Shown here in pieces: positions 1 to 64,000 of a stretch of DNA of 64,000 nt. Numbering within the stretch: the stretch's first letter is position 1; the number at the start of each line of letters is the position of its first letter. The notes below the pieces were generated by a model. The model did not search any database. It was given only the letters and a program-made list of their open reading frames with translations, and was not told where the DNA came from. The translations under genes were made by a program, and so were the position numbers. The DNA is from Deltaproteobacteria bacterium (lineage in GTDB: Bacteria > Myxococcota_A > UBA796 > GCA-2862545). The stretch spans positions 1-64,000 of the forward strand of contig SBGP01000088.1 of the NCBI GenBank assembly GCA_006226595.1. The letters run 5' to 3'.

Positions 1-180
1 GGTCAGAGCTGGGGTCAGAGCTGGGGTCAGAGCTGGGGTCAGAGCTGGGGTCAGAGCTGGGGTCAGAGCTGGGGTCAGAGCTGGGGTCCGAGCTGGGGTC
101 CGAGCTGGGGTCCGAGCTGGGGTCAGAGCCGGGGTCAGAGCCGGGGTCAGAGCCGGGGTCAGAGCCGGGGTCAGAGCTTC
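1..180. repeat. 12-bp tandem repeat array, 15 units, in three blocks
   Basis: Fifteen head-to-tail copies of a 12-bp unit fill the left edge and probably continue beyond it. Units 1-7 read GGTCAGAGCTGG, units 8-10 GGTCCGAGCTGG, units 11-14 GGTCAGAGCCGG, and unit 15 is degenerate (ends CTTC). Copies within a block are identical, which points to recent stepwise amplification of variants. The array lies downstream of the minus-strand aminopeptidase gene and no plausible gene covers it. The frame that would encode Pro-Ala-Leu-Thr on the minus strand does not join a gene. The 60 bases to the next gene hold nothing recognised. Confidence 0.95.
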
Positions 181-240
181 GAGTGTTGCCGGGAGCCCCG
201 CGACACCGTCCGAAGCCTCCAAGCGAATGGAGAGCCGCGA

Positions 241-1347
241 TTACCGAGCGGTGCCCGCGTCGATTGGCATCGCTTCCTCCGGGTCCGCTCCCACCGCGTG
301 CGCGAGCGCCGCATACGGCTCCTCACCCGAGCGCCCCAGGGCCTCGACCCGATCGATGAAACGCACCAGATCGCCATTCTCCTGCTCGAGGAGGGCCTCG
401 AACCAGGCCGAGCTCCGGTTGTAGGTGCGGTACTGGACCAGGCGCGCGTTGTTCCACTCACCCGAGCGCACGCTTCGCACGTAGGCCTTGGTCTGATGGA
501 GTCCCAGCCCCGCGGTCCGCTGCGGGAGTGCGGCGAGAATCGCCGCCTTCGCCCGGAGCTTGTCCTCTCGCGGACGGTCGCTCTGGTAGAGCGTGTCGAG
601 CTCCATGTACAGCTCGCGGAGCATCCCCGCGTAGGCCTCGCGGTCCTCGCGTCGCTCGTGCTCCCGGGCGACTTCGTCCGAGTCGTCCCCATGGCGCGCG
701 ATCAGGTAGCGAAGGGCCGCCTCCTGGCCCACGAAGTTCGCGAAGCTCTCGTTGAACGCGACCGAGCCCGGCACCCACAGGGTCGCGTGGGTCAGCTCGT
801 GCAGTAGCGTGCTGGACAGCCTCGACTCGTTCCACCGCAGCATGTGCGGCAACAGCGGGTCCTCGAGCCACCCGAGCATCGAGTAGGCGCCGGCGGTGCG
901 CTGGTACACGTCGTAGCCGCGCTGCCTCAGGTGTCGGGAGGCCGAGGTCGCCGCCACCTCGTCGAAGAACCCCAGGTACGGAAGCCGACCCACCACCGGG
1001 AAGCTCCACCGCACCGGCTTGAACGCGTCGGGCTGGCATGCCGACACGTTGTAGACGGTCTTGTCCCAGCTGGGGTGGATGGACGTGTAGCGCTCACCCG
1101 TGAACAGACCGATCTCCGCACCGAACGCGAGGATGTCGTCCACCCTCTCGAGCGCGGCCTCGTCGTCCTCGGAGAGCAGGCCTCGTCGCCTGGCCTCGCT
1201 CACCGGCATGCGGCCATACAGCATCGACGCCTGGTGCAGGCCCTGTCGGAGCAGGTACCCGGGGACCTGGTGTGGAGAGGCGGTCAGCGCCGCGAAGCCG
1301 AGGCTCGCGGCGACCAGCCCCGCGGCGATGCGGCGGAGAGAAGGCAC
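241..1347 (-). CDS. Predicted zinc aminopeptidase (COG4324/DUF2265 type)
   Basis: The 368-residue protein has an N-terminal hydrophobic segment (about residues 8-24), suggesting export or a membrane anchor. The zinc-peptidase motif HELTH is at residues 183-187, followed by NESFA at about 199-203 as a likely third ligand region; this spacing matches the predicted aminopeptidase family COG4324. The length is usual for that family. The start is GTG at 1347 with GGAAGG just upstream. It is transcribed away from the ExbB gene, which begins 78 bases from its start. The substrate is unknown; family assignment is by motif and general pattern. Confidence 0.8.
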   Translation of the reverse strand: MPSLRRIAAGLVAASLGFAALTASPHQVPGYLLRQGLHQASMLYGRMPVSEARRRGLLSEDDEAALERVDDILAFGAEIGLFTGERYTSIHPSWDKTVYNVSACQPDAFKPVRWSFPVVGRLPYLGFFDEVAATSASRHLRQRGYDVYQRTAGAYSMLGWLEDPLLPHMLRWNESRLSSTLLHELTHATLWVPGSVAFNESFANFVGQEAALRYLIARHGDDSDEVAREHERREDREAYAGMLRELYMELDTLYQSDRPREDKLRAKAAILAALPQRTAGLGLHQTKAYVRSVRSGEWNNARLVQYRTYNRSSAWFEALLEQENGDLVRFIDRVEALGRSGEEPYAALAHAVGADPEEAMPIDAGTAR

Positions 1348-1425
1348 GCCTTCCGCTATCGCGCTGCCCCGGGTCCGGGCACCCGTCCTCGACGAAGCGA
1401 GTTAGCCTTCGCCTCGGAGGTCTCA

Positions 1426-2037
1426 TTGCTCGAGACGCTGTCGGCCGGCGGGCCGGTCATGATTCCCATCGCTCTGTGCTCCATCGTCGCGGTCGCCGTG
1501 TTCCTGGAGCGAACCTGGGCGCTGCGCCGGGCACGAGTGGCGCCGCGTAGCTTCGCGCTCCAGATCCTGGCGCTCGCGGAGCAAGGGCGCTTCGATGACG
1601 CCGTCGCCGCGTGCCGTAGCGCGGACACGGCGGCGAGCCGCGTGCTCGCGATTGCGGTGGAGAACCGCGGTCGCTCCCGCGCGGTGATCAAGGAGCGCAT
1701 CGAAGAGGTCGGTCGCCGTGAAGCGGCCGAGATGGAGCGCGGTATCCCCGTGCTCGGCACCATCGCCTCCATCGCGCCGCTCCTCGGCCTTCTCGGCACG
1801 GTCGGCGGCATGATCGTCACGTTCCAGGCCATCCAGAGCTCTGGCCTCGGCAACGTCGGCAGCCTCGCCGGCGGCATCAGCCAGGCCCTGATCACGACCT
1901 TCGCGGGACTCACGGTCGGCATCCCCGCCGTCGTCGCGAACCGCTGGCTGCTCTCTCGCGTCGATGGCCTGCTCCTCGACCTCGAGGAAGCGAGCCTCGC
2001 GCTGCTCGATGCCCTCGAGGGCGGAGAGCCCTCGTGA
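1426..2037 (+). CDS. exbB: MotA/TolQ/ExbB-family proton channel subunit
   Basis: A 203-residue inner-membrane protein of the TolQ/ExbB family, which uses the proton gradient with an ExbD/TolR partner to energise outer-membrane transport or envelope maintenance. One hydrophobic segment lies near the N-terminus; two more flank the conserved stretch IAPLLGLLGTVGGM and the following FAGLTVGIPAVV. The frame is open far upstream, but TTG at 1426 is chosen because GGAGG at 1416-1420 is 5 bases before it and the product then starts just ahead of the first membrane helix. The stop overlaps the ExbD start (GTGA), so the two are coupled. No tonB or tolA is nearby, so the name exbB versus tolQ is open. 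Confidence 0.88.
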   Translation: MLETLSAGGPVMIPIALCSIVAVAVFLERTWALRRARVAPRSFALQILALAEQGRFDDAVAACRSADTAASRVLAIAVENRGRSRAVIKERIEEVGRREAAEMERGIPVLGTIASIAPLLGLLGTVGGMIVTFQAIQSSGLGNVGSLAGGISQALITTFAGLTVGIPAVVANRWLLSRVDGLLLDLEEASLALLDALEGGEPS

Positions 2038-2438
2038 AGTTTGCCGCGAAGCGACGTGCGGACCCGGTGGTCGACATCACGCCGATGATCGACATCGTGT
2101 TCCAGCTCGTCTTGTTCTTCATGGTGTCGACGACCTTCATCTCGGCACCGGGCATCCAGGTCGACCTGCCGCGCTCCAGCTCACAGACCGTGCTCACCGA
2201 GAAGCGCGAGATCAATGTGTGGATGACCCCACAAGGCGCGGTCTACGTCGACGACCAGCCGGTCACCGCCGAGGAGCTGCGCAACGAGTTCCGCAGCGCG
2301 GCGGAGCGGGACACGAGCACGCTCGTGATCATCAAGGCCGACACAGCGGTCGAACACGGTCGCGTGGTCACCGTGATGGACATGGCTCGGTCGGAGGGAT
2401 TGGGCCGCCTCGCCATCGCGACCGAGACCTCGGAGTAG
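2034..2438 (+). CDS. exbD: ExbD/TolR-family biopolymer transport protein
   Basis: A 134-residue partner of the ExbB-like protein. It has the family signature: a short cytoplasmic start, then VVDITPMIDIVFQLVLFFMV, whose Asp at about residue 14 (the D before the ITPMID motif) and the following membrane helix (about 20-38) form the proton path. A periplasmic domain of about 95 residues follows. The GTG start overlaps the stop of the upstream gene by 4 bases, giving translational coupling. Together they form a two-gene operon without a visible receptor or TonB gene. Confidence 0.9.
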   Translation: MKFAAKRRADPVVDITPMIDIVFQLVLFFMVSTTFISAPGIQVDLPRSSSQTVLTEKREINVWMTPQGAVYVDDQPVTAEELRNEFRSAAERDTSTLVIIKADTAVEHGRVVTVMDMARSEGLGRLAIATETSE

Positions 2439-2460
2439 GGCAGGGGGCACGCCCGTTTTT
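2438..2460 (+). terminator. Weak candidate terminator after exbD
   Basis: A short GGGC (2438-2441) can pair with GCCC (2451-2454), followed by GTTTTT at 2455-2460. The stem is only 4 bp, so the assignment rests mainly on the T run and on position directly after the exbD stop. Confidence 0.35.
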
Positions 2461-2589
2461 CACGTTCGCTTGTCCTGCGCACCGCGGGAGAACGATCGGC
2501 GCACCGCGTGCGCGCATGCCTCCGAAAAAACGACGTTTTGCGAAAGATCCGGTTGCAACGATCATCTGATCCAGTGGCGGATCGCGGGG

Positions 2590-2617
2590 TTGCACGGGAT
2601 CGATCGGCTGATATTCT
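2590..2617 (+). promoter_or_regulatory. Sigma-70-like promoter for ftsB
   Basis: TTGCAC (2590-2595) and TATTCT (2612-2617) are separated by 16 bases and lie about 80 bases before the ftsB start. The surrounding 2461-2695 gap is relatively AT-rich for this genome, and no other gene is supported in it. Confidence 0.55.
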
Positions 2618-2695
2618 GCGCTCACCCCCCACTGCGCAGGCCCAGTCCGCCCGGACCTCACCCGGGTCTGCCGACCACCTCCATCCCCTCGAACC

Positions 2696-2995
2696 ATGTC
2701 GCCGCTTGCTGCCCAGCGCGTGCTCTTTGCCGTCGCGCCAGCTCTGCTGATCTCAGCACTGCTGGTCACGCTGCTTTGGGGTGAAGAGGGGCTGAGCACT
2801 CGCGCGGATCTCCGCGAGGAGCTGACCGAGGCAAAGGCGGATCTCGCGGACGTCGAGCGCAACAACCAGCGCCTGCTTCGCGAGCTCAAGCTGATGGAAG
2901 AGGACCCGGTGGTGCTCGAGCGCATGGTCGCCGAGGAGCTGCGCTGGGCCGCCGACGGCTCCAAGCTCTACCAGTTCGACGACGAGTCGCGCTGA
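2696..2995 (+). CDS. ftsB: Septum formation initiator FtsB/DivIC family
   Basis: A 99-residue single-pass protein: a hydrophobic helix at about residues 10-28, then a coiled-coil-like stretch (about 36-70, repeated Leu/Glu/Lys/Arg heptads) ending in EDPVVLERMVAEELRW, which resembles the conserved C-terminal part of FtsB/DivIC proteins. FtsB works with FtsL and FtsQ in the divisome at the inner membrane. Length fits the family. The start ATG follows the AT-richer gap holding a promoter; the stop overlaps the next start by one base (TGATG). Confidence 0.82.
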   Translation: MSPLAAQRVLFAVAPALLISALLVTLLWGEEGLSTRADLREELTEAKADLADVERNNQRLLRELKLMEEDPVVLERMVAEELRWAADGSKLYQFDDESR

Positions 2996-3579
2996 TGCCC
3001 GATCTGAGCGCGCTGGATCCGCTGCTCCAGTCCGCGCAGGACGCCCCGGTGGCGATGCGTGCCCTCGTCGGCGCGGCCTCCGGCCTCATGCTGCTCGCCG
3101 GCGCGCGCGTCTATGAGTGGGCGCTGTTCGGGAGTGCGGTGCTGCTCGGCACCGTCGGCGGGGCCTCCCTGGTGGTACTCGTCGACCAGGCCGTACCTGG
3201 CGCCGCCACGCCCGTGGCCCTCGCCATCGGTGGACTCGTCGGCGGCGCGCTGCTCCTGGGGCTCGCCAAGGCCACGCACAAGGCTGCGCTGGTCGGCGTG
3301 GGCGGCCTTCTCGGGGCGGCGGGAGGTAGCGCGGTCGCGGCACTCGCTGGTGGCGTCTGGTGGGCGCCCCTCGCCGGCGCCCTCGTCGGGGCGATCGCGC
3401 TCCCTTTCCTGTTCCAGACCGTGCTCAAGATCGTCACTCCCGGGGTGGGAGCGGTCGGCATCGCCTGGGCCGTCGGCATGCCCGAGAAGCTGTGGCTACT
3501 GGGCTTGCTGTGGGTTTTCGGCACCGGCGTTCAGCTCGGATTCATCCGAACGCGCGAGCGCGAGGAGCCGGAAGATTGA
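2995..3579 (+). CDS. Multi-pass membrane protein of unknown function
   Basis: A 194-residue protein dominated by Gly/Ala/Leu-rich hydrophobic segments, about six to seven predicted membrane helices between residues 20 and 185, and ending in a short charged tail (RTREREEPED). No catalytic motif is visible. It overlaps the ftsB stop by one base, so the two are likely co-translated, but I do not infer a division role from this alone. The Gly-rich helices loosely recall TMEM198-type or other DUF membrane families; this is not a firm match. Confidence 0.6.
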   Translation: MPDLSALDPLLQSAQDAPVAMRALVGAASGLMLLAGARVYEWALFGSAVLLGTVGGASLVVLVDQAVPGAATPVALAIGGLVGGALLLGLAKATHKAALVGVGGLLGAAGGSAVAALAGGVWWAPLAGALVGAIALPFLFQTVLKIVTPGVGAVGIAWAVGMPEKLWLLGLLWVFGTGVQLGFIRTREREEPED

Positions 3580-3652
3580 CTGTTGCGGGGTGCGCTTGAC
3601 GTGCCCCATCCCCTGTCCCAGGATAGGGGCCCGCCGTACTGGAGGAGCGCGG

Positions 3653-3946
3653 ATGGATCCGACCACGATTGGCCTTGCAGCGACTGGAGGTTGTTGCTGC
3701 CTGAGCTCCGTCTTCATCATCATCGGTGGCGCTGTCATGATGATGCGTGGCGGCGGCCAGGGGGCTGCGGACGCGCTTCCCGAGACGCCTGCGGCAGCAC
3801 CCGCTGCGCCTGCGCCGGAGCCGGCGGCCAAGCCGGAGCCGCCGCCGCCGCCGAAGCCGGAAGCCCCCGCCGAGAAGCCGCTGCCGCCTCCGCGCACCGC
3901 CGGCGCGACGATCATCGCGTTCGACGACGACTTCGACGACGACTAG
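3653..3946 (+). CDS. Small single-pass protein with Ala/Pro-rich tail
   Basis: A 97-residue protein. Residues 1-34 form a Cys-containing hydrophobic segment (GGCCCLSSVFIIIGG) ending in an Arg; residues 35-85 are an Ala/Pro/Glu/Lys-rich low-complexity stretch; the end is acidic (FDDDFDDD). The start ATG has GGAGGA 6 bases upstream, which supports translation from here and not from open sequence further 5'. No domain is recognised. The triple Cys could be a lipid or metal site, but this is speculation. The ygfZ gene starts 3 bases after its stop. Confidence 0.6.
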   Translation: MDPTTIGLAATGGCCCLSSVFIIIGGAVMMMRGGGQGAADALPETPAAAPAAPAPEPAAKPEPPPPPKPEAPAEKPLPPPRTAGATIIAFDDDFDDD

Positions 3947-3949
3947 CGA

Positions 3950-4762
3950 ATGGCCCGGCTCGCCACGAGGCTGGGGCCGGCCCACGTCGTCGCGATTCGC
4001 GGACCTGATGCTCGTCGCTTCGCGTCGGGCATGTTCACGAATCACGTCCTCGCCCTCGACGTAGGGCACGCCCAGCGCAGCGCATGTTGTGACCCCCGCG
4101 GACGTCTGCAGGGGCTCATCGACATCGTGCGCACCGCCGACGAAGAGTTGCTCGTCGTCCTCGAGGGACGCACGGCCGACGACTTCATCGCGCATTACGA
4201 CCGCTACCTGCTCATGGACGACGCCGAGCTGGTCGACGTGAGCGGCGGCCGTACCCACGTGTGGGTCGAGGGAGAGGTCGACGCCGCGGGGCTGCACTAT
4301 CGGCGCCGTCGCGCCGGGCGCGACGGCTTCGACGTGATCACCGACGAGCCTGCGGCGCTTGGCCCCTTCGATGACGCGGCCTTCGAGCAGGCTCGCATCG
4401 CCAGCGGCGATGTGCGCTGGCCCGTCGACATGTCCGATAAGCAGCTCGTCCACGAGCTCGGCCTGCGCGACGAGGTGCTGTACTTCGGCAAGGGCTGCTA
4501 CCTCGGCCAGGAGACGATCAACCGCCTCGACGTGCGCGGCGGCGTGAAGCAGCGGCTCGTGGGGCTCGACCTCGAGGGTCCCGCGGATCCCGGCGCGGAG
4601 GTGCGGGCCGAGGACAAGGCGGTGGGCGTGCTCCGCAGCGTCATACGCCATGACGAACTCGGGTGGATCGGCCTCTCCGTGGTCCGAATGCCCCACGACG
4701 AGCCGGGAACCCGGCTAAGGGTAGGGGAGCGCGAGGCCCTGGTGGTCTCGCTCCCGCGCTGA
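3950..4762 (+). CDS. ygfZ: YgfZ/CAF17 folate-binding Fe-S assembly protein
   Basis: A 270-residue protein of the GcvT-like folate-binding family. Residues 181-188 are KGCYLGQE, the YgfZ signature containing the functionally critical Cys. The C-terminal beta-barrel-like part ends in a short region typical of the family. In characterised members it acts in the cytoplasm with tetrahydrofolate in the repair or maturation of certain Fe-S enzymes. It starts 3 bases after the preceding small gene and is followed closely by the hydrolase lipoprotein gene, so all three may be co-transcribed. Confidence 0.88.
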   Translation: MARLATRLGPAHVVAIRGPDARRFASGMFTNHVLALDVGHAQRSACCDPRGRLQGLIDIVRTADEELLVVLEGRTADDFIAHYDRYLLMDDAELVDVSGGRTHVWVEGEVDAAGLHYRRRRAGRDGFDVITDEPAALGPFDDAAFEQARIASGDVRWPVDMSDKQLVHELGLRDEVLYFGKGCYLGQETINRLDVRGGVKQRLVGLDLEGPADPGAEVRAEDKAVGVLRSVIRHDELGWIGLSVVRMPHDEPGTRLRVGEREALVVSLPR

Positions 4763-4769
4763 GGTGACC

Positions 4770-6578
4770 ATGCGTCGTACCGTCCTGTTGCTCGCGATCG
4801 CCGGATGCAGTGGTGCCGAGCCCGCGGACGGCCTGCTCGACGATGGGCTCTACAACCCGTTTCCCGCGCCCAACCACATCGTCGATGGGCACGTGTCCCT
4901 CGACGCCTCTCGGGTTCCGACGCCGGATGGCGGGGCACCCATGCCCGTCGATCGGCTCGCGTTCCGCACGGGTTTCTCGCGCGGGCAGACCGCCGTGGTC
5001 TGGCTCGATGACGTCGATGCCTCGGCGCTTCCCTCGTGGCGTGAGCCGACGCCAGGCGAGGGGGGGGTGGTGCTCTACGACCTCACGGATGGTCGCTTCA
5101 TCCCCGTGTTCGCGGAGCTCGATGCGCACCCTGATGCCGTCGAGCGGCCCGCGTTGCTCGTGCGTCCGCTGGAGTCCCTGGCCCCCGGCCACGAGGTCGC
5201 GGTGGTCGTGCGTACCTCGGCGGCCGAGCGTCCAGAGTCGTTCCAGCGCCTGCTCGATCGCCCGCATCGCGACGACCGCACGCTGTCCGACGACCTCCAC
5301 GAGACCCTCGATGCGGTAGCCGCGGCCGGGATCGACGATGTGGCGGTGGCCTGGTCGTTCCCCGTCGGCGATCGCATGACCTCCCCGCTCACCTCCGCGC
5401 TCGACCAGGTCTCACTCGACGGCGCGTACACCATCGACGTGCAGCGCATCGCCGCCGACGGGGATCGCGTGGGTCCGTTCACCGCGCGCAGCGGCGAAGG
5501 CACGTTCACGGTCCAGAACTTCCTCGTCGACGACCAGTTCCTGGATCTACAGGCGGACGGCACGGTGTCGGCCCCCGTGGGAACCGCTCAGGCCGAGCTG
5601 TGGGTGCACGTTCCCGAGTCGGTGCTCGGCGCCGATCCGGGGACCGTACCGGTGATGATCTTCGGCCACGGCATCTTCGGACAGCCGAGCAACTACCTGG
5701 GCACGAGCGACACCAGCGCGGTGCTTCGCGTTGCCAACGACCTCGGCGCCATCGTCGTCGGCACGGTGTGGCGTGGACTCGAGGCGGACGGCCGACTCGA
5801 CGCCCTCGAAGTCGCCGGAGATTTTGGCCAGTTCCCGCTGATCACCGACCGTCTCGTCCAGGCTCACGTGAACCAGAAGACCCTGCTGTCGCTGGTCCGC
5901 GACGGGGATCTCCTCGACGACCCGTTCTTCCTCGGGCTCGCGGACCCGGACACGGTCGTGTACTACGGCATCAGCCTCGGGGGTATCGAGGGGCAGGTGT
6001 TCATGGCCCAGCACCCGCCGGTCGAAGCCGCCGTGCTCCACGTGCCGGGTGGTGTGTGGTCGACCATGCTCGAGCGCTCGACCCAGTGGCCCATCTTCGA
6101 GCTCGTCATGGACGAGGCCGTGCCTTCGCCGCACGACCGTCAGCTGCTGTACGCATTCAGCCAGCTGTTCTGGGATCCGGTCGACCCCGTGTCGTGGACC
6201 GAGGAGTTCGGCAGCGAGCTCGTGCTCCTCCAGGAGTCCATCGGTGACGAGCAGGTCCCGAACATGACCACCGAGCTTCTCGCTCGCAGCGCGGGGCTCC
6301 CGATTCTCGAGCCCTACGTTCGTCTGCCCTACGACCTCGAGACCACCGGCGACCTGCCGTCCGGCGGCGCTGCCCTGGTGCAGTTCGACACGCTCTACGC
6401 CGAGCCGCTCGACGTGAACCGCCCGCCAGCCCTCACCGGGGCGCATCAGGATGCGCGCCTGTTCCCGGGCGCCTCGGCCCAGACCGTCGAGTTCCTCACG
6501 CCGGGTCAGTTCGGCAAGGTCACGCACTTCTGCGGCGCGAATCCGTGTACGACCGACAACGACGGGAGCGCCCGCTGA
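4770..6578 (+). CDS. Alpha/beta-hydrolase-like lipoprotein
   Basis: A 602-residue probable lipoprotein with signal MRRTVLLLAIAGC, Cys13 being the predicted lipidation site. The C-terminal half has alpha/beta-hydrolase features: FGHGIFG (oxyanion region) at about 295 and the nucleophile elbow GISLGG at about 400. The N-terminal half, with VWLDD- and PDGGAPM-type segments, resembles the extra domain found in large myxobacterial lipase-like proteins. Substrate is unknown; an esterase or lipase is the simplest guess. ATG at 4770 is preferred over an in-frame GTG six bases earlier because GAGG at 4761-4764 is well placed. The 3' end overlaps the next gene. Confidence 0.65.
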   Translation: MRRTVLLLAIAGCSGAEPADGLLDDGLYNPFPAPNHIVDGHVSLDASRVPTPDGGAPMPVDRLAFRTGFSRGQTAVVWLDDVDASALPSWREPTPGEGGVVLYDLTDGRFIPVFAELDAHPDAVERPALLVRPLESLAPGHEVAVVVRTSAAERPESFQRLLDRPHRDDRTLSDDLHETLDAVAAAGIDDVAVAWSFPVGDRMTSPLTSALDQVSLDGAYTIDVQRIAADGDRVGPFTARSGEGTFTVQNFLVDDQFLDLQADGTVSAPVGTAQAELWVHVPESVLGADPGTVPVMIFGHGIFGQPSNYLGTSDTSAVLRVANDLGAIVVGTVWRGLEADGRLDALEVAGDFGQFPLITDRLVQAHVNQKTLLSLVRDGDLLDDPFFLGLADPDTVVYYGISLGGIEGQVFMAQHPPVEAAVLHVPGGVWSTMLERSTQWPIFELVMDEAVPSPHDRQLLYAFSQLFWDPVDPVSWTEEFGSELVLLQESIGDEQVPNMTTELLARSAGLPILEPYVRLPYDLETTGDLPSGGAALVQFDTLYAEPLDVNRPPALTGAHQDARLFPGASAQTVEFLTPGQFGKVTHFCGANPCTTDNDGSAR

Positions 6579-7291
6579 GTCGACCCGTCGAGATCGTGTG
6601 GCACGGCGACGCGCCGGTGCTCATCACCTGCGAACACGCCTCCAACGAACTCCCCGAGGACTACGCCTGGAGCGAGGCCGACGAGCGCCTTCGCGATATG
6701 CACTGGGCCATCGACCACGGTGCGGCCGAGCTCTCGCGTGAGCTGGCTCGCTCGTTGAAGACCTCGGCGGTACTCGCGGGCTTCACCCGGCTACTCGTCG
6801 ACCCGAACCGCGAGCCGGGCTCGCCCACCATGTTCCGCACACACTGCGATGGCATCGCCGTCGACCTCAACCGCGAGCTGGACGAGGCCGAGCGTGAGCG
6901 CCGGCTGACGCGGTACTACCAGCCCTACCACGACGCCATCGATGCCGAGATTGCCCGTCGTCCCCGCCGGCTGGTGTTCGCCGTCCACAGCTTCACCCCC
7001 GAGTACGAGGGGGAGCCGCGCCAGGTGAAGATGGGCGTGCTCTTCGACCACTGGGAAGCGCCGGGGCGCTGGCTCGCCGAGCGCCTCGCCCGAGACCTGC
7101 CCTTCGACGTGGCGCTCAACGAGCCTTGGTCCGGTGCCAACGGGCTCATGTACTCGGCTCACAGCCACGCCGATCGCCACGGGGCTCTTGCTCTCGAGAT
7201 CGAGGTGCGTCAGGACCTGCTCGTCGACCCCGGCTTTCGCGCCGAGCTGCTACCCGTGCTCACCGCCGCGCTCGAGGAGCTGGTGGCGTAG
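6545..7291 (+). CDS. N-formylglutamate amidohydrolase family protein
   Basis: The product shows the family core: VLITCEHASNELP near the N-terminus, DHGAAELSRELA, then VFAVHSFTP in the middle and GLMYSAHSHADRHG later. Known members hydrolyse N-formyl-glutamate or related N-formyl/N-acyl amino acids (histidine degradation), using Zn. The start is uncertain: GTG 6545 gives 248 residues and overlaps the upstream gene by 34 bases; CTG 6575 (overlapping the upstream TGA, GGGAG ahead) and GTG 6596 are alternatives, all before the conserved core. No hut genes are nearby, so a different N-acyl substrate is possible. The 3' end overlaps the opposite gene by 42 bases. Confidence 0.8.
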   Translation: MYDRQRRERPLSRPVEIVWHGDAPVLITCEHASNELPEDYAWSEADERLRDMHWAIDHGAAELSRELARSLKTSAVLAGFTRLLVDPNREPGSPTMFRTHCDGIAVDLNRELDEAERERRLTRYYQPYHDAIDAEIARRPRRLVFAVHSFTPEYEGEPRQVKMGVLFDHWEAPGRWLAERLARDLPFDVALNEPWSGANGLMYSAHSHADRHGALALEIEVRQDLLVDPGFRAELLPVLTAALEELVA

Positions 7292-8311
7292 CGCCTCGAG
7301 GGTCGGATGCGCCGCGGCAAGGCCGGGGTAGTCCTGGAGGTTGGCACCGCGCCGCCGGAGCTGGATCCACGCCTCCTGCTCGCGACCGAGCTGGTACAGC
7401 GCGATGGCGTGGAGCAGATCGAGAAAGCGGGAGGTCTGCAGGCTGCGCTCGTCCATGTCCGGACGCCAGATCGCCGCGAGCTCGACCACACGCTCGGGAG
7501 CGTCCTCGTAGAGCGCGAGCAACGCAGCAAGTACGTGGTCGCCCAGTGCGATGGGCAGGGGCTTGAGCTCTCGGGAGTGCACGAGCTCCCGGGCGAGCTC
7601 CAGCTCTCCACGGCCGAGGAGCAGCTGGGCTCGAAGCACCCGGCACAGCTCGTGTTCCTGGCCATCGAGCAGGGCAAGCGCCTCGTCGACTCGGCCTTGT
7701 CGGGCCACGGCCCGAGCGAGCATCAGCCGTGTCGCCACCTTGAAGCTCGGCGCCGTCAGCCGGGCGTCGACGATGCCGCGAAGCAGCTTCTCGGCCTTCG
7801 CGTTGTCCTCGCTTGCCAGCGCGAGCGCCGCGCGGCCCGCGCTCAGGCTCACCCACTGGACTCGGAGCAGCATCAGCGGAATCATGCCCAGTACGAGCAC
7901 CAGGGTCGTGGCAAAGGCGGTGGAGTAGGGGGCGAAGCCCAACCCCATGACCGGCAGCATCAGCGCGATGGTCACCGACTCCCATGCCCGGGTGCCGAGC
8001 AAGATGCCGAGGTTTCGGCGGGACATGACCCGCCCGTCAGAGAGCTCGACGGCGCGCTCGTCCGCGGGCTTTCCCGAGAGCATCACCATCACGGTGAGCA
8101 ACGTGGACGGCAGCCAGAGGATGAGGGGAATCGCCCACGCGACGAAGAGGGCGGTGGCCCCGCCGACGCTTCCGCCGACCACCGCCACCGAGATCGGGAT
8201 CACGCCGAGCAGCAGGATGCGGCGGACCACGAAGCGGACCAGCGGCCACAGCGGACGACGTCGTCCACCGTCGTCCATGGGAGCCGCAAACGGGTCCGAC
8301 GCCTCGCTCAT
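7250..8311 (-). CDS. Membrane protein with TPR-like soluble region
   Basis: A 353-residue protein. Residues about 25-160 contain four or five hydrophobic helices in two clusters (RRILLLGVIPISVAVVGG; FVAWAIPLILWLPSTLL; two more at about 115-150); residues 165-350 are helical with Ala/Leu repeats reminiscent of tetratricopeptide repeats (LARAVARQGRVDEALALLDG). No enzymatic motif is seen. Its ATG overlaps the pyruvate kinase stop by four bases (ATGA), so it is translationally coupled to pyk. The 3' end overlaps the convergent N-formylglutamate amidohydrolase gene by 42 bases. Confidence 0.65.
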   Translation of the reverse strand: MSEASDPFAAPMDDGGRRRPLWPLVRFVVRRILLLGVIPISVAVVGGSVGGATALFVAWAIPLILWLPSTLLTVMVMLSGKPADERAVELSDGRVMSRRNLGILLGTRAWESVTIALMLPVMGLGFAPYSTAFATTLVLVLGMIPLMLLRVQWVSLSAGRAALALASEDNAKAEKLLRGIVDARLTAPSFKVATRLMLARAVARQGRVDEALALLDGQEHELCRVLRAQLLLGRGELELARELVHSRELKPLPIALGDHVLAALLALYEDAPERVVELAAIWRPDMDERSLQTSRFLDLLHAIALYQLGREQEAWIQLRRRGANLQDYPGLAAAHPTLEALRHQLLERGGEHG

Positions 8312-9747
8312 TCGCCGATGCGCGCGATCTTCATCATGTTGGTCGCACCCTTCACCGGGCTCGTACCCGCGAGGACGACGACCTCTTCCCCGGCCTTCAG
8401 CAGGCCCGCTTCGATCAGCGCGCGGTCACCCGAGTGCAGCATCTCGTCCGTGTTGCGCACCATGGGCACCAGCACGGGGGTCACGCCCCACACCAGCGAC
8501 AGGCGGTCGAGCACCGGCGGGTTCGGAGTGAGGGCGAAGATCTGCCCGGGCGCACGCACCTTGGACGCGAGGATCGCCGAGCTGCCGGACCACGTGTACA
8601 CGACGAGCGGGCGGCCTTCCTCCATGGTCGGGTCGGTGAGTGCCGTCGCCACGGAGCGGTGCACCACGCCTTCGACTCCGGTCAGTCGTGGACGCTTGTC
8701 GCCGCGCGCCGGCTGGAAGAAGCGAGAGCGCTCGACCTCGGTGGCGATGCGGTCCATCATCGCCACCGCGGCCTTCGGGTAGTCCCCGACCGACGTCTCT
8801 CCGGAGAGCATGACGGCGTCGGTGCCGTCGAGGATCGCGTTGGCGACGTCGGTGGTCTCGGCGCGGGTCGGGCGCGGGTTGCGCTCCATCGAGTCGAGCA
8901 TCTGCGTGGCGGTGATCACCAGCGCGCCGGCCTGGGCGGCCCGCTGGATCAGGTGCTTCTGGATGACGGGCACGCGCTCGATGTCGACTTCGACGCCGAG
9001 ATCACCGCGCGCGACCATGATTCCCTCGGTAACTTCGAGGATCTCGTCGATGGCGTCGACGGCCTGGGGCTTCTCGATCTTTGCGACCACGGGGATGTCG
9101 CGACCGAGCGCGCGCATCGCCTCCTTGAGCTCGACCACATCCGCGGCGGAGCGCACGAACGACAGGGCCACATAGTCGACGCCCACTTCGAGGCCGGCGG
9201 CGAGGTCGCCCCGGTCCTTCTCGGTGAGCGAGGGCACGCTCATCGCGACGCCGGGCAGATTGATGCCCTTGTGCGAGCCGAGCTTTCCGCCATCGACGAT
9301 GGTGATGTCGACTTCCTTGGGGCTCGTGTCGTGCCGCACCGCCGAGACCTCGCCCGAGAGCGCGCCGTCCGCGAACAGCACGCGGTCCCCGACGTTCACG
9401 TCATCGGCCATCTCGGGGTAGGTCGTGCCGACCGTCGTGCCCTCCCCGGTGAAGGTCGGGTCCATGCGAACGGTGAGCACGTCGCCGGTCGCGAGGGGCA
9501 GCGGCTCGGGCACCGGACCTGTGCGGATCTTCGGGCCCTGGAGGTCGAGGAGGATGGCGACGGGCTTGCCGACCTCGCGAGCGGCGCGGCGCACGCGAGC
9601 CACCTGCCGCCGGATCCCGGCGTGGTCGGAGTGGGAGCAGTTGATCCGGCACACGTCGACTCCGGTGCGGATCAGCTGGGCGAGCACCTCCGGTTCCCAG
9701 CTTGCGGGGCCGAGGGTGGCGACGATCTTGGTGCGGCGAGCGCTCAC
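8308..9747 (-). CDS. pyk: Pyruvate kinase
   Basis: A 479-residue glycolytic enzyme converting phosphoenolpyruvate and ADP to pyruvate and ATP. Visible hallmarks are TKIVATLGPAS at the N-terminus, RINCSHSDH, LLDLQGPKIRTG, the catalytic-lysine signature VVAKIEKPQA, MVARGDLGVEV, and ITATQMLDSM...PTRAE. Length is typical of bacterial type II-like enzymes with a C-terminal domain. The start is GTG at 9747 with GAGG 5 bases upstream; longer open sequence upstream is not needed by the family. It is the first gene of a pair with the coupled membrane protein. Confidence 0.97.
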   Translation of the reverse strand: MSARRTKIVATLGPASWEPEVLAQLIRTGVDVCRINCSHSDHAGIRRQVARVRRAAREVGKPVAILLDLQGPKIRTGPVPEPLPLATGDVLTVRMDPTFTGEGTTVGTTYPEMADDVNVGDRVLFADGALSGEVSAVRHDTSPKEVDITIVDGGKLGSHKGINLPGVAMSVPSLTEKDRGDLAAGLEVGVDYVALSFVRSAADVVELKEAMRALGRDIPVVAKIEKPQAVDAIDEILEVTEGIMVARGDLGVEVDIERVPVIQKHLIQRAAQAGALVITATQMLDSMERNPRPTRAETTDVANAILDGTDAVMLSGETSVGDYPKAAVAMMDRIATEVERSRFFQPARGDKRPRLTGVEGVVHRSVATALTDPTMEEGRPLVVYTWSGSSAILASKVRAPGQIFALTPNPPVLDRLSLVWGVTPVLVPMVRNTDEMLHSGDRALIEAGLLKAGEEVVVLAGTSPVKGATNMMKIARIGE

Positions 9748-9815
9748 GAGGACCTCTGTGTCAGGTCGGGCATAGTACGCCCTCGCGGGTCGCGCGTCCC
9801 GTCCTCGCGTGCCCG

Positions 9816-10457
9816 CTAGCCGAAGCGCGGGTCCGGAAGCAGCGGCAGGGGCTCCGCGCCTCGGTACCAGCTCGTCATCGCAAACCGAGGGGCCAGCGCG
9901 GGCAGAACCTCGTGCTTCACCTGCTCCGAGAGGAAGATCACCAGGCGGTCGAGCCGAGGCAGCACGTCGACCGGACCCTCGGGAAGGTGGGCACGCAGCT
10001 GACCGCCCCACTCGGGCCGCCAGTTCGGGTTGAGGTACCAGATCGCCGTCACCCGTCGGCTGTGATCACCGCGAAACGCATCGAAGTGGGGGCCGTATGC
10101 CGCACCTTGCTCGTAGCAGGCGGCCTGTACGGCGAAGCGCTGCAAGGACAGGCGCAGGTCGCGGGTCAGGCCCTGCCTCAGGCCCTCGAAGAGCACGAAC
10201 ACCTCGGTGAGCTCCGGGTCGTCGGGCTGCACCCAGGCAGTGAGGTCGCTGCGGATCCGCGCGATCTTGCCGCCTCGTCCGACGCCGGCAGCATCGAGCC
10301 GTCCTTGCTCACGCCAGCCGAGCAGGACCTCTCGCGAGCGCCTCGCGAGGTCTTCGCCGAAGGCGTTGTCCCGGATCACGAGCCGCCCAGCGGCGAGCTC
10401 GTCCACATCGGACTCCGACAGCGGAGCCAGGGCCCGAAGGGCCAGCGTTGGGTGCAA
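9816..10457 (-). CDS. 2OG-Fe(II) oxygenase (prolyl 4-hydroxylase-like)
   Basis: A 213-residue protein with the Fe(II) triad pattern: H-x-D in YGPHFDAF (about residues 134-141), the distal His in QVKHEVLP (about 185), and the oxoglutarate-binding Arg in RFAMTSWYRG. The central AIWYLNPNW and GGQLRAH stretches match P4H/SM-20-like dioxygenases. The start must be TTG at 10457, because the in-frame codon before it is TGA; GAGG sits about 7 bases upstream. The substrate is unknown (a protein residue or small molecule). It reads as a monocistronic unit. Confidence 0.85.
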   Translation of the reverse strand: MHPTLALRALAPLSESDVDELAAGRLVIRDNAFGEDLARRSREVLLGWREQGRLDAAGVGRGGKIARIRSDLTAWVQPDDPELTEVFVLFEGLRQGLTRDLRLSLQRFAVQAACYEQGAAYGPHFDAFRGDHSRRVTAIWYLNPNWRPEWGGQLRAHLPEGPVDVLPRLDRLVIFLSEQVKHEVLPALAPRFAMTSWYRGAEPLPLLPDPRFG

Positions 10458-10525
10458 TCACCACCTCGAAACAGGGCTTCGCTGGCTATCGCGACCGTCA
10501 CCAGGAGGCTCCGTCGGTGGCGAAA

Positions 10526-11395
10526 TCAGGTTGAGAATCGCAGCGTGTCACCGTCGAGCAGGGCGTCGCGGCCCCACACGAAGCTGTGGTTCGTCGGGCC
10601 GTGGCCCACCGGTAGGCCTGTGAGGATCGGCACGCCGAGCGGCAGGAGAAGCTCCCGCAGCCCGTCGTCGAGGGTCCATGTCGCGTCCGCTGGCGGTCGA
10701 CAGCCGACGAACTCGCCGAGTGCGATCGCGGCGGCGCCGTCGAACACACCGGCGGAGATGAGCTGCTGCACGCAGCGCTCGACGCGGTACGGCAGCTCCC
10801 CGATCTCCTCGAGCAGGACGATGCGCCCTTCACCTCGGAGCTGATGCCGGGTCCCGCACGTCGCGGCGAGGACGGTGAGGTTGCCGCCGACGAGGGGGGC
10901 CTGCACGCGTCCCGCGCGCCAGCTGACGCCCTGCCATGCCGGCGTGGGCTGCCCCGCGAGCAAGCCCTCGAGCTGGTCGAGGCTGGCCTCGTCCGTCGCC
11001 TGGATGGCGTGGAGTACCGGGCCGTGGACCAGCGACCAGCCAGGAGTGCGGTCGAGCGCACAGAACAGGGCGGTCACGTCCGAGAAGCCGATCACGGGCC
11101 GCGGGCGCAGCTCGTCGAGGGGCAGGCCGTCGAGCAGCTGCAGCAGCCCGGAGCCGCCGCGTACGACCCACACCGCATCAAACGCGGGGTCCTGCAGGGC
11201 GCGCACCAGTGAAGCCAGGCGCGGTCCGGGAGCCGACGCGAAGCGGCGATGCGGCTCGTGGAGATGGGGCAGCGGGACGAGGTCGAAGCCGCGCGCTTCG
11301 GCCCAGGCCATGCCGCGGGCCAGCTTGCCCTCGTCGAAGCCATGAGACGGAGCGACCACGGCGATGCGCGCACCGGGCGCGATGAGCGCGCTCAT
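10526..11395 (-). CDS. ldcA: LD-carboxypeptidase (peptidase family S66)
   Basis: A 289-residue protein with the S66 pattern: IAVVAPSHG at the N-terminus, [18 protein letters not shown] with the nucleophile Ser-type turn (around residues 75-93), [11 protein letters not shown], and a C-terminal block with the expected Glu and His ([24 protein letters not shown]). Family members remove the terminal D-Ala from tetrapeptides in murein recycling, in the cytoplasm. The start ATG at 11395 overlaps the upstream metallo-hydrolase stop by four bases (ATGA), and GGAG lies 7 bases upstream. Microcin-immunity MccF proteins share this fold and are an alternative. Confidence 0.87.
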
Positions 11396-12255
11396 GCAGC
11401 CACTCCATCGAGTCGAGCCCGGGTGTCCTCGACCGAGAACCGGCCCCGCTCGTCTCGCCGCACCGTTCCCATCGCGACCTCCGGGTCGTGGGTGAACACC
11501 AGGCGTCCGCCGCGGGCGAGCAGGTCTTCGAGCAGCGTGCGCTTCTCGTCGATGAGCTGCTCGGGGAAGCGGTCGTAGCCCATGGTGATGGGCAGGTGGA
11601 CCCACGGCGCGCCCGGGATCAGGTCCGCGGCGAACACCACCGGGCCTTCGGGCATCGCGATCTCGGTGAGCAGCAGGCCCGGCGTGTGGCCCTCGCTCGT
11701 GTGGAAGCGGTAGCCCTCGCCGAGGGTGGGGTGCGTGTCGCCGTCGACGAGGTCCAGGCGCCCGCTCGCCTCGAGCAGGTCGTGCAGCTCGGGGATGAAC
11801 GAGGCGCGGTCGCGCGGGTGGGGGTGCAGGGCTCGGTCCCAGGCGGCTCGTCCGACCACGAAGCGCGCGTTGGGGAACAGCAGCTGGGCTGCCTGCCCCT
11901 CGGTGTAGGGCGACAGCAGTCCGCCAGCGTGGTCGAAGTGCAGGTGCGAGAGCACCACCACGTCGATGTCCTCGTGGGTGAGCCCGCGCTCGGCGAGGCT
12001 GGCGAGCAGAACGTGTTCGTCCTCGACCACCCCGAAGCGATCCTTGAGCTTCGGAGGGAAGAACGCGCCGATGCCCGTCTCGAGCAGGACGTTTCGACCC
12101 GCCTCCTGCACCAGCAGCGCGCGGCAGGCGAGGGGAATGCGGTGTGCATCGTCGGGCGTCGCCCATCGAGACCACAGCGCGCGGGGTGCATTGCCGAACA
12201 TCGCCCCGCCGTCGAGGCGCTGGCTGTTGCCCATGACCGAGGAAAGGGTTCGCAT
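11392..12255 (-). CDS. Metallo-beta-lactamase-fold hydrolase
   Basis: A 287-residue protein with the metal-binding motif HLHFDHAGG (about residues 114-122), the later EGHTPG His, the FAADL Asp block and a C-terminal FTHDPEVAM His. This set is typical of MBL-fold hydrolases resembling N-acyl-homoserine lactonases and related quinone- or lactone-cleaving enzymes. The actual substrate cannot be read. The gene precedes and overlaps the LD-carboxypeptidase gene by 4 bases, so both are one operon, divergent from accD. Confidence 0.85.
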
Positions 12256-12297
12256 GCAGGCCCTCTATCCGATATGACGCCGGCCACGAGGTGACCG

Positions 12298-13233
<936 letters not shown>

Positions 13234-13270
13234 TGCGTACTCCGCATCGCGCGCGCCGCGAGCGCGTCTC

Positions 13271-14623
13271 TTGATTCGCCATCCCGTTCTCGATCAGCTC
13301 GCGTCCTCCGGGATCAAGCTCGGTCTGGAGCGCGTTCGCGCGTTCCTCGCCAGCCTCGGTGATCCGCAACGCGCCTATCCCGTCGTCCATGTGGCCGGAA
13401 CCAACGGCAAGGGCAGCGTGTGCGCCATGGTCTCGACGGCGCTCGTGCGCGCCGGGTACCAGGTGGGCACCAACACCTCCCCGCACCTCGAGGACGTCAA
13501 CGAGCGGGTTCGCCTGAACATGCTCCCGATCTCGGACGGCAAGCTCGTCGAGGCCATCGAGTCCCTGGACCGCCTGCGACGTGACTGGTCCGAGTCGATG
13601 GGCATGGAAGAGGCGGGGCTCACGTACTTCGAGTTCCTCACCGCGCTCGCGATGATGGTCTTCGCCCAGGAGGGCGTCGATGCCGCGGTGTTCGAGGTCG
13701 GGCTCGGTGGTCGCCTCGATGCGACCAACGTGCTCACCCCGCAGGTCACGGCGATCACGTCGATCGGGATGGACCACGCGGACGTGCTCGGCGACAGCCT
13801 CGACAAGATCGCTGCCGAGAAGGCAGGCATCCTCAAGGCCGGCGTGCCCGTCGTGATCGGGGTGCTTCCGGCCGAGGCCCGCGAGGTGGTCGAGCGCTAC
13901 GCGACCCGTCTTCGCTGCCCCATCTGGCGGCCGGGCAAGGAACTGTTCAAGTCCAAGGGGCGTGACGGCTGGTCGCTGTCCACCCCCGACGGCACCCTCG
14001 AGAACGTGCGACCCGCGATGCCGGGGGACCACCAGATCACGAACGCGCTGGTCGCCCTCGGGGTCCTCCACGGCCTTCGTCGCGAGGGCTTCGTGATCTC
14101 CGACGAGGCGATTCGCGAAGGCATCGAGCAGGCGGTGATGCCGGGGCGGCTCGAGGAGCTGCGTCCGGGACTGATCATCGACGGCGCCCACAACCGCCCT
14201 GCGACCGAGGCCCTCGCGGCCTGGCTCGCACAGCGTGGCAAGAAGGGCACCCGGCTGCTCTTGTGGGGCATGGGCGAGGGGCGCGACGCGGCCCACATCC
14301 TCGAGCCGCTGCTGCCGTACGTGGACGAGGTGATTGCGACGCAGTGCGCCCACCCGAAGGCGCGCAAGAGCCACGAGCTCGCGGCGGCGCTCACCGATCT
14401 CGACGCGGTGCTCGCGGACGGCGGCATCATCGACGAGGTGCTCGCCGAGGTCTACGCCGAGGCCGACGAGACCCTGGTCGCCGGCAGCCTGTTCGTCGCG
14501 GGTGCGGCGCGCTCACTCGTTCGCGCCGGCGTGCTCGATGGGATCGAGCCGGGCCAGGGACCGCTCCATGACGAGGAGGAGGGCGAGGAGCCCGAGGGTG
14601 ACGAGGGCGAGGAAGAGGCCTAG
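13271..14623 (+). CDS. folC: Folylpolyglutamate synthase / dihydrofolate synthase
   Basis: A 450-residue Mur-ligase-family enzyme adding glutamate to (dihydro)folate. The P-loop is GTNGKGS at residues 43-49; FEVGLGGRLDATN and SIGMDHADVLGD are the further signatures, and the DGAHNRPA motif lies in the C-terminal domain. Start is TTG at 13271, the only start fitting the conserved N-terminus RHPVLDQLASSGIKLGLERV. After the usual end there is an unusual acidic tail of about 20 residues, almost all Glu, Asp and Gly, with no known role. It lies 37 bases after accD. Confidence 0.95.
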   Translation: MIRHPVLDQLASSGIKLGLERVRAFLASLGDPQRAYPVVHVAGTNGKGSVCAMVSTALVRAGYQVGTNTSPHLEDVNERVRLNMLPISDGKLVEAIESLDRLRRDWSESMGMEEAGLTYFEFLTALAMMVFAQEGVDAAVFEVGLGGRLDATNVLTPQVTAITSIGMDHADVLGDSLDKIAAEKAGILKAGVPVVIGVLPAEAREVVERYATRLRCPIWRPGKELFKSKGRDGWSLSTPDGTLENVRPAMPGDHQITNALVALGVLHGLRREGFVISDEAIREGIEQAVMPGRLEELRPGLIIDGAHNRPATEALAAWLAQRGKKGTRLLLWGMGEGRDAAHILEPLLPYVDEVIATQCAHPKARKSHELAAALTDLDAVLADGGIIDEVLAEVYAEADETLVAGSLFVAGAARSLVRAGVLDGIEPGQGPLHDEEEGEEPEGDEGEEEA

Positions 14624-14632
14624 CCTCGCTCG

Positions 14633-15643
14633 CTAGACCGGCACCTTGCCGAGCTCGGCCTGCACCCGGAGCAGCAGCTGGTCGGCGAGGGTCTTGCCCA
14701 TCACGTTGACCTCGGCGCCGTCGGCGAGCTCCCGCAGGCTCGCCTCGATGCGTGCGACCCCCGTGGGGTACAGCTTCTGGGCCCAGCGCTCGAGCATGTC
14801 CTTTCGGTCCCCGTGAATCAGCGGCAGCCGGCTACCCGAGCCGAGCACGACCGTGTCGCGGAGGAGGTCCTGCAGCACCTCGATCAGCGCGTCGAGTCGG
14901 GGCATCCAGTCCTGGCGGCCGCCCGAGGTGAGCTTGGTCGTGTACTTGAACACGTCCTGGACCGGCGCATCGAGCACCGCGATCAGCTCGTCGCGAATCG
15001 CTCGCCGAGTGGCGAGGCCATCGCCCGCCAGTGCCAGCGCGCGACCGGGGGCGCCATCGGCGAGTCGCGCGACACCGTGCGCGTCGGCGATGCCCTGCTC
15101 GGCGAGCCATGCGGCGATCTCGTCGCCCGGCACCGCCGAGAAGCGGACGCGCTGGCAGCGCGAGAGGATGGTCGGCAGCAGGGTGCTCGACTGGGTCGCG
15201 ACCAGGATGAACCCCGTGCCCTCGGGAGGCTCCTCGAGGGTCTTGAGCAGCGCGTTTGCAGCGGACGGCCCCATGGCCTCCGCCGGGTCGACGATGACGA
15301 CGCGGCGCTTGCCCGAGTAGCGGTGGTAGCCGACCTTGCGCACGATCTCGCGGACCTGCTCGACGCTGATGATCGGCGTCGCTCGGTCCTCGGCGGGCTC
15401 GATGATCATCACGTCCGGGTGGCCGCCGCTGCGCACCAGCTTGCACGAGGCGCAGCTGCCGCACGGCGGCTCGCCGTCCCCCTCGCAGTTCGCGGCCATG
15501 GCGAGGGCCATCGCGGTCGTGCGCTTGCCGACGTGCGGTGGGCCCTCGAAGAGCAGGGCGTGGTGCAGCTGATCGCGCGCGAGCGCGCTCCACAGTCGCT
15601 CTACGGCGCGCGCGTTGCCAAGGATGGGGGTCGAGCCGGGCAT
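14633..15643 (-). CDS. holB: DNA polymerase III subunit delta'
   Basis: A 336-residue AAA+ clamp-loader protein. Walker A GPPHVGKRT is at residues 34-42; the zinc module has Cys53, Cys61, Cys64 and Cys67; LLKTLEEPPEGTGFIL and the ILSRCQ motif (SRC) follow. In the clamp loader it helps open the sliding clamp for DNA replication. The intact Walker A is unlike the degenerate one of E. coli delta-prime, so this could also be a tau/gamma-like relative, but its short length and lack of C-terminal domains favour holB. It is convergent with folC, with 9 bases between the stops. Confidence 0.88.
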   Translation of the reverse strand: MPGSTPILGNARAVERLWSALARDQLHHALLFEGPPHVGKRTTAMALAMAANCEGDGEPPCGSCASCKLVRSGGHPDVMIIEPAEDRATPIISVEQVREIVRKVGYHRYSGKRRVVIVDPAEAMGPSAANALLKTLEEPPEGTGFILVATQSSTLLPTILSRCQRVRFSAVPGDEIAAWLAEQGIADAHGVARLADGAPGRALALAGDGLATRRAIRDELIAVLDAPVQDVFKYTTKLTSGGRQDWMPRLDALIEVLQDLLRDTVVLGSGSRLPLIHGDRKDMLERWAQKLYPTGVARIEASLRELADGAEVNVMGKTLADQLLLRVQAELGKVPV

Positions 15644-15653
15644 CGACCGCAGG

Positions 15654-16646
15654 CTAACCCGGCGTGGCGCCCGTGAGGTCTTCGATCACGCCGACGAGCC
15701 CGGTGACCACTCGGCTCAGCCGCTCCACGTCGAGGGTCTCAGGCAGGTCCGTGGGCTCGTGGTAGTGCGGGTTCCGGTTCGGCGCGGTGTCGGTGACCAT
15801 CACCGCCGGGTAGCCCTGCTCCCAGAACGAGCGGTGATCGGACCAGCCGACGCCCTCGACGCTCGCGGGAAGCGAGGCCCCCTGGCTCGGGAACGCCGCG
15901 TGCTCGCGAAAGCTGTGAGTGACGCGGTGTACGAGGGCGAGGCTGCTGCGGTCTGCGACGAAGCCCACGAAGTTGCCGGTGTTCGGGTACAGCGACGAGA
16001 CCACCGGCGGGTACACCTGGGTGCCGGGCTCGTCCTTGTAGTACGCGAGGGTCTCGAGGGAGAGCATGGCGACGATGTCTTCGCCGCGCTCGGCGCAACC
16101 ACGGGCGTGTACCCGCGATCCCATGTCCGCTTCGTGGAAGAACGGCGGCTCCTCGTTCGCGAACGCCACGAAGCGGAGCGTGCGGGGGCCGGGCTCGACC
16201 TCTGCCGCGAGTGCCAGCAGCGCGGCCACGCCCGAGGCGTTGTCGTCGGCCCCTGGGGTGCCATGCGCCGAGTCGTAGTGTGCGCCGACGAGCACGATCT
16301 CGCGGTTGCCCGGTCGCTCTGCAATCAGGTTCGCGACCTCCACGCCGTCTTCGACCCAGGCTTCGCGGCGCACCTCGAAGCCCAGCGACTCCAGCTCGCC
16401 CCGCAGGAAGGCCTCGGCACGAGCCAGGTTCTCGGGGGCGTGGTGCACGTTCCGCTCGCCGATGGTGACGGCGAGTGTGTCGATGGTCGTCGTCAGCCTT
16501 CCCACCCGTGCCGCCTCTTGCGACGTGAGCGCGGGCAGGGGACCGGTGTGCGAGGTGCCCGGCATGCGCACGGCACGGATGGCGGCGCCCACTCCGTTGA
16601 CGAGGAGCAGGGCGAGAAGGATGAGCGCCGGGGCCGTCCGATGCAT
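15654..16646 (-). CDS. M28 family Zn aminopeptidase, exported
   Basis: A 330-residue metallopeptidase of the M28 (aminopeptidase Y/PSMA-like) type. An N-terminal hydrophobic helix (APALILLALLLVNGVGAAI) gives a signal or anchor. Metal-binding blocks are VGAHYDSAHG, the GADDNASG Asp, the ANEEPPFF Glu pair, MLSLETL and the late SDHRSFW His. These match the five-ligand di-zinc site. The start ATG at 16646 is preferred because the much longer open frame continues antisense to sppA and is not a plausible protein. It shares the short intergenic region with sppA. Confidence 0.88.
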   Translation of the reverse strand: MHRTAPALILLALLLVNGVGAAIRAVRMPGTSHTGPLPALTSQEAARVGRLTTTIDTLAVTIGERNVHHAPENLARAEAFLRGELESLGFEVRREAWVEDGVEVANLIAERPGNREIVLVGAHYDSAHGTPGADDNASGVAALLALAAEVEPGPRTLRFVAFANEEPPFFHEADMGSRVHARGCAERGEDIVAMLSLETLAYYKDEPGTQVYPPVVSSLYPNTGNFVGFVADRSSLALVHRVTHSFREHAAFPSQGASLPASVEGVGWSDHRSFWEQGYPAVMVTDTAPNRNPHYHEPTDLPETLDVERLSRVVTGLVGVIEDLTGATPG

Positions 16647-16799
16647 GCACGCAACATAGCTTCGTTTTCCGCGTACAGGGTTTACGAGCCCCTCGCTGTG
16701 CACAGGTAGGGGGGCGTCGGGCCCCGGGTTAGTGGGGCCTTCCCACGGTTCCTCGCGCTGCGTTTCTCGCTCGAGAAGCCGCGCTCCGGAGAGTCCTTC

Positions 16800-18644
16800 A
16801 TGGCCAAGAACCCCCGTCCCAAGCGTGACAACAAGCGTGCGACGCGCATCCTCATGGGCCTCACCGTCCTCGGTGTGCTCGTGTTCGCGCTGTCCGTCGG
16901 CGCGATTGCGTACATGCTCGTGCGCACCGACCGCGGCACCGTCTCCGAGGGAAGCTTCCTGCACGTCGGCCTCGCCGGCCCGCTCCTCGAGGCCCCCATG
17001 GTCGGCGGTCTGCTCCTCGATCCCGAGGACAAGCCGATTCTCGTCACCGAGTACGCCGCCGGCATCAAGGCCGCGGCCACGGACGACCGCATCACGGGTC
17101 TGTTCCTCACCCTCGACGAGCCCGGCGCGAGCATCGCCGCCTACCAGGAGATCCGCGACGCGCTCGAGGCCTTCGACGAGAGCGGCAAGCCCTGCGTGGC
17201 CTACGCCGAGGGGCTGTCCATGGGCAGCTACTACCTCGCCTCCGCTTGCGACAAGGTGCTCCTCGCCCCCTCCGGCGCGATGATGGTCAGCGGCATGAGC
17301 ATGTCGACGACCTACTACAAGGGCACCCTCGACATGCTCGACGCCGAGGCCGAGTTCGTGCACGTCGGCGACTTCAAGAGCGCCGTCGAGCCGTTCATGC
17401 GCACCGAGCCCTCCGAGCCCGCCGCCGAGGCCATGGAGTACCTGCTCAGCGGCATCTTCGACCGCCTGGTGGCCGACATCGCCGAGGGTCGCGGCCTCTC
17501 CGCCGAGGCCGTCCGCGACGCGATCGACCACCCGAGCCTGACCCCCAGGGGCGCGCAGTCCCGCGGTCTCATCGATGGCACCGCGTTCCCCGACGCCATC
17601 CTCGCGACCCTCGAGAAGGCCGGCGACGACGGCTGGGTCGAGGGGCTCGCCGAGGCCAGCTTCTCGGGTGACATGGCGGAGCTCCAGGACGACAAGCTCA
17701 CGCCGGTGAAGGAGTACCTCAAGGGCTGGCGCGCCGATCAGGCGAGTGCGGACAAGAAGGTGCTCGTGGTCCACGCGGCCGGTCAGATCGTCTCCGGTGA
17801 CGGGGGCGGTGGCCTGTTCGGCGACAGCGGTATGCTCGCCGACCGTCCGTTCCGCCAGTGGATGCGCGAGGCCCGCGACCGCGACGACGTCGCTGCAGTC
17901 GTGCTCCGCATCGACAGCCCCGGCGGCAGCGGGCTCGCCTCCGACATGATGTGGCGCGAGATCGAGCTCACCAAGCAGGTCGGCAAGCCGATCGTCGTGT
18001 CCCAGGCCGGGCTCGCCGCGTCGGGTGGCTACTACATCACGGCTCCCGCCGACTACGTGTTTGCCCAGCCTTCGACGATCACCGGCTCCATTGGCGTGCT
18101 CGGCGGAAAGGTGAACCTCTCGGGAACCTACGAGAAGGTCGGCATCACCGAGCACACCTACCAGCGCGGCGACAACGCCACGATGTTCTCGGGCACGTCC
18201 TCGTTCGGTGAGGAGGGTCGCGAGATCTTCCAGGAGTACCTGAGCGAGTTCTACGACGTGTTCGTCAACAAGTGCGCCGAGGGCCGCGGCATGACCTACG
18301 ACGAGGTTCACGCGGTGGCCCAGGGTCGGGTGTGGACCGGCGAGCAGGCGGTCGAGCGTGGCCTGGTCGACGAGATCGGCGGGCTCGACGACGCGGTGGC
18401 CAAGGCGGCCGAGCTCGCGAAGATCGACGACTACGGCATCGATCGCCTGCCGCGGCAGAAGGACTTCATGGAGGTCCTGCTCGAGGACCTGGCCAAGGCC
18501 GAGATCGAGCAGCCGACCGTGAAGGTCGACTTCGGGCTGCTGCCCGAGCAGGAGCAGGCCGTGAAGGAGCTCATGCTGCTCGAGCAGATCCTCGCCGATG
18601 GGGGCGTCGCGGCCTGGCTGCCGAGCGCGCCCCGCATCGAGTAG
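16800..18644 (+). CDS. sppA: Signal peptide peptidase SppA (67K type)
   Basis: A 614-residue tandem-domain membrane serine peptidase that cleaves leftover signal peptides. One transmembrane helix (about residues 18-41) anchors it. The catalytic dyad is Lys193 (VGDFKSAVEPF, N-terminal half) and Ser408 (LAASGGYY, C-terminal half), the two-domain arrangement of E. coli SppA. Further signatures are LRIDSPGG and STITGSIGVLGG. The start ATG at 16800 is preceded by GGAG. Its stop is 3 bases from the stop of the convergent lipoprotein gene. Confidence 0.96.
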   Translation: MAKNPRPKRDNKRATRILMGLTVLGVLVFALSVGAIAYMLVRTDRGTVSEGSFLHVGLAGPLLEAPMVGGLLLDPEDKPILVTEYAAGIKAAATDDRITGLFLTLDEPGASIAAYQEIRDALEAFDESGKPCVAYAEGLSMGSYYLASACDKVLLAPSGAMMVSGMSMSTTYYKGTLDMLDAEAEFVHVGDFKSAVEPFMRTEPSEPAAEAMEYLLSGIFDRLVADIAEGRGLSAEAVRDAIDHPSLTPRGAQSRGLIDGTAFPDAILATLEKAGDDGWVEGLAEASFSGDMAELQDDKLTPVKEYLKGWRADQASADKKVLVVHAAGQIVSGDGGGGLFGDSGMLADRPFRQWMREARDRDDVAAVVLRIDSPGGSGLASDMMWREIELTKQVGKPIVVSQAGLAASGGYYITAPADYVFAQPSTITGSIGVLGGKVNLSGTYEKVGITEHTYQRGDNATMFSGTSSFGEEGREIFQEYLSEFYDVFVNKCAEGRGMTYDEVHAVAQGRVWTGEQAVERGLVDEIGGLDDAVAKAAELAKIDDYGIDRLPRQKDFMEVLLEDLAKAEIEQPTVKVDFGLLPEQEQAVKELMLLEQILADGGVAAWLPSAPRIE

Positions 18645-18647
18645 TCG

Positions 18648-19421
18648 CTACTGTCCGATGCCGATGGTGGCGGTCTCGAACACCATCTTGCCGGACATGA
18701 TCGAGGTCAGGCCGGTGTTCATCTCGGTGAGGTCGTCACCGACGGTGTGCACCAGGCCTGCGATGCCGATGGCGTACACGCCGTCGCCAGGGAACGCCTC
18801 GGCCGGGATCTCCACCGTGGTCACGTCGTCGCCGCCGTGGGTGAAGTCGTAGAACTCGCGAATGCCAGTGGGCTGGTTGCTGTAGGTCAGCCCGCTGGTC
18901 GCCTCCAGGACGACGACGAGGGCCGAGTTGAAGCCCTGACCGGTGAGGTCTACGGTCACTGCGGTGTTCGCCGTCAGCGTCGGCGCCGTGAACGTCGGTT
19001 CCTGGGGCAGGTGCAGGGCTGCGCGGGCCGACGTGTCCGCGACGTCGACGTCGAGGTTCCAGGTCGCGCCCTCCTCGTAGGTGAGTCCACTGCCGGCGTA
19101 GGTGTACAAGCCACCCTCGCCGCCGCTGGCTTCCTCGCCGTGGATGAACACGGTGGCGTCGGTCACCGGGGCATTCTCGATCTCGGTGACGCTCGCGGCG
19201 TCGGCGAGGAACAGGGTCAGGCTGGTGCCCTCGTCCAGGCCCGCGTCCGCGAGGCTGAAGCTCTCGCCCGCCGAGTCGCCGCTGCCCGGCGGAACCGTGG
19301 CGAGCAGCATGCCCTCGGCCACGAGCGGGTTCAGCAGGCCATTGACGATGTCGGTGCCGCTGTTGAACAGGTCGCAGCCGCCGAGCGGGAGTAGCAGCAG
19401 CAGGGGAAGGGTCCGGGTCAT
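18648..19421 (-). CDS. Predicted lipoprotein, function unknown
   Basis: A 257-residue protein with the lipoprotein signal MTRTLPLLLLLPLGGC, Cys16 being the modification site, so it is probably envelope-anchored. The mature part is Thr/Ala/Gly/Asp-rich and beta-strand-like, without a recognisable domain. The start ATG at 19421 has GGAGGAGAA immediately upstream; the frame continues open above it but the signal peptide and ribosome site decide. It ends 3 bases from sppA, convergently. Function is not inferred. Confidence 0.7.
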   Translation of the reverse strand: MTRTLPLLLLLPLGGCDLFNSGTDIVNGLLNPLVAEGMLLATVPPGSGDSAGESFSLADAGLDEGTSLTLFLADAASVTEIENAPVTDATVFIHGEEASGGEGGLYTYAGSGLTYEEGATWNLDVDVADTSARAALHLPQEPTFTAPTLTANTAVTVDLTGQGFNSALVVVLEATSGLTYSNQPTGIREFYDFTHGGDDVTTVEIPAEAFPGDGVYAIGIAGLVHTVGDDLTEMNTGLTSIMSGKMVFETATIGIGQ

Positions 19422-19569
19422 TTCTCCTCCGTCGCGGGCCTTGACGGGACCCGCGTGCCTCACTAGGTTGCCGCGGTTTCGCGGTCCACGCCACAGGCGT
19501 TCGGATCAGAACACAGATCGGCCGTACGACTCCGCATCGCGGACAGGCGGCACCCGAAGGAATAGCACC

Positions 19570-19746
19570 ATGGCTTCCAACACCAAGCAGACCAAGTTCC
19601 GCCGCAAGCTCCGCAACGCCAAGATGGGCAAGGCCCGCAAGGCTGCGCTCCGCGAGGGCACCACGCCGAGCTTCCCGGTGCACACCGCCGAGGCTCACGC
19701 CAACGCGCCGGTGGACCAGCTCCCCGCGTCCGCTCGCGGCGAGTAG
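19570..19746 (+). CDS. Small basic protein (58 aa), myxobacterial type
   Basis: A 58-residue protein. The first 30 residues are Lys/Arg-rich (about a dozen basic residues, with KFRRKLRNAKMGKARKAALR), then Thr-Thr-Pro and a neutral tail with His and Asn. The composition resembles small ribosome-associated or nucleic-acid-binding proteins, and similar short Lys/Arg-rich ORFs are, as I recall, found in Myxococcota. The start ATG has GAAGGA 9 bases upstream, and a strong UUCG hairpin follows the stop, which supports an independent transcript. Confidence 0.7.
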   Translation: MASNTKQTKFRRKLRNAKMGKARKAALREGTTPSFPVHTAEAHANAPVDQLPASARGE

Positions 19747-19779
19747 GTTTCCCCGCCGCTTCGGCCGCGCGGTTTACCG

Positions 19780-19812
19780 ACGAACGAGCCAGCCTTCGGG
19801 CTGGCTCTTCGT
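19780..19812 (+). terminator. UUCG-capped hairpin after the small basic protein
   Basis: The arms GAGCCAGCC (19786-19794) and GGCTGGCTC (19799-19807) pair perfectly around the tetraloop TTCG, and a further five pairs (ACGAA with TTCGT) form below a single bulged C at 19785. No T run follows, so it may be a terminator of the Rho-aided kind or an RNA-stabilising 3' hairpin. Confidence 0.6.
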
Positions 19813-19857
19813 GCTGGATCGGTCGGTGCGCTGAGTTCGAGCGGCTCGGATTGCGCC

Positions 19858-19885
19858 AAAAAAAAGCGCCACCCGAAGGCGGCGC
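19858..19885 (-). terminator. Rho-independent terminator of dam
   Basis: On the minus strand GCGCCGCC, loop TTCG and GGTGGCGC form an 8-bp stem (one G-U pair) followed by eight T. It lies 22 bases past the dam stop: a textbook intrinsic terminator. Confidence 0.9.
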
Positions 19886-19906
19886 GTCGGATGCGGTGGC
19901 GCGAAG

Positions 19907-20758
19907 CTAGCCGTTGACGGCGCGGGGCTCGATCTTGGCGATGACCTCGTGGACCTTGCCGCGGCTCTCCTTCTTGCGGGAGATGGCGCGGGTCACGGCC
20001 GGGCGAGCCACCACGGTGAAGCCGCTCGCCTGGGGGTAGATGCGCTCGCGAACCAGCGGGACGTCGTGGTTCGAGAGCAGGACGACGGCTCCGCGTAGGG
20101 CGGCGCCACGCGAGGAGTCGGCGAGCGCCACCTGCTCGTGGAACCCGAAGGGCTCCCGGCAGTAGGCGGTGAACGAGGCGGTGGCCGAGAGAGGGACGTA
20201 CGGCGGATCGCAGTACACCTGATCCTTGCTGCCCGCTTCGCGAATCACCTCGTCGAAGCCTGCCACTCGCAGCTCTACCCCCCTCAGGAGAGCGGCGACG
20301 TCCCGGAAGTGTGCCGGGGAAGGCAGGCTCAGCTTGGCGTATCGTCCGACGGGTACGTTGAACTCCCCCCTGCGGTTCTCGCGGTACAGACCGTTGAACC
20401 CGGCTCGGTTGAGCCAGATGAACCGAGCAGCATGCCGCGGTCCCTCCCAAGGCCCCTCGTTGAAGGCAGTGCGTACGTCGTAGTAGCGCTCCCTCCAGTC
20501 GTGCCGGGGAAGCTGCATGAGCTCGCCGAGCACGGTCTCCACGTCATCTCGGAGCGCGGTGTACAGCGCAATGAGCTTCGCGTTGACATCGGACAGGACG
20601 GCGTGGCCGATCTCGCCACGCTGTTTCCGGTGGAGGAAGACGGAGGCGCCGCCAATGAACGGCTCGTAGTAGGTGCCCTCGCAGGGCTCTCCAAAGGCGT
20701 CGCTGATCTGGCTGGCGAGTTTGTGTTTCCCGCCAGCCCACTTCAGGATGGGGCGCAC
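19907..20758 (-). CDS. dam: Dam-type DNA adenine-N6 methyltransferase, orphan
   Basis: A 283-residue class D12 (Dam/DpnM) methyltransferase. AdoMet-binding PILKWAGGKHKL (about residues 3-14) is followed by YYEPFIGGASVF and the catalytic DPPY (QVYCDPPYVPLS, about residue 185). The GATC target is inferred from family. No restriction endonuclease gene is adjacent, so it reads as an orphan regulatory or repair methylase. GTG 20758 is chosen over an ATG 45 bases upstream because GGAGGA is 5 bases before it and the family begins here. The promoter contains GATC sites. Confidence 0.9.
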   Translation of the reverse strand: MRPILKWAGGKHKLASQISDAFGEPCEGTYYEPFIGGASVFLHRKQRGEIGHAVLSDVNAKLIALYTALRDDVETVLGELMQLPRHDWRERYYDVRTAFNEGPWEGPRHAARFIWLNRAGFNGLYRENRRGEFNVPVGRYAKLSLPSPAHFRDVAALLRGVELRVAGFDEVIREAGSKDQVYCDPPYVPLSATASFTAYCREPFGFHEQVALADSSRGAALRGAVVLLSNHDVPLVRERIYPQASGFTVVARPAVTRAISRKKESRGKVHEVIAKIEPRAVNG

Positions 20759-20794
20759 TGTGTCTCCTCCCCGGGTGTCATCCCGGACGGCCGC

Positions 20795-20835
20795 AGAGTA
20801 CACAGAACGGGATCATCCGCAAAGGAACGGGATCA
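20795..20835 (-). promoter_or_regulatory. dam promoter with direct repeats and GATC sites
   Basis: On the minus strand TTGCGG (20822-20817) and TACTCT (20800-20795) are separated by 16 bases and lie 37 bases before the GTG. The plus strand has GAACGGGATCA twice, at 20805-20815 and 20825-20835 (period 20). The GATC of copy one (20811-20814) lies in the spacer between the elements, and that of copy two (20831-20834) lies just upstream of the -35 box. Confidence 0.55.
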
Positions 20836-20905
20836 ATCGGAAGCGTGTTCCCGTGTTTGCGGGTCGCGCGTTATCGGCTTTCGGATCCCCATATGGAGGA
20901 ATCGC

Positions 20906-21529
20906 ATGCAGAAGTGGTGGATCGGTGCTGTGGCCGTCGCGGCCGTCGTGCTGGCGGTGCTCCTGATCGGCAGCCCTGACACCGGGGGCGAGGTGACCGA
21001 ACGCGAGTTCAGCGTGCCCGACATCCCGGAGCCGTCCGACGACGGCACCATCATCCGGGGAGGCGGTGCGGTGACCTCGGGAGGCAGTCCCTACAAGTCG
21101 CCGGCCGCCGTGCCGCTCGACGAGAACGGCGACCCGTTGCCCCTCGACGACCTGATGGCTGCCAAGCCCGGCTCCCGCGAGATCCTGCTCCGCCGCCAGC
21201 AGCCCGAGGCCCAGTGGGCCGCGCGGACGATGGCACCGTGGACGCAGATCCGGCGCGAGATCGCGAACCAGGACAAGGAGAGCCCGCTCATCGCCGAGGT
21301 GAACGGACTGATCGGAGAGATCCGCGAGCTGCGTCGCGACCCGGCGAACCGCGACTTCGACACCATCCTCGAGCAGCAGGCGGCGATGCGGGCCAAGGTC
21401 GAGGCCAGTGGCCTGGTGAACGGCGAGATCGAGTCGATGCTCGCGCTGATCGACGAGCGCAAGGAAGCGTACGACAACGGCGACTACAGCCCCGAGATGC
21501 TCAAGGCCGCGGCCGAGGGCAAAGAGTAG
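20906..21529 (+). CDS. Membrane-anchored protein, function unknown
   Basis: A 207-residue protein with one N-terminal membrane helix (about residues 5-23) and then a soluble part: a Gly/Pro/Asp-rich linker to about 85, then a helical region (about 95-195) with coiled-coil-like Glu/Arg/Leu spacing. The start ATG has GGAGGA at 20895-20900. It is divergent from dam, and the two share about 147 bases of intergenic DNA. No family is recognised. Confidence 0.65.
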   Translation: MQKWWIGAVAVAAVVLAVLLIGSPDTGGEVTEREFSVPDIPEPSDDGTIIRGGGAVTSGGSPYKSPAAVPLDENGDPLPLDDLMAAKPGSREILLRRQQPEAQWAARTMAPWTQIRREIANQDKESPLIAEVNGLIGEIRELRRDPANRDFDTILEQQAAMRAKVEASGLVNGEIESMLALIDERKEAYDNGDYSPEMLKAAAEGKE

Positions 21530-21551
21530 GGCGCGGGCGCCGCACACACGA

Positions 21552-21582
21552 AGGCCCGGCCTCCTCGCGGAGTGCCGGGCCT
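21552..21582. terminator. Hairpin between convergent genes
   Basis: AGGCCCGGC (21552-21560) and GCCGGGCCT (21574-21582) form a perfect 9-bp stem with a 13-base loop. It lies between the membrane-anchored protein stop and the thiolase stop and could serve both strands. Only a short CT-rich stretch follows on the plus strand. Confidence 0.6.
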
Positions 21583-21623
21583 CTGTCCTTGGGGGCGTCG
21601 CTTCGGCGACGACCCCGAGCCGA

Positions 21624-22883
21624 CTAGCGGTTGGCGAAGGCCGCCGAGACCACCGTCTTGTCGTTGCCGCCCATGTTGATGGTCATGCCGACCTCGGGCT
21701 GCGTGGGCATCTGGTAGTCGCCGCACTGGCCCTTCATCTGGCGGTAGATCTCGAGGACCTGCTTCACGCCCGTCGCACCGACCGGGTGGCCGAAGCCGAC
21801 CAGACCGCCACCGGTGTTCACCGGGAGCTTGCCGTCGATGGCAGTGGTGCCGTCGAGCACGAGCTCCACGGCCTTGCCCTTGTCGGCCCAGCCGGCGGCC
21901 TCGTACATCAGCAGCTCGGTGATGGTGAAGCAGTCGTGGACCTCGGCGACGCCGATGTCGGCGGGGGAGAGGCCCGCGTTCGCGTAGACCTGGGCCACCG
22001 CGTGCTGGGTCGCGTCCATGACGAGCGGGTCGCCGTCCTCGTAGAGGTTGCCGGTGGAGTGCGCGATAGCCAGCAGCTCGATGGCGTCGGACTCGCTCTT
22101 GCCGAGCTTCTTCAGGCCCTCTTCGCTGACGAGGATCATCGCCGCGCCGCCGTCGGAGACCTGGCTACAGTCGCTGACCTTGAGCCAGGGGTTGAGGTCC
22201 TCGTTCGCGAGGAAGGCCGGGTTCTTGTCGGAGGCGTGCGCGGCGCGCTCGAGCTCCATCTTCACGGCCTGCATGTGCGCGAGCGGGTTCTTGTTGGCGT
22301 TGTTGTAGGCCTTGACGCTCACGTGGGCGAGCTCTTCCTCGGTGAGGCCGTGGGCCTGGCGGTACGCCTTGGCACGGGCGGCGAACATCGCGGGGAAGGT
22401 GAACTCGTCGATGGAGCGCTGACGCGCGTAGTGCGAGGCGCGGGCGAGGTAGTCGGCGCCGGTACGGGCGGAGGCGGTGGTCTGCACCTCGGCACCCGCG
22501 GCGAGGACGATGTCGTGGCCCGCGCGGATGGCGTCGACGGCGGAGGCAAAGGCCAGGCCGCCGGAGGCACACGCGCCTTCGACGCGCATCACGGGCTTGT
22601 AGAGCAGGTCGGGGTGGGCGCCGACGAGGGCGGCACCGAGGTGGCCCTGGTTGCTGAACAGCTCACCGACGAAGTTGCCGATCCACGCCTTCTCGATGGC
22701 GGCGGCCGGGGTGCCGGTCGCGTCGAGCGCGCCACGGACGGCGGCGGTGATGGTCTCTTCGAGCGTGGGGTTCTCACGCTTGCCGAAGTCGGGGTGACGC
22801 TTCCAGATGAAGTCGGGGTGGTTCTTGCCGATGAACGGCGTGATGTGGCCACCGAGAACGAAGATGCGACGGTTCAGAGCCAT
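21624..22883 (-). CDS. Thiolase family protein (acetyl-CoA acetyltransferase-like)
   Basis: A 419-residue thiolase. The nucleophile Cys is in RVEGACASGGLAF, the catalytic His in VGFGHPVGATG, and EVHDCFTITELL matches the SCP-x/acetyl-CoA acetyltransferase subgroup, with the second cysteine-type loop near NMGGNDKT at the end. It likely joins or cleaves acyl-CoA units in beta-oxidation or a related path. ATG 22883 has GGAG 8 bases upstream. No beta-oxidation partner is adjacent, so its pathway is not fixed. Confidence 0.87.
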   Translation of the reverse strand: MALNRRIFVLGGHITPFIGKNHPDFIWKRHPDFGKRENPTLEETITAAVRGALDATGTPAAAIEKAWIGNFVGELFSNQGHLGAALVGAHPDLLYKPVMRVEGACASGGLAFASAVDAIRAGHDIVLAAGAEVQTTASARTGADYLARASHYARQRSIDEFTFPAMFAARAKAYRQAHGLTEEELAHVSVKAYNNANKNPLAHMQAVKMELERAAHASDKNPAFLANEDLNPWLKVSDCSQVSDGGAAMILVSEEGLKKLGKSESDAIELLAIAHSTGNLYEDGDPLVMDATQHAVAQVYANAGLSPADIGVAEVHDCFTITELLMYEAAGWADKGKAVELVLDGTTAIDGKLPVNTGGGLVGFGHPVGATGVKQVLEIYRQMKGQCGDYQMPTQPEVGMTINMGGNDKTVVSAAFANR

Positions 22884-23094
22884 TGAGAAAACTCCGTGAG
22901 CGCAGATGCGCAGGGGAAAAGGCCATTGGCTTAACCACCACAGCGCCACAGTCCACCGTTTCCGGGCGACCTTCGGGGGACCACGGCGAGCGCGGCCGCG
23001 GATGCGCGAGACATGCGGGCGCGCGACCGTCGCGGTCAGGCCGTCGTTGTGTACGAGCTCGTGCGCGAACCGGGCTCACGGCCGGGCGGAAGAC

Positions 23095-24195
23095 TCAGCG
23101 CTTCGGTCCGTCACACGCGAGCTCTGGGCCCTTGCTCTTGCAGTCGTAGCGACCCTCGGCGGTGACCACGACCCAGCCGGCCATCGGCACGCCGTCGACC
23201 ACCGCATCGAGCTTGCACGCACCGGCCTGGAAGCGCCGGGCGTAGCACGAGGGCTCGCAGGACTCGGGCTGCTGACCCTCGCAGGTGATGCGCTGGCCGG
23301 AGCCCTCGCTCCAGATGAACTTCGCGCTGCGGATCTCGCGGGCGGGTCCGCTCATCTCGGGCTTGGCCGGTCCGGTGCTCGTCGCGGTGCCGACGGCGAC
23401 CGCCGGAGCCTCCGGAGGCGTGACGCCGCGGGCGACCACCATGCCGCCGGCAAAGTCGCCGGCCGCCACGGGGATCTGCCCATGGGGCGACAGCTCGGCG
23501 ACGAGGTAGGCGATGAGCTCGGAGGCGGTGACCATGGTGTCGCGGTTGGTGTCGGCCTGACCGCCCATGGCCTGCGCGAACACCTTGCCGAACGCGCCGT
23601 CCTTGCCCGGCGTGCGCGACTGGGTGGCGCTCACGACCATGGTGTTGCGCGACAGCTTCGGCCACTCGCCGGCGGCGGGACCGTAGAAGGTGAATCCTTC
23701 CATCGCCTGGGCGTGGATGGCGTCCGTGACGACGAGGGTGGTGCCCGCGGTGGTGCTCGACTTGAGCTCCCGCGCGAAGGATGCCAGCTCCAGACCGTCC
23801 TCCTGGCCGTTGGCCAGCGTCGAGTCGTGAGCGAAGAAGGTCGGCAGGCCGAGGTCGGCGCCGATGCCGTGACCCGCGAAGTACAGGACGAACACGTCCT
23901 GAGGGCCGAGCAGGGGACCCGCCTGGTCACGAAGGGCCGCGAGGATGCCGTCCTTGGTGGCTTCGCCGTCGCCGAGGAGGAACACGTGCGTGAAGTCCGC
24001 GTCCTTGCGCAGCGACTCCGCGACCTGGGCCGCGTCCGAGCGTGCGTAGTCGAGCTCGACCTCGTCGGGGAGGTTCGCGTAGCTCGAGATGCCGACCACG
24101 AGCGCCACGTAGTTGCCGGTGGGCGCGACCACGCGTTCCTGCGCGCCGGCCGTGGTGGCCAGCCCGAGTAGTGCAGCGGTGGCGAGCGCTCTCAT
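23095..24195 (-). CDS. Exported caspase-fold protein lacking the catalytic Cys
   Basis: A 366-residue protein with an N-terminal signal (MRALATAALLGLATTAGA) and a caspase/metacaspase (peptidase C14) domain. VALVVGISSYAN begins the domain, and the catalytic-type His is His109 in YFAGHG. At the place where C14 enzymes have DACH, this protein has DAIH: Asp158, Ala159, Ile160, His161. The Cys is therefore replaced by Ile and the domain is probably not a protease. The C-terminal region (about 255-366) has six Cys, suggesting disulfides outside the cytoplasm. It is divergent from a subtilase gene. GGAGGAAGG precedes the ATG. Confidence 0.82.
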   Translation of the reverse strand: MRALATAALLGLATTAGAQERVVAPTGNYVALVVGISSYANLPDEVELDYARSDAAQVAESLRKDADFTHVFLLGDGEATKDGILAALRDQAGPLLGPQDVFVLYFAGHGIGADLGLPTFFAHDSTLANGQEDGLELASFARELKSSTTAGTTLVVTDAIHAQAMEGFTFYGPAAGEWPKLSRNTMVVSATQSRTPGKDGAFGKVFAQAMGGQADTNRDTMVTASELIAYLVAELSPHGQIPVAAGDFAGGMVVARGVTPPEAPAVAVGTATSTGPAKPEMSGPAREIRSAKFIWSEGSGQRITCEGQQPESCEPSCYARRFQAGACKLDAVVDGVPMAGWVVVTAEGRYDCKSKGPELACDGPKR

Positions 24196-24321
24196 CCTTC
24201 CTCCGAGGGGGTTGTCGACTGGTTCAGGGGGAACCAGGGAAATGTTGTCCTGTCCTAGTGCGTACGCTCGGTGAGCGCTCTCTCTGACGAGAGGGTACGT
24301 CAAACCTGAGCCGGAGGTGCC

Positions 24322-26073
24322 ATGAAGCCCGCTACTCGTACCGTCGCCGTTCTCGGCCTGATCGGGGTGGCGATGTACGCGTTCCGGCCTGCGCCCGCTG
24401 TTCGCGAGCTCCCGCAGCCCGAAGCCGTCTCCGTCCCCGCGGCCCCCGGAACCCTGGTCGTCGACCTCGTGGACGGGGCTTCCGCCGCGGATCGCGACGG
24501 GGTGGCGGCGCTGCTCGGGGCCGAGCTCGACTGGGTGCACCCGCTCGCCGCCGACGAGGCGCTGGCGGTCGGGGATGTGGCCGATCTCGCCGCGGCCATC
24601 GCGATGCTCGACGGCAACCCGCTGGTCGAGGTCGCGGAGCCGGTGATGGAGATGACGCTCCCGCCGCAGCCCTCCGTCGACGAGGCCCTCGATCTCGCGC
24701 CGATGGCGGGCTTCCCGAACGACCCGCTGTACGCCAAGCAGTGGCACCTCGACGCGATGGGCGCGCCCGAAGGCTGGGCCAGGACGCCGCGTGGTCGCGG
24801 GGTGATCGTCGCCGTCGTCGACACAGGCGTGAAGGTGGTCGAGGACCTCGAAGGCACCAAGGTGCTCGAGGGCAAGAGCTTCGTGCTCGGCGAGTCGTCG
24901 CCGGTCGACGGAAACGGTCACGGCACCCACGTTGCCGGCACCATCGCCCAGACCACGAACAACGGGGTCGGCGCCGCCGGCGTGGCTCCCGAGGCCACGA
25001 TCCTGCCCGTGAAGGTGCTGTCGCGCTTCGGCAGCGGCATGAGCCCGTGGATTGCCGCGGGCATCGACTACGCCGTGGACGAAGGCGCGGACGTGATCAA
25101 CCTGTCGCTTGGCGGGTCCTACAGTCGCGTCATCCACACCGCGATCCAGAAGGCGCGCGCCAAGGGCGTCGTCGTCGTGGCCGCCGCGGGCAACACAGGT
25201 CGCCGCGGAGTGTCCTACCCGGGTGCGCTCGAGGAGAGCATCGGCGTCGGCGCCACGGGCCCGGGCGGCGCTATCGCGCCGTACAGCTCCTACGGCAAGG
25301 GCGTCGACATCTCGGCCCCGGGCGGCGACAAGCGCAAGCCGGGCGGCGGGGTGTGGCAGGACACGATCGACGGCACGGGTCACGCCTACAAGGAGTTCCA
25401 GGGCACCTCCATGGCCACGCCGCACGTAGCGGGCGCAGCGGCGGTGCTGCTGTCCACCGGTTCGTGCGACGCGGACTGCGTCGAGCGCACGCTACTCGAC
25501 ACGGCCCGCGGGCAGGGGTGGGACGAGAAGTTCGGCCACGGCCAGCTCGATCTCGGGGCGGCGCTGTCGCAGACCACCGACCGTCGAGGGGGTCTCGGCT
25601 TCCTCATCGGTGGGCTGATGGCGCTGCTCATCGGCAACCTGGCGCGCTCGTCGGCGGGCTTCACGCGCACCGCGGGAGCGGTCGGTGCTGTCGCCGCCGG
25701 TGGCTTGTTCTTCCTTCCGCGGATCGGTCTGTTCGGGCTGCTCGGCGAGCTGCTCTCCCAGCCCTTCCTCGCGTGGCCCAACGTGCTGCTCGGCCCGGGA
25801 TGGGCGAGCTTCCCGCTGTGGCTGTCGGCGGCGCTGCCCGCAGCGGTCGCGTTCGTGCTCGGCGCCAGCCGCGCCGGGCGACCCGTCGCCCTCGGCTTCT
25901 GTGCCGGTGTGGGCGCGCACCTGCTCCACGCCGCGGCCACCGGCGCCCTGTCGCCGTCGTGGATGCCCGGCTTCATGCAGGGACCGTGGCTCGCCATCCA
26001 CGGCGCGATCTGCCTGGGCCTCGCCATGGCGCTCGCCGGCGCCGAGAAGCTCGACCACAAGGAGCGTCGATGA
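24322..26073 (+). CDS. Subtilisin-family (S8) peptidase with C-terminal membrane domain
   Basis: A 583-residue serine peptidase. Residues 1-20 are a signal or anchor helix, about 45-110 look like a prodomain, and the catalytic domain follows with Asp167 (AVVDTG), His200 (NGHGTHVAGT), Asn291 (AAGNTG) and Ser363 (GTSMATPHVAG); the triad is complete. After about residue 425 there are four or five hydrophobic helices, which is unusual for a secreted subtilase and would hold the enzyme in the membrane. It is divergent from the cysteine-less caspase-fold protein and its stop overlaps the next small gene (ATGA). Confidence 0.93.
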   Translation: MKPATRTVAVLGLIGVAMYAFRPAPAVRELPQPEAVSVPAAPGTLVVDLVDGASAADRDGVAALLGAELDWVHPLAADEALAVGDVADLAAAIAMLDGNPLVEVAEPVMEMTLPPQPSVDEALDLAPMAGFPNDPLYAKQWHLDAMGAPEGWARTPRGRGVIVAVVDTGVKVVEDLEGTKVLEGKSFVLGESSPVDGNGHGTHVAGTIAQTTNNGVGAAGVAPEATILPVKVLSRFGSGMSPWIAAGIDYAVDEGADVINLSLGGSYSRVIHTAIQKARAKGVVVVAAAGNTGRRGVSYPGALEESIGVGATGPGGAIAPYSSYGKGVDISAPGGDKRKPGGGVWQDTIDGTGHAYKEFQGTSMATPHVAGAAAVLLSTGSCDADCVERTLLDTARGQGWDEKFGHGQLDLGAALSQTTDRRGGLGFLIGGLMALLIGNLARSSAGFTRTAGAVGAVAAGGLFFLPRIGLFGLLGELLSQPFLAWPNVLLGPGWASFPLWLSAALPAAVAFVLGASRAGRPVALGFCAGVGAHLLHAAATGALSPSWMPGFMQGPWLAIHGAICLGLAMALAGAEKLDHKERR

Positions 26074-26288
26074 GCCAGCACACCGGAAGACTCGAGTTTC
26101 GCGACCTCGGCGCAGGCACGTGGCTGCTCCATACGGACCACGGAGAGAAGCTACAGCTCGCCGGTTCGATCCCCGCGGAACTCGACGGAAAGCGGGTGAT
26201 CGTCACCGGCCGCCGCGCGAGCCTTCACGGCTATGGCATGGCGGGCGGCGGCGGGCTGGACGTGGAGCGCGTCGAGCCCGTGAAGTAG
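26070..26288 (+). CDS. Small OB-fold-like protein coupled to the subtilase
   Basis: A 72-residue protein, LEFRDLGAGTWLLHTDHG-type beta strands followed by the block PAELDGKRVIVTGRR and a closing strand. The pattern resembles the small DUF5818-like/OB-fold proteins with a conserved G-K-R-V-x-V-x-G turn. The start ATG overlaps the subtilase stop by four bases with GGAG 5 bases upstream, so the two are translated together. It could bind or regulate the peptidase, but this is inference only. It lacks a signal peptide. Confidence 0.6.
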   Translation: MSQHTGRLEFRDLGAGTWLLHTDHGEKLQLAGSIPAELDGKRVIVTGRRASLHGYGMAGGGGLDVERVEPVK

Positions 26289-26304
26289 GGCGCGACCTCG
26301 CGAA

Positions 26305-26775
26305 CTACCAGGAGAACGAGCGGATCTTCCAGTCGTCGCCGACCTTCTCCCAGGTCACGGGCGCGGGCATCCGACCGTCACCGCACCACGTGTACAGCGT
26401 GACCTGGTCGTCGACGTTCCGGTCGCCCTTCTCACGGGTGACGACGATGGTGTCGCCCTCGTGGCACGCGCTGACCGTGCGCTGGGCGCTCGCGAGGTTC
26501 AGGCGCTTCACGCTCTCGACAGCCGTGGGGCCCTCGCACAGCGTGGGGCCGCAGAACTGACGAATCCACTTGTCGTGGTCCCCGGCCTCGGCGAGCTTCA
26601 TCGCCTCGACGGTCCACGCCTCGAGCGTGTCCGCGGCGGGGGTGACGACCTTGGCGTCGATGGTCTTGCCGGTGGGCAGGGTGACGCTCTTGGTCGCGGC
26701 GGGGGCGGGCGCAGGAGCGGCCGCGGGCTCTTCGGCGAAGGCAGCGGTCAAGAGAACGAGGGAGAGCAGGGTCAC
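26305..26775 (-). CDS. Small secreted protein, function unknown
   Basis: A 156-residue protein with signal peptide (LLSLVLLTAAFA, cleavage expected before EEPAAAP), an Ala/Pro linker and a C-terminal domain of about 110 residues with four Cys (FCGPTLCEG; SACHEGD; YTWCGDG). The last segment WEKVGDDWKIRSFSW resembles small NTF2-like or SnoaL-like domains. The start is GTG at 26775 with GGAGG 5 bases upstream; the frame is open farther, but signal peptide and ribosome site decide. Confidence 0.65.
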   Translation of the reverse strand: MTLLSLVLLTAAFAEEPAAAPAPAPAATKSVTLPTGKTIDAKVVTPAADTLEAWTVEAMKLAEAGDHDKWIRQFCGPTLCEGPTAVESVKRLNLASAQRTVSACHEGDTIVVTREKGDRNVDDQVTLYTWCGDGRMPAPVTWEKVGDDWKIRSFSW

Positions 26776-26879
26776 GAGAACCTCCAGAGCAGGGATCGTC
26801 GGCGGCATCCGACCGTGCGTCAAGTGACGCTGCGGGGAAGCTAAAACCCCCGAGGTGGCGATGTGCTTCCCAGCCTGCC

Positions 26880-28331
26880 TCAGACGAGGAGGAGCACGGC
26901 TGCCGTGCTGGCTAGCATGCCCATCGCCGCGGCTCCGAGGGCGAGCGGAAGCTGTGTCTTCACGTGGTCCATCAGGTCCGCGCCGGTGAACATCGCCGAG
27001 AGGATGGTCGTGTCGGAGATCGGCGAGCACTGGTCGCCGAACACCGCGCCGCCGAGGACCGCGCCGAAGCAGATCTGGAGGAAGGTCGGGTCGGGGTTCA
27101 GGGCGTAGGCGAAGGGCATCGCCACCGGGAACACCACCGCGTAGGTGCCCCAGCTCGTGCCGGTCGAGAACGCGATGCCCATGCACAGCAGCGCGAGCAC
27201 CGCGGGAAGCGCGAGCTGCGGCACGCTGTCCGCGAACTGTGCGACGAGCCAGGTGCTCGTGTGCAGCTGGGTCGAGACCTCTCCGAGGGTGACCGCGAGG
27301 CCGAGCACGATGGCGCCGATGGTCATCGACTTGCAGCCGCTCACGAAGCCGTCGACGACCTCGCCGAGCGGCATGCCGCGGACCAGCGCGACCGTCATGG
27401 CCATCATCACGCTCGCCGCGAAGGCCTCGTCGATCCAGTTGTAGGGCTTTGCGGTGAGGTAGCCGTAGACGTAGGGCACGACCGCGAGGCCCAGCAGGGT
27501 CGCGATCGGCAGCAGGAAGTCCCACAGGCTCGGGTCGTAGGCGCGGTCGCGATCGTCGCTCGGGTCGAGGCTGGTGTCCGTGGTCGGCAGCATGGGCTCC
27601 GCGTGCGGGCTGTCGAGGGCGCCGGTCTCGCGGGCCCGATCACGGGCGGTCGCCATCGCTCCGAAGGCGGGGAGCACGCCGAGCGAGAACAGCAGCGTGC
27701 CGAGGACCGCGAACCAGCCGTAGAAGTTGAACGGCAGGCTGGAGAAGAAGAACAGGCTCGCGTCGTCGGCGGTCGCCAGCATGGGTGCAGTGCCGACGAT
27801 GAGGCCAGCAACGTAGGCCGGCCAGGCGTTGAACGGCAGCACGGTCGCGACGGGAGAGGCCGTGGAGTCGACGACGTAGGACAGCTCCTCGTGGCTCACG
27901 CGATGGGCATCGGCGACCGGCTTCACCGTGGTGCCCGCGAGGACGGTGCTCACGGTGCCGCCCTGGTGGAACACGCAGCCGATGACCCACGCGAAGGCGA
28001 GGGCGCTGCGCGGTCCCTGGACCAGGCGCTTGCCGACGACCTCCGCGAAGTGCAGGGCGCCGCCCGTCTTCTCCCACAGTCCGGTGAGGCCACCGAGACA
28101 CCACAGGTAGATGAGCAGGATGCGCGCGAACTTCTCGGTGCCGAGGGCCGGGAGCATGAAGGTCTTGACGAAGTTCAGGTCCCCGAGCTCGCCCGTATGG
28201 AACCACTTCGCGACGCCGCCCGCGACGATCGCCACGAACAGGGCTGGCAGGACGCGACGGGTGGCGAAGGCCAGACCGATGGCGACGAGCGCGGGGAGCA
28301 GGGAGAGCGCGGTGGGGTCCAGGGTTTCCAT
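26880..28331 (-). CDS. NhaC-family Na+/H+ antiporter-like transporter
   Basis: A 483-residue integral membrane protein with about 11-12 hydrophobic segments. VIGCVFHQGGTVSTVLAG, SPVATVLPFNAWPAYVAG and a C-terminal GDQCSPISDTTILSA block are the conserved polar positions of the NhaC-type antiporters (ion transporter superfamily). It probably exchanges sodium and protons, or an organic anion, at the inner membrane. The start METLDP fits. The histidine kinase gene begins 54 bases away, divergently. Confidence 0.87.
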   Translation of the reverse strand: METLDPTALSLLPALVAIGLAFATRRVLPALFVAIVAGGVAKWFHTGELGDLNFVKTFMLPALGTEKFARILLIYLWCLGGLTGLWEKTGGALHFAEVVGKRLVQGPRSALAFAWVIGCVFHQGGTVSTVLAGTTVKPVADAHRVSHEELSYVVDSTASPVATVLPFNAWPAYVAGLIVGTAPMLATADDASLFFFSSLPFNFYGWFAVLGTLLFSLGVLPAFGAMATARDRARETGALDSPHAEPMLPTTDTSLDPSDDRDRAYDPSLWDFLLPIATLLGLAVVPYVYGYLTAKPYNWIDEAFAASVMMAMTVALVRGMPLGEVVDGFVSGCKSMTIGAIVLGLAVTLGEVSTQLHTSTWLVAQFADSVPQLALPAVLALLCMGIAFSTGTSWGTYAVVFPVAMPFAYALNPDPTFLQICFGAVLGGAVFGDQCSPISDTTILSAMFTGADLMDHVKTQLPLALGAAAMGMLASTAAVLLLV

Positions 28332-28385
28332 GCGCGCAGGTTACTCGCCGCACCCTTCCCGCGCACCTTCGGCTACCCTTGGAGG

Positions 28386-30794
<2,409 letters not shown>

Positions 30795-30870
30795 GCGCCC
30801 TGGCAGGAGTCTGAAGAGACTGTCCCACGGAGCAATCGCCTCACGACGGGGCGAATGCGCCAGACGGACC

Positions 30871-30888
30871 TCGGACCAATCGGTCCGA
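30871..30888. terminator. Perfect hairpin between convergent genes
   Basis: TCGGACC (30871-30877) pairs with GGTCCGA (30882-30888) around a 4-base loop, between the histidine kinase stop and the convergent minus-strand gene. CCTTTG follows on the plus strand, a weak T tract only. The function as terminator is inferred from position. Confidence 0.4.
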
Positions 30889-30904
30889 CCTTTGAGCGTC
30901 CCGC

Positions 30905-31852
30905 CTAGCGGCGCTCCTTGTGGTGGTAGCTGTACAGCGTCCGGCCCGAGTCGGTCTTGCAGCGCTCACCCGGCTCGGCGCCGCAGGCCGGGCAGACCCG
31001 ATGGATCGGGTCGTGTTCGTCGACGTCGTCGGCGGTCTCCTCCGGGAGGTCAGCCTCGTCCTCGTCGGCGGCATCGTCGTCATAGGCGGCACGGTCGGCG
31101 GCACGGGCCTCGTCGACCATGACCTGCAGCTCTTCGAGGTGAACCTGCGCGTCCGCGAGCCACTCGCCCTCGTCGGGCACGGCACCGCGCGCCATGCCGT
31201 TGACCCAGCCCGGGCGGTGCTCCTTGGACCAGTGCGACAGGCGCGACACGAGGCCGACGATCTCGGGCTCGCGGAGTGGGCGGCCGAACTCCTCGTTCGC
31301 CTCCTGCAGGTCCCGGAGCAGCGCGACCGTCGCGCCGATGAGGTGGCGCTGGGCCTTGGCCGGGAGATCGATCCACCGGTTCGGGTGGCTCGCGGCGTAG
31401 CGCAGCTTCTGGTAGCGCTGGTCGAACTGCTGGATGGTGTCGAGCTCGTCGGGCTCACCGAGATCGGCGATGAACGTCGCGAGGGCGTCGGCATCGACCA
31501 TGTCGCGGGGGGCCGCGCGGACCGCGGTCCGGCGGGCGACGTAGCGCGTCTGCGGTGCCGTGGGGACCGAGCTGTACGTGGGCATTGGAGCCGGAGCGGC
31601 CTCCACGGCCGCAAGGGACACGGCCTCTCCCGAAGCTTCGCCGAACGCGATGTTCTCGCCGCTCAGCAGGGCGTCGGCGACCACGCGCCCGATCTCGGAC
31701 ACCAGCCGGTCCCGACGCGCGCTGGCCTCGGTGAGGGCACCGCTGGTCCCAAGGGTCGGACGTTCCGCAAGCCGCTTGTGCTCTGCCTGAATCTGGGCAA
31801 TGGCCTCTTTGAGATCAGCGGCCAAGCGGTAGAGCGCGTCTTGCGTCGTCAT
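30905..31852 (-). CDS. Protein of unknown function with C-terminal zinc-ribbon-like motif
   Basis: A 315-residue protein, mostly helical and charged, with no signal peptide. It has an Ala/Pro-rich linker (about 85-105), a helical mid-domain and a very acidic stretch (about 260-285) before the last 30 residues, which hold CPACGAEPGERC: CxxC followed by a third Cys 7 residues later. This resembles a zinc-binding tail seen in some nucleic-acid-associated proteins. The start ATG has AAGGA about 7 bases upstream. It has no clear functional neighbour. Confidence 0.6.
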   Translation of the reverse strand: MTTQDALYRLAADLKEAIAQIQAEHKRLAERPTLGTSGALTEASARRDRLVSEIGRVVADALLSGENIAFGEASGEAVSLAAVEAAPAPMPTYSSVPTAPQTRYVARRTAVRAAPRDMVDADALATFIADLGEPDELDTIQQFDQRYQKLRYAASHPNRWIDLPAKAQRHLIGATVALLRDLQEANEEFGRPLREPEIVGLVSRLSHWSKEHRPGWVNGMARGAVPDEGEWLADAQVHLEELQVMVDEARAADRAAYDDDAADEDEADLPEETADDVDEHDPIHRVCPACGAEPGERCKTDSGRTLYSYHHKERR

Positions 31853-32042
31853 GACAGATCCTTCGGGTCTTCGGGCAGACCCACCCACTGCCTGTTGAGG
31901 GCCGGTCTGTGCATGTATGGGGGGCGGCGAGACCCGGTCCAGGGGTGGTTGCCGTCGCGGTCGTCTAACTCGCAGCGTACCGTAATGGCGCAGAAAGTGG
32001 GCAGGTCTGGCGCGGTTCCTTGCCACTTCTACATCCGCAGAT

Positions 32043-32099
32043 TTGCGATCTCAAGGCTTGGGGTTGCGATGTGGATTTGATAGCAATGCACATCGCAAC
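32043..32099. promoter_or_regulatory. Inverted repeat plus direct repeat before the reductase-like gene
   Basis: Perfect 11-bp arms GTTGCGATGTG (32063-32073) and CACATCGCAAC (32089-32099) flank a 15-base spacer and end directly at the GGGAGGA ribosome site. A further TTGCGAT occurs at 32043-32049, 21 bases before the same heptamer in the left arm. Could be an operator or an RNA hairpin next to the ribosome site. No riboswitch is recognised. Confidence 0.55.
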
Positions 32100-32111
32100 G
32101 GGGAGGACCTG

Positions 32112-32657
32112 ATGGGTCGAACTCGCATCTACCTGGCGTGTTCGCTGGACGGCTTCATCGCGGGCCCGGGGGACGACCTCGCCTGGCTCGCCCCGGAGGA
32201 GGGGGCCGGTGACCCCGCCGCCGACGGCGCGCTCGACTTCTACCCGTTCCTCGCCGAGTGCGGTGCGATGCTCATGGGACGACGCACCTTCGACGTGGCG
32301 CTCGGCTTCGGACAATGGGCCTACGGCGAGCTTCCCGTGCTCGTGGCCACGCACCGGCCGTTGCCCGAGCTCGCGCCAGGCACCGTGCGTGCCGTGTCTG
32401 GCGACATCCGCGAGCTTCTCGCCGAGGCCCGGGAGGTCGCGGGTGAGCGCGACGTGTACGTCGACGGCGGCGCCATCGCGCGCCAGGCGCTGGATGCGGG
32501 GCTGGTGGACGAGATGGTGCTCACCATCGTGCCGGTGCTGCTCGGTGGCGGGGTGTCGCTGTTTGGCGGACTCACCGACCGCAGCTGGTGGCGGTTCACC
32601 GACCACCGCAGCTACGGGAGCATGGTGCAGCTTCGGCTGGAGCCGAAGCCGCGCTAG
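32112..32657 (+). CDS. DHFR-like / RibD C-terminal-domain reductase
   Basis: A 181-residue protein of the dihydrofolate-reductase-fold family (RibD C-terminal type). It begins RIYLACSLDGFIAGPGDDL and has MLMGRRTFDVALGFGQWAYG and DVYVDGGAIARQAL, the NADPH-binding-type motifs of this group. It is likely a reductase, but the substrate is not evident; such genes are commonly named yyaP/yqjI-like. ATG 32112 has GGGAGGA 5 bases upstream. The stop is directly followed by the stop of the convergent phosphoesterase gene. Confidence 0.85.
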   Translation: MGRTRIYLACSLDGFIAGPGDDLAWLAPEEGAGDPAADGALDFYPFLAECGAMLMGRRTFDVALGFGQWAYGELPVLVATHRPLPELAPGTVRAVSGDIRELLAEAREVAGERDVYVDGGAIARQALDAGLVDEMVLTIVPVLLGGGVSLFGGLTDRSWWRFTDHRSYGSMVQLRLEPKPR

Positions 32658-33770
32658 CTAGCGGGTCTTGGTGTAGGTGAACGGACCCTGCTCGCGCCAG
32701 GTTCCGCCGCCGTTGCAGTCGTCTTCCCAGTAGTGGATGCTGCCGGTCATCGTGTCGCCGTCGATCTCGGCGTACACGAAGCCTTCGCCGCCGCCACACG
32801 GCAGGTCGTCGCCGTTGACCTGGAACTGGGTCGAGTTGAGTTCCGGGTCGCCCCACTCCGTGGTCTTCGCCGCGGCGCCCGTGACGATGAACTGGGTGCC
32901 GCACTGCGGGTCGAGCCACTGGATGTTGTGGTCGTGGCCGGAGAAGTACACGTCGACCTTGCCGCAGATCTCGGCGTCCATGAACTCCTTCACGTACTGG
33001 CCGCGCGGGATCTCGGACAGCGGGACCCAGTCGGCGATGCCCTCGTAGTTGCCGGCGTTTCCGTGGCGCCCGTTGCTCGCGTACGGGTGGTGGCCGAACG
33101 CGATCTTCCACGGGGAGGTCGAGGCGTCGCGCTCGCTCGAGAACCAGGCCTTCTGGTCGTCGTCATTCCATCCGAACATGATCTCGGTCGTGTTCAGACC
33201 GAAGAACTGTGCGGCCTCGCGGGGGATCGCCTGGCCAGAGATCGTGTAGTACTCGGACGGCAGCTTCCACTTGTCGGAGTAGCGGGTGTACTCGATCTCG
33301 TAGAGCGCCTTGTCCGGGTCGAGGGACACGCCGAGGCCGTCACCGCCGAGGTCGTGGTTGCCGAGCACGACCCAGAACTCGAGGTCGACCGGCTGGTAGG
33401 GGATCTCGAACTTGGTGTCGAACTGGGGGTCCTGGTTCGAGTCGACGCCGGTGTCGTAGATGTTGTCGCCCAGGTACAGGGCGAAGTCGCAGCCGCGGTC
33501 GGCGCAGATCTCGGCGAGGCGATCGGCGACGCGGTGCTGGGCGTCGTTGCCCTCGCCACCATCGCCGAGGGCGACGAAGCGCACGACCGGCGGCGGCGGC
33601 TCGGTATCCGTGTCGGTGTCGGCGTCCGTGTCGCTGTCGGTATCCGTATCGGTGTCCGTGTCGGTATCCGTATCGGTGTCCGTGTCGGCTTCGTCGGTGA
33701 GCGGCTCGTCCTCGACGGAGGAGCCGGTCGGATCGCAGGCGAAGAGCAGGAGGAGGGGAAGTGCGCGCAT
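32658..33770 (-). CDS. Metallophosphoesterase lipoprotein with Asp-Thr repeat linker
   Basis: A 370-residue purple-acid-phosphatase-like lipoprotein. The signal MRALPLLLLFAC gives Cys12 as the lipidation site; then a linker of repeated Asp-Thr (about residues 29-56), then the phosphoesterase domain with FVALGDGG, LYLGDNIYD, VVLGNHDLGG, AFGHHPYAS and FSGHDHN. These are the five metal-binding blocks of calcineurin-like phosphoesterases. It probably sits in the envelope. The DNA for the linker (about 33600-33690) is itself a low-complexity repeat. The ATG at 33770 precedes the signal directly. Confidence 0.88.
   Translation of the reverse strand: MRALPLLLLFACDPTGSSVEDEPLTDEADTDTDTDTDTDTDTDTDSDTDADTDTDTEPPPPVVRFVALGDGGEGNDAQHRVADRLAEICADRGCDFALYLGDNIYDTGVDSNQDPQFDTKFEIPYQPVDLEFWVVLGNHDLGGDGLGVSLDPDKALYEIEYTRYSDKWKLPSEYYTISGQAIPREAAQFFGLNTTEIMFGWNDDDQKAWFSSERDASTSPWKIAFGHHPYASNGRHGNAGNYEGIADWVPLSEIPRGQYVKEFMDAEICGKVDVYFSGHDHNIQWLDPQCGTQFIVTGAAAKTTEWGDPELNSTQFQVNGDDLPCGGGEGFVYAEIDGDTMTGSIHYWEDDCNGGGTWREQGPFTYTKTR
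33604..33690. repeat. Low-complexity DNA coding for the Asp-Thr linker
   Basis: Runs of GTATCCGTGTCG-like hexamers on the plus strand, encoding Asp-Thr pairs on the minus strand in the phosphoesterase. The copy number is likely to vary by slippage. Confidence 0.75.
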
Positions 33771-33904
33771 AGAACAGAGCGGGGAAGCGGTGCGGACACC
33801 TGGCTTGCGAAGTGTCCCTTCATAGCCGCTTCCGTCACCTTTGGTCTACGGCACTTCCTCGCGCGGGACCCTCGTGGCAGCGTGCGCGTCCCCTGGAGGA
33901 CGCC

Positions 33905-36316
33905 ATGCTGCTCGCTCTCGCTCTCTCTGCCTTCGCCGGTGGCTACGAGAACCCCCCGGCCGCGATCGCCGACATCCTCGATGCCGAGCGTCCGCCGGCG
34001 GTGTCGATCTCGCCGGACGGCGCGTCCATGGCGATGCTCGACCGCCCGCAGCTGCAGAGCATCGCCGAGCTCGCTGACCCGGTCGTGCGCGTGGGCGGCA
34101 TGCAGCTCAACCCGACGCTGCGCGAGCGTGCGCGCTCCTACCGCTACACGGGCCTCGGACTCAAGCCACTCGGCAAGGGGGAGCCGTCGCCGGTCGCAAT
34201 TCCCGAGGGCGCTCGCATCGCGCATGTGTCCTGGTCGCCGGACAGCGCCAAGATCGCGTTCTCACTCGCCGAGGACGACGGCCTCTCCCTGTACACGGTC
34301 GACGTCGCGACTGGAGCGGCCACGCGTCGCAGTGAGGCGGAGCTCAACGCGACGACTGGCGCGCCGTGCGCGTGGCTTCCCGACTCCAGCGGGCTGATGT
34401 GCAAGGTGGTGCCCGGGGAGCTGGGGGCGATGCCCGAGGCGAGCAAGGTGCCGACGGGGCCGCGCATCGACGAGAACCTCGGGCGCAAGACGCCCGCACG
34501 CACGTACACCAACCTGCTCGACTCGCCTCACGACGAGGAGGTCTTCCAGTGGCTGCTCACCTCGGCGGTCGACCGCATCAGCCTCGACGGGACGCGGGAT
34601 CGCGTGGCTGAGCCGGCGCTGATCGACGAGCTGAGCCTGTCCCCGGACGGTGAGCACCTGCTGCTCGCGACGCTGCACGGGCCGTTCTCGTACCATGTGC
34701 CCGCGAGCCGGTTCCCGCTCCGCTGGGAGCTGATGCACCTGTCCGACAAGGGACGCGAGCTCCTCGCCGATCTGCCGCTTGCCGACGACGTGCCCGTCGC
34801 CTTCGGCTCGGTGCGCAAGGGGGCCCGGACCTACGGCTGGCGCCCGGACCAGGCGGCGACGCTGTACTGGGTCGAGGCACTCGATGGCGGCGACGCGGGG
34901 GCCGAGGCCGAGTGGCGGGACGCCGTGTACCAGCAGCCGGTGGGTGGCGACAGCTCGCTCGTGTGGAAGACCAACCTGCGCTTCGGCGGCATCACCTGGG
35001 GCGATGCGGACACGGCCATGGCCTCGGAGTGGTGGTGGTCGACACGGACCGAGAAGTCCTGGCGCCTCGACCCCTCCGTGGAAGGTGGCGCCCCCAAGCT
35101 GCTCTGGGAGCGCGACTACCAGGACGCCTACCTCGACCCTGGCTCGCCGGTGACCGAGCCCGGTCCCTACGGCCGCGGCGTGCTGCGCTTCGCACAGGGC
35201 GACCAGATCTACCTGACGGGAGACGGCGCCTCGCCGGAGGGCGTCTACCCATTCCTCGACCGTCTCGACCTCGCGACGGGCAAGTCCACCCGTCTTTGGC
35301 GCTCCAGCGGCGAGACCTACGAGTCCGTGGTCGAGGTGCTCGACGACGCGGCCAAGCAGATCGTGACCCGCCGCCAGAGCCCGAGCGAGCCGCCGAACTA
35401 CCTCCTCAAGAAGAACCGACGCCGGGACACGGCGCTCACGAGCTTCGAGGACTGGGCGCCCGCGTTTGCCGACGTGAAGAAGGAGGTCGTGAGCTACACC
35501 CGCACCGACGGCCTCGAGCTGTCCGGCACGCTGTACCTGCCGCCTGGCTACGACCCGGCGGACGGGCCGCTTCCGACCGTCCTGTGGGCCTATCCGCGCG
35601 AGTTCAAGGACAAGAAGGCCGCGAGCCGCATCACCGAGAGCCCGTACACCTTCTCGCGCCCAGGCGGCAGCTCGGTCTTGTTGTTGCTGCTCGAGGGCTA
35701 TGCGGTGCTCGACGGCCCGAAGATCCCGATCATCGGGGAAGGGGATGCCGAGCCGAACGACAGCTACGTCGAGCAGCTGGTCGGCGGTGCGAAGGCGGCG
35801 GTCGACTACCTCGTGGAGCGCGGGGTCACCGACCCCGACAAGGTGGCCATCGGTGGGCACAGCTACGGCGCGTTCACCACGGCCAACCTGCTCGCCCACA
35901 GCGACCTGTTCCGGGCGGGCATCGCACGCAGTGGCGCGTACAACCGCAGCCTCACGCCCTTCGGCTTCCAGGCCGAGCAGCGCACGTACTGGGAGGCGAC
36001 GGACACGTACATCGAGATGTCGCCGTTCACCCACGTCGCCAAGATCGATGAGCCCATCCTGCTCATTCACGGCGCTGAGGACAGCAACAGCGGCACCTAC
36101 CCGGTGCAGTCCGAGCGCATGTTCGAGGCCCTCAAGGGCCACGGTGCGACGGCTCGCTGGGTCGAGCTTCCCCTCGAGGACCACGGCTACCGGGCGCGGG
36201 AGAGCGTCGGTCACACGCTGTGGGAGATGCTCACCTGGCTCGACACCTACGTGAAGAACGCACCGCCGCGCAGCTCTGGTGAGGAGCCCGCCGAGCCGGA
36301 GACGGCCGACGAATAG
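33905..36316 (+). CDS. S9-family prolyl oligopeptidase-like peptidase, exported
   Basis: An 803-residue serine peptidase. A short signal (MLLALALSAFAGG) is followed by a beta-propeller-like region (about 40-500; repeated segments such as VSWSPDSAKIAF) and a C-terminal alpha/beta-hydrolase with catalytic Ser653 (GGHSYGAF), Asp726 (HGAEDSNS) and His760 (EDHGYRA). The ATG at 33905 has CTGGAGGA at 33893-33900; upstream open sequence is not needed. Substrate unknown. It is followed by the CrtC-like gene. Confidence 0.92.
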   Translation: MLLALALSAFAGGYENPPAAIADILDAERPPAVSISPDGASMAMLDRPQLQSIAELADPVVRVGGMQLNPTLRERARSYRYTGLGLKPLGKGEPSPVAIPEGARIAHVSWSPDSAKIAFSLAEDDGLSLYTVDVATGAATRRSEAELNATTGAPCAWLPDSSGLMCKVVPGELGAMPEASKVPTGPRIDENLGRKTPARTYTNLLDSPHDEEVFQWLLTSAVDRISLDGTRDRVAEPALIDELSLSPDGEHLLLATLHGPFSYHVPASRFPLRWELMHLSDKGRELLADLPLADDVPVAFGSVRKGARTYGWRPDQAATLYWVEALDGGDAGAEAEWRDAVYQQPVGGDSSLVWKTNLRFGGITWGDADTAMASEWWWSTRTEKSWRLDPSVEGGAPKLLWERDYQDAYLDPGSPVTEPGPYGRGVLRFAQGDQIYLTGDGASPEGVYPFLDRLDLATGKSTRLWRSSGETYESVVEVLDDAAKQIVTRRQSPSEPPNYLLKKNRRRDTALTSFEDWAPAFADVKKEVVSYTRTDGLELSGTLYLPPGYDPADGPLPTVLWAYPREFKDKKAASRITESPYTFSRPGGSSVLLLLLEGYAVLDGPKIPIIGEGDAEPNDSYVEQLVGGAKAAVDYLVERGVTDPDKVAIGGHSYGAFTTANLLAHSDLFRAGIARSGAYNRSLTPFGFQAEQRTYWEATDTYIEMSPFTHVAKIDEPILLIHGAEDSNSGTYPVQSERMFEALKGHGATARWVELPLEDHGYRARESVGHTLWEMLTWLDTYVKNAPPRSSGEEPAEPETADE

Positions 36317-36355
36317 CGGCACGGCGTTTGCATCTCCTCGGTGCGAGGAGGTGCC

Positions 36356-37426
36356 GTGCTCTTGCTCACCCTGTCCCTGGCTCTCGCGGGGCCCGCCATC
36401 TTGCGCTCCGACCAGCCCGAGGACTACGCCGAGCTCGGGGTGTCCGAGGAGGTCCAGGCCTTCGAAGACGGCATGCGGAGCTCCGGTCGGCGCGGGTCCG
36501 TGGAGTGGTGGTACGTCGATGCGCACCTCGACGACGGGTCGACGGTGGTCGTGAACTTCCTCACCAAGCCGATCATGCGCCGCGGAGAGCCGCTCCATCC
36601 GCGGCTGGAGCTCACCGTGACCGAGGCGGACGGCACCGCTCACGTCGCGTTCGTCGACTTTCCCGCCCGCGACTTCGCGGCGTCCACCGAGGGTTGCGAC
36701 GTCCGTATCGGCGCCTCCTACTTGCGGGGCGACCTTGCGCACTACGTGCTGCACGCCGAGGCCGAGGGCCTGTCCGTGGATCTGACGCTCGAGCGTGTCG
36801 TGCCGAGCTGGCGCCCCGACGCGGGGGTCGCGTACTTCGACGAGAAGAAGCGCAAGCAGCTCGGGTGGGTCGTCGCCGTGCCGCACGGCACGGTGCGGGG
36901 CACCGTGCGGATCGGGGACGAGGTCCGCGAGGTCACCGGCGTCGGATACCACGACCACAACTGGGCGAACCTCGCGATCGAACGTGCGCTTTCGCACTGG
37001 TACTGGGGGCGAGCACACACCGCCGAATACACCTTGCTGTTCGTGGACGCCTACGGGCAGCGTCGGTGGAAGCGTGACCGGCTGTCTTTCCTGCTCCTCG
37101 CACGGGAGGGCGAGATCCTCGTCGGTGGCGGTGCCGACATGGTCACCCACGCCGAGGACTGGCGGGTAGACCCGGGCGGGCGGGAGGTGCCGGGGCGGCT
37201 GATGATCAGCGTGCCCGAGCTGTCCGTGCGGCTCACGGAACCCGTGTTGCTGGAGCGCGAGGATCTGCTCGAGTCGCTCCCGCAGCCGGTCGAGGGCGTG
37301 CTCAAGCTGTTCATGCACCCCTGGTATTTCCGCTTCGAGGCCGAGATGCAGCTCGGCTACGGCCTCGGCCCGGCGCGTGTGGAGGCCGAGGGCGAGGCCA
37401 TCTTCGAGTACATGCTGTTTCGCTGA
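36356..37426 (+). CDS. CrtC/AttH-like lipocalin-fold protein, exported
   Basis: A 356-residue protein with signal LLLTLSLALAGPA and the CrtC/AttH lipocalin signatures WWYVDAHLDDGSTVVVNFLTKP near residue 50 (followed by VTGVGYHDHNWANL in the middle, about 195). Carotenoid 1,2-hydratase (CrtC) has this fold, but no carotenoid genes are nearby, so the substrate is open. GTG 36356 is preferred over GTG 36341 because AGGAGG lies 4 bases ahead. It follows the S9 peptidase by 39 bases. Confidence 0.75.
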   Translation: MLLLTLSLALAGPAILRSDQPEDYAELGVSEEVQAFEDGMRSSGRRGSVEWWYVDAHLDDGSTVVVNFLTKPIMRRGEPLHPRLELTVTEADGTAHVAFVDFPARDFAASTEGCDVRIGASYLRGDLAHYVLHAEAEGLSVDLTLERVVPSWRPDAGVAYFDEKKRKQLGWVVAVPHGTVRGTVRIGDEVREVTGVGYHDHNWANLAIERALSHWYWGRAHTAEYTLLFVDAYGQRRWKRDRLSFLLLAREGEILVGGGADMVTHAEDWRVDPGGREVPGRLMISVPELSVRLTEPVLLEREDLLESLPQPVEGVLKLFMHPWYFRFEAEMQLGYGLGPARVEAEGEAIFEYMLFR

Positions 37427-37475
37427 GCCCGTGAACGCGCGGCGCTCGGGGCGTACCCTGCGCTCTGGAGGTCGC

Positions 37476-38342
37476 ATGCTCACCCTGCTCGCCACCCTCG
37501 CCCTGGCCGCGCCGACCGTGGAGGACGCGGATGCCGCGTACGCCGCCGAAGACTGGGCCGCCGCGGAGAAGGCGTACGGAAAGCTCGCGAAGAAGGCGAA
37601 GACCGACGGTCGCCTGCACTATCGCCATGCATGGAGCGCCCACCAGCTCGGCGACTTCGAGACCGCGGCCGAGGCCTACGCGCTGGCGCTGACCAATGGC
37701 GCGCCCGCGGCGATCACGCACTACAACCGCGCCTGCGCGCTTGCCCAGACCGTGGACCAGGACGCGGCCATCGCCGCACTCCAGGCCGCCGTCGCCGCGG
37801 GCTTTGCGCGTCCCGAGGCCATCCGCGCCGACGAGGAGCTCGCAGCACTGCGCGAGGACGCGCGCTTCGAGGCCGCGGTCGTCCAGGCAGACCGTCAGGC
37901 CCGCCCGTGCATGTACGACCCGCGCTATCGGGCGTTCGACTTCTGGGTCGGCTCCTGGGACGTGTTCAGCCAGGGCGGGCAGAAGGTCGGCACCAACGAG
38001 ATCAGCCTGCTCGATGGCGGGTGCACCGTGCTCGAGCGATGGACGGGGGGCTTCGGGACCACCGGCACCTCGCTCAACCGCTTTCACGCCGGATCCGGCG
38101 TGTGGATGCAGGACTGGATGGGGCAGGGGGCCTGGACCATCCACTACGAAGGCGGCGTCGAGGAGGGCGTGATGCGCTTTACCGGCACCAGTCACACGCT
38201 GGCCGAGGGCGAGACCGAGGTTCGCGCCGCGTACACGCCGCAAGAGGACGGCAGCGTGGTGCAGCACCTCGAGGAGAAGGACGCCGAGACCGGCGAGTGG
38301 TCGACGACCTTCTACGGGATCTACCGGCGCCAGGCCGACTAG
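37476..38342 (+). CDS. Exported TPR protein with lipocalin-like domain
   Basis: A 288-residue protein. A short signal (MLTLLATLALAAP) precedes TPR-like helices (about 18-135: AYAAEDWAAAEKAYGKLAKK; DFETAAEAYALAL). The C-terminal domain begins FDFWVGSWDVFSQG, with GGCTVLERWTGGFG and QDWMGQGAWTIHYEGG, a pattern common in a DUF1579-like lipocalin family. ATG 37476 has TGGAGG 5 bases upstream. It reads in the same direction as the two genes before it. Confidence 0.65.
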   Translation: MLTLLATLALAAPTVEDADAAYAAEDWAAAEKAYGKLAKKAKTDGRLHYRHAWSAHQLGDFETAAEAYALALTNGAPAAITHYNRACALAQTVDQDAAIAALQAAVAAGFARPEAIRADEELAALREDARFEAAVVQADRQARPCMYDPRYRAFDFWVGSWDVFSQGGQKVGTNEISLLDGGCTVLERWTGGFGTTGTSLNRFHAGSGVWMQDWMGQGAWTIHYEGGVEEGVMRFTGTSHTLAEGETEVRAAYTPQEDGSVVQHLEEKDAETGEWSTTFYGIYRRQAD

Positions 38343-38345
38343 TGG

Positions 38346-39068
38346 CTACTGCGCGACGATCGTCTGCCCGTCGCACTCCCCGTCGTCTTCGGTGCGGGTC
38401 TCGACGCCGATGCGCATCATCGGCCAGCTGCACTCGTCGCCGTCGCCGTCCGCCGAGTTCAGGGTCCACGTGCCGTCGCCGTAGTCGGTGTAGTTCGCGC
38501 TGCACGCGAGGTTGAAGTTGCTGTAGCCGATGGTCGGCAGTCCGCGGCTTCCCCAGGTGATGCCCACGGTGTAGCTGTTCGACTGCATGCCCGTCTCGGG
38601 GATGACGTCCGAGAAGTCGAAGCTCATCCACGCGCGACGCTGGTCCAGCTCGTTGCGGGTGCCCGCCCAGAACGCATCGGGAGACAGCGTGACGCGCTCC
38701 CACTGGAGGCTGGAGGGGTCGATGGCCTGCTCGACGAACCAGTCTCCGGTGCCGACCGGGTGGTCGCCGTCCCAGATGTCGACGCGGAGGACGTCGCCGC
38801 CTTCGTAGGAGTCGAACACCCACTCCGGCACCATGGCGAGGAGCTCGACGTGGGTCACGCGCCAGGTCTCCTCCGGGCCGAGCGCACTGTCGTCGTAGCT
38901 CAGCACGATGGCATCGCGGTTGTCGGGGTAGCCCGCCGCATCCTGCAGCGTGGAGACCGCTTCGATGTCGAAGCCGTCTTCTTCGGAGACGCACACGCCG
39001 CCGAGGCTGTAGTCGGACTCGCTGCAGGCGGTGAAGGCGAGGAGCAGGATGAAGGCGAATGACCGCAT
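38346..39068 (-). CDS. Predicted lipoprotein, function unknown
   Basis: A 240-residue protein with signal MRSFAFILLLAFTAC and Cys15 as lipidation site; the mature chain has several Cys (CVSEEDG, LACSANY, DECSWPM, GECDGQT). Beta-rich and acidic with no recognised domain. GGAGGGTCC precedes the ATG. It is divergent from the ilv operon, with about 170 bases between its start and the ilv leader start. Confidence 0.65.
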   Translation of the reverse strand: MRSFAFILLLAFTACSESDYSLGGVCVSEEDGFDIEAVSTLQDAAGYPDNRDAIVLSYDDSALGPEETWRVTHVELLAMVPEWVFDSYEGGDVLRVDIWDGDHPVGTGDWFVEQAIDPSSLQWERVTLSPDAFWAGTRNELDQRRAWMSFDFSDVIPETGMQSNSYTVGITWGSRGLPTIGYSNFNLACSANYTDYGDGTWTLNSADGDGDECSWPMMRIGVETRTEDDGECDGQTIVAQ

Positions 39069-39176
39069 GGACCCTCCGATATGGAGGTTGTACCGCGGCC
39101 ATTTGCGCCGAAAAAGCGAAACGTTTTGGTCGTTATATTCAATAATATAGAAATGAGTGTCCGTTCATCTTTTCCG

Positions 39177-39206
39177 TTGACAGGTGCCAGGCTCCCGCTC
39201 TAGGTT
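39177..39206 (+). promoter_or_regulatory. Sigma-70-like promoter of the ilv operon
   Basis: TTGACA (39177-39182), a perfect -35 box, and TAGGTT (39201-39206) are separated by 18 bases. Transcription would begin near 39213, just before the leader peptide. An AT-rich palindrome (TATATT-CAAT-AATATA, 39134-39149) lies upstream and could be an operator or part of a divergent promoter. Confidence 0.7.
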
Positions 39207-39239
39207 CCTCGAGCACCGCACTTCCGGAGTGACCTCGAC

Positions 39240-39335
39240 GTGAACCGTCTCGACGCCATCGCCACCTGCCCGCAGGCTGTCGTAGTCGTCGTCTCTGTTG
39301 TCGTCGTCGTTACCGACGAGGAGTGCGCGGCCTAA
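39240..39335 (+). CDS. ilv leader peptide (31 aa, ten Val codons)
   Basis: A 32-codon ORF, GTG to TAA. The peptide has the run A-VVVVV-S-VVVVV-T: ten Val codons within eleven positions (residues 14-24), and one Ile (residue 7) and one Leu (residue 4). GGAG lies about 10 bases ahead. This is the pattern of E. coli ilv leader peptides. It is the sensing part of the attenuator: scarcity of charged Val-tRNA stalls the ribosome on the run. The product itself is not expected to function as a protein. Confidence 0.9.
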   Translation: MNRLDAIATCPQAVVVVVSVVVVVTDEECAA

Positions 39336-39396
39336 GCCTTTCAGCAAGCGAACAGCGGCCCCGCCCTCCTCGACGAGAGCGGGGCCGCTGTCGTTT
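39304..39396 (+). promoter_or_regulatory. Transcription attenuator of the ilv operon
   Basis: Three competing helices can be read. Helix 1:2 pairs 39304-39309 with 39314-39319 (6 bp, TTAC loop) inside the Val run. Helix 2:3, the antiterminator, pairs 39314-39332 with 39357-39375, 16 of 19 pairs with three single mismatches. Helix 3:4, the terminator, pairs 39352-39364 with 39379-39391 (13 perfect pairs) followed by CGTTT. A ribosome at the leader stop (39333) covers strand 2 and lets 3:4 form. A ribosome stalled in the Val run melts 1:2, frees strand 2 and lets the antiterminator form. Confidence 0.85.
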
Positions 39397-39441
39397 GGGC
39401 CCCGCTGGAGAGGAGACAGGGCCTTCCCCCCGAGGAAGACC

Positions 39442-40341
39442 ATGTCAGCACCGAATCTCACCCTGTGGCTCGACGGCGAGCTCCGAAGCACCGCCAACCC
39501 GCAGGTGAACCTGCTCGATCAGGCCCTGCACTACGGCAGCGGCGTGTTCGAGGGCATTCGCGCCTACGACACCGCCCACGGCCCGGCCATCTTCCGGCTG
39601 CCCGAGCACATGGACCGCTTGCAGCGCGGCCTCGCCCACTTCGGGCACCAGGCGGATCTGGAGGCGATGTGCGCCGCGATGCCCGGGCTGCTCGCCACCA
39701 ACGGCCTGTCCGATGCCTACCTGCGGCCGATCGCCTGGCTCGGCGGCAACGGTCTCAGCCTCGACGTGGAGCACATGCAGCTCCGCCAGTGCGTGGCCGC
39801 ACTCCCGTGGACCAGCCACCTCGGCGAGACCGCCAAGGCCGGGCTCAAGCTGATGACGAGCAGCTACCGCCGCAACAGCTCGGACAGCATGCCGCCGCTG
39901 AAGATGTGCGGGGGCTACGTGAACAGCCTGCTCGCCAAGCTCGAGGCCACGCGCAAGGGCTACGACGAGGCTCTGTTCCTCGACGGGAAGTGGGTGTGCG
40001 AGGCGAGTGCGGAGAACGTGTTCTTCGCCAAGGACGGCAAGCTCACCGCCATCACCCACAAAGACATGCTGCCGGGCATCACCCGCGACAGCCTCATCGC
40101 GATCAGTGGGGCCGAGAGCCGGGCCGCGACCTTCGCCGAGCTCTACGACGCCGACGAGATCTTCCTGTGCGGCACCAGCGCCGAGGTCACCCCCGTGACC
40201 CTGCTCGACGACCGCGAGCTGCCGATCGGGCCCATCACCAAGGCCCTGGCCGCCACCTACCAGGACATCGTCCACGGCCGCGACACGACCTTCGCCCACT
40301 GGCTCACCCTCGCCGGCGAGAAGCGTCGGGGTGCCGCGTGA
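39442..40341 (+). CDS. ilvE: Branched-chain amino acid aminotransferase
   Basis: A 299-residue class IV PLP aminotransferase transferring amino groups to 2-oxo acids of valine, leucine and isoleucine. The PLP Lys is Lys154 (PPLKMCGGYVNSLLAK), and ALHYGSGVFEGIRAY near residue 30 and CGTSAEVTPV near 255 are family motifs. GAGGAAG (39432-39438) precedes the ATG at 39442. It is the first gene of the operon behind the attenuator, and its stop overlaps ilvB (GTGA). Confidence 0.95.
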   Translation: MSAPNLTLWLDGELRSTANPQVNLLDQALHYGSGVFEGIRAYDTAHGPAIFRLPEHMDRLQRGLAHFGHQADLEAMCAAMPGLLATNGLSDAYLRPIAWLGGNGLSLDVEHMQLRQCVAALPWTSHLGETAKAGLKLMTSSYRRNSSDSMPPLKMCGGYVNSLLAKLEATRKGYDEALFLDGKWVCEASAENVFFAKDGKLTAITHKDMLPGITRDSLIAISGAESRAATFAELYDADEIFLCGTSAEVTPVTLLDDRELPIGPITKALAATYQDIVHGRDTTFAHWLTLAGEKRRGAA

Positions 40342-42269
40342 TCAACATCCTGAGTTCCGACGCCACGACGGACGAGAGTCCCTTCACCGAGTCCGGCCCC
40401 ACCGATGCTTTGCGGGTGAGGGGAGCGAGCGAAGCGAGTCGAGCCGAATCCCCCGCAGCCGCGAGCCGTCAGGCGAGTGGCGAGGACCCCCGCAGCGGGC
40501 AACCGCACGCTGCCAATCTGATCTCACCGACCCTTCGGCCCGCCTCGACCGCCGACGCCCCCTCGCGACTTCTCCGAGAGCTCACCGGCGCCCAGCTGAT
40601 CTGGGAAGCCCTGCTCGCCGAGGGCGTGGAGGTCTGCTTCGGCTACCCCGGCGGCGCGATCATGCCGGCCTACGACGCGCTGCCCGCCTACCCGATCCGC
40701 CACGTGCTCACCCGCCACGAGCAAGGGGCGTCGCACATGGCCGACGGCTACGCCCGCGCCTCGGGCAAGGTCGGCGTGGCCATCGCCACCAGCGGTCCCG
40801 GTGCGACGAACCTCGTCACCGGCATCGCCACCGCCATGCTCGACTCGGTGCCGATGGTGTGCATCACCGGCCAGGTTCCGAGCCACCTCCTGGGCAGCGA
40901 CGCCTTCCAGGAGACCGATATCACCGGCGTCACCCTGCCGATCACCAAGCACAACTTCCTGGTCACGAAGGCCGAGGACATCGCGCCGACGCTGCGCCAG
41001 GCCTTCGCCATCGCCCGCTCGGGCCGTCCGGGACCGGTGCTCGTCGACATCACCAAGGACGCCCAGCTGGGCACGGCCAGCTTCGATCCCGAGGCCGAGG
41101 CGCCGCCGCTGCCGGAGCGCCGCCTCGAGCTCGCCGACAGCGGGGACTTCGCGCGGGCCATGGCCCTGCTCTCCGAGGCCGAGCGCCCGCTGATCCTCGC
41201 CGGTCACGGCATCATTCAGGCCGGGGCGGAGGACGCGCTGCTGGGCCTCGCCGCGCGCATGGACATCCCGGTCACCAACACCCTGCTGGGTCTGGGCGGT
41301 TTCCCGGCCTCTCACCCGCTGAACCTGGGCATGCTGGGCATGCACGGCGAGGCCTCCGCGAACCGGGCCGTGCAGCGGGCCGACGTCATCCTCGCCGCGG
41401 GTATGCGCTTCGACGACCGGGTGACCGGCAAGCTCGAGACCTTCGCTCGCCGCGCGAAGATCATCCACCTCGAGCTCGACCCCGCCGAGATCGGCAAGAA
41501 CGTGCACGCCGACGTGCCGTTGCTCGGGTGTGCGAAGCGCTCGCTGACGGCCCTGCTCGAGCGGGCGCCCGAGGCCAGCCACGCCGCGTGGCGTGCGGAG
41601 ATCGGCCAGTCCCAGCGCGAGTCCGCGGCCCGCGACATCCTCGCGCTGCCGGACACGGGCAAGCTGCACGCCGCTCACGTGCTCCACGACCTGTGGCGGC
41701 TCACCGGCGGCCGGGCCCTCATCGTCAGCGACGTGGGCCAGCACCAGATGTGGGAGGCCCAGTACTACAAGCACGAGAAGCCTCGCAGCCTGCTCACCTC
41801 GGGCGGCCTGGGCACCATGGGCTTCGCGTTGCCCGCGGCCATCGGCGCACGCTTCGCGCGTCCCGACGAGCCTATCTGGGTGGTGGTCGGCGACGGCGGC
41901 TTCCAGATGACCGCGTGCGAGCTGTCCACCTGCGCTCAGGAAGGCCTGAAGGTGAACATCGCGCTGATCAACAACGGCTACCTGGGCATGGTGCGCCAGT
42001 GGCAGGAGTTCTTCTACGGCGGCCGCTACGTCGCGACCCCGCTCAAGAACCCGGACTTCTGCAAGCTCGCCGAGGCCCACGGACTCGACGCGATGCGGGT
42101 CACCGAGCGCTCGGACATCGCCCGTGCGGTGGCCTGGGCCAACGGCACCGAAGGCACGGCGCTCATCGACTTCCGCGTGGTCGAAGAGGACGCCGTGTAC
42201 CCCATGGTTCCGGCCGGAGCCGAGCTCGACGACATGATCCGGAGGCCCGCGGCCTCCACGGAGGCCTGA
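40338..42269 (+). CDS. ilvB: Acetolactate synthase large subunit
   Basis: A 643-residue ThDP/FAD-dependent enzyme forming acetolactate or acetohydroxybutyrate. The ThDP-binding Glu is in [15 protein letters not shown], and [14 protein letters not shown]...LINN is the ThDP/Mg motif. The family core begins at [12 protein letters not shown] (about residue 80), so there is an N-terminal extension of nearly 80 residues, of Ser/Ala/Glu low complexity, with a repeat-like sequence in it. GTG 40338 overlaps the ilvE stop by 4 bases. The extension is unexplained. Confidence 0.95.
40413..40496. repeat. Repeat-like segment inside the IlvB N-terminal extension
   Basis: Within the open frame, a GCGAGCGAAGCGAGTCGAGC stretch lies between GCGGG and CCCGC arms that could pair, and CCCCCGCAGC occurs twice (40450-40459 and 40487-40496). 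The sequence reads like a dispersed intergenic repeat and not like coding for a conserved domain. Confidence 0.4.
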
Positions 42270-42757
42270 TGCACACCTTCATCGTCCACGTGCAGGACCA
42301 GCCCGGCGTGCTCAACCGCGTCGTCTCCCTGTTCCGCCGCCGCGCGTACAACATCCACGACATCCACAGCAGCCGGACGCACCAGGCCGGCGTGCACCGC
42401 ATGACCATCTGGGCGGAGGGGGATGCCGAGCGCATTGCCGCCAACCTCTACAAGCTGGTCAACGTGATCTCCGTCGAGGAGGTCAGCCGCCAGCCTTTTG
42501 TGGCCCGCGGCCTCGCGCTGCTCAAGCTCGAGGCCACCGAGAAGACCCGGCCCGAGCTCTTGCAGCTGTGCGAGGTCTTCCGCGCGACCGCCGTCGACAT
42601 CGGCCCGGACGCGCTCATCGTCGAGCTCACCGGCAGCGCCGACAAGATCGCCAGCTTCGTCGATGTCGTGCGCCCGTACGGCATCCGCGAGATGGCGCAG
42701 ACCGCCGCCGTCGCCATGACCCGTTGCTCCGGCCGCGCCGCCGAGCGCGCTGCCTGA
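42269..42757 (+). CDS. ilvN: Acetolactate synthase small (regulatory) subunit
   Basis: A 162-residue regulatory subunit that stimulates IlvB and mediates feedback inhibition by valine in known enzymes. The N-terminal ACT domain begins [21 protein letters not shown] with RRRAYNI and [15 protein letters not shown]; the C-terminal part ends in the usual regulatory region. The ATG overlaps the ilvB stop by one base (TGATG). Confidence 0.95.
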
Positions 42758-42792
42758 ATCTGCATTTCCCCAAGCTTCCAAGGACACTTCCC

Positions 42793-43827
<1,035 letters not shown>

Positions 43828-43836
43828 GGGACCGAG

Positions 43837-45495
43837 ATGAACCGCCACTCCAAGCGCCTGACCCAGGACCTCCGCCAGGGGGCCAGCCAGGCCATGCTGC
43901 TCGCCACCGGTCTCACCGCCGAGGACCTCGACAAGCCCCAGGTCGGCATCGCCAGCGTCTGGTGGGAGGGCAACCCCTGCAACATGCACCTGCTCGACCT
44001 CTCCGAGGCGGTGAAGCAGGGCGTGGAGGCGGCGGGGCTCGTCGGCCTGCGCTTCAACACCATCGGTGTGTCCGACGGCATCTCGATGGGCACGGACGGC
44101 ATGTCCTACAGCCTGCAGTCCCGCGAGCTCATCGCCGACAGCATCGAGACGGTGATGTCGGCGCACTACTACGACGGCGGCATCACCATCCCCGGCTGCG
44201 ACAAGAACATGCCGGGCTGCGTGATGGCGATGACCCGTGTGGATCGGCCTGCACTCATGGTCTATGGGGGCACCATCGCCCCGGGATGCCACAAGGGCAA
44301 GCCGGTGGACGTGGTGAGCGCGTTCCAGAGCTACGGCCAGCTGCTGTCCGGGGAGATCGACCGGGAGGAGCGCGATGCCATCGTCGCGTCCAGCTGCCCC
44401 GGACCCGGCGCCTGCGGCGGCATGTACACCGCGAACACCATGGCGGCGGCGATCGAGGCCCTGGGCCTGTCGCTGCCGTATTCCTCGTCCACGCCGGCGA
44501 CGAGCGAGGCCAAGCGCGAGGAGTGCCGACGGGCCGGCCAGGCCATGGTGCTGCTGCTCGAGCGGGATCTGAAGCCGAGCGACATCCTGAGCCGCGCGGC
44601 CTTCGACAACGCGATGACCGTGGTCGCTGCCCTCGGCGGCTCGACCAACGCCGTGCTCCACCTCATCGCGATGGCGCGGTCGGCGGGCGTGGACTTCACC
44701 CTCGACGACATCGCCGCGATCAGCGAGCGCACGCCGTTGTTCGCGGACCTCAAGCCCTCTGGACGCTTCTTGATGGCGGATCTGCACGCGGTCGGCGGCA
44801 CGCCGGCGGTGATGAAGCAGCTGCTCGCCGAGGGCCGCCTGGACGGCAGCTGCATGACCGTGACCGGGCGCACGCTCGCCGAGAACCTGGCCGAGGTGCC
44901 CGGACTCGCTGCCGGCCAGGAGGTCGTGCGTCCCGAGGCGCTGCCGATCAAGGAGACCGGCCACATCCGCATCCTCCGCGGAAACCTGGCTCCGGACGGG
45001 GCGGTCGCCAAGATCACCGGCAAGGAGGGGCTGCGCTTCGAGGGGCCCGCGAAGGTCTTCGACCGCGAAGAGGCCATGCTCGCGGCGCTGGAGGAGGGAC
45101 GCATCGCCAAGGGCGACGTCATCGTCATCCGCTACGAGGGGCCGAAGGGCGGGCCGGGCATGCCCGAGATGCTCACCCCGACGAGTGCCGTGGTCGGCGC
45201 GGGTCTCGGCGGCGAGGTCGCGCTGATCACGGATGGTCGCTTCAGCGGCGGAAGCCACGGCTTCATCATCGGCCACGTGTGCCCCGAGGCCCAGGAGGGC
45301 GGTCCCATCGCGCTCATCGAGGACGGCGACCGCATCCTCATCGACGCCGAGGCCAACACCATCGAGGTGGCCGCCGACCTCGACGCCCGCCGCGCGGTCT
45401 GGAAACAGCCCTCTCCGGTCGCCACGCGGGGGACCCTCGGAAAGTACGTGCGGCTGGTGAAGTCCGCGAGCGAGGGCTGCGTCACCGACGAGTAG
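43837..45495 (+). CDS. ilvD: Dihydroxy-acid dehydratase
   Basis: A 552-residue Fe-S enzyme catalysing the penultimate step of valine and isoleucine synthesis. The cluster Cys are in [17 protein letters not shown] and [17 protein letters not shown], the expected triad. C-terminal motifs [15 protein letters not shown] and [14 protein letters not shown]-like turns fit. It starts 9 bases after ilvC and is the last gene of the operon. Confidence 0.97.
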
Positions 45496-45505
45496 CCCGT
45501 CGACG

Positions 45506-46567
45506 TCAGCGCCGTTCCCACAACCCGAACGCCGCCCGAAGGTCCGCGGAGTCCGCGTGATCGAGCTCGCGGAGCACGGCCTCGGCGAGCTTGATCGTGT
45601 GCTCGTCGTCGTCCTCGCTGCCGATCTGCTCGATGTCGCCCGCGGCGGGGCCGTCGTCGGCGATGGCCGCGGGAGCCGTACCCTTGGCGGCAATCGCTGC
45701 GGCTGCCGACTGCACGGCGAAGCCCAGACAGCTGCGCGCGGTCTCGGTCGTCAGCCAAGGCAGCAACAGGCGGAGGCACGAGGTGCCGGTGATGCCGTGC
45801 AGGTACACGATGGCCGCGCCGTCGGTGCGCCCGTCGGTCACCCACGCCCGGGCGACGGCCGCGCACACCCCGTGGATGGCGTCCTCGAGGGTCTCGGCGT
45901 CGATGTCGAAGCTCGCCACGGTCTCGGCGAAGCCGTCGAGGGCGACGCCAGGGGCGAGCTGATCGGGGATGCGCCCACTCACCTGGTCGCCGCTTGCGAG
46001 CAGGGGCACGGCCGCCAGCACGTCGGCCCCGGTGGTGCCGCTGACCACCGCGCTTCCGGGGGTGCCGACGAAGGTGGCGTGGTCACGCTGCCAGTAGGCG
46101 AGGCCGAATGCGAGCTCTCGCCGGCGCGAGGGCGTGTCCTCCCGCATCAGCGAGCGCACGGCGTGGGCGGTGCGCAGGACGCCGTGCCAGCCGGCGGCGA
46201 TGAAGCCGTTGGCGAGCACCGCGACCTCGCGCTCGAGCACGGTCTGCGGGTCCTCCGCGGTCATCTGGTCGACGAGTCCGTCGACCTGCGCGAGTAGTGC
46301 CGGGTCCTGCTCGGTCTCGAGGCGGGTGCTGTACTCGGCGACCCATGCGACGGCGCGGCCCTCCGCCCCGAGCGTCACCAGCGCCTCGGCGGCCATCGGT
46401 GCGTGGTTCGACAGGCCGTTGTCGAAGTCCACCGCAGTCGTGTGCAGCAGGTCCAGCATCTCGTCGAAGCTCTCGCTCCCGGTGAGACCGAGATCCAGGC
46501 CTCGCGCGCAGGCCACGGCGAGCGCGCTGCCCGAGAGCACGAGAAAGTGGCGTCGGGTCACAGTCAT
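45506..46567 (-). CDS. Questin-oxidase-like (DUF4243) protein, probably exported
   Basis: A 353-residue protein. The start TRRHFLVLSGSALAVAC has the twin-arginine pattern and a possible lipobox Cys, suggesting Tat export or membrane attachment. The mature part has LSNHAPMAAEALVTLGA near residue 50, a motif of the questin oxidase/DUF4243 family. Questin oxidase acts on fungal anthraquinones; here a different reaction is likely. The stop is 10 bases from the ilvD stop, convergently. No oxidase cofactor motif can be read. Confidence 0.7.
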   Translation of the reverse strand: MTVTRRHFLVLSGSALAVACARGLDLGLTGSESFDEMLDLLHTTAVDFDNGLSNHAPMAAEALVTLGAEGRAVAWVAEYSTRLETEQDPALLAQVDGLVDQMTAEDPQTVLEREVAVLANGFIAAGWHGVLRTAHAVRSLMREDTPSRRRELAFGLAYWQRDHATFVGTPGSAVVSGTTGADVLAAVPLLASGDQVSGRIPDQLAPGVALDGFAETVASFDIDAETLEDAIHGVCAAVARAWVTDGRTDGAAIVYLHGITGTSCLRLLLPWLTTETARSCLGFAVQSAAAAIAAKGTAPAAIADDGPAAGDIEQIGSEDDDEHTIKLAEAVLRELDHADSADLRAAFGLWERR

Positions 46568-46661
46568 GGGCCGAGCATACCGCCCGTCGTGACGCCCTTC
46601 CGGCGGGGACCCGCGGCATCGCGATCGGCGCGTGGTAGACGCATGGCAGCCCTGGAGCCCG

Positions 46662-47501
46662 ATGCGACACCTTCCCGCGCTGTGCCTTCTCTTCGGACTC
46701 GGTGGGTGTGGCGCCGAGGTGCCGCCACGGACGGGAGAATCGTCTCCCGATCGGCGCAGCGAGCCGCCTCCGCGGGCCGTTCGTCGCGAGGAAGACGAGC
46801 CCTTCGCCATGCCGGCCTCACTCGAGCCGCACCTGCGCACGGCCTGGCTTCCGCAGTGCACGGAAGGCGAGGGGGAGCCGCGGGGGGCCAGGTTCGGTGG
46901 TCGCGCCTGGCTTCCCGAGGGGATGCAGTGGCCGACCTGCACGAGCTGCGGTCACGCGATGCACCTCTTCGCTCAGCTGCCTCTGGCCGAGCTCCCCGGG
47001 GAAGCGCCGGTTCCGGACTCCGGGTTGCTTCAGCTGTTCTACTGCACGAACAGCGAGCCCCTGTGCGAGGTCGACCTCGAGAGCTACGCGCCCTTCGGTC
47101 GCGCGGTCGTCGCCCGGATCGTCGACGCGGAGGGGCCGGGACGCCTCGGCGAGGCGGCGAGCGTGTATCCGGCGCAAGCGGTGGTCGACTGGCGGCCCGT
47201 GCTCGAGCCGCCCGGCTGGGAAGAAGCCGACGCCCTCGGTGTGGAGCTCGACGACGACACCTGGGATGCGGTGCACGAGGAAGGCTTGCCGCATGCCGGC
47301 GACAAGTGGCTGGGCTGGCCGGCGTGGATCCAGGGCGTCGAGTACCCGGAGTGCCGCACGTGCGGACGAGCGATGGCGCTGCTCCTCCAGATCGACTCCG
47401 AGGACCACGTGCCGTACATGTTCGGCGACAGCGGCACGGGTCACCTGATGGTGTGCCCCGATCACCCGGCCGAGCTGAGCTTCCACTGGGCGTGTTGCTG
47501 A
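46662..47501 (+). CDS. DUF1963-like lipoprotein
   Basis: A 279-residue protein with lipoprotein signal MRHLPALCLLFGLGGC (Cys16). The mature part has the DUF1963 pattern (PEGMQWPTCTSCGHAMHLFAQLPLAEL) and two CxxC pairs, CTSC and CRTC, near residues 90 and 230, suggesting zinc binding or disulfides. Function unknown. ATG 46662 has GGAG upstream, and a longer in-frame start lacks a signal. Confidence 0.7.
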   Translation: MRHLPALCLLFGLGGCGAEVPPRTGESSPDRRSEPPPRAVRREEDEPFAMPASLEPHLRTAWLPQCTEGEGEPRGARFGGRAWLPEGMQWPTCTSCGHAMHLFAQLPLAELPGEAPVPDSGLLQLFYCTNSEPLCEVDLESYAPFGRAVVARIVDAEGPGRLGEAASVYPAQAVVDWRPVLEPPGWEEADALGVELDDDTWDAVHEEGLPHAGDKWLGWPAWIQGVEYPECRTCGRAMALLLQIDSEDHVPYMFGDSGTGHLMVCPDHPAELSFHWACC

Positions 47502-47504
47502 GGC

Positions 47505-48005
47505 TTACACCGTAAAGAAACGCGGCCACACGAGGGCGTCGAGCACCACGCACTGCCAGCACAGCAGGCTCCACGCCGCGAGCACGCGGTGGCGGTGGGC
47601 AAGGTCGCTGCGCGTGATCTCGGCAGCAATGGCGAGCGCGAACACGGCAGCGAGTGCGAGGACGGCTTGAATCGCGGGCAGCAGGCTGGCACGGCTGTGG
47701 TCGAGGGCGGCGAAGCACAAGGGCATCCACGCGGTCGAGGCCGCGAGAAAGCCGGCGTACCAGACGGTCGTGCGTCGGTAGCCCTCGCTGTGCGGGTCTC
47801 GTCGCCACAGGAACCACGTCGCGACGAGGTAGCCGACGGCCGCGGGCGGCATGCACAGGCTGTACGGCGTCCACCACGCCTCGGGAATCGTGCCCCACAG
47901 GCGCTCGGCGGTATCCGGGTGCGTCGCGAGCCCCCACGCGTAGCTGCCGAGGACGGACAGCCCGCCGAGGACCTGGACGATGGCGAAGGAGAGGCGAGGG
48001 GACAT
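47505..48005 (-). CDS. Small multi-pass membrane protein, function unknown
   Basis: A 166-residue protein with about five hydrophobic helices, Trp-rich (AWWTPYSLCMPPAAVGYL, WRRDPHSEGYRR loop). The size, helix count and Trp-rich loops recall TspO/MBR-like or similar small membrane proteins, but no diagnostic motif is visible. It lies just 3 bases from the convergent lipoprotein stop. Confidence 0.6.
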   Translation of the reverse strand: MSPRLSFAIVQVLGGLSVLGSYAWGLATHPDTAERLWGTIPEAWWTPYSLCMPPAAVGYLVATWFLWRRDPHSEGYRRTTVWYAGFLAASTAWMPLCFAALDHSRASLLPAIQAVLALAAVFALAIAAEITRSDLAHRHRVLAAWSLLCWQCVVLDALVWPRFFTV

Positions 48006-48030
48006 GCGCTCGCCGTATCCAGGCTTGGCC

Positions 48031-49023
48031 TCAGAGGCCGAAGTACGCAGTGATCCCGGTGGTCTTCAGGCTCTCGTCCCACAGCGCGCTCTCGCCTTCG
48101 GGGTCGCGCTCGGGGGGCAGCCGCACCGCTTCACCGGTGCGCGCCTCGCGGGTGGGGCCGTAGAAGTCGGTGGAGGTGACCTCGGGGGCGCAGGCCGCGC
48201 GGCAGATACCGAGGGTGCCGTCCTCGACGGACTGAGCGGCCTTGAGGGTGCGCCACAGGATGTAGCGATCCAGCCACCGGCGGCTGGGCGTCTTTCCCTG
48301 CAGACCGGAGTCGGCGGGGCCAGGGTGGGCGCACAGGACCTTGATCTTGTCGGCGTACGCGGGCTGCTCGGCGACGATGTGCTCGTGCAGGGCGTAGGTG
48401 AACAGCAGGTTCGCGAGCTTCGACTGGCGGTATCGCCGCCAGCGGTCGAGACCCGGCCAGCCGTCTCCACCGAGATCGCCGCCGTGCTTGCCCAGGTAGC
48501 GGGGCTTGAGTGGTGCACCCAGGCGAGCGGCGCTCGAGTGGTTCACGATCCGTGCCTCTCCCCGGGCGTCGGCTGCGGCGGTGAGCAGCGGCCAGACCTC
48601 GGAGGTGAGCAGGAAGTGCGACAGGTGGTTGGTCTGCATCTGGACATCGCAACCGTCTTCGGTGGCGAGGTCGTCGATGGCCATCACGCCGGCGTTGTTG
48701 ACGAGCACGTCGATGGCATCGAAGCGCTCGCGAAGCTCGGCGCCGGCAGCGCGCACGCCGGCGAAGGACTGCAGGTCGCAGGCCACGCCGTGCACGTCAC
48801 CCCCGGCGGAGACGAGCTCCGACTCGACCTTGCGAGCGCGCTCGCTCGCGCGATTGAGCAGCACCACGCGCGCGCCGAGGTTCGCACAGGTCGCGGCGAG
48901 CACCTTGCCCGTGCCGCTGGTGCAGCCCGTGATGGCCACCGTCCTGCCGTCGAGGCGGGGCAGGCTGGCGACGTAGTCGTGGAACAGGCGCGTCTCGGGA
49001 AGGGGACGGTCGAGCGAGAACAT
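48031..49023 (-). CDS. Short-chain dehydrogenase/reductase
   Basis: A 330-residue SDR with the cofactor motif GCTSGTGK (about 33-40), LVNNAGVM, and the catalytic YRQSK with the preceding Ser in NHSSAAR. It resembles retinol dehydrogenase/WW-domain-oxidoreductase-like SDRs. GGAGGCCGC precedes the ATG. It is divergent from a TetR regulator with tandem operators in the shared promoter region, so its expression is probably repressed by that regulator. Confidence 0.88.
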   Translation of the reverse strand: MFSLDRPLPETRLFHDYVASLPRLDGRTVAITGCTSGTGKVLAATCANLGARVVLLNRASERARKVESELVSAGGDVHGVACDLQSFAGVRAAGAELRERFDAIDVLVNNAGVMAIDDLATEDGCDVQMQTNHLSHFLLTSEVWPLLTAAADARGEARIVNHSSAARLGAPLKPRYLGKHGGDLGGDGWPGLDRWRRYRQSKLANLLFTYALHEHIVAEQPAYADKIKVLCAHPGPADSGLQGKTPSRRWLDRYILWRTLKAAQSVEDGTLGICRAACAPEVTSTDFYGPTREARTGEAVRLPPERDPEGESALWDESLKTTGITAYFGL

Positions 49024-49035
49024 GCGGCCTCCGAT

Positions 49036-49070
49036 TGAGCAGTGCTTAGTGCCTTGTTAAGCAGTGCTTA
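49036..49070. promoter_or_regulatory. Two TetR-type operators, 22 bp apart
   Basis: TAAGCAGTGCTTA (49058-49070) is a perfect odd palindrome around a central G. TGAGCAGTGCTTA (49036-49048) is a copy with one mismatch. The centres are 22 bp apart (two helical turns), in the 111-bp gap between the divergent SDR and TetR genes. They lie just 13 bases before the SDR start codon, consistent with repression of it. Confidence 0.8.
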
Positions 49071-49134
49071 GTGGGTGGGTGTCGGGCGCGCAAGCGAAAC
49101 TTGACGCGATGCCCGTTCCACGTGAGGGCTCGGT

Positions 49135-49737
49135 ATGGCCGACGCGTCACCCGCCGCTGATCTCCGCACACGCCTCGTCGCGTGCGCCCTCTCGCTGCTG
49201 GATCACGAGCACCCGGACGACCTGTCGATCCGCGAGGTGACGCGCCTCGCCGGGGCCTCTTCGGGGGCGCCATACCATCACTTCGGCGACAAGCGCGGCC
49301 TGCTCGCGGCTTGCGCCGACGTCGCGTGGCGGGACCTTCGCCAGGCCATGGACGGCGCGGCAGATCCGACGGACGACCTCGTTGCCCAGCTTCGTGCTCG
49401 CGCCCTGGCGTACCTCGCCTTCGCGCTCGCCAACCCTGGACAGTATCGCCTGCTCATGTCGCGGCTGTTCGACGACGCGGAGCGCTTCCCGAACCTGGTC
49501 GAGCAGCGGGCCGAGGCGATGCGCGGGGTGATGCTGCTCATCGCGCACTCTGGTGTCGCCGGGAACGACGCACTCGCCCTCAAGCAGCGTGGCCTGGCGA
49601 TCTGGTCCATGCTCCACGGCTTCGCCGAGCTGGCGCTGGATGGCGGCTGGGCCTCGGAGGAAGGCTTCGACGCCAAGCGCGTGGGGGTCGTCGATCTCGC
49701 GGTCCGCGCAGCCCTGCTTCCCGAGGAAGGTGCCTGA
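49135..49737 (+). CDS. TetR/AcrR-family transcriptional regulator
   Basis: A 200-residue repressor. The N-terminal helix-turn-helix is read as LSIREVTRLAGASSGAPYHHFGDKRGLL (about residues 30-57 region, with AGASSGAPYHHFGDK as the TetR signature). The ligand-binding C-terminal domain follows (about 70-190). It probably represses itself and the divergent SDR gene through the tandem operators. The next gene overlaps its stop by one base. Confidence 0.9.
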   Translation: MADASPAADLRTRLVACALSLLDHEHPDDLSIREVTRLAGASSGAPYHHFGDKRGLLAACADVAWRDLRQAMDGAADPTDDLVAQLRARALAYLAFALANPGQYRLLMSRLFDDAERFPNLVEQRAEAMRGVMLLIAHSGVAGNDALALKQRGLAIWSMLHGFAELALDGGWASEEGFDAKRVGVVDLAVRAALLPEEGA

Positions 49738-50099
49738 TGCCCGCCGACCGCAAGGCCTTCGATCGCGTGTTTGCCGCAGCGAACAGTCGCCTGTCCGAGC
49801 TCTCCGTCGAGCGCTGTCGCGCGATCGAGCTCGCCCAGACCCGGGCGATCCGCGTGGTGGGTCCCAAGCCCGCGCTGCTCAAGGCGCTGCTGCGTCAGAT
49901 GGGAGAGGAGCCGCCGTCCGAGGCCTGGCGAAGCCGCAGCCACTGGAGCATGCGCCGCGTGTACAAGCGGCTGTTCGACGAGGGCGAGCGAGCCGAGGTG
50001 CTTCAGACCGCGCTCAACGCGTACCTCGACGGTCAGACCGAGCTCGCGGGCAAGTGGATGGATCTCGACACACTCGTGCGGCCCTGGGGCGAGCACTAG
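49737..50099 (+). CDS. Small protein of unknown function in the TetR operon
   Basis: A 120-residue, helical, Arg-rich protein without signal or membrane segment. SELSVERCRAIELAQTRAIRVVGPKPALLKALLRQMG and a WSMRRVYKRLFDEGERAEVLQ stretch are the visible blocks; no family is recognised. The ATG overlaps the TetR stop (TGATG), so it is co-translated with the regulator. Confidence 0.55.
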   Translation: MPADRKAFDRVFAAANSRLSELSVERCRAIELAQTRAIRVVGPKPALLKALLRQMGEEPPSEAWRSRSHWSMRRVYKRLFDEGERAEVLQTALNAYLDGQTELAGKWMDLDTLVRPWGEH

Positions 50100-50153
50100 C
50101 GTGCTTGCACCCGAAGCTTCAGGTGTACGCCTCGGGACTCTTCCGGCGTAAGC

Positions 50154-50795
50154 CTACGGCGTAAGCCAGACGCTGAACCGGTGAACGCCCTCGATCGCGA
50201 AGCCGATCGCGAAGATGCCGAGGGCGAGCGACAGCACCCGCATCAGCGCCGTGTAGCGACCGCCGTCCACCTTGTGCCGCACCGAGGCCATGGCGCTGGC
50301 GAGGACGGCCTTCGACCCCACCAGTCCGCCAAAGAACCCGACCAGGAAGCCGGAGAGCGCGCTGGTCGACGTCGTTGCCGCCTCGTAGGCGAGGGGACCT
50401 CCGATGCTCACCCAGAACACGTAGGGGTGGGGGTTCACGAGGTTGGTGAGCACCGCGGTGCGCACGCTCCGCGGATCGCTCTGTTCCCCTGGAGAGGGGG
50501 GCTGGGCGTTCCACGACTCCTTCGCGAGCATCGCGAGAAAGCCGGCACCGACGAAGGCCACCACGCCGAGCACCCCGTCGATGCCGGACAGGGCACCGAC
50601 GGCACACGCGGAGAGAACGAGCAGCGGCCCGTCGGTGAGCACCGGGGCGCAGGCGACCTTCAGCCCCTCGCGCAGGCCGTGGCGAAGGGTCTGTGACAGC
50701 ACCAGCGCGGTGAGCGGGCCGGGTGACAGGCCGCCTGAGACGCCGAGCACGGCGCCGGTCGCGAGGAAGCCGAGGGCGGAGGTCAGGACGGGCAG
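50154..50795 (-). CDS. LysE/RhtB-type exporter, probable CTG start
   Basis: A 213-residue membrane protein with about six hydrophobic helices. GGLSPGPLTALVLSQTLRHG and TNLVNPHPYVFWVSIGGPL are the family motifs of LysE-type amino-acid exporters. The first helix lies in open sequence upstream of GTG 50750, the first ordinary start codon. CTG 50795 has GGAG 5 bases upstream and would restore the usual N-terminus. It follows the zinc-ribbon gene by 18 bases on the same strand. Confidence 0.8.
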   Translation of the reverse strand: MPVLTSALGFLATGAVLGVSGGLSPGPLTALVLSQTLRHGLREGLKVACAPVLTDGPLLVLSACAVGALSGIDGVLGVVAFVGAGFLAMLAKESWNAQPPSPGEQSDPRSVRTAVLTNLVNPHPYVFWVSIGGPLAYEAATTSTSALSGFLVGFFGGLVGSKAVLASAMASVRHKVDGGRYTALMRVLSLALGIFAIGFAIEGVHRFSVWLTP

Positions 50796-50813
50796 GCGCG
50801 CTCCAGGGCGAGG

Positions 50814-51050
50814 CTACTCTCCATAGCGGTCGTCGCCGCCAAAGGCCTTCTTGTCCTCGAATCGCTTGCGCGCCTCTTCTTCCGCGATGCGGCGCGCCTC
50901 GAGCTCGGCCTCCTTCTCGGCCTGGGCCTGGACCAGCTTCGCGTGGCACGGCGGGCACACCTCGCGGTCGTCGAAGACCTTCTTCTCGTCCAGCATCTTC
51001 TCCCCGCACTCGGCACACGCGGGCGCGAACCACTTCGACCAGAACGCCAT
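50814..51050 (-). CDS. Small zinc-ribbon protein with charged helix
   Basis: A 78-residue protein. Two CxxC pairs, CAEC at about 12-15 and CPPC at about 32-35, form a zinc ribbon; residues 40-70 are a highly charged helix (AEKEAELEARRIAEEEARKRF), which looks like a coiled coil. No function assigned. GGAGG precedes the ATG at 51050. It is upstream of, and may share a transcript with, the LysE gene. Confidence 0.65.
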   Translation of the reverse strand: MAFWSKWFAPACAECGEKMLDEKKVFDDREVCPPCHAKLVQAQAEKEAELEARRIAEEEARKRFEDKKAFGGDDRYGE

Positions 51051-51195
51051 GTCATCCCCCTCCGGTGAGTGAGAACCCGCTGGCAAGCGGGCCTTGCGGC
51101 AGCGAACGCGTCGAGCTTCGCGCGAGTGGGCGGCGACGGTCAAGGCCGGTAGCGCTTGGACGGTCCTCCGGTGTCCAACGGCACAAGGAGGCATC

Positions 51196-52068
51196 ATGCT
51201 CGCTCTACTCGCCCTGTTGTGGACCGCGCCGGCGCAGGCTGGCTCGGACATCGAGTTCCAGATCCCCGCCTCGGTGTTCGTGTACGTGGACGGAAAGAAG
51301 GCGGCGTACACCTCGCGCTTTCGGCAGCGCGCCAGCGATCTCGAGCCCGGAACCCACGAGGTGCGCGTGTCTTCGATGTTCGGCAAGACGCTGTACGCGG
51401 AGGACATCGAGGTCACGGACAACACCCTGACGATCGCCGAGTGGGAGCGGGGAGAGCTCTCCGTGCGCACCGAGAAGCTCGAAGGTTCTTCCGAGGCCGA
51501 CGACCTGGAAGGCGGGGCCGAGGAGGTCGCCTCCGACGCGGAGGAGGAGGTCCAGCCCGCGGAGGGACCGGTCGCGGAGCAGGCATCCGTCGAGGAACCC
51601 GAAGAGCTCGCGCCGACCGAAGAGCCCGCCGACGTGGTGCGGGTCGAGGACGCCCTCGCCGAGGGGGTGGCGCCCGAGGAACCGGAGGACGTTCCGCCCG
51701 TGGACGACGCCGTGGCGGGCTTCGAGCCGGAGGAGCCGCCGCTCCCGGCGGGCATGGTCGACCCGTTTGCCGGCATCCGGGAACGCCCGCTTCCCGAGCC
51801 GGATCCGCTCTCGGAGGTGCGGGTGGAGGAGGAGCCCACGGCAGAGGCTGGGGCGGTGGACGAGCTCCCCACCCAGCACGAGCCCGACGCCTCCAGCTCC
51901 GCGGTCGTCGCTACCGGGCTCCCCGAGCGCCGGGTTCGCGTCGATGCGCGCGAGGGGGTCGCGCTGGAGATCCATCACGAAGGTGCATCGCTTTGGGTCT
52001 ACGTCGTCGACGGCGAGCTCGTCGTGCAGGACCGGTCGGGCATGACCTTCGCGGTGGGGGAGCGCTAG
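51196..52068 (+). CDS. Exported acidic protein with PEGA-like N-terminal domain
   Basis: A 290-residue protein. Signal MLALLALLWTAPAQA is followed by a beta-sandwich-like domain (about 16-100: FVYVDGKKAAYTSRFRQRASDLEPGTHEVRV resembles PEGA domains), then an Ala/Glu/Pro/Val-rich linker (about 100-225) and a short C-terminal beta region. AAGGAGG precedes the ATG. The kinase gene starts 70 bases downstream on the same strand; both proteins carry PEGA-like parts, and co-function is only inferred. Confidence 0.65.
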   Translation: MLALLALLWTAPAQAGSDIEFQIPASVFVYVDGKKAAYTSRFRQRASDLEPGTHEVRVSSMFGKTLYAEDIEVTDNTLTIAEWERGELSVRTEKLEGSSEADDLEGGAEEVASDAEEEVQPAEGPVAEQASVEEPEELAPTEEPADVVRVEDALAEGVAPEEPEDVPPVDDAVAGFEPEEPPLPAGMVDPFAGIRERPLPEPDPLSEVRVEEEPTAEAGAVDELPTQHEPDASSSAVVATGLPERRVRVDAREGVALEIHHEGASLWVYVVDGELVVQDRSGMTFAVGER

Positions 52069-52137
52069 TCCCGGCAGCCGCGCGCCACGCCGGGATGCCG
52101 CCGCCGTGAGGTTCGGATCCCCTCTATAGTGAGCGGG

Positions 52138-53793
52138 ATGCTCGAGATGGGACGCCAGATCGACCGGTACACGCTCGAGGCGCCGATTGGCGCCGGAGGG
52201 CAGGGCTTCGTGTACCGGGTGCGGCACATCCAGCTCGGCACGGACCACGCGCTGAAGGTGGTCACCGGAGGCGGTGCACGCATGCGCGAGCGCTTGCTCC
52301 AGGAAGGTCGCGCGCAGGCGCGGCTGCGGCACCCGAACATCGTGTCGGTGACGGACGTCGTCGATGTGGACGGTGACTCCGGCCTGATCATGGAGTTCGT
52401 CGAGGGGCCGACCCTCTCCGCGCTGCTCGCGCAGGAGCGGCTGGGAGAGGAACAGCTCGACCTGCTCGCCGCCGGCATCCTCGAGGGCGTGGCCCACGCG
52501 CACACGCAGCACTTCATCCACCGCGATCTCAAGCCCGACAACGTGCTGTGCGCGATCACGCCGCGGGGTCTGGTGCCGAAGATCATGGACTTCGGCCTGG
52601 TCAAGGCACTCGCCGGCTCGGAGCTGCCGACCGCGGGCATCCGACAGACGCGTTCCGGCGCCATGATGGGCACGGCTCACTACATGTCGCCGGAGCAGGT
52701 CCGCAGCTCGAAGGACGTGGATGCGCGGACGGACGTGTGGGCGCTCGGCGTCATCCTCTACGAGATGGCGACGGGTGGGCTGCCCTTCGATGGGGACGAC
52801 CTGTTCGAGATCTTCGCAGCGGTCACGAAGGGAGAGTTCACGCCGGTGGCCACGCACCGTCCGGACCTGCCCGAGCGCATGTGTCGCGCGATCGAGGCGG
52901 CGCTGGTCGTCGAGGTCGAGCAGCGTGCTGCGAGCGTCGACGCCCTGCGGGACCTGTGGTTCGAGGGCGCGTCCGCGCCGACCGGTCGCTCGACGGTCGC
53001 GTGGAACCAGGACTTCCTGGCGAAGTTCAGGCGCGACTCGCTGACCGAGTCCGAGCCCAGCGGACAGTTCGAGACCTGGATCGAGCCGTCGATCGATCAG
53101 GATGCCGCGGCGCTCGCGGTCTCGACATGGGACCGCACGAACCCCGGTCTCGACGACGAGTCCCACGTCGCCCGTCGCCTTGCTCCCCTGGTGCTCGCCG
53201 CCGGCATTGGCATGGGGCTGGTGGGAGTGCTGGCCCTCGTCGTGATGGTCGCGCTCGTGCCCCGCGGAACGCCCGTCGCGCGGACCGAGCCCGAGCCGGT
53301 GGCGGCTGGCCCGCTCGCCGAGCCCCCGACGCCAGCTCCGGAGCCAGCGCTCGCCGAGCCTGCGCCGGACGCGGGGCCGGTGGTGGTCGAGCCAGTCGAG
53401 CTCGAACCGGCTCCCGAGCCGGTAGTTCCGAGACCCGCGCCGGCCCCAAGGCCGCGCCCTGCGCCCGCGCCGGCTCCCGTACCCGTCGTCGCGCCGGCTC
53501 CTGCGCCCATGCCTCCACCGGTCACCCCGAAGCCCAAGCCCTCTGCTCCCTCCCTGGGCCGGTTCACGGTCGCGGGGGACGTGCAGGCTGGGGACAAGGC
53601 CTACCTCGTGCCCGCGGATGGCGGACGCTACCTGTACGCGGACGCGCGAGTTCCGGCCGGCTCGTACACCGTGTTCTTCGCGGTCGACGGGGGCACGCCG
53701 ACCGAGATCCGCGCCATCGACGTCGCGACCGGGCAGTCGGTGAGCGCGAACTGCGACCGTGGCTCGGCCTTCTGCGTGGTTCGGCTTCGGTAG
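52138..53793 (+). CDS. Ser/Thr protein kinase with transmembrane helix and PEGA-like tail
   Basis: A 551-residue eukaryote-type kinase. The kinase domain (about 10-280) has the Gly-rich loop GAGGQG (18-23), ATP-binding Lys40, Glu56, the catalytic loop HRDLKPDN (128-135) with Asp130 and Asp151 of DFG. All key residues are present. One helix (about 350-378) spans the membrane; a Pro/Glu/Ala linker (to about 475) leads to a PEGA-like C-terminal domain. ATG 52138 and ATG 52147 are the plausible starts. It probably phosphorylates cytoplasmic proteins while the tail senses the envelope. Confidence 0.92.
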   Translation: MLEMGRQIDRYTLEAPIGAGGQGFVYRVRHIQLGTDHALKVVTGGGARMRERLLQEGRAQARLRHPNIVSVTDVVDVDGDSGLIMEFVEGPTLSALLAQERLGEEQLDLLAAGILEGVAHAHTQHFIHRDLKPDNVLCAITPRGLVPKIMDFGLVKALAGSELPTAGIRQTRSGAMMGTAHYMSPEQVRSSKDVDARTDVWALGVILYEMATGGLPFDGDDLFEIFAAVTKGEFTPVATHRPDLPERMCRAIEAALVVEVEQRAASVDALRDLWFEGASAPTGRSTVAWNQDFLAKFRRDSLTESEPSGQFETWIEPSIDQDAAALAVSTWDRTNPGLDDESHVARRLAPLVLAAGIGMGLVGVLALVVMVALVPRGTPVARTEPEPVAAGPLAEPPTPAPEPALAEPAPDAGPVVVEPVELEPAPEPVVPRPAPAPRPRPAPAPAPVPVVAPAPAPMPPPVTPKPKPSAPSLGRFTVAGDVQAGDKAYLVPADGGRYLYADARVPAGSYTVFFAVDGGTPTEIRAIDVATGQSVSANCDRGSAFCVVRLR

Positions 53794-53829
53794 CCCCGGG
53801 CTGCGTTATCCTCCGGGGATGGAGGACCT

Positions 53830-54669
53830 GTGAGGGCTTGGCTGCTGCTGCTGCTCACTCCCGTGGCCTGGGCGGGGGACTGCCCCGACTTTGCGAGCCT
53901 CGGCGCGGACCCGGCCATGGCCGAGACGCGACTCGCCGAGGCCGAGGCGATCTACCCGCAGATCTACGACCGGTTCACCGAGCTCGGCGAGATCGAGGCC
54001 TGGGTGCGGGATGGGGTGAGCTGCCAGACGACGCCGGTGTCGCCGGAGCTCGCTGCCCGCTACCACCGCTTCCGGGCCCTGCAGGCCGATCCGCTCGGAG
54101 GACTTCGTGCGGACGCCGGGGCGCGCGCTTCTGCGAGCCTTGCCGCCGCACTGGCCGTCGCGCCGAGCCTGAGCTTCGCGCTGCCCGAAGACCACGGCCA
54201 CCGCGCCGTGACCGAGGGTGAGGGGACGACCGTGGAGGTGGTCGCGCCTCTGGAGGGCACCCTGTTCTTCGACGGCGCCGCTGGCAGGCTCCGCCCGACC
54301 TCGCGGGCAACCTTCTTCCAGCGCGCGGACGGCGACGGCGCGGTGGTCGACAGCGCCTATCTCTACCCCGACGACCCGCTGCCTTCCTACCCGGTGCCCG
54401 AGGCGGTGGGCACCACGGATGCGACCACGCTGCTTCGCGTGCCGCCTGCCCGTGCACCACTCCGCACCGCGGCGGTGGGTGTCGGGGTCGGCGCCCTGGC
54501 GCTGGGGGCTGGGAGCCTGATCGTGCGCACCAACGCCATGGACCTCGAGCGCTCGAATGCCGCGAACGCGCATGCGGCGCAGCCACTGGTGAACGGGCTG
54601 GCTGTGTCCTCGTGGACCTTTGGCGTGGCCTCGGTGGGACTGTTCGCGGGCTCCATGGTGGTGAAGTGA
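53830..54669 (+). CDS. Exported protein with C-terminal membrane helices
   Basis: A 279-residue protein with signal MRAWLLLLLTPVAWA, a helical region (about 20-120), an acidic middle and two hydrophobic segments near the C-terminus (about 220-240 and 258-278). No family recognised. Start GTG 53830 has GGAGGA 3 bases upstream at 53821-53826. Its stop overlaps the following lipoprotein start (TGATG), so those two are co-translated; both probably act in the envelope. Confidence 0.65.
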   Translation: MRAWLLLLLTPVAWAGDCPDFASLGADPAMAETRLAEAEAIYPQIYDRFTELGEIEAWVRDGVSCQTTPVSPELAARYHRFRALQADPLGGLRADAGARASASLAAALAVAPSLSFALPEDHGHRAVTEGEGTTVEVVAPLEGTLFFDGAAGRLRPTSRATFFQRADGDGAVVDSAYLYPDDPLPSYPVPEAVGTTDATTLLRVPPARAPLRTAAVGVGVGALALGAGSLIVRTNAMDLERSNAANAHAAQPLVNGLAVSSWTFGVASVGLFAGSMVVK

Positions 54670-56429
54670 TGCGCGTGCTTCCCCTGTGCCTCGCACTCTC
54701 CGGCTGCCTTCTCACCGACCCGCAGATCGACGCGCGCTTCGGCCAGACGAACGACGACACGGCGGTCGAGACCGACACCGACACCGACACCGATGCCGAC
54801 GCGGACACGGATGCCGACGCGGACACGGATGCCGATGCGGACACGGATGCCGACGCGGACACGGATGCCGACGCGGACACGGATGCCGACGCGGACACGG
54901 ATGCCGACGCGGACACGGATGCCGACGCGGACAGCGACACAGATGCGGATACCGACGCGGACACGGACACCGACACGGGTCCGCCGCCGGTCGATGCCGA
55001 CCTGGACGGCTACTTCGCTCCGCCGGACGGCGACGACTGCGACGACAGCAACCCCACCGTGCATCCGAACGCGACCGAGATCTGCTTCGACGGCGTGATC
55101 AACGACTGCACGACCGACATTCCCGCCGAGTGCGACAACCTCGACGATCTCACCTCACTGGACGCCGACTTCTCGATTGTCGACTCCACCGAGACCATCT
55201 GGACGCTGGGGTGGCTGTACGGCGGCACGGGTCACCTGGTGATGGGCGTCACCCGCCCCGGACCCCGGCTGTACATCCACGACGTGCAGAGCGGCAGCAG
55301 CGCGTTGATCGCGGACGACGCGGTGACCGAGATCGTCGGCGGAAACACCGGCGGCCTCGGGTACACGGTCGCGACGCATCCGCGGGCGCCGAACAGCCTG
55401 CTCACCAGCGACCGCAACTACAGCGCCGAGGCCGGGCGTGCCTACTTCGTACCGTCTCCTCCCGCCGGGGTGCACGGCATCGACGACGTGGCGTCGGTGA
55501 CACTCGATGAGGTCGTGACGACCCGGGAGTGGCTCGGCTACAACGTCGGCCTCGGGGACCCGAACGGTGATGGGGACATCGACCTGCTCATCGCCTCGAA
55601 TCCCGCCTCGGGACTCGCGGTCCAGGAGCTGTACACCCTGTACGGGCCGACTGCCGCGGGGGGCTACAGCGTCGACTCGATCGGTGCAGGACTGTCCGGC
55701 GCGGTGTTCGAGAACCCGCCCACGGACGGCCTCAACCCCGAGCACATGCGCATCGCCTCGGTCGACATCAACCACGACGGCGTCGAGGACTGGCTGCTCG
55801 CCGCGCGAAACCCCAACGCGCGGCCGCTGTGGATCGTGTTCGGGAGTTCCAGGAACGGCACCTTCGACTGGAGCGGGCTGATGTCGAACCGCTTCTCGGG
55901 TGCCGAGCTCGGCGGGTTCGTCAGCGGCCTGTATGACGTGTTCGACGCCGGAGACTTCGACGGGGATGGGTACAACGACGTCGGCATCGTCGAGTGGAAC
56001 AACCGCCTGCACATCCTCACCGAGCCGCTGACGCTGACGGATGCCACCCCGCAGCTGAGCGAGCAGAACGGCGTGATCACCATCGAGCTCGGACAGCGAC
56101 CCACGGCACGTGGCGGGGGCGATCTCGACGGGGACGGCTACGATGACGTGTTCATTGGTGAGTCCGCAGGTACGGAGGGCTGGCTGCTCATGGGTACGCC
56201 GAACGCTCTCGGCTCGATCAACGGCTCCGACATCAGCGTCACCGTGCGCGGCCGTCGCTTCGCCATCGCGGGACTGGGCACGGCGGACATCGGCGATGCG
56301 CTCGGCGACGGCTACCCGGACCTCGCGATGACGGCGGGCTCCGACGTGTTCGTATTTCGCACCGAGGCGGGAGCGCCGCTGCAGCCCAGCGGACCGCCGC
56401 ATCCTGGCGCTGGAGGCGAAAACTACTGA
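54669..56429 (+). CDS. FG-GAP lipoprotein with Asp/Ala/Thr repeat linker
   Basis: A 586-residue lipoprotein with signal MRVLPLCLALSGC (Cys13). Residues about 35-105 are a low-complexity linker of Asp-Ala-Asp-Ala-Asp-Thr repeats. Next comes a metal-binding motif of the type DLDGYFAPPDGDDCDDSNPT (about 113-132), typical of myxobacterial surface proteins. The remainder has FG-GAP-like calcium repeats (NGDGDIDLLIASNP, DFDGDGYNDVGIVEW, DLDGDGYDDVFIGES). It is probably a cell-surface adhesion or scaffold protein. It overlaps the stop before it by one base. Confidence 0.85.
   Translation: MRVLPLCLALSGCLLTDPQIDARFGQTNDDTAVETDTDTDTDADADTDADADTDADADTDADADTDADADTDADADTDADADTDADADSDTDADTDADTDTDTGPPPVDADLDGYFAPPDGDDCDDSNPTVHPNATEICFDGVINDCTTDIPAECDNLDDLTSLDADFSIVDSTETIWTLGWLYGGTGHLVMGVTRPGPRLYIHDVQSGSSALIADDAVTEIVGGNTGGLGYTVATHPRAPNSLLTSDRNYSAEAGRAYFVPSPPAGVHGIDDVASVTLDEVVTTREWLGYNVGLGDPNGDGDIDLLIASNPASGLAVQELYTLYGPTAAGGYSVDSIGAGLSGAVFENPPTDGLNPEHMRIASVDINHDGVEDWLLAARNPNARPLWIVFGSSRNGTFDWSGLMSNRFSGAELGGFVSGLYDVFDAGDFDGDGYNDVGIVEWNNRLHILTEPLTLTDATPQLSEQNGVITIELGQRPTARGGGDLDGDGYDDVFIGESAGTEGWLLMGTPNALGSINGSDISVTVRGRRFAIAGLGTADIGDALGDGYPDLAMTAGSDVFVFRTEAGAPLQPSGPPHPGAGGENY
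54792..54935. repeat. 18-bp tandem DNA repeat (about eight units) coding for DADADT
   Basis: GATGCCGACGCGGACACG-type units starting at 54792, 54810, 54828 and every 18 bases to about 54935, with single substitutions (unit three has GATGCGG). They encode the lipoprotein linker and keep its reading frame at any copy number, as expected for a slippage-variable linker. Confidence 0.9.
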
Positions 56430-56513
56430 TCGCACGAGGCGCGGTCATTTTGTTTGCCGAATGAATGCTGGGCGTGTACTTGGTCGGCGAATTGCATGAC
56501 CATGGAGCGGCCC

Positions 56514-57196
56514 ATGCGCCTGTTTGCTCTGATGATGGCTTTCGTGTCCGCGCCCGCACTAGCGGCCAAGCCGTTGCCGTCCGCCGGCGGCGCGGATCTT
56601 CAGGCCCCAGCTCGACGAGCTGCGCGCCGAGGTCGACCTCCTGTGGCAGACCGTGCCCACCGCGGGGCACGTATTCACCCGCTGGGGAAGCCAGGAGCCT
56701 GCCGCAGACCAACGTCGTCGAGACGGGGTTTGGCTATGCGATGCGCGGCACGGACCACCTGCCCGAAGGCGCGGTGGGTGACTTCATGCTGATCGATCGC
56801 GACCCGCGCCTCGAGCCCTCGAGCGGCTGGTTCCTCAAGGGCGTGCTCCTCCTGCCGGGGGCCTACCCGGGCAACGCGCACTTCGGGTACGCCGAGTGGG
56901 ACCAGGAGTACATGCCGTACCTGCCCGGGGTGAAGCTCGTCTCCGACACGCCGGTCACCACCCTCTGGGACCGCCACACCGCGCCAGAGGGCTGGGAGGT
57001 CCTGTACACGGGCGTCGCCTACGCCGGGTACGAGTGGATTGCGGCACCGATCTGCGTGGACTTCGAAGTTCAGAACGCCACGGTGCTGGGCTCGGTGATG
57101 AACTTCAACTTCGTCACGTCGCAGGGCGTGTATGGCTACGACGACACGGGTGCCTTCGTCGCCACCGACTGCGTGGTCGTCCGCAAGCGCCCCTAG
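56514..57196 (+). pseudogene. Frameshifted secreted-protein gene
   Basis: Three consecutive frames give one apparent protein. Frame A starts ATG 56514 (signal MRLFALMMAFVSAPALAAK, GGAG upstream) and reads into GADLQ. Frame B continues with QLDELRAEVDLLWQTV and HVFTRWG (about 56608-56690). Frame C runs from about 56700 (QTNVVETGFGYAM...) to the stop at 57196. Each step is a +1 shift; removing one C from the CCCC run near 56608 fuses A to B smoothly. Either the gene is broken or two indel errors are present. The tail has Cys residues (PICVDFEV, TDCVVV). Function unknown. Confidence 0.65.
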
Positions 57197-57197
57197 G

Positions 57198-57659
57198 CTA
57201 CGCGGCCTTCGGGCCCCAGCGGACCTCGCCGCCGGGCAGGAAATACACGATAAGCATGCGTCCGCCGGTCACTGTGGGCGTGTGGTGTGAACCGGGCGGG
57301 AGCACGACCCAACCCTGGCGCGCGCCCTCGAACACCGGGCCGCCGTCGAGCGGGATGCAGAAGCTGACCTCGCCGTTGACGTGGGTGTGCTCGGCACCGG
57401 CCCCCTCGATGTCCACCGCGTCCACGGACTGGCCGTAGGTCTCGTCGGTCGCCTTCGCGACGCGCCCGAAGCGAATGCCCTCACCGCCTTCCTTGGGGGT
57501 GAGCTCTCCCGCGGCATGGGCCGCGAGCAGGGCCTCGCGCAGGGCCCCCTGATCGCCGTAGGGGAACATCGCGCTGAGCTTGTCCGTGGCGTCGGCAGCG
57601 GCGAGATCGAGCTCGGCGATCGCGCGGGCGTACGGGGCGAGGACGGGGACGAGGGACAT
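57198..57659 (-). CDS. PnbB/DUF4863-like lyase family protein
   Basis: A 153-residue protein. The C-terminal half has HTHVNGEVSFCIPLDGGPVFEG and WVVLPPGSHHTPTVTGGRMLIVYFLPGG, the signature of the p-hydroxylaminobenzoate lyase (PnbB, DUF4863) family, which has a cupin-like fold. The substrate here is unknown. The stop is directly beside the stop of the frameshifted gene (57196 and 57198), convergently. Confidence 0.8.
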   Translation of the reverse strand: MSLVPVLAPYARAIAELDLAAADATDKLSAMFPYGDQGALREALLAAHAAGELTPKEGGEGIRFGRVAKATDETYGQSVDAVDIEGAGAEHTHVNGEVSFCIPLDGGPVFEGARQGWVVLPPGSHHTPTVTGGRMLIVYFLPGGEVRWGPKAA

Positions 57660-57751
57660 GTCGGCTCCAGGAACGGGTCTACGCGCGGGTCGCGCGGGCG
57701 CGCTTCGGTGCTATCCTGCTGGACCGGAGGCTACACCTCCCTGGAGGACGC

Positions 57752-58804
57752 GTGACGCGCCTACTCATTCCGCTGCTGCTCTCGGCACTTGCCGCCCCCG
57801 TGGCCATGGCGGGCGAGGTGGATCAGGCGGAGGTCACCCGCCTGCGCACCGAGATGCAGCGCCTCGCCGAGCGCAGCGCGTGGGCTGGTGTCGAGCGCGT
57901 GTACGTCGCGCTCGTCGAGCAGGGGGCCGAGCTCGGCTACGACGACCACTTCCTCGGCGCTCAGTCCTCGAAGGCGCTGGGAGACGTGGCGGCGGCACGC
58001 CAGCGCCTGCTCCTCGCGAACTCCGCGAAGGAAAGCCAGGACGTCATGGACTGGCTGTTCGCCATCGACAGCAACTACGGCGAGGTCCGCCTCAAGGTCG
58101 CCAAGGGTGGGGGAGCCGAGCTCAAGCCCGCCGAGCAGCCCTTCGCCGCCGACCAGCGCGCTGCCATCGAGTTTGCGGCGGCTCGGCTCGCCGAGACGGG
58201 GACCTACAACGGCTACCTGCCGTCGGGCCAGTACACCCTGGGCGATCAGTCGTTCCAGGCGCTCCCGCGCGTCGCCGCTGTCGAGGTCGACCTCACGTCG
58301 AAGAGTGGCGGCAAGACCGCCGCGGCCGACCCGTCCGAGTCGGTGGGGACCACTGCCGAGCCCGCCAAGGTCAAGCCTGCGGGCGATGACGGCGACGCAA
58401 TCGGCATGCTCTCGATCCACGCCGGTGGCGGCACCAGCTACGGCTGGGTGGGCGTCGGTGGTGTGCTCCACCTCGGGCCTGTCGGTCTGCGCGCCGCGGG
58501 GGGCTACGATCCCGTGTACGGCATCATGTCGGGCCAGGCGGGCTTGCGCGTGTACCCGGCCGGCTTCACCGAGGCCGGACCCGGCCGCATCGCGCCGATG
58601 GTCGAGGTGGCCGCCGCGCCGCTCCGCTGGAAGGAGGCGGGGGTCGCGCTGTATGGGCCTGCCGTTTCGGTCGGCGCCGAGGCCGTCTTTTCGGGCATCG
58701 CCGTCGACGTCCAGGTTGGCGGCGGGGTGACCCGCGATGGGGTCCGCGACCTCACCCGTCCGGGCCTGCTCATGGGCATCGGTCTCGGCTACAACTTCCT
58801 GTAG
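57752..58804 (+). CDS. Exported protein with beta-barrel-like C-terminal half
   Basis: A 350-residue protein with signal LLIPLLLSALAAPVAMA. The first half is helical and TPR-like; the second half is Gly-rich alternating strands (SIHAGGGTSYGWVGVGGVLHLG; GLRAAGGYDPVYG) ending in GIGLGYNFL, the closing aromatic-terminal pattern of outer-membrane beta-barrels. Start GTG 57752 has GGAGGA 4 bases upstream. Probably outer-membrane. It precedes a kinase gene by 58 bases. Confidence 0.65.
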   Translation: MTRLLIPLLLSALAAPVAMAGEVDQAEVTRLRTEMQRLAERSAWAGVERVYVALVEQGAELGYDDHFLGAQSSKALGDVAAARQRLLLANSAKESQDVMDWLFAIDSNYGEVRLKVAKGGGAELKPAEQPFAADQRAAIEFAAARLAETGTYNGYLPSGQYTLGDQSFQALPRVAAVEVDLTSKSGGKTAAADPSESVGTTAEPAKVKPAGDDGDAIGMLSIHAGGGTSYGWVGVGGVLHLGPVGLRAAGGYDPVYGIMSGQAGLRVYPAGFTEAGPGRIAPMVEVAAAPLRWKEAGVALYGPAVSVGAEAVFSGIAVDVQVGGGVTRDGVRDLTRPGLLMGIGLGYNFL

Positions 58805-58862
58805 CGACCGCTCGAAGACGTTCGGCGGCTCCCAGCCCCGCGTCTTCCGCACATCCGGTAGA

Positions 58863-60602
58863 ATGCCGCACGGAGGGCCCGGCCACTTGTATCCCCGTTC
58901 GTACGGCGAATACGTGCTGCTCGAGCGGATCGGCACCGGCGGCATGTCGGAGGTCGATCTCGCCCGCAAGGGTGCGGATCTGGACTTCGTGCGCTTCCTG
59001 GTGATCAAGCGCATCAAGGCCGACCGTGTCGACGACGACACCTTCGTGCGCATGTTCAAGGACGAGGCTCGCATCACCAGCGAGCTCCATCACGAGAACA
59101 TTGCGCAGGTCTACGACTTCGGGCGCGTGGGCGACGAGTACTACCTCGCGCTCGAGTACGTGCCCGGGCTCGACGTGCGCCGCATCGTGAACTCCCTGCG
59201 CGAGAAGAAACAGCGCGTTCCGCTGAACATCACGTTCCGCATCCTCATCGACGTGCTCGAGGGCCTGCACTACGCGCACACCAAGGTCGACACGCTCGGC
59301 CAGCCGATGAACATCGTCCATCGCGACGTGAACCCTCGAAACATCATGGTCTCCGTGCGCGGAGACGTGAAGCTGATCGACTTCGGCGTGGCTCGGGCCA
59401 CCAACCGCCTCGAGCGCACCAAGACCGACCACGTGAAGGGCAAGTTCGCGTACATGGCGCCCGAGCAGATCAACGCCGCCGAAGAGGTCGACGGCCGGGT
59501 GGACCTGTTCGCGGTCGGGCTCACGCTGCACGAGATGCTCACCGGCTACGGGCCGTTCTACGGCCTGTCCCAGATGCAGATCATGCACCGCCTGCTCGCG
59601 GGCAAGGTGCCGAGCCTCGACGTGCCGCCGGACTACCCGGACCGGGAGAAGCTGCTCGCGGTCCATGCCAAGGCCCTCGCGTTCAAGCCCGAGGAGCGCT
59701 ACGCGACCGCCAAGGACTTTGCGAAGGCCCTGGAAGACGTGGCGGCCGCGATCGGCGGCCCCGCGACCCGCCAGGAGATGGTGGCCTTCCTCGCCCGGGT
59801 CAAGCCGACGCTCCAGAAGGAGGTCCGCGACAAGCTGCACTCCTACTCGGGTCCGGTGGACATCTCGCACCTGCGCGCCCAGGCCGCCGATGCCGAGGGC
59901 TCGATGAGCGGCGTGACCAACGTCGGGACCTCGACGCTGACCATCGGCCCGCGCGGTGTGGTCGCGGCAGGCGGCCTCCTCGGTGTCGGTATGGCGCTGG
60001 TCGTGGTCGCGCTGGTGCTTGCGCTGGTGTTCGTGCTCGCGAACAAGAGTGGCGACGAACCCGTCGCGGCGGGCCCGATCTCGATCGGGCAGCCCTCGGC
60101 GGTGGTCCCTCTGCCCGCCCCCGTCGAGCCGCTCGCCGTCGAGCCGGAGCCCGTGGCGGTGGAGCCAGAGCCCGCGGTGGTCGAGCCGGAGCCCGTGGCA
60201 CCCGAACCCGTGGTCCCCGCGCCGGTCCTCGCCGCGCCCAAGCCCGCCGCCCCGAAGCCGGTGGTGCCCGCGCCGGTCCCGGTGGCGCCAGAGCCTGTTG
60301 CCGTACAGCCCGAGCCCGTCGTCGAGCCCGCTCCCGAGCCCGAGCCCGTCGTCGAGCCCGCACCCGAACCGGAGCCGGCCGTGGTCGTAGCACCCGTGCC
60401 AGCGGTGTTCGGACAGCTCCAGGTCACCTCCGGTGTCTCGGGCCGCGTGATCTCCATCGATGGCGTGGCCACCGAGTACAAGACCCCCGCCAAGTTCCGC
60501 TGGCCCGTGGGTGACCACAGCGTCACCGTCGACGGCTACGCCGACCCCAAGAAGGTCGCCGTGCGGGAAGGGCAGTCCGCCACCCTGATCTTCCGGGACT
60601 GA
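58863..60602 (+). CDS. Ser/Thr protein kinase with non-canonical catalytic loop
   Basis: A 579-residue kinase from ATG 58863. GTGGMSEV is the Gly loop, Lys49 and Glu68 the ATP pair, and DFG Asp173 is present. The catalytic loop reads HRDVNPRN (153-160): the base Asp155 and Asn160 are kept, but the usual Lys at +2 is Asn. This HRDVxPxN variant is common among myxobacterial kinases. A helix (about 372-397) spans the membrane; a Pro/Val/Glu linker and a PEGA-like domain (about 517-579) follow. TTG 58887 with GGAGGG nine bases ahead may be the true start. Confidence 0.9.
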   Translation: MPHGGPGHLYPRSYGEYVLLERIGTGGMSEVDLARKGADLDFVRFLVIKRIKADRVDDDTFVRMFKDEARITSELHHENIAQVYDFGRVGDEYYLALEYVPGLDVRRIVNSLREKKQRVPLNITFRILIDVLEGLHYAHTKVDTLGQPMNIVHRDVNPRNIMVSVRGDVKLIDFGVARATNRLERTKTDHVKGKFAYMAPEQINAAEEVDGRVDLFAVGLTLHEMLTGYGPFYGLSQMQIMHRLLAGKVPSLDVPPDYPDREKLLAVHAKALAFKPEERYATAKDFAKALEDVAAAIGGPATRQEMVAFLARVKPTLQKEVRDKLHSYSGPVDISHLRAQAADAEGSMSGVTNVGTSTLTIGPRGVVAAGGLLGVGMALVVVALVLALVFVLANKSGDEPVAAGPISIGQPSAVVPLPAPVEPLAVEPEPVAVEPEPAVVEPEPVAPEPVVPAPVLAAPKPAAPKPVVPAPVPVAPEPVAVQPEPVVEPAPEPEPVVEPAPEPEPAVVVAPVPAVFGQLQVTSGVSGRVISIDGVATEYKTPAKFRWPVGDHSVTVDGYADPKKVAVREGQSATLIFRD

Positions 60603-60606
60603 CATC

Positions 60607-61515
60607 GTGCGTACCCTGCTTCTTGCACTGCTGTTCTCGGCCTCCACGGCGGTCGCCAAGCCCGCTCGGGTCGCGGTGGTCACCAGCGACGACTTCAGCG
60701 TGTACACCGACCCGGTGAAGCCCTTCCTCCAGGCCATGGAGAAGGAGGGCATTCGGGTGCGGGTCATCCACCTCCGCGGACGCGCGGCCGAGGCCGAGGC
60801 CGCGTCGACCCTCCTGCGCCGCGAGGACCCGAAGGTCGTGTTCGCGCTGGGTGCCAAGGCGGCGTTCACCGTGAAGGGCAGCGTGCCGAGCACGCCACTG
60901 ATCCACGCGTCCATCGCCGATCCCGGTCGCTACGGCATCGTCGGTGACCAGGTCACGGGAGTGCGCCTCGAAGCGGCCCCGAGCATGTACCTCTCGCAGC
61001 TCGTCGGACTGTTTCCGGACATCGAGCGCGTGGGCGTGCTTCACGGCGAGGGCGCCGCCTCGGGGCGCATCCAGGCGATCAAGAGCGCTGGAGGTGACGT
61101 CGGCATCACCGTCGCCGCGACCTCCGCCTCGAACCCACGGGCGCTGCGCAAGGCCGTGCCCGGCGTGCTCGACGAGGTCGACGCGCTGTGGCTCGTACCG
61201 GACCGCGAGGTGCTCACCCCCGAGGTCTTCCGGACGGTCGTCGACGAGGCGCGGCGTCGGAGCGTGCCGTTGCTCGTCGACACCGACAACATGGTGCGTG
61301 CGGGTGGACTGTTCGCCGTGGTGGCCGACCCCACCGCGGTGGGCGAGCAAGCCGCGTCGATGGCCTTCGAGATCCTCGAAGGCAAGGCGGCGTCGCTGAT
61401 CGAGGTCCAGGATCCGTCGGCGACGCTGGTGGTGCTCAACCTCGAGTCGCTCGACAAGAGCGGGCTCGCCATCGACCCGCTGCTCCTCGACTTCGTCGAC
61501 ATCAAGGTCGACTGA
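60607..61515 (+). CDS. ABC-transporter substrate-binding protein (COG2984 type)
   Basis: A 302-residue exported protein with signal MRTLLLALLFSASTAVA and the two-lobed pattern of the COG2984/PF04392 family: VAVVTSDDFSVYTDPVKPFL, DPKVVFALGAKAAF, ERVGVLHGEGAASGRI and LVDTDNMVRAGGLFAVV. Permease and ATPase genes are absent nearby, so it may be a lone signal binder. Start GTG 60607. It follows the kinase by 4 bases, and its stop overlaps the hydratase start by one base. Confidence 0.82.
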   Translation: MRTLLLALLFSASTAVAKPARVAVVTSDDFSVYTDPVKPFLQAMEKEGIRVRVIHLRGRAAEAEAASTLLRREDPKVVFALGAKAAFTVKGSVPSTPLIHASIADPGRYGIVGDQVTGVRLEAAPSMYLSQLVGLFPDIERVGVLHGEGAASGRIQAIKSAGGDVGITVAATSASNPRALRKAVPGVLDEVDALWLVPDREVLTPEVFRTVVDEARRRSVPLLVDTDNMVRAGGLFAVVADPTAVGEQAASMAFEILEGKAASLIEVQDPSATLVVLNLESLDKSGLAIDPLLLDFVDIKVD

Positions 61516-62249
61516 TGCCGGTGGAGGTCGAGGACCGTGGGGTCGTACGCATCGTGCGCCTCCATCGCCCCGACCGTCGCAACGCCGTCGACCGTGCCCA
61601 CGCGGAGCTGCTCGCGGAGGCGTTTCGCGCCTTCGATGCCGACGAGCATGCGCGCGTGGCCGTGTTCTACGGAGCGGGCGGGAGTTTCTGTGCCGGCGCC
61701 GACCTCAAGGCGGTCGCCGAGGGCCAGCCGAATCGCGTCGAGCCGGAGGGCGACGGCCCCATGGGCCCGAGCCGCATGCTGCTCTCCAAGCCCGTGATTG
61801 CCGCCATCGAGGGCTACGCGGTGGCCGGGGGCCTCGAGCTCGCGCTGTGGTGCGACCTGCGGGTGGTCCACGAGGATGCCGTGCTCGGCGTGTTCTGTCG
61901 CCGCTGGGGGGTGCCGCTGATCGACGGCGGCACCGTGCGTCTGCCCCGGCTGATCGGCCTGTCTCGCGCGCTCGACCTCATCCTCACCGGACGAGCCGTG
62001 CGCGCGGAAGAGGCACTCGCCATCGGGCTCGCGAACCGCGTGGTCTCGGGCTCGGTGCTCGACGAGGCCATCGCCCTGGCCGAGCAGATCGCGGCCTTCC
62101 CCCAGCTCGCGATGCGCGGGGACCGACTGTCGGCGTACGAGAGCTACGGCCTCGATCTCGAGGCAGCTCTTGCCAACGAGCTCGACCGCGGCATGCCGGC
62201 GCTAGCCGCCGAGGTCCTCGCCGGCGCCAAGGCCTTCTCGGGCTCCTGA
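61515..62249 (+). CDS. Enoyl-CoA hydratase/isomerase family protein
   Basis: A 244-residue crotonase-fold protein. The oxyanion and acyl-CoA blocks FCAGADLKAV and YAVAGGLELALWCDLRV are present. The second catalytic Glu positions near VFCRRWGVPLIDGGTVRLP fit a hydratase or isomerase. Substrate is unknown. The ATG overlaps the upstream stop (TGATG). It is the third gene of a kinase-led unit. The 3' end overlaps the convergent M23 gene by 48 bases. Confidence 0.88.
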   Translation: MPVEVEDRGVVRIVRLHRPDRRNAVDRAHAELLAEAFRAFDADEHARVAVFYGAGGSFCAGADLKAVAEGQPNRVEPEGDGPMGPSRMLLSKPVIAAIEGYAVAGGLELALWCDLRVVHEDAVLGVFCRRWGVPLIDGGTVRLPRLIGLSRALDLILTGRAVRAEEALAIGLANRVVSGSVLDEAIALAEQIAAFPQLAMRGDRLSAYESYGLDLEAALANELDRGMPALAAEVLAGAKAFSGS

Positions 62250-63173
62250 GCGCTCACGTGGCTTGAGGGGCAGGGGATCGACCGTCTTCTTGCCTACCCG
62301 GAGCGTGAAGTGCAGGTGCGGCCCGGTGGAGCGGCCCGTGTTGCCGGACTTCGCGATGAGCACCCCCCGCGTGACCACGTCGCCGCGCTTCACCAGCTGC
62401 TCGTCCAGGTGGCAGTAGGACGTGCGGACGTTGCTTCCGTGATCGACGACGACGAAGCGTCCGTTGGCCTGGTCCTCGCCGATGGCCGCGACCTTGCCGT
62501 CCTGGATCGCGAGGACGGGGGTTCCCACGGGAACGGCGAGGTCGACACCGTTGTGGAGCTTGTGCACCCCGGTGACCGGGTGCGTGCGCATGCCGTAGCC
62601 GCTGGAGATGCGGTGCTCGCCGGCGATGGGCCACTGCATGTCGAGGATCTTGCCGAGTGCCATGGCGGCCTCGACCTTGGCGTCGGCCTTCCGGGCCGCC
62701 GCCGCCGGCAGGAACGGGCGGTGCACGGCATAGCGCTCGGCATCGGCCAGCCCGGCGGTGCGGGCGCGTTCCACGGCTCGGGTCCGAAGCTCTTCCCCGA
62801 GCACCAGCTGCTCCAGCGTGGCCTCCGGGCTGCCGTCCCACGCCTCGTCGAGCTCCGCGGGGAGCACCTCGGGCATCACCAGTGCCGCGGCGGTGCGGTA
62901 GGGCTGGGGGAAGCCGTTCTCTGGCGCCTCGGTGGGAATCAGCGTGGTCTCGCCGAGGTCCTCGATGGCGCGCTCGAGCAGCTCCCGCTTTGCCGGGGCC
63001 ATGAAGTACGCGGTGAGCGAGGGGGCGGTGACCTCGTAGCCGAGCGTGCGACGAACGGCGTAGTCGAGGGACGCGCCCACTGGCGTGTGGGTCCACACCG
63101 CGCCTGCGGCGAGCAGGACGAGACCGAGATCGAGCAGGCCCAGGCGACGGCTCGCGCGGAGGGCCTCGCTCAC
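62202..63173 (-). CDS. M23-family (LytM-like) peptidase
   Basis: A 323-residue zinc peptidase of the M23 type with an N-terminal membrane helix (about 14-30). Zinc ligands are in HKLHNGVDLAVP, and the pair in TGPHLHF, with SYCHLDEQLVKRGDVVTRG between them. It probably cleaves peptidoglycan cross-links in the periplasm or regulates amidases. Start GTG 63173 overlaps the stop of the upstream membrane protein by 4 bases (GTGA); longer sequence upstream lies in that gene. The 3' end overlaps the hydratase gene. Confidence 0.88.
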   Translation of the reverse strand: MSEALRASRRLGLLDLGLVLLAAGAVWTHTPVGASLDYAVRRTLGYEVTAPSLTAYFMAPAKRELLERAIEDLGETTLIPTEAPENGFPQPYRTAAALVMPEVLPAELDEAWDGSPEATLEQLVLGEELRTRAVERARTAGLADAERYAVHRPFLPAAAARKADAKVEAAMALGKILDMQWPIAGEHRISSGYGMRTHPVTGVHKLHNGVDLAVPVGTPVLAIQDGKVAAIGEDQANGRFVVVDHGSNVRTSYCHLDEQLVKRGDVVTRGVLIAKSGNTGRSTGPHLHFTLRVGKKTVDPLPLKPRERSGAREGLGAGEDLGG

Positions 63174-63763
63174 AGCCACCCCCACACGGGCAGGCCGTAG
63201 CGTGCGGCGAGGCTCGCGGTGAGCAGTAGCGGAAGCGCCCACATCCACCCGTCCGTGCGCCGCTTTGGCGGGAACAAGCCACCGATCAGGCGGCCGAGTG
63301 CGGTGATGCCCAGGCGCCAGCCCGCGATGAGTGCGGCGATGACGCCCAGCCAGAACGCAGGCTCACCGAGGTAGGGGCTGAGCGCGTCTTCGACTGCCAT
63401 GCCCAGTACCCAGGCACCCGCGGCCGCGGTGGGGACCCAGAACAGGGGCCGAACCACACCCTCGATGGACCAGTTCGCCTTGAAGTGCGCCCAGGTCGCC
63501 GGCGGTGCTCCCACGGACAGCAGCAGGATGGCGGCGACCCGCGCGGCGACGAGCAGCTCCAGCCCCACGGCCAGGTAGGCGGCGACGGGCGTGCCGTCCG
63601 GACCGAGCCAGCCCATCGAGGCGAGGAAGCCGAGCACCGCGTCGTCGAGGCGGTCCGCGGCGAGGTGCACTCCGAGCAGCACCAGCGACACCTCGCCGAT
63701 CCATCGCCACCCGGGCCGGGTGGCGCCGAGAGCCTGGTCGATGGCGACGAGCGCGCGGAACAT
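63170..63763 (-). CDS. Multi-pass membrane protein coupled to the M23 gene
   Basis: A 197-residue protein with about five hydrophobic helices and no catalytic motif. GGCAGGAGGTCC-type ribosome site precedes the ATG. The GTGA overlap couples it to the M23 peptidase, as partners in the envelope might be arranged, but the function is not inferred. Confidence 0.65.
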   Translation of the reverse strand: MFRALVAIDQALGATRPGWRWIGEVSLVLLGVHLAADRLDDAVLGFLASMGWLGPDGTPVAAYLAVGLELLVAARVAAILLLSVGAPPATWAHFKANWSIEGVVRPLFWVPTAAAGAWVLGMAVEDALSPYLGEPAFWLGVIAALIAGWRLGITALGRLIGGLFPPKRRTDGWMWALPLLLTASLAARYGLPVWGWL

Positions 63764-63813
63764 CGGGACCTCCTGCCAGAGAACGCCTGACGAACGCAGG
63801 ACGTCGGAGGAAC

Positions 63814-64000
63814 TTACGGTATTGCGTCGAGCGCGCGCTGGGCGGCCTCGGGGGTGTGGCCGAGACCCAGGGTGTGCAGGCCCTCTTCGCTGTGGACCGC
63901 CGCGAACACGGGCAGTGCGCCGCCGCTCAACGGGTACACCGGGTCTCCGTCCGCCGTGGTCGAGACCGGTCGCGCATCCGCGGTGTACAGCAGCGAGAGC
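63814..64000 (-). CDS. 3' end of an unidentified protein (62 codons seen)
   Basis: An open frame enters from the right edge and stops at TAA (63814-63816). The visible end reads LSGGALPVFAAVHSEEG and GLGHTPEAAQRALDAIP. It has the codon bias of the neighbouring genes. The 50 bases to the membrane protein start hold its ribosome site. The sequence is too short to name a family. Confidence 0.7.
   Translation of the reverse strand, partial: LSLLYTADARPVSTTADGDPVYPLSGGALPVFAAVHSEEGLHTLGLGHTPEAAQRALDAIP

Follow-up and report, generated by a model that had tools for sequence, protein, structure and literature searches.

The window, a 64,000-nucleotide stretch of contig SBGP01000088.1 from a deltaproteobacterial assembly (GCA_006226595.1), carries on its minus strand an open reading frame that starts with an ATG at position 24195 and ends at 23095. 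It lies between a thiolase gene and a subtilase gene, the latter divergently transcribed and 126 bp away. The features on which this study draws are listed here.

21624..22949, minus strand: thiolase gene, a neighbour
23095..24195, minus strand: coding sequence of a predicted exported pseudo-orthocaspase of 366 residues, from the reading frame, orthologues and dN/dS
24139..24195, minus strand: probable signal peptide, residues 1-19, read by eye; orthologues have similar N-terminal extensions
23431..24108, minus strand: domain of caspase fold (Peptidase_C14, p20-like), spanning roughly residues 30-255, from Pfam, profile and structure comparisons
23869..23871, minus strand: His109, the catalytic His position
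23716..23718, minus strand: Ile160 (codon ATC), the catalytic Cys position
23659..23682, minus strand: family-specific GP-x4-WP motif, residues 172-179, directly after the dead Cys position
23518..23553, minus strand: EF-hand-type loop, residues 215-226
23098..23334, minus strand: C-terminal domain with six Cys, spanning roughly residues 288-366; its homologue stands at the C-terminus of transmembrane Ser/Thr kinases
24322..26073, plus strand: subtilase (Peptidase_S8) with a hydrophobic C-terminal part; divergent neighbour, the link partly conserved

The initial annotation had read the 366-residue protein as an exported pseudo-caspase with a Cys-rich tail, in which His109 is kept and the catalytic Cys is replaced by Ile. 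Its main elements hold up. Peptidase_C14 (PF00656) was the sole match in a Pfam scan of the window protein (P0001), covering residues 30-173 (E 1.7e-8, 34.8 bits, cut-off 21.4) and leaving it without a protein kinase domain; the same model matches 13/13 A1 members. Against the model for EACC1-associated caspases (NF047832) the window protein scores 35.4 bits, below the curated cut-off of 140. His109 falls within YFAGHG and Ile160 within TDAIH. By eye, the N-terminus is hydrophobic and ends in A-G-A before a Q, as expected of a probable signal peptide, and all six Cys residues of the protein (305, 313, 317, 327, 352 and 361) are in its last 62 residues.

The catalytic positions across the family

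A search at family rank covered 21 genomes and recovered one full-length orthologue in each of 13, and in these closest relatives the Cys position holds Ile in 10, Val in three and Cys in none. The orthologue profile, applied at order rank, gave matches at E 1e-15 in 41 of the 63 genomes there; one of these (G023) contributes only a tail fragment at a contig edge (L073), and the counts given below therefore refer to 42 domain-bearing members from 40 of the 63 genomes. At the Cys position these 42 proteins have 24 Ala, 10 Ile, 4 Val, 4 Ser and no Cys, and at the His109 position 35 His, 4 Gln, 2 Arg and 1 Glu. All 25 related C14 domains retain the Cys.

The assignment of Ile160 to the catalytic Cys position follows from profile alignments that pair TDAIH with the MDACY of Cys-bearing relatives and with the D-S-C-H of GSU0716 from Geobacter sulfurreducens (PDB 3bij), the nearest solved sequence relative (E 0.0028 and 3.2e-5 in two profile searches). 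In the former alignment (hhalign, the family against 22 Cys-bearing relatives, E 4.3e-42) the region after p20 also aligns with the His-Cys proteins; in the latter, 'ivtDaihrn' stands opposite the 3bij residues in a segment that itself scores poorly, and the pseudo-caspase lacks the Cys found there in 3bij. A replacement Cys nucleophile was considered and rejected for the window protein, which has no Cys anywhere in its C14 domain. Elsewhere in the family, one member (L067) has a Cys two residues downstream and a few carry one in the segment that precedes the site, while the four Ser members could keep a nucleophile. Judged from sequence, Cys-based catalysis has almost certainly been lost. The position is encoded by TCN, GCN, GTN and ATY codons, and the substitution path may have run from Cys through Ser and Ala to Val or Ile.

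Distribution, history and selection

No family member was found outside the order, either in a class search (71 genomes) or in a phylum search (377 genomes drawn evenly), and a score gap separates the last member (E 8.1e-74) from the next match (4.5e-37); the nearest outsiders that were fetched all retain His and Cys. In a viral collection the search pattern matched 44 stretches, none of which encodes a relative, and a collection of genome contigs returned a single relative (L031), the same place as the match in G014. When the 42 members and 25 Cys-bearing C14 domains were placed in one tree, with the dyad columns left out, a single branch (support 97/79, below the program's starred level) set the family apart from the others. 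On this tree one change is needed at the Cys position and at least four later ones at the His position, by which reckoning Cys is a single loss in the family ancestor and His109 was lost at least four times later. Two genomes stand apart in copy number: G025 has tandem pseudo-caspase genes (L065:5687-8205) and a third copy elsewhere (L068), and G007, from the window's own family, has 25 C14 matches, far above its relatives, and no member of the pseudo-caspase family.

The missing Cys, taken alone, could suggest a sequence error or a decaying pseudogene. This explanation, to which we attach a negligible probability, is refuted by the absence of Cys from all 42 members, by full-length open frames and by dN/dS values far below 1; the substitution is thus neither an error nor unique to the window. 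Counting gave dN/dS of 0.06-0.17 in nine pairs, which indicates that the gene is maintained and not decaying; the window and L031 give 0.14 at a dS of about 1, near saturation. We read the gene as intact, vertically inherited and long retained under purifying selection.

The former active site and the EF-hand-type loop

Seven residues (G112, D114, D158, G172, W178, D215 and E226) are invariant in 42/42 members, and P118 (41/42) and H161 (39/42, with Phe, Arg or Asp in the other three) are nearly so. D158 is the Asp two before the Cys position. D114, P118, H161 and the GPxxxxWP motif flank the former site in sequence and are not features of the 25 Cys-bearing relatives, among which the motif occurs in 0/25 and a His at position +1 in 3/25. 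The EF-hand-type loop has its pattern in 42/42 members; since a looser pattern is also present in 18/25 of the Cys-bearing relatives, the loop is inherited. The family profile also matches solved calcium-binding EF-hand proteins (best 3aka, E 6e-4).

A site with this composition raises the prospect that the caspase fold now serves as a new type of enzyme, or as a binder of small molecules, in which a rebuilt His, Asp and Trp site replaces the Cys-His dyad. The invariance of D114, D158, G172 and W178 and the near-invariance of H161, D158 apart atypical of Cys-bearing relatives, would suit such a site, but three members have another residue at H161 and seven have lost H109; no His is therefore indispensable, and we regard this possibility as decidedly improbable.

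Structure prediction agreed with the fold and was too weak to place Ile160, H161 or W178. The full-length model has a pLDDT of 43.8 and a trimmed model 55.1, with the loop of the 160s below 50, and at these values the geometry of D114, H161, W178 and Ile160 is not readable. Among the leading Foldseek and VIA-align matches to these weak models were metacaspases, MALT1, legumain and 3bij.

Metacaspase-4: Z 9.0, rmsd 5.1, 149 residues aligned (best match)
MALT1: Z 8.1, rmsd 4.8, 149 residues aligned
Yca1: Z 8.1, rmsd 3.9, 123 residues aligned
Legumain: Z 8.0, rmsd 3.8, 139 residues aligned
3bij: Z 7.6, rmsd 4.3, 131 residues aligned

As far as a model of this quality goes, the comparison, with its fold matches to metacaspases and GSU0716, is in agreement with the caspase-fold result from sequence and adds nothing on the site.

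A six-Cys tail shared with transmembrane kinases

Six tail Cys are present in 36/42 members and in the fragment L073; the six incomplete tails belong to three members of family f6 with two Cys, two paralogues in G025 with none, and L069, which ends at a contig end. Two of the three pseudo-caspases of G025 thus go without the six-Cys tail. The tail has no significant Pfam family (best Ig_2, E 0.011, in 5/32 members) and gives a weak match to a crystallin-like chain (2dad, E 0.91). Searches with a tail profile returned two sets, first 37 pseudo-caspase tails with E values of 1.7e-26 or better, then 55 weaker places whose E values run from 8e-13 to 0.007. Twelve places of the second set were fetched: 11 are the C-termini of kinase-like open reading frames, in which a hydrophobic segment and a Pro-rich linker can be recognised by eye, and one is a contig-edge fragment. 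Three of these kinase frames were scanned with Pfam and gave Pkinase at E 2e-35 or better, and in the same three the Cys-rich tail domain had no Pfam match.

The two kinds of tail are homologous by hhalign (probability 99.1, E 1.4e-18). The kinases (L158-L168) thus resemble the pseudo-caspase in a C-terminal domain that lies, in their case, beyond a membrane segment; they differ from it in having four conserved tail Cys as against six, and in the kinase domain that the pseudo-caspase lacks. In such kinases the part C-terminal to the membrane segment is usually extracytoplasmic, and from this topology and the hydrophobic segment seen by eye the kinase tail is predicted to be extracytoplasmic as well. 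A kinase-tail profile matched 28 of 188 genomes of the phylum, all inside the order, with the pseudo-caspase tails as the next set, and in the phylum searches both tail forms were found solely in the order. The Cys-rich domain of the kinases looks like an undescribed, order-specific sensor domain. Kinase-type tails also occur on contigs C78, C18 and C9 of the window's own genome.

Across the 63 genomes, 31 have both the pseudo-caspase and the kinase-type tail, 10 have the one alone, 10 the other alone and 12 neither. The overlap is above expectation (p 0.026, by a statistic that ignores kinship and counts kinase-type tails of which 11 places were read as kinases), and the two may be said to co-occur loosely. 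A specific form of this connection is that the pseudo-caspase serves as a ligand, decoy or co-receptor in transmembrane Ser/Thr kinase signalling, the rebuilt dead domain sensing while the tail meets the kinase ectodomains or a common ligand; we hold this to be rather unlikely.

Gene neighbourhood and possible partners

Neighbours were counted over at most about 18 kb at each locus, and some contigs are far shorter. The initial annotation had described the divergent gene as a subtilase with a membrane domain and proposed a regulatory or substrate-recognition link between its product and the pseudo-caspase. The gene product matches Peptidase_S8 (E 1.2e-54), and its C-terminal third is hydrophobic by eye. 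As to the link, a subtilase occurs near the pseudo-caspase in 11/42 loci. It is head-to-head in 7/13 loci of the window's family (the window, L031, L074, L076, L077, L078 and L080), separated by one gene in another locus of that family (L075), and nearby but convergent in 3/3 loci of family f2 (L062, L066 and L073). None was found in the 26 loci of families f3, f4 and f6, some of which are on short contigs, and the thiolase gene is the commoner neighbour, at 23/42 loci. A role for the pseudo-caspase as partner, chaperone or substrate-recognition subunit of the membrane subtilase is thus weakly supported, since the head-to-head arrangement is confined to about half of one family and a subtilase is absent nearby in three others, and we consider it very doubtful. 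That the pseudo-caspase has some regulatory or recognition role may still be proposed.

Other neighbours were also seen. An SppA-type signal peptide peptidase is encoded at 16800-18644 of the window (Peptidase_S49, E 8.7e-72), and genes related to it lie near the pseudo-caspase at several of the loci from the window's family. In family f4 the pseudo-caspase adjoins a protein of about 185 residues (F5) with one N-terminal hydrophobic segment, which often lies between the pseudo-caspase and the thiolase (L063, L090, L091, L093-L099 and L061); it has no Pfam match and does not match the window's neighbour F48.

Active caspase homologues of the same cell are a second set of candidate partners. In the manner of cFLIP, the dead domain would pair with active exported orthocaspases and tune them, and dead caspase homologues that work with active ones have precedents in TbMC4 and cFLIP-L, according to a survey (PMC6426788). 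Besides the pseudo-caspase, the window's genome encodes four or more C14 proteins that have both His and Cys (L001, L002, L004 and L177), two of which (L001 and L004) look exported by eye. Against such pairing, no C14 gene regularly adjoins the pseudo-caspase in the loci compared, and three g34 genomes (completeness 72-90%) have the pseudo-caspase but no second C14-like gene in searches with PF00656 and A3. We judge the arrangement unlikely, if still worth consideration. Within the order and phylum, active C14 proteins (L170-L177, L001, L002, L004 and L018-L030) align with the pseudo-caspase over most of the domain length and mostly share its EF-hand-type loop; unlike it, they keep His and Cys and have neither GPxxxxWP nor a Cys-rich tail. 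Some have extra parts that by eye are ankyrin-, PEGA- or TPR-like.

Discussion

A caspase fold (p20) is present here, and the His-Cys dyad of active orthocaspases is not (Cys in 0/42, His in 35/42). A pseudo-orthocaspase is defined by a p20 domain in which either or both residues of the dyad are substituted, and the protein is one. D158, a candidate for one of the acidic specificity-pocket Asp residues, is present in 42/42 members. Klemencic et al. (2019, PMC6426788) count 858 pseudo-orthocaspases among 9,994 bacterial orthocaspases. Alphaproteobacteria and Cyanobacteria account for 90%; Tyr-Ser is the commonest dyad, and His-Ala is one of the common pairs in Rhizobiales. The proteins described in that survey resemble ours in their bacterial C14/p20 domain and substituted dyad, and some also have an N-terminal export signal, as is probable here; they retain acidic pocket Asp, to which D158 may correspond. 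Ours differ in mostly combining His with Ala, Ile, Val or Ser, and in the EF-hand-type loop and kinase-type six-Cys tail. A text search of that survey (PMC6426788) for the word 'isoleucine' gave no match. Deltaproteobacteria are not among the groups given with less than 90% dyad conservation by Asplund-Samuelsson et al. (2012, PMC3501461). In Synechocystis, deleting a pseudo-orthocaspase is reported to have raised oxidative-stress tolerance (PMC7889975). A search of open-licence papers returned nothing on the present family. As far as these searches show, the pseudo-orthocaspase kind is already known, and the clade, its architecture and its proposed link to kinase ectodomains are new.

We favour, with somewhat better than even confidence, the reading that the gene encodes an intact, exported pseudo-orthocaspase with a kinase-type tail, which acts in the envelope as a non-catalytic module for calcium-dependent recognition or regulation. 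The protein is probably an exported, calcium-binding and non-proteolytic recognition module. It would not cleave by a Cys-His mechanism, and its predicted location is outside the cytoplasm, where putative disulphides may stabilise it. A ligand or partner could be bound through the face of the former active site (D114, D158, H161 and W178) and through the tail, in a calcium-dependent, non-catalytic form of recognition or regulation in the envelope, probably within the same recognition pathway as the tail-bearing kinases. The sequences themselves show the fold family, the ancestral Cys loss, the long retention, the EF-hand-type loop and the homology of the tail; the binding or regulatory mechanism, the part played by calcium and the connection to kinases are what we infer.

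On this evidence a bacterial caspase fold would have lost catalysis once and then been retained and remodelled across an order, in an extracytoplasmic setting and joined to a domain that receptor-type kinases also carry. Surveys have not settled what prokaryotic pseudo-caspases do; this family offers a concrete and testable case, and the tail-bearing kinases are a possible set of partners.

Follow-up and report, generated by a model that had tools for sequence, protein, structure and literature searches.

The window, by which we mean the whole 64-kb stretch of DNA that was analysed, carries a branched-chain amino acid (BCAA) operon on its forward strand, and all window features described here lie on that strand. 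Family models identified ilvE (branched-chain aminotransferase, 39442-40341), ilvB (acetolactate synthase large subunit), ilvN (acetolactate synthase small subunit, 42272-42757, start approximate), ilvC (ketol-acid reductoisomerase, 42796-43827, start approximate), and ilvD (dihydroxy-acid dehydratase, 43837-45495). The best matches for ilvE were just under the curated cut-offs. For ilvB, TIGR00118 scored 704.6 bits over 40581-42269, a matched part that does not fix the exact start of the gene. These assignments confirmed the order ilvE-ilvB-ilvN-ilvC-ilvD that the first-pass annotation had read downstream of a leader.

That leader is an ORF of 31 codons at 39240-39335, with a GTG start and a TAA stop, encoding the 31-amino-acid peptide VNRLDAIATCPQAVVVVVSVVVVVTDEECAA (full translation, (M)NRLDAIATCPQAVVVVVSVVVVVTDEECAA*). 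Ten Val codons and a single Ser codon make up its regulatory run at 39279-39311. Translation thus bore out the claim of ten Val in eleven codons, and also the strong overall valine bias, as the ORF holds only one Ile and one Leu outside the run. These tandem codons for the end product lie ahead of valine-pathway genes. Across the 7.2-Mb genome, the leader was the only match to the Val-run pattern with zero mismatches; the other matches had two mismatches each and were mostly GTC tandem repeats. The GTG lies nine bases past a GGAG (39227-39230), the likely ribosome-binding site, which aligns with CCGGAG in the genus mate. Both the ORF and this site sit between a promoter and the first gene, a layout in which the leader would be translated.

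The promoter (39177-39206) consists of TTGACA, an 18-nucleotide spacer, and TAGGTT, and it aligns with TTGACA-N18-TACGTT in the genus mate. It was the sole match to TTGACA-N16-19-TANNNT in the window, where 0.02 would be expected by chance. Owing to its poor -10 box, it was missed by a stricter sigma-70 scan. Given this promoter, transcription is expected to start near 39213, well ahead of the leader ORF, and not after 39335, the placement that had been named as evidence against attenuation.

Alternative helices and the ribosome on the leader

The first-pass annotation had proposed three mutually exclusive helices in the leader RNA. Two of them, 3:4 and 2:3, folded where it had placed them, whereas 1:2 was marginal and absent from ribosome-free folds. 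The 3:4 terminator hairpin (39352-39391, -34.0 kcal/mol) joins strands 39352-39364 and 39379-39391 through 13 outer pairs plus an inner CTC/GAG and is followed by CGTTTGGG. Its 13 pairs and stability suit a terminator, whereas the tail is U-poor, with a short tract of 3 U. The hairpin ends 50 nucleotides before ilvE, and a simple terminator scan left it unlisted. The region folds far more stably than shuffled sequence, with z scores of -5.5 for 39295-39396 and -6.9 for 39335-39396.

The 2:3 antiterminator has strand 3 in common with the terminator. Strand 2, which lies within the leader ORF (39314-39332) and was assessed by shuffle tests and the ribosome walk described below, pairs in folding with strand 3 (39357-39375) at 16 of 19 positions. 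Pairing in this region was better than in dinucleotide shuffles (p 0.009 and 0.008). When the leader peptide was recoded synonymously, about 11% of the recodings paired as well as the actual sequence and none of those sampled paired better, so that the difference fell short of significance (p 0.11). Strand 1 (39304-39309) pairs with 39314-39319 in a helix of 6 bp and -6.7 kcal/mol that was populated mainly with early stall positions. With a helix this weak, a protective role for 1:2 is only putative.

For the ribosome walk, a 30-nucleotide footprint was placed on each leader codon and the remaining RNA was folded. With the transcript ending at 39384 and the A site at 39279-39303, the probability of 2:3 was 0.81-1.0 and that of the terminator was nearly nil; among these favourable codons, seven Val and the Ser had full effect and the following Val reached 0.87. 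The two helices were balanced with the A site at 39306 (0.40/0.41). Further along, the probability of 3:4 was 0.86 at 39309, 0.67 at 39312, and 0.92-0.99 from 39315 to the stop. The stalling logic that had been read from the geometry was therefore reproduced in silico at this transcript end, in that a stall in the Val run gave 2:3 and a ribosome at the stop gave 3:4 (0.99). Folding with and without blocked positions, which had been suggested as a check, recovered the switch between 2:3 and 3:4 at this intermediate length but not helix 1:2 in the ribosome-free case. In ribosome-free RNA, 2:3 formed first (0.99 at 39376) and was then displaced by 3:4 (0.83 at 39384). At full transcript length, 3:4 was favoured at equilibrium for all ribosome positions. 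The switch must thus be kinetic and set during transcription, as it is in known attenuators.

Conservation in the genus mate and nearby relatives

The genus mate (G001, record JAGSGY010000024.1) keeps the promoter, the ribosome-binding site, a homologous but diverged Val-rich leader (VTSYLAIAAPKLAVSLVVSVVVVVSVVGGECVA), and both the 2:3 (-31.9 kcal/mol) and 3:4 helices. Several Val and Ser codons differ synonymously from those of the window. The terminator core is the same, with one compensatory pair (C-G to A-U at 39353/39390), and the tail after it is more U-rich, reading CTTTTGTTTGGG. Close relatives had been proposed as a place to look for loss of the Val codons or helix pairs, and in this genome both were retained. 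In the G001 ribosome walk, the antiterminator was dominant on most Val codons and was lost near the stop. With the ribosome near the stop, the terminator reached 0.06-0.09 at intermediate length and was complete only in the full hairpin.

The exact element is present in two genomes only. We did not find such a leader at the ilvB locus of G004, a member of the same family, nor a Val leader at ilvE relatives of ~53% identity or less, and leuA-like loci had no convincing leader. We weighed horizontal transfer of the operon and set it aside for ilvE, which gave no sign of it; the ilvE tree places the window with the genus mate, with a MAG of the Myxococcales, and with a paralogue from the window's own genome. 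This grouping and the mention of Myxococcota in the first-pass annotation are the grounds on which the phylum was assigned. A second ilv locus with relatives of ilvE and ilvB lies on contig C14 of G000, the genome of the window (47619-50397, minus strand). By eye, it is neighboured by ilvC-like ORFs upstream and a threonine dehydratase-like ORF downstream, and no convincing BCAA leader was found upstream of it.

Branched-chain leaders across the phylum

A search for biosynthetic-type ilvB gave a match in 57 of 153 genomes from the phylum and, in one additional family (f19), 24 matches among 34 genomes. We took at most 700 bases upstream of each ilvB and added the window and G001 with the stretches before their ilvE. 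The sample comprised 73 stretches, each at least 200 bases long; five genomes from which no upstream sequence was extracted were left out. We counted a short ORF rich in Val, Ile, or Leu that was followed within 110 nucleotides by a GC-rich hairpin with a T-rich tail. Leader and terminator occurred together in 25 of the 73 stretches in sense and in 0 in antisense, against a mean of 1.0 in shuffles; the count of 25 overstates the independent cases because most come from f19 and the majority of those from one genus. Leaders of other lineages passed the filter in G115, G119, and G189, and leaders outside it were seen in G007, G159, G191, G103, and G187. The window leader was the most valine-biased among those observed.

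Automatic terminator pickers chose wrong hairpins in several loci, and hand-set terminators were used instead. With these, 2:3 pairing was better than in dinucleotide shuffles (p<0.05) in 12 of 16 loci (Fisher p 3e-13), while in G007 it was no better. In one f19 genus, all changes in strand 3 keep pairing with both partners, including one compensatory change in G084.

The f19 leaders of G080, G084, G180, and their relatives are strongly conserved BCAA leaders that lie ~310 nucleotides upstream of ilvB. They end in VVVVV(S/G)LIISLLLV and have a textbook terminator with a CTTTTTTG tail. At L205 (G159), a BCAA leader and terminator (3561-3701) precede a lipoyl-domain-like ORF adjoining ilvB, possibly part of a 2-oxoacid dehydrogenase E2. 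At L194 (G191, 1979-2101) and L174 (G103, 1171-1317), BCAA leaders and terminators lie before an ORF that by eye resembles ilvD and not immediately before ilvB.

Proposed mechanism and relation to known systems

Taken together, we consider it very likely that the element works by classical ribosome-mediated transcription attenuation, with charged tRNA-Val as the signal. This reading draws on the leader ORF and its helices, on folding with the ribosome at successive positions, on conservation in one genus mate, and on the parallels in the phylum. We infer from it that the leader is translated, that transcription terminates in vivo, and that the element responds to valine. Transcription would begin near 39213. 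A ribosome that translated the whole Val run and reached the stop at 39333 would cover strand 2, so that strand 3 would pair with strand 4 and transcription would end near 39391-39396. Under a shortage of Val-tRNA, the ribosome would stall in the Val run and leave strand 2 free. The free strand would then capture strand 3 before strand 4 was synthesized, with read-through into ilvEBNCD as the outcome.

The U-poor CGTTTGGG tail, set beside the CTTTTTTG-like tails of many parallel elements in the phylum, would also fit a leader and hairpin that are real but with a hairpin that is insufficient for termination on its own; Rho access or initiation at ilvE would then be under ribosome control. We regard this as improbable, since the hairpin is very stable, ends 50 nucleotides before ilvE, and is followed in the genus mate by a more U-rich tail. 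GTC runs elsewhere in the same genome raise the idea that the Val-rich ORF arose by chance within a GTC-repeat stretch, next to a hairpin that is an ordinary terminator. That idea is hardly credible when Val identity is kept in the genus mate despite synonymous changes, when the promoter, the geometry of the stop codon, and 2:3 pairing all fall together, and when the survey gave sense but no antisense cases. A ligand-binding riboswitch or T-box, which a 5' terminator ahead of a biosynthetic operon would fit too, is just as implausible, since the coding pattern accounts for the sequence and none of 4227 Rfam models matched the whole window above its gathering score (the one such match across ten related loci was a tRNA, on a stretch that is unrelated, and a permissive search returned only sub-threshold matches to unrelated families).

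The attenuator reading has a well-known counterpart in the leader of E. coli ilvBN (ivbL), where a Val-rich peptide has its two Val blocks separated by a single residue and a terminator lies ahead of the acetolactate synthase operon. The window leader likewise has two Val blocks with one residue between them and is followed by a putative terminator and an acetolactate synthase operon. However, the window operon starts with ilvE and includes ilvC and ilvD, and its leader starts with GTG, has Val as its only regulatory codons, and has no Rfam match. The ilvBNC operon of Corynebacterium glutamicum has a BCAA-codon leader peptide, an antiterminator, and a terminator (PMC11857589, PMC10272879), a plan that the window element resembles with its own leader, antiterminator, and putative terminator. 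Its leader, MTIIRLVVVTARRLP, holds three Val, and it belongs to another phylum and another RNA, the ilvB-II motif (PMC11857589, PMC10272879).

Other Myxococcota BCAA leaders, such as those of the G080 family (VVVVVSLIISLLLV), G191 (VVVSVVLVVVVLLALLVLI), and G007 (VVSVVLLVLVVRVLIGI), have an anatomy in common with the window: a BCAA leader, a GCGGGG-like strand 2, a CCCCGC-like strand 3, and a terminator that begins ~15-45 nucleotides past the stop. In contrast to the window leader, they use mixed Val, Leu, and Ile codons, lie before ilvB or an ilvD-like gene, and mostly have stronger U tracts. We tentatively suggest that these are related BCAA attenuators that form a set across several Myxococcota families, undescribed as a family, with the window element as its valine-only form. 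Strand 2 in the set may often be GGTGCGGG-like and strand 3 CCCCCGCACC-like, a description that we offer with the same reserve.

Myxococcota were formerly counted among the Deltaproteobacteria. Two older comparative surveys, Vitreschak 2004 and Lopatovskaya 2010, may include the latter. In the literature that we searched, to which these two surveys did not belong, there was no leader-peptide control of ilv genes in Myxococcota. The remark in the first-pass annotation that attenuation is little described in this group agrees with that literature, but our survey shows such attenuators to be widespread across the phylum. The mechanism is already known; what is new is the host group and the phylum-wide parallels. 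Textbook leader-peptide attenuation would thereby extend to a phylum for which the literature searched held no description, and the loci offer a test set for whether such attenuators descend from a common ancestor or were invented several times.

Many genomes of the phylum had no strong TIGR00118 match, which may mean auxotrophy. Only 5 of 71 genomes in the window's class have an ilvB close to that of the window (E <= 1e-130), and with so few comparable genes, the window genus appears to be among the few there that need such regulation of the pathway.
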